From a virus, in IMG/VR virus record IMGVR_UViG_3300045539_000031, positions 1-24,776 of that record: 24,776 nt of DNA; one strand, given 5' to 3'. Every line of letters starts with the position of its first letter. Positions within the stretch are counted from its first letter, which is position 1. Made by a program: the position numbers and the translations under genes. This document shows positions 1 to 24,776 of the stretch, piece by piece. Under the pieces are notes generated by a model that was given only the letters and a program-made list of their open reading frames with translations, was not told the origin of the DNA and ran no database searches.

Positions 1-78
1 GAATTATTTATTGTTAAAAAAGAAATTTATAATTTACCTGAATGGCAATTAATGTTAAGGCGTAAAATTAAATTATGA
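1..78 (+). CDS. C-terminal end of an unidentified protein (partial)
   Basis: Frame 1 is open from the left edge and stops at TGA 76-78, giving 25 residues that end in a basic stretch (LMLRRKIKL). The start lies outside the window. Nothing in the fragment identifies a function, and an open frame this short at a window edge could occur by chance. It would be the last gene before the promoter-like region at 79-174. Confidence 0.35.
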   Translation, partial: ELFIVKKEIYNLPEWQLMLRRKIKL

Positions 79-131
79 AATACCAACCACTAACTTACAC
101 AATTAAAATTAAATAAAAATATTTAATCAAA

Positions 132-139
132 TAAATTTG
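132..139 (+). promoter_or_regulatory. Putative Bacteroidota promoter -7 box (TAAATTTG)
   Basis: TAAATTTG matches the Bacteroidota -7 consensus TAnnTTTG exactly. It sits 36 nt upstream of the ATG at 175, in a 96-nt gap that otherwise holds only A/T-rich sequence. No clear -33 TTG element was found at the usual spacing. AGGAA at 156-160 is a possible but distant ribosome binding site. The box would drive the 59-aa gene and the MazG-like gene. Confidence 0.4.
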
Positions 140-174
140 CATAGTTAAATATTTTAGGAAATAACTATAAAAAA

Positions 175-354
175 ATGATAAACGAAATAAAAAAATTCAA
201 GACAAAACCAAGTGTTAAAATTACGTTGCATGGTGGTAATTCATACGTAAGGACGCTGATAGAATTAACTCCCACTGATGCAATAATTATCGGAACGGAC
301 CGAGCTAAATATACAATTTCAAAACAATCAATAGAATCAATATGTCGAGTATAA
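175..354 (+). CDS. 59-aa protein, possibly Sm-like/SH3-like fold
   Basis: This small ORF starts at ATG 175 and ends at TAA 352-354, overlapping the next gene (ATG 342) by 13 nt, which suggests translational coupling. The first 12 residues are basic (MINEIKKFKTKP). The rest alternates short hydrophobic strands with turns: VKITLHGG, VRTLIELT, DAIIIGT, AKYTIS, IESICRV. Five short strands ending in an I..I pattern recall the Sm/Hfq-type small beta barrel, but this is inference from the pattern only. No enzyme motif is seen. Tight packing and the promoter-like box upstream support it as a real gene. Confidence 0.55.
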   Translation: MINEIKKFKTKPSVKITLHGGNSYVRTLIELTPTDAIIIGTDRAKYTISKQSIESICRV

Positions 355-806
355 ATTTACAAGAATGTTATGATATGGTCCTTGAGTTTCATAGCAAGTT
401 TCAATTTAAGAAACAAACAGCAGAACAAAGATTTGCAATCCTTAACGAGGAATTAAACGAGTTTCACAATGCGACAAATGATATTGATAGGCTTGATGGA
501 TTAGTAGATTCTTTATACGTTGAGCTTGGAACTCTAATTAACTTTGAAGGAAATATAAATGATTTTGATGATAATTTCTACGTTGTTTATAACCGATTTA
601 GCGATTTTAACGGAGCTTTTCGTGAAGTTCATCGTTCCAATATGAGCAAAAGTTGTAAAACATTAGATGAAGTTCATAAAACTATTGCAGGACGTGAAAA
701 TTTAACTTATGAGTTTGTTGATGGAATGTACTTTGTGAAAGATGAAAACATGAAACTAATTAAGTCGGTAGATTACAGTAAAGCAAACTTAGAACCTTAT
801 ATTTAA
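342..806 (+). CDS. MazG-like nucleotide pyrophosphohydrolase
   Basis: A 154-aa protein of the all-alpha NTP pyrophosphohydrolase (MazG/PRA-PH-like) superfamily as found in phages. These enzymes hydrolyse NTPs or dNTPs to the monophosphate and pyrophosphate in the cytoplasm and can adjust nucleotide pools or alarmone levels during infection. Seen here: the metal-binding ExxE helix ILNEELNEF (E36/E37/E40), the second acidic helix LDGLVDSLYVELG (D52, D56), and the characteristic later motif FREVHRSNMSK (residues 93-103). The C-terminal 45 residues look like a small beta extension. It overlaps the preceding small gene by 13 nt and is followed directly by a terminator, so it closes a short operon distinct from the late genes. 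The exact substrate cannot be told from sequence. Confidence 0.75.
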   Translation: MSSINLQECYDMVLEFHSKFQFKKQTAEQRFAILNEELNEFHNATNDIDRLDGLVDSLYVELGTLINFEGNINDFDDNFYVVYNRFSDFNGAFREVHRSNMSKSCKTLDEVHKTIAGRENLTYEFVDGMYFVKDENMKLIKSVDYSKANLEPYI

Positions 807-810
807 AAAT

Positions 811-849
811 AAAAAGCTTGGATATTAATTTATTCAAGTCTTTTTTTTT
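811..849 (+). terminator. Rho-independent terminator after the MazG-like gene
   Basis: Positions 811-824 pair with 831-845 around a 6-nt loop (825-830). The stem has one bulged T (839) and one G-U pair, and is followed by a run of T that ends at 849. It starts 5 nt after the stop codon at 804-806. Confidence 0.8.
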
Positions 850-856
850 ATATTTG
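849..856 (+). promoter_or_regulatory. Putative Bacteroidota promoter -7 box (TATATTTG) for the terminase genes
   Basis: TATATTTG matches TAnnTTTG exactly and begins on the last T of the terminator tail, 34 nt upstream of the small terminase ATG at 890. No convincing -33 TTG is visible at normal spacing. Its place right after a terminator and before the packaging genes makes a promoter likely. Confidence 0.45.
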
Positions 857-889
857 TGAAAAAGTGTTATCTAAATTAGATTGTTTTAG

Positions 890-1132
890 ATGAAAGGATT
901 AAAAACAGGGGGTCGAGTAGTCGGTTCCGAAAACAAAACAACAAAAGAAGTAAAAGAGGTTTTTAAAATGGCATTTGATACCTTACAAGGTATTCCAGGT
1001 GTAAATATTGTTGATTGGGCAAAAGAAAACCCCACAGAATTTTATAAACTAATAAGTAAACTAATACCGACAGCAGTAGAAGCTAAAGCAGAGGTTAGTT
1101 TAAATAACGAAGGAGCAATACTAAATTGGTAA
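890..1132 (+). CDS. Probable small terminase subunit (short form)
   Basis: An 80-aa protein directly before the large terminase. The N-terminus is a basic GGRVVGSENKTTKEVKEVF segment (residues 7-25), followed by a helix and then WAKENPTEFYKLISKLIP (residues 44-61). That K/G-rich GGRxxGxxNK start plus NPxEFYKLISKLIP is a pattern I associate with short phage proteins next to terL, commonly called small terminase or DNA-recognition subunits. It would bind the packaging site and recruit the large subunit. It is shorter than classical small terminases, so the call leans on position and motif together. Its end overlaps the TTG start of terL by 7 nt. Confidence 0.6.
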   Translation: MKGLKTGGRVVGSENKTTKEVKEVFKMAFDTLQGIPGVNIVDWAKENPTEFYKLISKLIPTAVEAKAEVSLNNEGAILNW

Positions 1133-2412
1133 TAACTCCTACACCTAAACAGATAGAAGCTAAACAAATAGCTTGTCAGCAAGATAAAAATATTATCTTG
1201 TATGGTGGTGCGATTCGTGGTGGCAAGTCTTTTTGGTTGTGTCTAATGATGCACAGCTTAGCAATGAAACACGAAGGTAGTAAATGGGTAATGATTAGAA
1301 AGTCTTTACCAACATTAAAGAAAACATTAATCCCTTCATTTTTTAAACTATATCATATGGGAGTAAGCCATTATATTGAGAAGTTTAATAATCAAGATTA
1401 TATTGTTTATTATAAAAACGGTAGTCAAATACTGTTTATGGCTGAATCTTATGACACCGATAAAGAACTAAACAGGTTTAGAGGTTTAGAGATTAATGGA
1501 GCTGGATTTGATGAAATAAACGAATGTCAAGAAGATACTTTCAATGTTGTTAATAGTAGGGTATTTTCTTATTCTCACTTAATACCAAACCAACCTAAAC
1601 CAATTATATTGGCAACGTGCAACCCTTCTACAGGATGGGTAAAAGAACAGTTCTATGACCGTTGGAAAGATAACACACTACCGAGTAATTGGAGTTATAT
1701 TCCATCAAAAATAACCGATAACCCTTATATTCCTGAAAGTGCAATTGAAGAGCTAAGAGCAACAACAACTTCATTAATATTCGAAAGAATGGTAAATGGG
1801 GATTGGGAGGTAAGAGAAAATGAAAACCTTTTCGCTTATGCTTTTGAGCCTACAAGAAATGTGAGTAGTGAAGCCGTATATCAAGAAGGATTACCTGTTT
1901 ACTTATCATTTGACTTTAACGTTAACCCTGCTACGTGTGCAGTATTTCAACATACGCATGATTTTATTTATCAGATTGATGAGATACGACTTAAAGATAG
2001 TTCAATTTATGCCGTAACGGATCTAATCAAAACTAAAGAGTATTTTAAAAGCCAAATATACGTTACAGGCGATGCTTCAGGATGGGCAAGGGAAAAGAGT
2101 ACATCTAATTTAGATTCAATGTATAGTATCATTAAACGTGAATTAAATCTACATATTACGGCTATTAAGACACCGAGAGCAAATCCAAGTCATAAGAAGT
2201 CAAGAGAACTTTATAACTCTATATTTGAAAAGCATATCAAATGCTACATACACCCTAAATGCGTTTACTCAATCAAAGATAATTTAAACGTTAAGGTATT
2301 AGAGGATAATTCAATTGACAAATCAGATAGTAAATTAACGCATAACTTAGACTGTCAAAGATACTACTATTCAACTTTTCATTATAACTTCACTAAATCG
2401 CTTCATAGTTAA
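1126..2412 (+). CDS. terL: Large terminase subunit (packaging ATPase/nuclease)
   Basis: A 428-aa DNA packaging motor protein. ATPase domain: Walker A GGAIRGGKS (27-35), Walker B GAGFDEINE (125-133, catalytic E130) and coupling motif ILATCNPS (161-168). RNase H-like nuclease domain: first acid in LSFDFNVNPAT (D263), second in VTGDASG (D316), third in LTHNLDCQRYY (D409). Length and motif order are normal for the family. The start is TTG at 1126: the next ATG lies at about residue 41, after Walker A, so it cannot be the start. AGGAG at 1111-1115 sits 10 nt before the TTG, one of few Shine-Dalgarno-like sites in the window. It overlaps the small subunit gene by 7 nt. It docks on the portal encoded at 12354-14339. 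Confidence 0.95.
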   Translation: MVITPTPKQIEAKQIACQQDKNIILYGGAIRGGKSFWLCLMMHSLAMKHEGSKWVMIRKSLPTLKKTLIPSFFKLYHMGVSHYIEKFNNQDYIVYYKNGSQILFMAESYDTDKELNRFRGLEINGAGFDEINECQEDTFNVVNSRVFSYSHLIPNQPKPIILATCNPSTGWVKEQFYDRWKDNTLPSNWSYIPSKITDNPYIPESAIEELRATTTSLIFERMVNGDWEVRENENLFAYAFEPTRNVSSEAVYQEGLPVYLSFDFNVNPATCAVFQHTHDFIYQIDEIRLKDSSIYAVTDLIKTKEYFKSQIYVTGDASGWAREKSTSNLDSMYSIIKRELNLHITAIKTPRANPSHKKSRELYNSIFEKHIKCYIHPKCVYSIKDNLNVKVLEDNSIDKSDSKLTHNLDCQRYYYSTFHYNFTKSLHS

Positions 2413-2421
2413 GTGGCACAA
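2413..2421 (+). repeat. GTGGCACAA repeat, copy 1 (intergenic)
   Basis: GTGGCACAA starts on the base after the terL stop and lies 48 nt before the next ATG (2461). The same 9-mer also occurs at 8756, 10802, 16589 and 18626, always on the plus strand. In this copy and the one at 18626, a TATTTTT box follows with its T 36-37 nt further on, itself exactly 12 nt before an ATG. Confidence 0.5.
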
Positions 2422-2448
2422 TGTAACTAACTAAAAGTATTTAAGGTT

Positions 2449-2456
2449 TATTTTTG
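2449..2456 (+). promoter_or_regulatory. Putative promoter -7 box (TATTTTTG)
   Basis: TATTTTTG fits the Bacteroidota -7 consensus TAnnTTTG. Only 4 nt separate it from the ATG at 2461, so a transcript from here would be leaderless or almost so. The gene at 18675 has TATTTTTA at the same distance from its ATG. Confidence 0.4.
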
Positions 2457-2460
2457 CCTT

Positions 2461-2826
2461 ATGAGTTACTTAACACAACAGGACACTTGCAACTGCTATA
2501 ATGCCGTTCCAATGTCGCAATGCTTACAAGAGATTAAAATTAACGGCCTTGAAACAGGAACGAACTACATCTTTGAGATATGGGATAAGTTCAACTCTTT
2601 AGATGTATTGATTGATACGGCTGTTTCAAATGAATGCGTTTTAGATTTATCTCAACTACCTACTAATTTATTTAACTGCAATGCTGGGGAGTTTACATTA
2701 GTAATCTATGACACTTCAGACTATGAAACACCTATTGAATTAACCTTTGGTGGTGTGGCTTATAATTGCTTTATACTAACGTTTATTAACTCTAATTCAA
2801 CTGCGACTTATGAGTATTTACGATAG
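2461..2826 (+). CDS. Hypothetical virion-associated protein (121 aa)
   Basis: I do not recognise this family. It is rich in beta-forming residues and has several cysteines (CNCY near residue 10, then C21, C58, C72 and one near the end). The pattern (LQEIKINGLETGTNYIFEIWDKF, then VLDLSQLP, then GEFTLVIYD) looks like an Ig-like or adaptor-type beta sandwich. It is the first gene after terL, begins 4 nt after a promoter-like box, and overlaps the next gene by 17 nt. Its place at the head of the tail module suggests a small tail or adaptor protein, which is inference from position only. Confidence 0.6.
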   Translation: MSYLTQQDTCNCYNAVPMSQCLQEIKINGLETGTNYIFEIWDKFNSLDVLIDTAVSNECVLDLSQLPTNLFNCNAGEFTLVIYDTSDYETPIELTFGGVAYNCFILTFINSNSTATYEYLR

Positions 2827-3085
2827 TGTTATATTAGCTACTTCAATAGTGATAACAGTTTATCAAAGTACTGAAGAAGGAATGATATTTGAATATTTAC
2901 ATAAATATAAATCAAAATGGTACTTAAAACCATTTATAGGATGTCCAACGTGTATGGGTTGGTGGTACGGAATTGTGGTATCATTGGCAAACGGATTTAC
3001 ATTGCAAGCTATCCTGTGTGGATTTCTGACACTCGCATTGTGCGAGGTTTATAGTTGTTTATTATCAATAAGTTATAAAGAATGA
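2810..3085 (+). CDS. Small membrane protein with a CPTC motif
   Basis: A 91-aa protein with a hydrophobic N-terminal segment (about residues 4-20) and a long hydrophobic region (about 52-86) able to form one or two membrane helices. Between them is FIGCPTCMGWW (42-52), a CxxC pair directly before the second segment. The CxxC-then-membrane-helix layout recalls DUF1360-like membrane proteins, but I cannot confirm membership. It overlaps the upstream gene by 17 nt and the downstream gene by 4 nt (ATGA), so all three are probably translationally coupled. A membrane protein is odd between terminase and tail chaperone genes. Confidence 0.65.
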   Translation: MSIYDSVILATSIVITVYQSTEEGMIFEYLHKYKSKWYLKPFIGCPTCMGWWYGIVVSLANGFTLQAILCGFLTLALCEVYSCLLSISYKE

Positions 3086-3744
3086 AACTAAAAGAAAAAC
3101 TAACAAAGTTTTTTAGTGCTAAGCCTCCTAAATGGAATAAAGACACTAACTATGTGATTGAGTTCGCATTTAAGCATAATGGTAAAAATTACTATCAATT
3201 ATCAGACTACGTTAATATTCCATGTGAAAGAGCATTTACAGCAGTTTCATATTACGATGAACTATCGATGAAATGTGATAGGTCTTTTCTATTAGCTCAT
3301 AATGAGGCAATAGAAACAGCTTGTAATAATGGTAAATTAACAGAGGTTGTAAAGTTAAACCATGATTTAAAACTTAGATTAAGTTTAGTTAGTGACCCTG
3401 ATTTATTACTTAAACTTGCTTCAGTTGTTTTCTTTGATGAAAATGAAAGTCCTTTAGTTTATGACTTTGCTTATAATGAAAAGAAACTAAAAGAATGGAA
3501 AAAAGATAAGTTAATGGATTTTTTCCAAGTCTTGCCTTTACAAAACTTAATACCCTCTTTAGATTTCTCAAAAATAGATTTAAAGACCTTTACGCAAATG
3601 AACCACGAGGTAAGACAATTAACGGTTCTACAGCTAGACAACATCTTGCACAATCTTTCACACGAGGCATTGAAAGGAGATTTAGCGAAAGGCTTAATCT
3701 TGCAAAAGGAAGCCCTACTGAACTCAATAGCATTAGAGGGTTAA
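3082..3744 (+). CDS. Probable tail assembly chaperone, zero-frame product
   Basis: A 220-aa protein directly before the tape measure gene, where siphophages encode their tail assembly chaperones (lambda G/GT type). It is mainly helical and has no enzyme motif. The first about 168 residues look like one domain. From about 3586 to 3744 this frame has an unusually high share of codons ending in G/C (25 of 52 by hand count), while the -1 frame over the same stretch has 13 of 52 and reads on to 3803, 2 nt before the tape measure ATG. I infer that part of the ribosomes shift to the -1 frame and make a longer fusion, or that the shifted product is the main one. It starts with a 4-nt ATGA overlap on the preceding gene. 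Confidence 0.7.
   Translation: MKLKEKLTKFFSAKPPKWNKDTNYVIEFAFKHNGKNYYQLSDYVNIPCERAFTAVSYYDELSMKCDRSFLLAHNEAIETACNNGKLTEVVKLNHDLKLRLSLVSDPDLLLKLASVVFFDENESPLVYDFAYNEKKLKEWKKDKLMDFFQVLPLQNLIPSLDFSKIDLKTFTQMNHEVRQLTVLQLDNILHNLSHEALKGDLAKGLILQKEALLNSIALEG
3519..3525 (+). promoter_or_regulatory. Candidate -1 slippery heptamer T_TTT_TTC
   Basis: Read in the zero frame (GAT TTT TTC), the heptamer fits the X_XXY_YYZ rule for -1 frameshifting. The -1 frame is open from 3510, so slippage here would give a 240-aa fusion. I rank it second to the site at 3579, because zero-frame codon use looks normal between the two sites. Confidence 0.3.
3579..3585 (+). promoter_or_regulatory. Candidate -1 slippery heptamer T_TTA_AAG
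   Basis: In the zero frame (GAT TTA AAG) this is an exact X_XXY_YYZ heptamer. Slippage would continue as DLYANEPRGK and on to the stop at 3801-3803. The codon-ending bias changes from one frame to the other right after this site, which makes it the better candidate. I did not find a clear downstream hairpin by eye. Confidence 0.5.
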
Positions 3745-3803
3745 GTATTTACGAATACCATTTATTTATCGAAGAAATGGAGAAACAAGCAAATAAAAAA
3801 TAA
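3585..3803 (+). CDS. -1 frame extension of the tail assembly chaperone (T part)
   Basis: The -1 frame relative to the upstream gene is open from 3510 to TAA 3801-3803 and has no ATG, GTG or TTG before the internal ATG at 3777, so it is hard to reach except by frameshifting. From 3585 it reads 72 residues of plausible helical protein, including STARQHLAQSFTRGIERRFS and GLSIYEYHLFIEEMEKQ. Its codons end in A/T about 75% of the time, like neighbouring genes. It ends 2 nt before the tape measure start, whereas the zero frame would leave a 61-nt gap, unusual in this packed region. By analogy with lambda GT, the extension would recruit the tape measure to tail tube assembly. Slippage at either candidate heptamer gives a 240-aa fusion. 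Confidence 0.6.
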   Translation, partial: DLYANEPRGKTINGSTARQHLAQSFTRGIERRFSERLNLAKGSPTELNSIRGLSIYEYHLFIEEMEKQANKK

Positions 3804-3805
3804 TT

Positions 3806-6685
3806 ATGGCAACCGATATCAAAGTAGTTAAAACCGTATTCTCAGTTGATTCAACTGATATAGATGAAGCAAAAGTTAAATATAACGGATTAACTACGTC
3901 TATCGAAAAAGCAACAACAGCATTAAAGAATCAATCTACTGATGCTAAAACTTCGGTTGCTGACTTAAATAAGTCTATTAATAGTGTAATTAATAGAACC
4001 AACTTACTACAAAGTGAATATCAAAAAATAAGTAATCAAGCGAGTAAAACTTTTGACCCTAAAACGCTTGATATTTATAAACAAAAAATGCAAGCTTTAC
4101 AAAGTGAAGCAAAAGAATTGGGTGTAAAATTAACCGATACAAATAAGCAAACTGAGAAGCTAAAAAGTGGTATTGGTGGCATAGGCAACGCCATTGCAGG
4201 TGCTTTCGCTATTGGTTCGGTTGTTGCTTTTGGGAAGTCTGTTTTAGATGCAACAGTAAAGAATGAACAATTAACTAAGTCTTTTGAGGTAATGCTTAAA
4301 AGCAAAGCACAAGCTGATATATTAATGGCTCAACTTGTTCAATTTGCTAAAACTACACCATTTGAACTAACAGAAGTCGCTGAAGCAACTAAGAAGCTTT
4401 TAGCTTTTGGTATTGCTTCAAGTGATATTAAATCAACATTAACAAAGCTTGGCGATGTTAGTGCTGGGATAGGTGCTCCATTGTCAGAAGTTGCATATCT
4501 TTTTGGTACTATCAAAACGCAAGGTAGAGCAATGACACAAGATATAAACCAATTTACAAATAGAGGTATTCCAATGTGGGATGAACTCGCAAAGGTAACA
4601 GGGATAAGTGGATTAGCTTTAAAGAAATATGTTGAAGAAGGTAAGATTGGATACAAAGAAATAGACCAAGCATTTACAAACTTAACTACAAACGGTGGTA
4701 AGTTTACAGGGTTAATGGAAGCTCAATCTAAAACTTTAGGAGGCACTATTTCAAACTTAGGCGATTCATGGGATCAATTCATGGTTAAGCTTGGTAATGG
4801 TAATAGTGGCATTTTAAAATCAATTGTTAGTACATTAGGAGAAGTAGTTGATAAATTAAATGAATGGGCAGAAACAGAAGAAGATGCCGTTAAATCATTG
4901 GCTGAAAAGAAATCAAGAGCAGTACAAAAATATGTCGAAGATGATTATAAAAAGTTTATTGAATTAGGCAAAAAGAACGGTATTGATGAAAGAACTGCAA
5001 TTGAAGAAAGGTATAATAACCAAACACAATTAAAGTCTGATTTATTAACTAAACAACAAGAAAAATTAGAAGAATTAGAATTAAAAAGAACTAACCATGC
5101 AAATCGTATTGGTGATGGTTTATTGGTTGAACGTTTAAGTGAGATTGCTAAATTAGAATATGGAGCTGAACAAGATAGATTAGATAATTTAGTTATATCT
5201 CAAAAAGCAGAAATTGAAAAAACTAAACTACATCAAAAAATATTAGAAGATGTAAAGAAAAAACATTTTGAAGATATTACTAAAGTAGAAGAAGGTGAAA
5301 CAAAGAAACAAAAGGAAGCAAGATTAAAAGCTCAAAAGAAAATAGTTGATGATGCTATTAACTTATTACAACACGAAGAAAAGATTGCTAAACAAAAGGC
5401 AATTAATGAAGGTAAAAACGCAGTTGAAATAGTTGAGATTGAAGAACTTTATAATTATAAAAGAGTTGAAATTTATAACAAGTATTCTGATATTCTTAAT
5501 CAAAAGCAAAAACAAGATGCTGAATCAACTATTGTAAATGTTGATACATTAGCAACTAAACACGTAGAAACTGAAACTAAGATGTATGCTGATTTATTAG
5601 CAGAAAATCAAAAGTATTATAAAGAACAAAAAGAACAAACAGAGAAAAACGAAAAGGATTTAATTGAAAGCAATCTAAGGTATCAGTCAATAAATCAAAG
5701 TAAACTGTCTATTGAAAGGTCTGAATCTTTAAAAAGGGTATTAGATAATGACAAACTAACTTACAAAGAAAAGCAAAAAGAGATTGAGAAAATCAATATT
5801 GAATTTGAAGAAAGAAAAACACAAGTAGAAGTTGATGGACTAAAAAAACGTTTAAATACTGAAATACTTGACCCTGAAAAAAGATTAGCAATAGTAGCAG
5901 AAATAAAAGAAAAGGAATTAGATATAATAAAAAAAGGCAACGAAAAGATAGTTGAAGATGATAAAGCAACAGCAGAAAAACGAAAAGAAGTAATAAAACA
6001 AGGTTTAGACTTATTAGAGGAAGGGATAAACGCTGTTTACTCTTATAAAAAGAACGTTAACGACCAAGAACTTATAGACCTTAAAGATAAAGAAAAAAGA
6101 GAGATGGAACTTGCAGGCGATAACCAAGCGAAGAAAGATGCTATTGCCAAAAAGTATGAAGCATTACAAGCTGAAGTAAGAAGAAAACAATTTGAACAAA
6201 ACAAACAAATTGCATTGATAAACGTGGCTATTAATACGGCTGAAGCAATATCTAAAGCTAACCCTAATATCCCATTGATGGCTTTTGCTGGGGCAAGTGG
6301 ATTAATACAAGCAACTTTAATTAACTCACAACCTACTCCAAAATTCGCAAAAGGTGTTATTGATTTGCAAGGTAAAGGAACAGGAACAAGTGATGAAATC
6401 CATGCAATGCTTTCAAAAGGGGAATCAGTAATGACTGCTGAAGAAACAAGTAAATTTAAACCTTTACTCCAAAGCATAAGACGTAAAGAGTTAAGTCCTG
6501 AACTTGCTAACATGATGTTAAATGGACAAAAAATGTCCAATATAAACCTTAATACTGATTCATTAGCAAGAGAGTTGAGAGGTATGCCAAAGAATCATAT
6601 TTCAATAGATAAAGATGGCTTTAAAACGTTTCTTTATAGTGAAAATTTAAAACAGGAATCATTAAATAATAGATACTTATCATAA
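3806..6685 (+). CDS. Tail tape measure protein
   Basis: At 959 aa this is the longest protein in the window; it sets tail length and occupies the tail lumen. Residues about 1-120 are helical and coiled-coil-like. A glycine/alanine-rich hydrophobic segment follows (about 122-145), then the conserved tape-measure N-terminal domain (about 130-270) with TTPFELTEVAEATKKLLAFG, LGDVSAG, and QDINQFTNRGIPMWDELAK. Residues about 360-800 are a long K/E/Q-rich coiled coil. The C-terminus has the typical GTGTSDEIHAMLSKGESVMTA segment (from about 857). It lies directly after the tail assembly chaperone and overlaps the next gene by 1 nt (TAATG). By the usual rule of thumb (about 0.15 nm per residue), this length implies a tail of roughly 140 nm. 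Confidence 0.93.
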   Translation: MATDIKVVKTVFSVDSTDIDEAKVKYNGLTTSIEKATTALKNQSTDAKTSVADLNKSINSVINRTNLLQSEYQKISNQASKTFDPKTLDIYKQKMQALQSEAKELGVKLTDTNKQTEKLKSGIGGIGNAIAGAFAIGSVVAFGKSVLDATVKNEQLTKSFEVMLKSKAQADILMAQLVQFAKTTPFELTEVAEATKKLLAFGIASSDIKSTLTKLGDVSAGIGAPLSEVAYLFGTIKTQGRAMTQDINQFTNRGIPMWDELAKVTGISGLALKKYVEEGKIGYKEIDQAFTNLTTNGGKFTGLMEAQSKTLGGTISNLGDSWDQFMVKLGNGNSGILKSIVSTLGEVVDKLNEWAETEEDAVKSLAEKKSRAVQKYVEDDYKKFIELGKKNGIDERTAIEERYNNQTQLKSDLLTKQQEKLEELELKRTNHANRIGDGLLVERLSEIAKLEYGAEQDRLDNLVISQKAEIEKTKLHQKILEDVKKKHFEDITKVEEGETKKQKEARLKAQKKIVDDAINLLQHEEKIAKQKAINEGKNAVEIVEIEELYNYKRVEIYNKYSDILNQKQKQDAESTIVNVDTLATKHVETETKMYADLLAENQKYYKEQKEQTEKNEKDLIESNLRYQSINQSKLSIERSESLKRVLDNDKLTYKEKQKEIEKINIEFEERKTQVEVDGLKKRLNTEILDPEKRLAIVAEIKEKELDIIKKGNEKIVEDDKATAEKRKEVIKQGLDLLEEGINAVYSYKKNVNDQELIDLKDKEKREMELAGDNQAKKDAIAKKYEALQAEVRRKQFEQNKQIALINVAINTAEAISKANPNIPLMAFAGASGLIQATLINSQPTPKFAKGVIDLQGKGTGTSDEIHAMLSKGESVMTAEETSKFKPLLQSIRRKELSPELANMMLNGQKMSNINLNTDSLARELRGMPKNHISIDKDGFKTFLYSENLKQESLNNRYLS

Positions 6686-8913
6686 TGGAATATAGATTCA
6701 CGATTATTAACGGAGAAGTTGAAACGGTTATTGATGAGCCTATCGGATGGGATAAATGTAAATTTACTTTAGCCCGTGATGAAAATTATCACGGTATATT
6801 TGTGACCTTTTCAACAGACTTAGAGTTTGTAGGTACAGGCTATACAATTATATCAGATACGTTTTATAATGATGGTATTGAAGCAGTATTAACGCTTAGG
6901 ATTGAAGAAAGATGTAATGCTTCTTATGATTATTCAGAAGTCTTTGAAGGTCGTATAAACTTATCAAGATTTCAAGATTTATTTAACGGTTATTGTTCAT
7001 GTAAGGCTAATTTAGAGGATAAGACTTCTCAAATGCTTATTAAAAACAATAGTGATAAGTTAATTAACCTATCTAATGAATTAGTTGTTGAAGATGGTAC
7101 TTTGCCTGCTTTAACTCCTAACGTTATGACAATGCACAGTAAAGCTATTGTGTTAACAACGGTATTTAAAGAAGCAGTTGAATTGTTTGTATCTATAAAC
7201 ATGGATGATATAGATAATCAAGCAATCGCAATGCCTTTTTGGTTATTATTAAATGCTGATGATTTAAATAGTGGTTTATCATCAAGTAATTTATACGTTA
7301 CAAGAAATATTCTATCTAACCCTACATGGTGGGTTGATGTTGCTCAATTTAAAGCATTTTATTCAGGAACTTATACAATTGATTACGATATAATTTCACA
7401 AACTAATTTTAAGGTTTACGCTCGTGACTTTGAAATGAACATGAATGTAGCAATTTATAAAAATGGTGTATTACATGAGGATATAAGCCCTTTAGTTTCA
7501 AGAGAAGAATATATTAACGTAGAAACTATTTATAGTGATGATTGGAACTGTCAAGGAACAAGTACAATAACTTTAAATGCAGGCGATTATGTTTCTATAT
7601 TTTATAGAATAAGATTTATATGGTTAGAAGGTGTGGGGAGTGGCATTGTTGATTGGCAACACTTATCAACTACACAAGATGTAACTTTCAAATCAGAAAC
7701 AACAACGGCTTCAAGTGAAGCAAATACTTATCTGGTCCATGAAGCTTTTGAAAGAGTAGCACAGGCTACATTAAATAAAACAGATGCGTTTGAAAGTGAC
7801 TTTTTAGGCCGTGTAGATTTGGGTTACGGCTCAAATGGTTGTGGTTCATTTATGGCTGTAACAAATGGATTCAATATAAGGGCATTTGATAAGCCTGTTT
7901 TATTCAACTTAAAGGATTGCTTCAATTCACTAAGTGCAGTTCATTGCTTAGGTTTAGGACTTGAAAATGATAAGATAAAGATTGAGCCTTTAGACTATTT
8001 CTATAACTCAAATCTTGAGATGACACAACACTTAAATATTAAACAAATAGCCGTTACAAGCGATGAGAAGTTAATCTACAATACTGCGATAATTGGATTT
8101 GAAAAGTCAGGAACTGAAGATGGAACGGATAAGCAAAATGTACTTGATGGATTCGCTACTCAACACAACTATAACTTTCCAATCACAACGGTAAAGAAAG
8201 CATTTACGAAAATTTCTAATTGGATAGCGGATCATTACTCTATCGAATTTACAAGACGTGTACAATACTTCACAACATCAACACAATCTTGGAAGTATGA
8301 CAATGATAATTTCATGATATGCACGAATAGAAGTGTAGATGAAAACGATATACCAACTTCATTAAACATAGCAGAAAAGAATGAGAACTTTACAACTACT
8401 AACAATATTCTAAGTCCTGAAACAGGGTACAATCTAAGGTTAACACCTACAAGAATGTTACTTAAATGGAATCAGTTAATAAGTGGGGTTTATTCTAAAG
8501 CCGTTGGTAATTCTATTAAATTTGTTGATGGTATTTCTAACTATCTTTATCAATCTCAATTAGATGGTAATTGTACAGATAGATATAATAACGAACTGTT
8601 ATCCGAAAATCAAAACTTGTCTTGGGATGATGCAAACAATGAGCAAAACGCTCCAATAATTGAGCCTATAAGTATTAAGTACACTTATCCAATGACATCA
8701 ACCGAGTTCGCAAGTATTGTTGCTAATCCTATTGGTTATATTTCAGCTTCAAAGAGTGGCACAATAGAAAACAGAGGGTTTATAAAAATGCTTACATTTA
8801 CACCTAATGAGGGCATGGCTGACATTGAGCTTATTAGAATGTTTGGCAATGAATCGCAATGTGACTTGGTTTATGTAGAATGTCCTTATGTTGAACCTGA
8901 ATATGTTGAATAA
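6685..8913 (+). CDS. Large tail-tip/baseplate-like protein
   Basis: A 742-aa protein directly after the tape measure, where siphophages encode distal tail and tail-tip proteins. The N-terminal about 100 residues include EPIGWDKCKFTLARD and YHGIFVTFSTDLEF, a start I associate with tail proteins of Bacteroidota phages. The rest is a beta-rich mosaic without catalytic motifs. It would sit at the tail end and join the tube to receptor-binding parts; this is inferred from position. It overlaps its neighbours by 1 nt on both sides (TAATG). GTGGCACAA copy 2 lies inside it, at 8756-8764. Confidence 0.65.
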   Translation: MEYRFTIINGEVETVIDEPIGWDKCKFTLARDENYHGIFVTFSTDLEFVGTGYTIISDTFYNDGIEAVLTLRIEERCNASYDYSEVFEGRINLSRFQDLFNGYCSCKANLEDKTSQMLIKNNSDKLINLSNELVVEDGTLPALTPNVMTMHSKAIVLTTVFKEAVELFVSINMDDIDNQAIAMPFWLLLNADDLNSGLSSSNLYVTRNILSNPTWWVDVAQFKAFYSGTYTIDYDIISQTNFKVYARDFEMNMNVAIYKNGVLHEDISPLVSREEYINVETIYSDDWNCQGTSTITLNAGDYVSIFYRIRFIWLEGVGSGIVDWQHLSTTQDVTFKSETTTASSEANTYLVHEAFERVAQATLNKTDAFESDFLGRVDLGYGSNGCGSFMAVTNGFNIRAFDKPVLFNLKDCFNSLSAVHCLGLGLENDKIKIEPLDYFYNSNLEMTQHLNIKQIAVTSDEKLIYNTAIIGFEKSGTEDGTDKQNVLDGFATQHNYNFPITTVKKAFTKISNWIADHYSIEFTRRVQYFTTSTQSWKYDNDNFMICTNRSVDENDIPTSLNIAEKNENFTTTNNILSPETGYNLRLTPTRMLLKWNQLISGVYSKAVGNSIKFVDGISNYLYQSQLDGNCTDRYNNELLSENQNLSWDDANNEQNAPIIEPISIKYTYPMTSTEFASIVANPIGYISASKSGTIENRGFIKMLTFTPNEGMADIELIRMFGNESQCDLVYVECPYVEPEYVE
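8756..8764 (+). repeat. GTGGCACAA repeat, copy 2 (inside a CDS)
   Basis: The 9-mer covers codons AGT GGC ACA A near the end of the tail-tip gene. It may be a chance product of coding sequence, because no promoter-like box follows at the spacing seen for copies 1 and 5. Confidence 0.3.
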
Positions 8914-9275
8914 TGTACATAAGTAAAGCAAACGCCTGTAAGTTTATTGTAGCTTCTTTAACTGTTACTTCTATTAATGTAAACCCTTCAAGTGGTTTAG
9001 ATAATGGAGTTATAACAGCAGTTGTAAGTGGTGGAACGGCTCCTTATTTATATTCAATAAATAGAGGTGTTCAACAATCAAGTAACCAGTTTACAGGATT
9101 GCCAGATGGGAGTTACGTTATTCAAGTAGTTGATAATTTCGGACTAATCGGTTACGTTTCTGTTATCTTAGTTGAAAATGTCGATTGTGGTTCTTATAGT
9201 GGTGCAACTTGGGATAGTATAAATGGGGAGCAATGGCTTGCTTTTGCCAATTGTATTTGGAATGATTTTAATTAA
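8913..9275 (+). CDS. Small tail protein with a SprB-like repeat
   Basis: A 120-aa protein. Residues about 24-87 match the SprB repeat pattern of Bacteroidota surface adhesins: NGVITAVVSGGTAPYLYSI (31-49), then FTGLPDGSYVIQVVDNFG (60-77). The usual form is a G-rich start, SGGTxPYxYS, then GLxxGxYxVxVxDxxG. SprB itself is the mobile gliding adhesin of Flavobacterium johnsoniae. The C-terminal 30 residues (CGSYSGATWDSINGEQWLAF) are Trp-rich and may be an anchor or interface. It overlaps the tail-tip gene by 1 nt. A single immunoglobulin-like domain at the tail tip would suit binding to the host surface; the role is inference. Confidence 0.65.
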   Translation: MYISKANACKFIVASLTVTSINVNPSSGLDNGVITAVVSGGTAPYLYSINRGVQQSSNQFTGLPDGSYVIQVVDNFGLIGYVSVILVENVDCGSYSGATWDSINGEQWLAFANCIWNDFN

Positions 9276-9283
9276 ATAATTAT

Positions 9284-10120
9284 ATGGCTTTATTAAGTAA
9301 TATTGCAGGAACTGAACAAGTAGCATTAACGAAAATTAATGCTTGTATAACTACTGTAAACCTTTTCGGAGGTGGTGCAGTTGGTAAGATAGCAACTAAA
9401 AGTAGTGCAAATGATTTTGACATATTCTATGCTGAAAACGCATTTAATCAAAAATCAACTACCTCATTAGCTATTGGTACAGGAAATAAAGACTTTGATA
9501 TTGGAGGTTCTCAATGGGATGATGATTTTAACTTTAGAGTACGTGCCTTTTCTATTGCAAGTCCTGGCAACTACATGGAAGGTACTATCTCAGCATTGAT
9601 TTCAGGTTATGGAGTGAAAACTTGGCGTATGGTAGTTGATACAGTTGTGGGAAGTGGAACGTTTGCAGATTGGCAGTTTCAAGTATTAGCCGATACGGTA
9701 ACTACTAACAGTGCAGTTGCAATTACAGGGACATCATCAAATGATATTATTTCGGCAATTAGTGTTACAGGTGGTGGTACATTAAGTACTTATTCTATGT
9801 TTGGGATAAAAAGAGGCGACATAGTAAATCTTAGCGGTTATTTACGTGTAAACGTTTCAGGTTCTACTTATCAAACTACTATTATAACCCTACAGGATAA
9901 ATGGTTAATGAAAAATATGGGTACTATTACTCAAAATAAACCTGCAAGTGGGTTCTATTTAAATACTTCAGATTCTTTAGGCCCTATAGTATGTCCTTCA
10001 TATTTATTTAATAATTCATCAACTCAATTAACATTTGTTAGTGCATTAGCCGTTCCTGTTGGCAAAACTTTCTTTTTGTTCTTTGATGTAACTTACCAAG
10101 CTAAAGACTTCTCAATATAA
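9284..10120 (+). CDS. Hypothetical virion protein (278 aa)
   Basis: I do not recognise this family. The protein is rich in G, S, T and aromatic residues, poor in K/E, and looks all-beta, as is common for virion surface or tail proteins. It has two cysteines (near residues 21 and 237), no signal peptide, no membrane helix and no enzyme motif. It follows the SprB-like gene by 8 nt and ends with a TAATG overlap on the next gene. The leader TAATTATATGGC resembles those of the tape measure and capsid genes. A tail-tip or peripheral tail role is inferred from neighbours only. Confidence 0.6.
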   Translation: MALLSNIAGTEQVALTKINACITTVNLFGGGAVGKIATKSSANDFDIFYAENAFNQKSTTSLAIGTGNKDFDIGGSQWDDDFNFRVRAFSIASPGNYMEGTISALISGYGVKTWRMVVDTVVGSGTFADWQFQVLADTVTTNSAVAITGTSSNDIISAISVTGGGTLSTYSMFGIKRGDIVNLSGYLRVNVSGSTYQTTIITLQDKWLMKNMGTITQNKPASGFYLNTSDSLGPIVCPSYLFNNSSTQLTFVSALAVPVGKTFFLFFDVTYQAKDFSI

Positions 10121-10857
10121 TGGCTGATACTCTATATCCATATCAAAAGATAGTAGGAGTAGAAATAGCTCCATATCAACAACCATATCCAACGTGGGGT
10201 ACATTTGTCACACAAATACAATACGATGGTGCAAACGTGCCTTATTTAGGTTTCTTCGATGAGAATAACACTTTAATTTATGAGAACTTAGGTACTTCTT
10301 TAGGTAACAACCTATACAAATGGAGTTTCAACCTAAACAACTACACTAATCTATACGATAAGTGTTTGCACGCTTATATTTACACGAATCAACAAAACAT
10401 TGCAACGCCTTTCGAGATAGATATTTTAGCAGAAAGCGAATTGCTTTATGTAGGTGCTAAAAATAATCAAGTAGCTACATTACAATATACAAACAATGAG
10501 ATATTTGATACGATAGATTATAGTAACTACACAAATATTGCTTATGTTAATACTCAATTTGGGCATGAGTACGCATTTGAAGAAGTTAGTACAACTTATG
10601 AAAAAAGCAACGGATCAATACTAAAACTTAGTTCAACATTAAAGGATAATAGAAAGTTTTTAACTGACTACGTACCAAGATTTGAACACGAAAAATACAA
10701 CCTTGCTTTTATGCAAGATAGTGTTTTGATTAATGGAGAATCATTTGTTAAGAAGTCAGAGTACACTGTTAACACTATTGACCGTTACTCTTTGGCTCAA
10801 GGTGGCACAACATTATCAACTTCAAATTATAATTTCGTTAATTCGAATTGTTTATAA
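10120..10857 (+). CDS. Hypothetical virion protein (245 aa)
   Basis: No recognised family. The protein is rich in tyrosine, asparagine and threonine (YPYQKIVGVEIAPYQQPYP at the N-terminus) and appears beta-rich, in keeping with a structural tail component. No catalytic motif, signal peptide or membrane segment is seen. It overlaps the preceding gene by 1 nt, so the two are probably translated together. GTGGCACAA copy 3 (10802) lies within its last 20 codons, 75 nt before the next gene's ATG. Confidence 0.6.
   Translation: MADTLYPYQKIVGVEIAPYQQPYPTWGTFVTQIQYDGANVPYLGFFDENNTLIYENLGTSLGNNLYKWSFNLNNYTNLYDKCLHAYIYTNQQNIATPFEIDILAESELLYVGAKNNQVATLQYTNNEIFDTIDYSNYTNIAYVNTQFGHEYAFEEVSTTYEKSNGSILKLSSTLKDNRKFLTDYVPRFEHEKYNLAFMQDSVLINGESFVKKSEYTVNTIDRYSLAQGGTTLSTSNYNFVNSNCL
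10802..10810 (+). repeat. GTGGCACAA repeat, copy 3 (end of a CDS)
   Basis: The 9-mer lies in the last codons of the 245-aa gene, 67 nt before the ATG at 10877. TAATTTCG at 10830-10837 differs from TAnnTTTG by one base and could be a weak -7 box. Chance occurrence in coding sequence is also possible. Confidence 0.35.
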
Positions 10858-10876
10858 ACTATTAAAACATAATATT

Positions 10877-11401
10877 ATGAGTATTTACACAGATTGCCAA
10901 GCAATACCAGACTATGTCGCTGATGATTGCGGAAATATTGAAAATGGAAGGGTTAGACACCTTATCCTTAAGAAAAAAACAGCTACTATTACAGACCCTT
11001 CAAGTGCTTCAGAATGGAACGATTTAATTGCTTCAGGCGATGCCTTAGTAATTAAAAATGTAAGAGGTGCTTATGATGGTGGGGTTGTTGTTGAATCTAC
11101 AGGTTTTGGGGATAATTCAGCACAGTTAACGGGTAGAAATCATGTATTAACTTACATGGATTATACAGTTAAAAACAATGTTACATTCTATAATGAATTT
11201 GCTTTAGCAAGTAATAACTATAATGTTTTCTTTGCTACTGAATCTCTTATTTGGGGTCAAACTAAAGGTATTCAATTAGCTTCTACTTTGCCAATTACAG
11301 ACAACTTACAAGAAGGAATTAACTTCAATGTAACTGTTAAATGGGCAGAGATGGAAATGCCTACACCATACACAAGCCCATCAACTTTATTCACTGTTTA
11401 A
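10877..11401 (+). CDS. Structural protein, candidate major tail tube protein (174 aa)
   Basis: The start is taken at ATG 10877, 19 nt after the previous stop. The frame is open from 10733, but that would overlap the previous gene by 125 nt and add a low-complexity L/T-rich segment, so the longer form is rejected. The protein is beta-rich: MSIYTDCQAIPDYVADDCG, then HLILKKKTATIT, then ESTGFGDNSAQLTGRNHVL, with NNVTFYNEFALASNNYNVFF further on. Size, GFG turn and lack of enzyme motifs fit a tail tube or other repeated structural subunit. No other gene in the window is an obvious tube protein, which makes this the best candidate, but the assignment is inference. Confidence 0.5.
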   Translation: MSIYTDCQAIPDYVADDCGNIENGRVRHLILKKKTATITDPSSASEWNDLIASGDALVIKNVRGAYDGGVVVESTGFGDNSAQLTGRNHVLTYMDYTVKNNVTFYNEFALASNNYNVFFATESLIWGQTKGIQLASTLPITDNLQEGINFNVTVKWAEMEMPTPYTSPSTLFTV

Positions 11402-11425
11402 TTCTCCCTAAAAACTAACAATCTA

Positions 11426-12349
11426 ATGGAGAATAAAGGAGTTATTATAGTGGCTTTAGGTCATGATAATTATCGAAGAATGGCATTAAATTTAGCAATG
11501 AGTATCAGGGTATCTAATCCTGATACTCAAATTGCTTTAGTTTGTAATGAAGGAGTAGAAAGTAAATTTAATTACTTTGAAAAGCAATATTTCAGTCACT
11601 TTATAGAGATTAATCCAAAGGCATATACTATAAAAGGTAAAGTTGAAATACCTTTAGCAAAGACAATAATTTATGAACTAAGTCCATTTGATGAAACTGT
11701 TTATATTGATAGTGATTCAATTTGGATTAAGAACAAAAAAGTAGATAATTTATTTAACACTTACAAAGGTGTTAATTTCGGTTTTACTTTATATCATCCA
11801 AACGCTCATTATCCTGTTGATAGTGACAATTCAAACTTTTGGTTTAAAGAAGGTGAAACAGTAAGAGATTTAAGAAAGTATTTTCCAAAGTTAAAAAAAG
11901 ATGCTTACTATTATCATTTACAAAGTTCATTTCTTTACTTCAAAAAATCTAAACAAGCTGAAGCAATATTCAACAAAGCTAAAGACTTGTTTATTAAACG
12001 TGACTTTGAATTTAGGGATTGGGCTGATTCAATGCCCGATGAATTAGCTTTTAGTTTAAGTCTATTAAACTTAGATTACAAGATTGAAAACCCTTATAAA
12101 GATATATTCTACTATCCAATGTCAGAAATTACAGAGGATGGAGTAAAAAGAGGTGTTAAGCCAATTGAAAGAGGATTTATTGAAAAGAACTATTTCTTTA
12201 TTTCAATGGCTGGACACGTAATGAACAAAGGCTTAAAAGATTTGTACAATGACCATGTAAAATGGAACTATGCACAACATCAAAATGTAAAGAATCCGTT
12301 TCTATGGATTGACAAAAAAGACTATTTAAAGGAACGCAATAAATATTAA
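11426..12349 (+). CDS. GT-A fold glycosyltransferase (GT8-like)
   Basis: A 307-aa enzyme that would move a sugar from a nucleotide sugar to an acceptor. Seen here: an N-terminal Rossmann-like strand (GVIIVALGHDNYRRMALNLA, 5-24), a conserved lysine before the metal site (AKT, K79), and the DxD motif in FDETVYIDSDSIWI (DSD 95-97), which binds Mn2+ and nucleotide. A later MPDELAFSLSLLNL segment fits the acceptor side of the fold. No membrane helix is seen. It lies between the tail genes and the portal with only short gaps (24 and 4 nt), so it is expressed with virion genes. It may decorate virion proteins or host surface glycans; the substrate is unknown. Confidence 0.75.
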   Translation: MENKGVIIVALGHDNYRRMALNLAMSIRVSNPDTQIALVCNEGVESKFNYFEKQYFSHFIEINPKAYTIKGKVEIPLAKTIIYELSPFDETVYIDSDSIWIKNKKVDNLFNTYKGVNFGFTLYHPNAHYPVDSDNSNFWFKEGETVRDLRKYFPKLKKDAYYYHLQSSFLYFKKSKQAEAIFNKAKDLFIKRDFEFRDWADSMPDELAFSLSLLNLDYKIENPYKDIFYYPMSEITEDGVKRGVKPIERGFIEKNYFFISMAGHVMNKGLKDLYNDHVKWNYAQHQNVKNPFLWIDKKDYLKERNKY

Positions 12350-12353
12350 CATT

Positions 12354-14339
12354 ATGGAGGTTGGAACAAAAGCATTCATTGAAAAGTACATTGAGAAAGA
12401 CCATGATAAGGATTTAAAGGATATAAAGGTTAAAGAATATAAAGACCTTAAAAAACACTCTGATGGGAAAGTAGATGATGCTTTAGATATGATGGTAACT
12501 TACCAACCTTCAGAACCTGAATGGGCAATCAAGTATAAGAAAGACAATTATAGGGCAATAACAAAAGCTCCCTATAAAAAGATTCAAAACGCTATTGCAA
12601 AGATTCAGAAAGCAAGGGATTTAATCATTACTCCAAGTGAAAAAAACAGTCCTAAGATTAAAGATTCTGAAACACTTTACTCTTATGTTTTTGAAAGGTT
12701 ACCAAAGTACAATAGTATAAATCAATGGTTTTTTAACTTTCAAATTAAGAACTATTTAACAGATTCAAATGGTGTTGTTGTCATAGCTCCTAAATATGTT
12801 TTAGATGATGACTATTTAGAAGAATACCAAAACAAACCTACAAACGAATTTATTAAACCAATACCTTATTCATTCTCAATAACTAAAGTAAAATACTTTG
12901 AAGATGATTTATTGATTATTGAGGAAGATAAGCACGAATGGTTTGTTGTTGATGAAAACAATTATTACTTCATTAAACGTGACCACGTAAAAGAAAAGTA
13001 CACGACAACTTTACTATACGCTCATAATCTTGGTTACTTACCTGCTATCGTAAATGGTGGTGTAATGACAAGTGAGGACGATGATATTTATTATGAATCT
13101 TGGATAGCTGGTATATTGCCTGACTTTGACCAAGCTTTACTTGAAAATATTGATAAGAATGTCACAATAAAACAACATCTTTACCCTGAAAGAGTAGAGT
13201 TCACACAAAACGAGTGTACAACTTGTACCGGTACAGGCTCAATCACTAAATCTAATTCATTCGGTAGAAATGTAACAAGTTCATGTCATTCATGTGGTGG
13301 TGATGGTTTTTCAAGTGGTTCGCCTTTTGGAATTACTAAAGTACGCCCTGCAATGGGTGGAGAGGATTCAGCTATTCCACAATGGGCGCCTGTTAAGTAT
13401 GTTGAAAAGGATTTGAAACCTGTTGAGTTTCTTTCTAAAGATATTGACAACTTAATCAAAAAAGGTTTAAGTGCTGTAAATATGGAGTTCTTAGCAGAAA
13501 GTCCAACCGATCAAAGTGGAGTTTCAAAAGCTTATGACTATGACCAAACTCATCAGTTTCTAAGTAATATAAGCAATGATGTTTTCGGTCGTTATATTCC
13601 TTTCATTATTAAAGCGATTAACGATTTAAGATACTCTGAATTACTTGAATTTAACCAAGAATTATTAAGAGAACAACTACCAAGTATAAACATTCCTAAT
13701 GATTTCGATATAGTTACGACTTCAGTAATTGAAGAACAAATTGGTAAAGCTACACAAAGTGGAATTAGTAGTTCTATTATTGAATCAATGGAAATGGATT
13801 ACATAGCGAAGAAATACGAAGGTAGTCCTAAAGAAATGGCATATCAACAAAATATTATCTTGTTAGATGCTTTGAGAGGAATGACAAGTGATGATATTAT
13901 GACAATGAACGCATTAACGCCTTTTAATCCGATAACATTAATAACTCATTCATTTATTAATAGCTTTGTTGAACGTGCATTTAGCGAGTATAAAGACTTT
14001 GAAACATGGGGGTTAAGCAAGAAAAAACACTTGATTAACAAGTATGCGCAGGAGTATAAAGACTTAGGAAACGTCAACACGCAAGCTATTAATCCATTAA
14101 ACGGGCTTGACAACGGCAATGTAAACGACATAGAAGCAGAAGCCAAAGCAAAATTAAAAGGCTCGGTAGGTGGTGTGCAAGGATTGATTGAAATTCAACA
14201 ATCAGTAAGCGCAGGTACTACTCAATATGAAAGTGCAATCATTATGTTAGGCGAGATTTACGGCTTTGATGATGTGACGGCACGTAAATTATTAGGTAAT
14301 CCGATTGACTTAAGGGCAACGCAAGAAAAGATTAAATAA
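12354..14339 (+). CDS. Portal protein with DnaJ-type zinc-finger insertion
   Basis: A 661-aa protein called portal from size, position before the minor head gene, helical N-terminus followed by mixed alpha/beta, and a C-terminal half with SPTDQSGVSKAYDYDQTHQF, the sort of QSGVAK-like segment seen in portal stems. The dodecameric portal forms the DNA gate at one capsid vertex and binds terminase. Residues 288-318 hold two CxxCxGxG units: CTTCTGTG (C288, C291) and CHSCGGDG (C311, C314), as in the DnaJ zinc-finger, suggesting one bound Zn2+. It overlaps the next gene by 1 nt (TAATG). The portal call itself is inferred and not based on a catalytic motif. Confidence 0.7.
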   Translation: MEVGTKAFIEKYIEKDHDKDLKDIKVKEYKDLKKHSDGKVDDALDMMVTYQPSEPEWAIKYKKDNYRAITKAPYKKIQNAIAKIQKARDLIITPSEKNSPKIKDSETLYSYVFERLPKYNSINQWFFNFQIKNYLTDSNGVVVIAPKYVLDDDYLEEYQNKPTNEFIKPIPYSFSITKVKYFEDDLLIIEEDKHEWFVVDENNYYFIKRDHVKEKYTTTLLYAHNLGYLPAIVNGGVMTSEDDDIYYESWIAGILPDFDQALLENIDKNVTIKQHLYPERVEFTQNECTTCTGTGSITKSNSFGRNVTSSCHSCGGDGFSSGSPFGITKVRPAMGGEDSAIPQWAPVKYVEKDLKPVEFLSKDIDNLIKKGLSAVNMEFLAESPTDQSGVSKAYDYDQTHQFLSNISNDVFGRYIPFIIKAINDLRYSELLEFNQELLREQLPSINIPNDFDIVTTSVIEEQIGKATQSGISSSIIESMEMDYIAKKYEGSPKEMAYQQNIILLDALRGMTSDDIMTMNALTPFNPITLITHSFINSFVERAFSEYKDFETWGLSKKKHLINKYAQEYKDLGNVNTQAINPLNGLDNGNVNDIEAEAKAKLKGSVGGVQGLIEIQQSVSAGTTQYESAIIMLGEIYGFDDVTARKLLGNPIDLRATQEKIK

Positions 14340-15229
14340 TGAATCAAGACGAATTAATTAGTCAGATTTTCGACAGTATGCAAAACTCAATTGATAGTGT
14401 AGAGAAGTCTATACCATCAATTGAGAAAGCTATATTTGATGAGTTAAGTGTCGAAGTGTCTAAACTTGAAACGGTTAACGGTAATATTAAAACAAGTGTA
14501 AACAACCTTAAACAAGTTCAAAAGGTAAAGTCAAAACTAAATAGCATAATCTTAAATGATGAGTACAAACAAGATGTAAACACTTATCTTAATAGTTTTA
14601 GCGATACAAAAACATTGATTGATAGTTATTTTAGTACGATTGTTTCAGATTTTAACGGTAAAAGCGAACTATTCAAAGCAATATTAAGTAATTCAGTAGA
14701 TGTTACAACTGAATCTTTGCTTGGTGCTGGTGTTTCAAATGATATAATAACTCCTATAAGCGATTATTTAAGTAAGTCAGTTACAAGTGGCTCAAACCTA
14801 ACCGAGTTAATCCAAAATCTAAAGATAAAGATTATTGGAGATAGTGAGAATTTAGGGTATTTAATGAAGAATGTAAAGCAAATAGCAACGGATTCATTAA
14901 ACCAATATTCAGCTAATTATATTAAGACCGTAAGCGATGATTTAGGATTGGAATGGTTTAAATATCAAGGTGGAAGGAAAACAAGTTCAAGATGTTTTTG
15001 CCTTGAAAGAGTAGATAAGTATTGGCATTTATCAGAGGTTCAACATTGGGGAGAAACGCCTTCACTTTGGAATACTTGTAAAACTAAACTACACAAAGGT
15101 GGGGGAAGGATTAACGGAACTGATGCAAATACAATCTTCACTTACAGGGGTGGATGGCAATGTAACCATCAGATTATCCCTGTAAGTGAAAGAAATGTAC
15201 CTAAAAAAGATTTAGACAGGATTAGTTAG
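14339..15229 (+). CDS. Minor head / head morphogenesis protein
   Basis: A 296-aa protein directly after the portal (1-nt overlap). The first about 200 residues are helical and coiled-coil-like. The C-terminal domain has LEWFKYQGGRKTSSRCFCLE, then WHLSEVQHW, then TYRGGWQCNHQIIPVSER. This order (G..TSR.FC, then a Trp-rich middle, then GGWxCxHxxxPV) matches the end of SPP1 gp7/Mu F-like minor head proteins, which usually read D.(T/S)SR.(V/F)C then HPNCRC. The protein is probably inside the procapsid near the portal. Its last 4 bases overlap the end of a minus-strand gene, so the plus-strand operon meets a convergent cassette here. Confidence 0.7.
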   Translation: MNQDELISQIFDSMQNSIDSVEKSIPSIEKAIFDELSVEVSKLETVNGNIKTSVNNLKQVQKVKSKLNSIILNDEYKQDVNTYLNSFSDTKTLIDSYFSTIVSDFNGKSELFKAILSNSVDVTTESLLGAGVSNDIITPISDYLSKSVTSGSNLTELIQNLKIKIIGDSENLGYLMKNVKQIATDSLNQYSANYIKTVSDDLGLEWFKYQGGRKTSSRCFCLERVDKYWHLSEVQHWGETPSLWNTCKTKLHKGGGRINGTDANTIFTYRGGWQCNHQIIPVSERNVPKKDLDRIS

Positions 15230-15456
15230 TTTCTTAAAGGGTATTTAGGATTATCAACCTTTTTTTGTAGTTCATATTTTGTTACAACTTCTTTAGGAAC
15301 TAATTCATATTCTGACAAATATTCTCCCGCAAAATATATTTGTTGAAAGTTATTATTTTCAATAAATAATATTAAATCCTTTTCGGTTTTAAAATCATGT
15401 CTTTCTATATTCTCATTATAGTTGTCCCCACTATCTACTATTGCTACAAATTTCAT
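15226..15456 (-). CDS. Hypothetical 76-aa protein, last gene of the reverse cassette
   Basis: A small acidic soluble protein of unknown family. It starts FVAIVDSGD, then has NIERHDFKTEKDLILFIENN and QQIYFAGEYLSEYELVPKE, and resembles short alpha/beta proteins of the form (F/Y)xAIxxSGD...F.(T/S)xxELxxF.xx. No catalytic motif is seen. Its ATG (15456) overlaps the stop of the Imm-like gene by 4 nt (ATGA), so it is probably translated with it. Its end overlaps the convergent head gene by 4 nt. Without the cassette context I could not suggest a role. Confidence 0.6.
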   Translation of the reverse strand: MKFVAIVDSGDNYNENIERHDFKTEKDLILFIENNNFQQIYFAGEYLSEYELVPKEVVTKYELQKKVDNPKYPLRN

Positions 15457-15617
15457 ACTTTTGGATTATTTAACGCCCATAATAAACTAATTAACCAACC
15501 AATCCCAGTCCAACCTGTTAAGATATTTAAAGCTAATATCTGATTAAACTGTGGCTTTTCGTACGCAATCATTGAAGGTACGAAGTAAACAAATATTAAG
15601 AATATAGTGAATGCCAT
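15453..15617 (-). CDS. Superinfection immunity protein, T4 Imm-like (54 aa)
   Basis: A short ORF starting at ATG 15617 (minus) and ending at TGA 15455-15453. The protein has two membrane helices joined by a short linker: FTIFLIFVYFVPSMIAYE (3-20), then QILALNILTGWTGIGWLISL (26-45), then LWALNNPK. The YFxPxxIA, NxxxGWTxxGW and WAL elements in this order match the Superinf_immunity family named after phage T4 Imm. T4 Imm sits in the inner membrane and blocks DNA entry of later phages; many bacterial homologues of unknown role exist. It starts 2 nt after the lipoprotein gene stop and overlaps the 76-aa gene by 4 nt. Family call is strong; exclusion activity here is inference. Confidence 0.8.
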   Translation of the reverse strand: MAFTIFLIFVYFVPSMIAYEKPQFNQILALNILTGWTGIGWLISLLWALNNPKV

Positions 15618-15619
15618 AA

Positions 15620-15838
15620 TTATTTTATTTTAATTAATAAACTGTCGTTTAGGAAATGAACATCTCCAAAGCCTCTAAATCTTACTGTAATAACAGGCTG
15701 AAGCCAGTTTGGCTCCCTAACTACAAAACCTATTAATGTGTCATTTTTTAATGATACCTTATCACCAAGTCTATAATTTGTTTCTTTACATCTACATGAT
15801 GATAAGGTTAATAAAGATATAATTATGAGTATTCTCAT
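15620..15838 (-). CDS. Small lipoprotein (72 aa)
   Basis: The start is taken at ATG 15838, which overlaps the methyltransferase stop as ATGA; an ATG four codons upstream (15850) would add only MFIS. Residues 1-14 form a lipoprotein signal peptide, MRILIIISLLTLSS, followed by the lipobox cysteine (LSSC, C15) and CRCKE. The mature part is about 58 residues and reads as a small beta barrel: LGDKVSLKNDTLIGFVV, then PVITVRFRGFGDVHFL. It would be lipid-anchored in a membrane and face the periplasm or cell surface. Location next to the Imm-like gene suggests a part in surface change or exclusion of other phages, which is inference. Confidence 0.65.
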   Translation of the reverse strand: MRILIIISLLTLSSCRCKETNYRLGDKVSLKNDTLIGFVVREPNWLQPVITVRFRGFGDVHFLNDSLLIKIK

Positions 15839-16356
15839 GGATATAAACATTTAATGATAGTCAACCCACTAGGTACACGGTCGCCCTCTTCAGGCGTTTC
15901 AAGTGTTAAGATTTCAAATCCTTTATTAGCTTTCAACTCCTTCACGAATTGAGCAACGCCAACGAAAAGAATAGAATCATGCAAGACTATTAACCCGTTT
16001 TGCTTTATGATATTTTCGCAAATTTTGAATTCTTTGCTTAGGTGCGCATATTCGTGAACGCTATCAATAAATATTAGGTCTACGCTCCTATTTGGAATTG
16101 AATGCAATAACTCCAAACTATTGCCTACTAAAGAAGTATGTTTCTTTAATTTAGTTTTAAATTCAGTAGTATAATTTTCTTCAGTAATATCTAAAGCCGT
16201 ATATTTTCCATCTTTAGGCAAAGCATTAATCATTGCTAAGCCTGTTTGACCTTCAAAAACTCCAATTTCTAATACATTTGTACAAGATTTAATCTTAATC
16301 AATTCAGCAATAAGAGAACTTACTGCATACTCACTATTCCATGGATGTTTACTCAT
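15835..16356 (-). CDS. Class I SAM-dependent methyltransferase
   Basis: A 173-aa Rossmann-fold methyltransferase of the Methyltransf_24 / O-methyltransferase-like type. Motif I NVLEIGVFEGQTGLAM (27-42) binds SAM; the acidic residue in YTALDI (D56) would hold the ribose. FIDSVHEYAHLSKEF (96-110) and GLIVLHDS (121-128) are the usual motifs of this group, with the HD pair (126-127) in the position associated with metal or substrate. It is not a DNA methyltransferase: no NPPY- or PC-type motif is seen. The family often acts on sugars or small hydroxylated substrates. It overlaps the regulator by 8 nt and the lipoprotein gene by 4 nt, so it is expressed within the cassette. Confidence 0.8.
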   Translation of the reverse strand: MSKHPWNSEYAVSSLIAELIKIKSCTNVLEIGVFEGQTGLAMINALPKDGKYTALDITEENYTTEFKTKLKKHTSLVGNSLELLHSIPNRSVDLIFIDSVHEYAHLSKEFKICENIIKQNGLIVLHDSILFVGVAQFVKELKANKGFEILTLETPEEGDRVPSGLTIIKCLYP

Positions 16357-16576
16357 AACGTTTTAATTTAGCTATTTCTTTTCTTAATTCAATATTATCT
16401 TTTATTACTTGCCATACTGTTTTACCTGTCAAGTCCTCACAAAGTTTATGCTCATTAATCATTGATTTCAAAACTTTAGAACGTTTATAATTAAGTCCTT
16501 TTGTTTTAGAATCTAACCATGTCAATATAGGTGTAGGTATTCGAGTAACAACCCTATTTAATTTAAATTCATCCAT
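16349..16576 (-). CDS. Ribbon-helix-helix-like DNA-binding protein
   Basis: The start is taken at ATG 16576 (75 aa). An ATG at 16636 would add 20 hydrophobic residues (MTIYYLLINLFIKLCHNDKL) and run over a palindromic site, so it is less likely. The N-terminal part LNRVVTRIPTPILTWLDSKT, then LNYKRSKVLKSMIN, has the RHH layout: a beta strand with alternating basic/hydrophobic residues (RVVTRI), then two helices with the R/S-K-V-L turn. The C-terminus (IKDNIELRKEIAKLKRY) is a short coiled coil. RHH proteins dimerise and often repress their own operon at palindromes; two lie just upstream, at 16586-16598 and 16630-16638. It is the first gene of the reverse cassette. Confidence 0.6.
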   Translation of the reverse strand: MDEFKLNRVVTRIPTPILTWLDSKTKGLNYKRSKVLKSMINEHKLCEDLTGKTVWQVIKDNIELRKEIAKLKRYE

Positions 16577-16585
16577 AAGTTTATC

Positions 16586-16598
16586 ATTGTGGCACAAT
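16586..16598. promoter_or_regulatory. Palindrome ATTGTG-G-CACAAT, candidate operator
   Basis: A perfect 6+1+6 inverted repeat lying 10 nt upstream of the regulator ATG (16576, minus strand). It contains GTGGCACAA copy 4 (16589-16597). Its centre is 42 bp from the centre of a second palindrome (16630-16638), close to four helical turns. Confidence 0.45.
16589..16597 (+). repeat. GTGGCACAA repeat, copy 4 (divergent intergenic region)
   Basis: This copy is part of the palindrome at 16586-16598 and lies 67 nt before the scaffold gene ATG (16665). A TAAATTGT box follows at 16626, at a spacing (37 nt) similar to copies 1 and 5. Confidence 0.45.
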
Positions 16599-16629
16599 TT
16601 AATAAATAAATTTATCAAAAGATAATAAA

Positions 16630-16638
16630 TTGTCACAA
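16630..16638. promoter_or_regulatory. Palindrome TTGT-C-ACAA, candidate operator
   Basis: An inverted repeat 27 nt upstream of the scaffold gene. It shares TTGT...ACAA arms with the palindrome at 16586. The following TTAACTAACTAAAA (16641-16654) closely repeats GTAACTAACTAAAA after copy 1 at 2423-2436. Confidence 0.4.
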
Positions 16639-16664
16639 AATTAACTAACTAAAAAACTGTCCTT

Positions 16665-17513
16665 ATGTTATTAGGAGAAATGATTACCAATTTAGCCACG
16701 AAAGTGGGAACGGATTCAGCAAATGAATCATTAAAACAACTTATAAGCCTAACTGCAACTATTGAAATAGATGAAGAATTGGCTAAATCTTTTGAAAGTG
16801 GTTTACTAACTGCCAACGAAGCAAAGAACAATCCTGACATCAAAGCTAAATTCTTTAGTGAATTTGCAGATGCGACTGATAAAGAACTGACTTTAGCATT
16901 CAAAGGACTTGGACTAAGCGATGAACAGATTAACGAACTAAAGGCTTCAGAACCTAAAACATTCAAAAGAATATCGAAATTAACGGATGAAGCTAATAAG
17001 CTTATCGAAGCAAAAACAAAAGCAAGTGGCAACGATGAAAAATTGAAAGCATTAGATGAACAATATAAATCTAAAATTTCAGAATTATCTAACCAAGTTG
17101 AAAGCTTTAAAACTGCAAACATTGACTTAGTTAATCAATCAATTAATAAAGAAATTGATTGGAACATGTCAAGTTTTATCAACCAACATAAAATAACTGA
17201 AAGCATACCATCAGAATATCGTGGTTCACTTGCTAAGCAAGCCGTATCAGATTTCTTCAAATCTAAGGATGCTAAAGTAGTTTTACAAAATGGAGAATTA
17301 AAACTAAAAAGACTATCAGACGAAAGTTTAGATGTTACAGATTTAGATATCAAAACAGGTATTCAAAAGGCACTTGCTGAAAAAAATCTATTGCACGTTG
17401 CAACTGTTGTACCTCCTGTAGTTACACAACAAGCAAATGCACAACCAACACAAAAAGTAAACAACACTTTTGCTCAAAACTTGGCAAAAGCTAAACAATC
17501 TAACGGCTTATAA
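16665..17513 (+). CDS. Probable capsid scaffolding protein
   Basis: A 282-aa, highly charged, alpha-helical protein immediately before the major capsid gene (2-nt gap), the usual place for the head scaffold. It has no enzyme motif. Residues about 100-165 are coiled coil (KTFKRISKLTDEANKLIEAK, then LKALDEQYKSKISELSNQVE). The C-terminus is Q/N/K-rich and flexible, ending NTFAQNLAKAKQSNGL, like scaffold tails that bind capsid proteins. A start at ATG 16680, five codons in, is also possible; AGGAG precedes it but only 2 nt away, so I keep 16665. A protease or decoration role is less likely because no serine-protease motif is seen. Confidence 0.65.
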   Translation: MLLGEMITNLATKVGTDSANESLKQLISLTATIEIDEELAKSFESGLLTANEAKNNPDIKAKFFSEFADATDKELTLAFKGLGLSDEQINELKASEPKTFKRISKLTDEANKLIEAKTKASGNDEKLKALDEQYKSKISELSNQVESFKTANIDLVNQSINKEIDWNMSSFINQHKITESIPSEYRGSLAKQAVSDFFKSKDAKVVLQNGELKLKRLSDESLDVTDLDIKTGIQKALAEKNLLHVATVVPPVVTQQANAQPTQKVNNTFAQNLAKAKQSNGL

Positions 17514-17515
17514 TT

Positions 17516-18598
17516 ATGGCACAAGGTATCGATTTCAACGTAGCAGGCGTATGTCCTGCAATATTAACAGGTTTAGAAATGGTTGCAGGATTAAATGATC
17601 CTCAAACTAAACAAACTCCTGTAGGTGCTACTTTAGCATTATCACAACCTGAAAACCAATCTGCTGAAATCCTTTCAGTTTATGGTGGTAACAAAACAGG
17701 TACTATAAAAGAAGTAAGAGTAAAATACTTACCAAGAGTTACAAAAGACCTTATCAAAGATACGGCTGATTGTGTTGCTGGTGACCCTCAAACTTATGTA
17801 GAAGATACTACTTTACTTGACATTTACAAACAATATGATATTGCTTTGGGAATGGATGAGATTAGAGTATTCTGTGAGGAAGCATCAACTGCTGTAGCTG
17901 GTTTACCTGTACCTTACAACTTGAAAGAAGTTAGTAAACGTATTTTATCAGCAATGAATGCAATCCGTACTTCAATCAATGATGATGTTGTTACTAAGCT
18001 TAAAAACTCATTCGGTGTTAATGCTACTACAGGTGTTGCAACTTCTACTTCTATTCCTGTTATCTCTAATGGTGCTACAGGTATTGTTGCAGGCGCTCCT
18101 GTATTCTCGGGTTTCCAAACGTTACTTTCTGACTTTACAGAAAATGAACTTTACGGAACTCCTATCATTATCGGTAAAGGTAACTTTGAGAAGTTCGATT
18201 TAGGTACAAACAAATACGGATTACAAAATAGCGGTGTTGATTTTGGTAATATCGAACAAGATTACAAGTTCTTTGTTGATAAAGCAGTTAACACTATTGT
18301 AGGAGCTAATGAATTAATCGTAATGGGCGAAGGTGTAGCTCAATTCATGTCTTGGAATAAATACGTAGGTAAATATGCAGGTACTTTTGGTAGTGCTACT
18401 TTGTTTACTATCCCTGACCCTTTGATTCCTAACTTAATGTATGATGCGAAGTTTGAATTTGATACTTGTACAGATACTTTCTTATTAAGATTATCTACCA
18501 TTGCAGGTGTTTATGTAATTCCTACTGATGCTTATGGTACTTATGATGATTTAGCAGGTTCTAACGGCTTACTTCGTTATACTGCAACTGCTGTTTAA
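17516..18598 (+). CDS. Major capsid protein
   Basis: A 360-aa protein, called from position after the scaffold, size and composition, plus its own strong terminator, which suits a highly expressed gene. It starts MAQGIDFNVAGVCP after a TAATTATGGC leader. The middle has a long helix region (LKEVSKRILSAMNAIRTSIN) of the kind seen in the HK97-fold spine, then a beta-rich domain ending FLLRLSTIAGVYVIPTDAYG. Coding is rich in simple codons with few rare ones. It forms the shell after scaffold loss. No decoration-type or Ig-like fusion is seen at either end. Confidence 0.8.
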   Translation: MAQGIDFNVAGVCPAILTGLEMVAGLNDPQTKQTPVGATLALSQPENQSAEILSVYGGNKTGTIKEVRVKYLPRVTKDLIKDTADCVAGDPQTYVEDTTLLDIYKQYDIALGMDEIRVFCEEASTAVAGLPVPYNLKEVSKRILSAMNAIRTSINDDVVTKLKNSFGVNATTGVATSTSIPVISNGATGIVAGAPVFSGFQTLLSDFTENELYGTPIIIGKGNFEKFDLGTNKYGLQNSGVDFGNIEQDYKFFVDKAVNTIVGANELIVMGEGVAQFMSWNKYVGKYAGTFGSATLFTIPDPLIPNLMYDAKFEFDTCTDTFLLRLSTIAGVYVIPTDAYGTYDDLAGSNGLLRYTATAV

Positions 18599-18625
18599 TT
18601 TGTTTGTTAGTTCAAATTAGATAAA

Positions 18626-18634
18626 GTGGCACAA
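18626..18634 (+). repeat. GTGGCACAA repeat, copy 5 (intergenic)
   Basis: This copy lies 27 nt after the capsid gene stop. Its last two bases enter the terminator stem. TATTTTTA begins 37 nt downstream, 12 nt before the ATG at 18675, the same layout as copy 1. Confidence 0.5.
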
Positions 18635-18669
18635 AGCCTACTCTTAATGGGTAGGCTTTTGTTATTTTT
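18633..18669 (+). terminator. Rho-independent terminator after the major capsid gene
   Basis: A perfect 9-bp stem (AAAGCCTAC at 18633-18641 with GTAGGCTTT at 18651-18659), a 9-nt loop, and a T-rich tail (TTTTGTTATTTTT) follow the capsid stop by 34 nt. Confidence 0.88.
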
Positions 18670-18670
18670 A
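18663..18670 (+). promoter_or_regulatory. Putative promoter -7 box (TATTTTTA)
   Basis: The sequence differs from TAnnTTTG only in the last base and lies exactly 12 nt upstream of the ATG at 18675, mirroring the box at 2449. It partly overlaps the terminator tail, so it may simply be that tail. Confidence 0.3.
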
Positions 18671-18674
18671 CACT

Positions 18675-19679
18675 ATGAGAATATTTAAAGACTATATCGG
18701 ATTGAAGGCTTGTACAGTTGGTAATCCAAGAAGTAACTTTTGGATTAATCAAATGGCAGGCGTTTCTTTGAAGTCATTAGATAATATTAGCAATTCAGAA
18801 GATAGAACTTTTTTTAACACTTGGGACGATATACAAGAAAGATGCTTATTATTAATTAATGAGGGTATTCTTGATAGATTGAACAGGCGTATATTAATGC
18901 CAATTGTTAAGGATCAATTACAATTCGGATTACAACCTCAAACGCTTACAATTAATCCTTCAAGTAATGACTATGTAGGTATTAAGATATACGGCATACA
19001 AGACAGATATGAAAGAGTACAATTGACTTCATTTATTTGTTATTCAAACGCAAATGTGACTGATGCTGAATTTTTCGTTTATGACTTGAATAAAGGGTTA
19101 TTAATTAAAACTATAACAACTGATTTAACTATTGGTTTTAATTCTGTTTTTGTTGATTTAGAAATTGAAAATAACGGTAACCTATACCCTAATTATTTTC
19201 TTTGCTATGATAATAGTGAATTTCAATTAAACCAAACACAAGCAAGCTATCAAGATGATTGCTCACTTCAAAACACAGGGTTTGTAAATGGCTATTCGGT
19301 TAGTTGTGTAGGTGCTATCAATACAGGAAAACAAACTAACGTAAAGGCGAATATTACAAGCGTTTCAAATACTTGGGGCATAATACTAGATTTTAATCAA
19401 AAGTGTTCACTTGAAGAATTTATCTCGCCAATTATTGACAGGTTCAAACTTGCTTGGGCTTACTTGTTACTTAGCGAAATAGTGCAAGAAACGAAGCTAT
19501 CCGAGAGGTTCAATATATTTACAACTCAATATACCAACGAGGAGTTAAACGGTATGTACGACCACTATATTAATGAATATAACAAGTATATGGATATATC
19601 ATTTAAAAATATGGTGTTGCCTACAAACGGGTGCTTTAAAAATAATGAAAGATTTCAACAAACATATTCAAGACCATGA
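18675..19679 (+). CDS. Probable head-tail connector/adaptor protein
   Basis: A 334-aa protein right after the capsid gene. The start MRIFKDYIGLKACTVGNPRS, then NFWINQMAGVSLKSLDNI, resembles virion proteins of Bacteroidota phages that begin with IGxKGC...SGLYINxLPGISLKS; these sit at the head-tail connector position in their genomes. The C-terminal part is helical (ISPIIDRFKLAWAYLLLSEI) and may form the portal contact. No enzyme motif is seen. It has its own promoter-like box, and its stop overlaps the next small gene by 4 nt (ATGA). Function is inferred from family resemblance and order. Confidence 0.6.
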   Translation: MRIFKDYIGLKACTVGNPRSNFWINQMAGVSLKSLDNISNSEDRTFFNTWDDIQERCLLLINEGILDRLNRRILMPIVKDQLQFGLQPQTLTINPSSNDYVGIKIYGIQDRYERVQLTSFICYSNANVTDAEFFVYDLNKGLLIKTITTDLTIGFNSVFVDLEIENNGNLYPNYFLCYDNSEFQLNQTQASYQDDCSLQNTGFVNGYSVSCVGAINTGKQTNVKANITSVSNTWGIILDFNQKCSLEEFISPIIDRFKLAWAYLLLSEIVQETKLSERFNIFTTQYTNEELNGMYDHYINEYNKYMDISFKNMVLPTNGCFKNNERFQQTYSRP

Positions 19680-19816
19680 AAATAAATAATAGTTGTGGTG
19701 CAAGAAAAAGAGGGTGTAAGACTACTAATTTACCACTTTGTAAAATTGTGGCTATGCCAAAAGAGATTGTTTGTGATGAAATAGAATCATACGAACGATT
19801 AAAAAAAGTAGCGTAA
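19676..19816 (+). CDS. Small Cys-rich basic protein (46 aa)
   Basis: This short ORF runs from ATG 19676 (ATGA overlap with the previous stop) to TAA 19814-19816, which overlaps the next gene by 1 nt (TAATG). It fills a gap that would otherwise be 136 nt. It has four cysteines (C7, C14, C22, C33) in a basic N-terminal half (CGARKRGCKTTNLPLCK) and a charged C-terminal helix (CDEIESYERLKKVA). The spacing could bind a metal. I know no family for it. Precise overlaps on both sides argue strongly that it is translated. Confidence 0.65.
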   Translation: MKINNSCGARKRGCKTTNLPLCKIVAMPKEIVCDEIESYERLKKVA

Positions 19817-20295
19817 TGAAAGTAACAGCTAAAACAGATAAACAATTAGATAACACTTTAATGGGTGATATGCTTGGTAGTCCTGTTTTAGATAATTACA
19901 TTGATAAGGCTCAAAGGATTGCAGGATTAGATACATTAGTAGCCGTAAAAACAAGAGTATTCAATAATGGTGGAGGTAAAAACAGTGAAGGTCAATCTTT
20001 CGGAACTTATAATTCAAAATATAAAGAAGTTAGAGCAAAAAAAGAAAGCAGAACAAACTCGAATATAAACTTAATGTTTACAGGGGATTTAGAAGCTCAA
20101 TTTAAATTTGGTGTTAATAAAGGCGATTATTGTTTAGGTTTTGAAGCAGAACCTAATGGAACTAAAAATCCTAATGCTTCTCAAAAAAGTGAATACTTAG
20201 AGGAAAGGTACGGAGATATATTCCAATTAACAGAACAAGAAAGCCAACTATTCACAGATACATTTTTATACGAATTAGATAAACAATTAAAATGA
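19816..20295 (+). CDS. Neck / tail-completion protein (HK97 gp10-like)
   Basis: A 159-aa protein in the usual place of head-tail joining or minor tail proteins, between connector and tail terminator genes. The layout is N-terminal helices, then SFGTYNSKYKEVRAKKESRT (60-79), LMFTGDLEAQF (86-96), and a closing helix LTEQESQLFTDTFLYELDKQ. The SK.Y...R then L..TGxL pattern is seen in HK97 gp10 and phage virion-morphogenesis proteins. It overlaps the next gene by 4 nt (ATGA). The call rests on weak motif similarity and position. Confidence 0.5.
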   Translation: MKVTAKTDKQLDNTLMGDMLGSPVLDNYIDKAQRIAGLDTLVAVKTRVFNNGGGKNSEGQSFGTYNSKYKEVRAKKESRTNSNINLMFTGDLEAQFKFGVNKGDYCLGFEAEPNGTKNPNASQKSEYLEERYGDIFQLTEQESQLFTDTFLYELDKQLK

Positions 20296-20846
20296 GTATT
20301 ATAAATAAAATAGTAAACATTATAAATGACAACATTAAAATAAATAGTTGTCTTAATATTCGTACTATTGGATTGAGTGAAGTTCTCGCAGTTGATGGAA
20401 AAACGTTTCCAGTGATTGTAGAAAAAGGAAGTATTGAACATATATTTTTTTCTGATGCTTTTGAATGCGAACTTTATCATTACTTAAATTCTGAAAGTAA
20501 TAATAACGATAACTCAAAAGGTTTCGGAAGTGATAAGCTTATAGAAAAGGAATACGATTTATCTATTATCTTATACGCTCGCAATACTTCAAATGAGTAT
20601 GTAGATGAGATTATAGACAAAGGATTAACAACGATTATTACACAAGCTCAAAGAACTGTTTTAGGTGTTAATTATGTTGATATTAATATCAATTCTATTC
20701 AAGTAGATAAGCAAAAGATTTACAAAGATGAATTTGGCGATATGCGTTATAAAATCAATGCAAATGATGTATTGATAAAGGTTAACTATTCAGTTAACTA
20801 TGCTTTACAAAATAAATGTTTAACACCTACAAAATCAAACTGCTAA
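20292..20846 (+). CDS. Possible tail terminator protein
   Basis: A 184-aa protein with no family I recognise with certainty. The N-terminal helix (MSIINKIVNIINDNIKINSC), a middle beta strand (YDLSIILYARN), a helix (YVDEIIDKGLTTIITQAQRT) and a final strand (DVLIKVNYSVNYAL) give the alpha/beta layout expected of tail terminator proteins that cap the tail tube. Position after the gp10-like gene fits. It overlaps its upstream neighbour by 4 nt (ATGA) and is followed after 4 nt by the tail fibre gene. Confidence 0.45.
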   Translation: MSIINKIVNIINDNIKINSCLNIRTIGLSEVLAVDGKTFPVIVEKGSIEHIFFSDAFECELYHYLNSESNNNDNSKGFGSDKLIEKEYDLSIILYARNTSNEYVDEIIDKGLTTIITQAQRTVLGVNYVDININSIQVDKQKIYKDEFGDMRYKINANDVLIKVNYSVNYALQNKCLTPTKSNC

Positions 20847-20850
20847 TATA

Positions 20851-22743
20851 ATGGCTATAACCTTTTGGCGTAACGTACAACGCAAGATTACAACGCAAGA
20901 AATGGACGCAAGTTTTGATACACTTGTAAATGATATTGCTAATGCTGGTATAAGTTCTGAAATGCCTGAAGGTACTATTTATATTGGCGACAATACTAAT
21001 ACTGCAAGTTTAGAAACTTTAGACACTTCTATTGTTCCTGAAACAACTGATAAGCGTTATCAATCCGACTTACAAGATACTTATAACGATGCTACATCAA
21101 GTATTCAAGGACAATTAGATGATAAATTAGACTTAGATGGTGGCAACGCTAACCAAGATATTGACATTGGGAATTATAGCCTAAACGCTAAACACGTTAA
21201 AATAAATGGAACTGCAGGATCTGGTCATCTTGGCTTAAAACATCAAAGTGCAAACATTACTGCATCAGCAAGTGAGTCAAGTATTGGGGCTAATTCCGTC
21301 GGTAACCCTGTTTGGAAAAATGACGGAAACGCAATTGATGAACTTGAATTAATATCAAGAAAAACCAATAATGTAACAGGGAATGAAACGAGTACAACTA
21401 AATATTTAAGTGTTAAAGGGATTTATGATTGGGCAGTAGGTTTATTTGCTCCTATATCCTCCCCAACATTCACAGGAACGGTCACAACTCCAGACATTAT
21501 TGTAAGTGGTGCAACTGCTTCAACTATTGCACACTTTGATGGGAGTAAAAACATTGAAAGTTTACCTACTGCAACATATCCTGATTTAACAGAATTAAGC
21601 TATGTAAAAGGGGTTACAAGTGCTATTCAAACGCAGATAAATACATCCAATAATCAAGTTGCTTACGAAACTTGGAATACTGATGCTAATTATACTACTA
21701 TAAATACAACTGCTAAAAGACTTATAGTTTTACAAACAGGAACTTTAACAGCTACAAGAACTTTATCTCTTGCAAGTGTTACAGGTGCAGGTCAAGAAGT
21801 TGTTATAATTGCAGGTGGCTCTGTAAGTTCTACTATTAAAATTACAGTAACTTGTGGCAATAAAATAAATGTTACATTAAATAGTTTTGATATAACTTTA
21901 GCTTATTCACAAACTTGGTTAACATCAACTGCAACAAATTCATTCACTTCACAACAGGCAACAGTTGGATTATTTACCGATGATGGAACTACTGTAACAA
22001 CAACAAGAAGATTAAAGGCTTCTTACTTTGCAGGAGGTATAAATACTTCAATGCCTTCAATGATTGGTTTTGGGGATTTTACTTCTATTCGATTGGGAAA
22101 TAGTGTTGGGATGGCTACTTATCAAAGTGGAGGTTATAAATTTATCCCTCAAATAGATGGAGTATCTTTTTGGACACAAGAAATAACAGGTAATACAAAC
22201 CTACAATATTACGATGGAACAGACGTAGGTAATGGTGCTTACCCATTATACACTCGAAATAGTTATTATGGTGGATGGGCATTCTTTAGTGTATCAAATC
22301 CAACTACTTATATTGAAGGGTATTATTACAACGTTGGTACTATTTCGCAATTAATAATCACAAAACCTACTTCTAATTCAGGAGCTTTACAGGTTGCTTT
22401 AGTTTCAAATAAAATAGCAGTAACAACTAATTCAGCTTTGACATTTGCAAAACAGCAGTTGCTGAATACATGGCTTAATAGTGAGTTACCTCAATTAAAT
22501 GAGAGTTGGTCAACAAGTGGTACAACAAAATACTTAACAAATTTAGGTATAGGTCATACTTCACAGTCAGCAAGTGCAATACTTCAAGCAGATAGCACTA
22601 CAAAAGGTTTCTTACCTCCAAGAATGACAAACACACAGCGTACTAATATAGTAAGCCCTGCTATTGGATTAATGGTGTATTGCACAGATGCAACAGAGGG
22701 GCTATATGTGTATAAATCAACAGGTTGGACATTCATAATTTAA
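20851..22743 (+). CDS. Tail fibre / receptor-binding protein
   Basis: A 630-aa protein rich in T, S, N, G and A, typical of trimeric fibres. The N-terminus (MAITFWRNVQRKITTQEMDA) is the likely virion anchor. The middle includes fibre-type segments such as FAPISSPTFTGTVTTPDI and ELSYVKGVTSAIQTQIN. The C-terminal about 60 residues (SASAILQADSTTKGFLPPRM, then TNIVSPAIGLMVYCTDATEG) form the S-A-I-L-x-x-x-S-T-x-K-G-F-L-x-P-R-M domain found in many Bacteroidota surface and phage fibre proteins. No intramolecular chaperone protease is evident. It likely contacts host glycans or proteins. Sequence repeats of S/T-rich strands agree with a beta-structured shaft. Confidence 0.8.
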   Translation: MAITFWRNVQRKITTQEMDASFDTLVNDIANAGISSEMPEGTIYIGDNTNTASLETLDTSIVPETTDKRYQSDLQDTYNDATSSIQGQLDDKLDLDGGNANQDIDIGNYSLNAKHVKINGTAGSGHLGLKHQSANITASASESSIGANSVGNPVWKNDGNAIDELELISRKTNNVTGNETSTTKYLSVKGIYDWAVGLFAPISSPTFTGTVTTPDIIVSGATASTIAHFDGSKNIESLPTATYPDLTELSYVKGVTSAIQTQINTSNNQVAYETWNTDANYTTINTTAKRLIVLQTGTLTATRTLSLASVTGAGQEVVIIAGGSVSSTIKITVTCGNKINVTLNSFDITLAYSQTWLTSTATNSFTSQQATVGLFTDDGTTVTTTRRLKASYFAGGINTSMPSMIGFGDFTSIRLGNSVGMATYQSGGYKFIPQIDGVSFWTQEITGNTNLQYYDGTDVGNGAYPLYTRNSYYGGWAFFSVSNPTTYIEGYYYNVGTISQLIITKPTSNSGALQVALVSNKIAVTTNSALTFAKQQLLNTWLNSELPQLNESWSTSGTTKYLTNLGIGHTSQSASAILQADSTTKGFLPPRMTNTQRTNIVSPAIGLMVYCTDATEGLYVYKSTGWTFII

Positions 22744-22753
22744 AAATAAAAAC

Positions 22754-23155
22754 ATGGCTCAAATATTAAACGAAATCAATTTAGGTGCTGTTACGAAATA
22801 TAACGGCATGACAATGTTCAGAAAGATAGCTTTATCACAGGCATTTATCCCAATGTATGAGGTTTCTGAAGATGGGGAAAATCTTTTATCTACTTCAAAA
22901 ATAATTGTAACATACAACGAGTATATTAAGAATGATTTAGGGGAAGTTATAACGGCTTTATCAGAAAATTTAAAGCGTTATATTTTGCAAGATGAAGAAG
23001 TTTGGAAGCCTGTCACAAAACTATTTAACGAGCTTTCAAGAACTCCAACAAGCTTAACAACAGGATTACTTGATACAATAGAAATAACTTTAGGAGTAAT
23101 TCCACAAGATGCCCCTGATTGTTATGTTGTTAAATCTACTGATTTCCCTTCATAA
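22754..23155 (+). CDS. Hypothetical protein downstream of tail fibre (133 aa)
   Basis: A small mixed alpha/beta protein I do not recognise. It begins MAQILNEINLGAVTKYNGMT and contains a helical middle (NEYIKNDLGEVITALSENLK). No signal peptide, membrane helix or catalytic motif is visible. It lies 10 nt after the fibre gene and overlaps the next gene by 1 nt (TAATG). A role as fibre chaperone or accessory tail protein is possible by position only. Confidence 0.6.
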   Translation: MAQILNEINLGAVTKYNGMTMFRKIALSQAFIPMYEVSEDGENLLSTSKIIVTYNEYIKNDLGEVITALSENLKRYILQDEEVWKPVTKLFNELSRTPTSLTTGLLDTIEITLGVIPQDAPDCYVVKSTDFPS

Positions 23156-23610
23156 TGAAATGCCACGTTATTTTATGCCATAAGAAAAAAAACCTAATCT
23201 CGAAAGGGATTAGGGCTATTACTAATTCTTATTGGAATCATTCAGCTATATTAGTTAATAACTTTGTTTATGAAGCAGTATTTCCAAGAATAAGAAAAAT
23301 AAGGTATTCTGAATGGGTAGACATTAATGAGAATGTTGAAAGAAAAGCTATAGAGTTTGAGTTAATTAATGATCCTAATGAAATGGTGGGCAAATCTTAT
23401 GATTTAGGAATATTCATTAATGAATTGTTATTTTATTTATTTGCAAGAATAAACGGTAAAACATCAAAAAGTGCAAAGTTCTTTAGCAATAGGAATAATG
23501 AGAATAAATGGTTTTGTTTTGAATTTAGTGCTTTTTGTGTAGGAAAAAAGAAATATTGGACAGCAAATGGGTTGACTTTTGATAAAAAAAGTTACATTTG
23601 TAAAACATAA
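23155..23610 (+). CDS. Permuted NlpC/P60-like (papain-fold) protein
   Basis: A 151-aa protein with the signs of a circularly permuted NlpC/P60-type peptidase or amidase. SYWNHSAILVNNFVYEA (25-41) carries the catalytic-type His H29 and E40; GKSYDLG (79-85) is the usual middle motif; and NKWFCFEFSAFCVG (117-130) holds the nucleophile-type Cys C121 followed by E123. In the permuted group His precedes Cys, as here. The enzyme could cut peptide or amide bonds in cell wall or lipids. Location between fibre and lysis genes suggests wall degradation at entry or exit. No signal peptide is seen. Confidence 0.7.
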   Translation: MKCHVILCHKKKNLISKGIRAITNSYWNHSAILVNNFVYEAVFPRIRKIRYSEWVDINENVERKAIEFELINDPNEMVGKSYDLGIFINELLFYLFARINGKTSKSAKFFSNRNNENKWFCFEFSAFCVGKKKYWTANGLTFDKKSYICKT

Positions 23611-23617
23611 ATTAACA

Positions 23618-23968
23618 ATGATAGTTCTACAAACTCAACTCGTTCAATATTTCACTTCATTACCTAATATTATTGCTATATTAGTGGAAATTGGTGCAAT
23701 TTACCTATACTTTAGAGAAAGTATAATCAATTTAAACAACAAAGTGAAGTATTTGCTTAGTGAAGTTGAATCTTTAAAGAGTTTGAGTTTAAAGGTTATT
23801 AGCTTAGAATCAAAGATTGATTTAATGAGTAATGACCAAAAGCACTTACTTCAAGATTTTGCCAAGACTGAGAAAAGTTTAGAGTTGATTAATGCAGATG
23901 TGCACAAAATGAAATCTACTATGATTGGAATTGAAATGTATTTAAAACAATTAATTGACGAAAAATAA
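23618..23968 (+). CDS. Membrane-anchored coiled-coil protein, spanin- or holin-accessory-like
   Basis: The start is taken at ATG 23618 (116 aa), 7 nt after the previous stop; an ATG at 23579 would overlap that gene by 32 nt and only add 13 residues. A membrane helix (LPNIIAILVEIGAIYLYF, about 15-32) follows a short N-terminal segment. The rest is a long heptad-type coiled coil (NNKVKYLLSEVESLKSLSLK and on to the end). This layout, in a lysis-gene cluster, resembles inner-membrane spanins or holin partners. It ends 1 nt before the endolysin ATG at 23970. Function is inference from topology and context. Confidence 0.6.
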   Translation: MIVLQTQLVQYFTSLPNIIAILVEIGAIYLYFRESIINLNNKVKYLLSEVESLKSLSLKVISLESKIDLMSNDQKHLLQDFAKTEKSLELINADVHKMKSTMIGIEMYLKQLIDEK

Positions 23969-23969
23969 T

Positions 23970-24446
23970 ATGGATTTAACCCTAAGCCCTAACTTTAGCC
24001 TAAACGAGTTTACAAATAGTGAAACTGCTAAACGTGATTTTGAAAAATACAAAGAACAATTCAATCCCCCTCAAAACATAATTGATAATCTTAAATTTGG
24101 AGCGGTTAACATTGCAGAAGCTATACGTAAAGAGTGGGGAACGTTCAGCCCTACGTGTGCTTACAGGTGCCCTAAATTGAACAATTCACTACCTAATGCT
24201 TCACAAACAAGTATGCACCTAACAGGAGAAGCATTTGATGAAACCTTTATCAAAAACGGTGTTAATATATCAAATAAAGTGTTTTGGTGGTTAGTGGCCA
24301 ACAAACATAAGATACCATTTACTGAATTGATTTGGGAGAAAGGAACGGACGAAAACCCAGCATGGTTACATATTGGATGGCGAAAACAAAAAGAGCAAGA
24401 AATATTTAGAATCGGTGGGGACTTCAATAAAATTAAGAAAGCATGA
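23970..24446 (+). CDS. Endolysin, peptidase M15 family (D-Ala-D-Ala carboxypeptidase-like)
   Basis: The start is taken at ATG 23970, right after the previous stop (158 aa); a TTG 15 nt upstream would overlap that gene. Zinc ligands are visible: SMHLTGEAFD (81-90; H83, D90) and WLHIGW (132-137; H134), with CAYRCPKLN (63-71) as the conserved R-containing motif before the active site. These are hallmarks of the M15_3 group, whose phage members cut peptidoglycan cross-bridges. It lacks a signal peptide, so export would need a holin, and the next gene is holin-like. It overlaps that gene by 4 nt (ATGA). Confidence 0.88.
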   Translation: MDLTLSPNFSLNEFTNSETAKRDFEKYKEQFNPPQNIIDNLKFGAVNIAEAIRKEWGTFSPTCAYRCPKLNNSLPNASQTSMHLTGEAFDETFIKNGVNISNKVFWWLVANKHKIPFTELIWEKGTDENPAWLHIGWRKQKEQEIFRIGGDFNKIKKA

Positions 24447-24664
24447 ACTTACTTGAAAGACTAAAGAAAGAAGAGACTAAATTAGGTAAAGTATTAGCTT
24501 ACTACATACCAAGCATATTAGTATTTATTGCTGGTACAGTTGAGGTTCTTGAAGCCTTACAGACATTACCTTTAGAAGTTCCTTTTGATACTAAGAAAGT
24601 TATTGCAATAGCTACACTTGTAGGTATTATTGGTGGTAAGTTAACTGTAAAAAAAGATGCTTAG
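24443..24664 (+). CDS. Small two-helix membrane protein, holin-like
   Basis: A 73-aa protein with a charged N-terminus (MNLLERLKKEETKLGK), a first membrane helix (VLAYYIPSILVFIAGTV, about 17-33), a short loop with PLEVPFD, a second helix (KVIAIATLVGIIGGKL, about 52-67) and a basic tail (TVKKDA). The layout fits small class II holins. It starts with an ATGA overlap on the endolysin and overlaps the next gene by 8 nt. The neighbourhood supports a pore-forming role at lysis. Confidence 0.65.
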   Translation: MNLLERLKKEETKLGKVLAYYIPSILVFIAGTVEVLEALQTLPLEVPFDTKKVIAIATLVGIIGGKLTVKKDA

Positions 24665-24776
24665 ATACATTATTATATCAATCTTTAGCTTTCTATTAGG
24701 TGTCTTTATTGTTAAGTCATGCGATAAGCCAACAGTAATAAAGAAATTTACTATAAATAAGAACGTTACGGACACT
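24657..24776 (+). CDS. Membrane/secreted protein, spanin-like (partial, cut by window end)
   Basis: Starts at ATG 24657 inside the end of the holin-like gene (8-nt overlap) and runs off the right edge after 40 codons. It begins with a basic residue and a hydrophobic helix (MLRYIIISIFSFLLGVFIVK) followed by SCDKP. The KSC is not a clean lipobox, so a single membrane anchor is more likely than lipidation. A membrane anchor followed by a charged external part, right after a holin gene, is typical of spanins. The rest is not visible. Confidence 0.6.
   Translation, partial: MLRYIIISIFSFLLGVFIVKSCDKPTVIKKFTINKNVTDT

Follow-up and report, generated by a model that had tools for sequence, protein, structure and literature searches.

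In phage lambda, a change of reading frame near the 3' end of gene G gives rise to gpG and gpGT. Both bind the tape measure protein through the G part that they share, and the tail tube protein is bound by the T part (PMC5009743). The P2-type E/E' frameshift, likewise in a tail chaperone gene, reaches a level 2-3 times that in lambda (PMC5009743). In the SEA-PHAGES training set, the mean distance between the slippery site and the zero-frame stop is 26 nt (PMC10885494). Such a short zero-frame remainder is typical of the lambda and SEA-PHAGES cases, although it is arguable whether it represents a strict defining feature.

We compared these systems with a locus in a 24,776-nt stretch of viral DNA (IMG/VR record IMGVR_UViG_3300045539_000031, positions 1 to 24,776; referred to here as the window), for which a sequence-only reading had proposed a programmed -1 frameshift in the gene upstream of the tape measure gene (Table 1). 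The coordinates given for the -1 frame proved exact when re-checked: it is open from 3510, after a stop codon at 3507-3509, to a TAA at 3801-3803 that precedes the tape measure ATG by 2 nt. As that reading had also stated, the frame lacks a usable start before 3777, with ATG, GTG, and TTG all absent from this region and ATT codons present. Its hand count of codons ending in G or C after 3585 was reproduced on recount (13 of 52 in the -1 frame vs. 25 of 52 in the zero frame), and the -1 frame is the one with normal composition, because the rest of the zero-frame gene (28 of 145) and the tape measure gene (174 of 959) are likewise low in such codons. Both heptamers that it had named, at 3519 and 3579, are in phase, and they are the only two among the 48 in-phase X_XXY_YYZ heptamers in the window's genes that lead into a long intragenic -1 frame (94 and 74 codons, respectively, the next longest being 37); one further long -1 frame following an in-phase heptamer is simply the next gene. 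When synonymous codons were redrawn, the -1 frame stayed open in 0 of 20,000 trials that kept the zero-frame protein, and the zero frame stayed open in 0 of 20,000 trials that kept the -1 protein. By these measures of the sequence, the -1 frame at 3510-3803 is confirmed as real coding sequence, one that would be reached only by a change of frame from the gene at 3082-3744 and that would give a pair of products sharing residues 1-148.

Table 1. Features of the frameshift locus and the adjoining tape measure gene in the window.
Feature	Position	Strand	Remarks
Zero-frame gene	3082..3744	+	220 aa; putative tail assembly chaperone (G-like); residues 1-148 in common with the fusion
Slippery heptamer T_TTT_TTC	3519..3525	+	Zero-frame codons TTT at 3520 and TTC at 3523; unchanged throughout group A
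-1 frame extension of the putative 240-aa fusion	3525..3803	+	92 aa plus stop
Dual-coding overlap	3525..3741	+	72 zero-frame codons 3' of the site; fewer wobble changes in both frames
5' arm of predicted downstream stem (GUCUUGCCUU)	3529..3538	+	Pairs with 3607-3616
3' arm of predicted downstream stem (GAGGUAAGAC)	3607..3616	+	Pairs with 3529-3538
Inner hairpin of predicted structure	3556..3586	+	Arms 3556-3566 and 3576-3586; 97.7% of cells paired, no two-sided change
Tape measure protein gene	3806..6685	+	phrog_9959 tail length tape measure, E 6.2e-90

Relatives of the zero-frame gene were found in 107 viral contigs, with identities down to ~30%; nearly all of these contigs were fetched by the zero-frame protein, so they were not chosen for their -1 frame. 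Group A consists of the window, L002-L008, and L024-L027 (62-96% identity). Group B (L049-L096) was first reached via the -1 domain as L045 and then fetched with the L045 zero-frame protein, while group C (L097-L147) was first reached as L046-L048; each of these two groups is ~30% identical to the window. The -1 protein is conserved among the relatives. The sequence-only reading had pointed out that, unlike in lambda G, more than 50 zero-frame codons follow the site, and this is both correct and a conserved feature: within each group, the zero-frame stop lies at an almost constant distance from the run, at 223 nt in group A, 235 nt (a few 241 nt) in group B, and 160 nt in group C (142 nt in L146), corresponding to a zero-frame tail of 72 codons in the window and ~45-77 codons elsewhere. 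Two scans of a collection of genome contigs found no prophage relative, and the Riemerella and Bacteroides phages reached via the tape measure protein had no evident counterpart in their upstream regions.

A T run is present at the homologous FF position in all 107 contigs that reach the site, as T6C in group A, T9G in groups B and C, and T8C in L146, the runs of groups B and C lying at the same protein position as T_TTT_TTC in the window. Beyond this run, both the zero and the -1 frames are open in all 107 contigs as far as each contig extends. Group A contains what is expected of a -1 programmed ribosomal frameshifting signal, namely an in-phase, conserved X_XXY_YYZ heptamer, T_TTT_TTC, which is close to the T_TTT_TTG heptamer of P2 E/E'. 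The T9 is directly preceded by a TAG in the -1 frame in 46 of the 47 contigs of group C, so the slip must occur inside the run. Only the first of the two candidate sites named earlier held up in the alignment of relatives, since T_TTA_AAG at 3579 is broken in L004 (TTTCGAG) and in L025 and L027 (TTTAGAG) and was rejected as not conserved. A programmed -1 frameshift upstream of the tape measure gene is thus supported by comparison of three lineages.

Selection on the two frames was assessed from substitution counts obtained by parsimony on maximum-likelihood trees; shared ancestry makes these counts approximate, yet the three lineages agree. Between the upstream part of the gene and the overlap, zero-frame third-position changes per site decreased from 1.92 to 0.90 in group A, from 4.58 to 1.99 in group B, and from 4.58 to 1.42 in group C (Fisher p = 2e-5, 2e-18, and 1e-11, respectively). 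This decrease is located at the run, where adjacent 30-nt bins fall from 1.3 to 0.3 changes per site in group A and from 5.0 to 0.2 in group C, while in group B it starts one bin before the run. Past the zero-frame stop, -1 third positions change 2.17 (A), 4.79 (B), and 1.65 (C) times per site vs. 0.24-2.14 at the other two positions (p = 1e-17 to 2e-46 for -1 coding), with 39 of the 59 changes past 3744 falling on -1 third positions. Within the overlap, where -1 third positions are zero-frame second positions, these same positions change only 0.57 (A), 1.20 (B), and 0.52 (C) times per site, and zero-frame selection is detected both across the overlap (p = 3e-6, 7e-6, and 2e-14 for groups A, B, and C) and in its distal part (p = 9e-5, 3e-3, and 7e-5). 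The reduced number of wobble changes in each frame indicates that both frames are under purifying selection within the overlap, its distal part included. For group C, dual coding rests on this substitution pattern, because an open zero frame is by itself unsurprising there (probability 0.5). The earlier view of the -1 frame as the selected one was therefore only partly right, since in the overlap the zero frame is selected too.

Comparative sequence evidence demonstrates the slippery site, the use of both frames, and selection on both. The reading that we favor, and consider quite probable, is that the gene encodes a two-form tail assembly chaperone produced by a -1 slip at T_TTT_TTC that is probably stimulated by a stem, with both C-termini under selection. 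Most ribosomes would stay in frame through T_TTT_TTC and produce the unshifted protein, while a minority would slip one base back at 3519-3525, with two tRNA-Phe re-pairing on TTT and TTT. The slipped product would have the same first 148 residues followed by a different C-terminus of 92 residues, ending where the tape measure gene starts. By analogy with lambda gpG/gpGT, coating of the tape measure would fall to the shared domain and recruitment of tail tube subunits to the -1 domain. In contrast to lambda, the unshifted form would bear a C-terminal domain of its own of ~72 residues, and because this domain is itself selected the region would code for two proteins. We infer that the ribosome, rather than RNA polymerase, slips at this site, as we do the stimulator, the product ratio, and the chaperone function.

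The chaperone role is suggested by position and recoding, given that -1 recoding in the gene immediately upstream of the tape measure gene is what characterizes the G/GT arrangement (PMC5009743). The tape measure gene directly follows in the same orientation in the window, and a tape measure gene also follows in the group B and C representatives; on comparative evidence, a shift at the slippery site gives a fusion that shares the N-terminal domain. The frameshift could be real and both products serve some other role in tail or baseplate assembly, which we consider unlikely, although it would fit with the absence of homology to any known chaperone and with a zero-frame C-terminal domain that has no counterpart in lambda G. 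The zero-frame and -1 proteins of the window had no match in Pfam, PHROGs, or the phage collection, nor did the group B and C zero-frame proteins match anything in the phage collection, and no convincing chaperone homologue was found among solved structures (PDB). Weak PHROGs/Pfam matches to group B and C members and weak helical PDB matches (pentatricopeptide designs) were taken as chance, and the AlphaFold models were too poor to compare or search with (mean pLDDT 50 and 53).

In Leeuwenhoekiella phage Arctus_1 (L033:5171-5800) and Rhodobacteraceae phage MD05 (L034:4656-5309), the tape measure gene is preceded by one unshifted gene of ~210-217 aa, and both phages carry a relative of the virion protein encoded at 6685-8913 in the window. 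These unshifted genes had no detectable similarity to the locus and were rejected as fused homologues; they are possibly functional counterparts without a frameshift.

The slip itself could instead be made by RNA polymerase, which would add or drop bases on the T run so that the altered mRNAs are translated in the -1 frame. In many bacterial genomes, selection against slippage becomes apparent once a run reaches nine (PMC1088944), and runs of about this length (T9) are found in nearly all group B and C contigs. In ~85 kb each of group B and C contigs, T runs of at least nine number 12 and 11, in 10 loci each, and nearly all of them can be explained by this site, while A runs of at least nine number 0 and 1. 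Group B furthermore has no appreciable conserved downstream structure (consensus -1.2 kcal/mol), and group C has only a short hairpin ~40 nt downstream of the run. However, two ribosomal heptamers overlap within T9, and its invariance therefore does not tell the mechanisms apart; in addition, the window and the rest of group A have only T6, far below nine, together with a predicted downstream stem.

The group A fold is predicted to be a 10-pair outer stem enclosing an 11-pair hairpin, with 98% of cells pairing; the inner hairpin overlaps the rejected heptamer at 3579-3585. For the stem (z = -2.1), eight of the 10 outer pairs are invariant and one shows a compensatory U-A to C-G change in L024 and L026, with a covariation score that was reached by 16 of 500 shuffles. 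The stem begins 3 nt downstream of the slippery heptamer, and the usual spacer between a slippery site and its stimulatory structure is 5-9 nt. Because there is one compensatory event, the bases are dual-coding, and the 3-nt spacer is short, we rate the stem as at most probable; as predicted, it would probably favor ribosomal frameshifting in the window's group.

Overall, we regard transcriptional slippage as an improbable account of the locus; in the T9G lineages it may predominate, and at the window's T6C it may contribute to a small extent. A switch of mechanism between lineages, from a ribosomal slip at T6C plus stem to an RNA polymerase slip at an invariant T9 with both C-terminal domains kept, is a possibility that we hold with considerable doubt. 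If it were true, the tail machinery would need two isoforms of similar size with different ends rather than a short and an extended form. The T6 and T9 versions of one gene allow ribosomal and transcriptional slippage to be compared directly.

That the -1 frame is instead a separate gene with a non-standard start, making no fusion, is very improbable. The ATT codons in the -1 frame could provide such a start, but no start codon occurs at a common place across the lineages, and none of the three standard ones precedes 3777 in the window. Coding in the -1 frame begins at the run, because the zero-frame wobble constraint starts there and the group C -1 frame opens exactly there. A sequencing or assembly error, with a missed base joining the frames into a single 240-aa protein, is refuted, homopolymer runs being error-prone in some technologies notwithstanding, by the recurrence of this layout, constant positions of the zero-frame stops included, in 107 contigs from numerous metagenomes, and by selection on both frames in the overlap, which is not expected from one joined frame.

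Several features were observed in the neighborhood of the gene. Directly 5' of it, in both the window (2810-3085) and L045 (3301-3561), is a small, probably membrane protein with a CPxC(M/S)G motif (GCPTCMGWW, ECPFCSGAW). The window's only T9 run is at 841-849, between an ORF ending at 806 and one starting at 890. In L024-L027, the -1 frame appears to extend past the tape measure start and overlap the tape measure gene. In group B, a hairpin that resembles a terminator and is followed by a run of T (AGCCATCCAATCGGGTGGCT TTTTTT; L050:4831-4850, with comparable sites in L049-L096) is located between the -1 end and the tape measure gene; it might lower tape measure expression. Many contigs of this group have a similar GCCA-containing sequence 3' of the -1 stop.

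Ordinary gene calling would yield only the 220-aa form of this gene and miss the fusion, and a predictor relying on how far away the zero-frame stop lies would tend to miss it as well; in PRFect tests, only 2 of 43 viral genomes with a distance of more than 51 nt were recovered (PMC10885494). The phage, profile, and genome collections that were searched contain no match to the gene family described here.

Like lambda G/GT (G_GGA_AAG), the locus has a gene before the tape measure gene, a slippery heptamer, a shift in the -1 direction, and a shared N-terminal domain joined to a -1 frame C-terminal domain (PMC5009743); unlike lambda, its zero frame continues for 72 codons under selection after the site, its slippery sequence is T_TTT_TTC or a T9G run, and no sequence similarity was found. 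In the searches made, the proteins also showed no relationship to those of P2 E/E'. The group B and C T9 runs have the right length for transcriptional slippage of the kind known at 9A/9T runs (IS elements, Thermus dnaX; PMC1088944), in contrast with the shorter T6C of the window; the literature searched holds no report of transcriptional slippage in tail chaperones. Nor does a long selected zero-frame tail in a tail chaperone appear in the mostly open-access papers covered by that search. The location is the same as that of the actinobacteriophage (SEA-PHAGES) tail chaperone frameshifts, most of which are also in the -1 direction, but the 223 nt between site and zero-frame stop is about nine times their 26-nt mean, and the extra zero-frame sequence is selected. 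While a frame switch in a phage gene is itself known, a 72-codon stretch that codes for two proteins at once is unusual. The recoding at this locus is thus of a familiar kind, while its layout is a variant that widens the range known for tail chaperones, with one gene giving two proteins of similar size whose C-termini are different and separately maintained.
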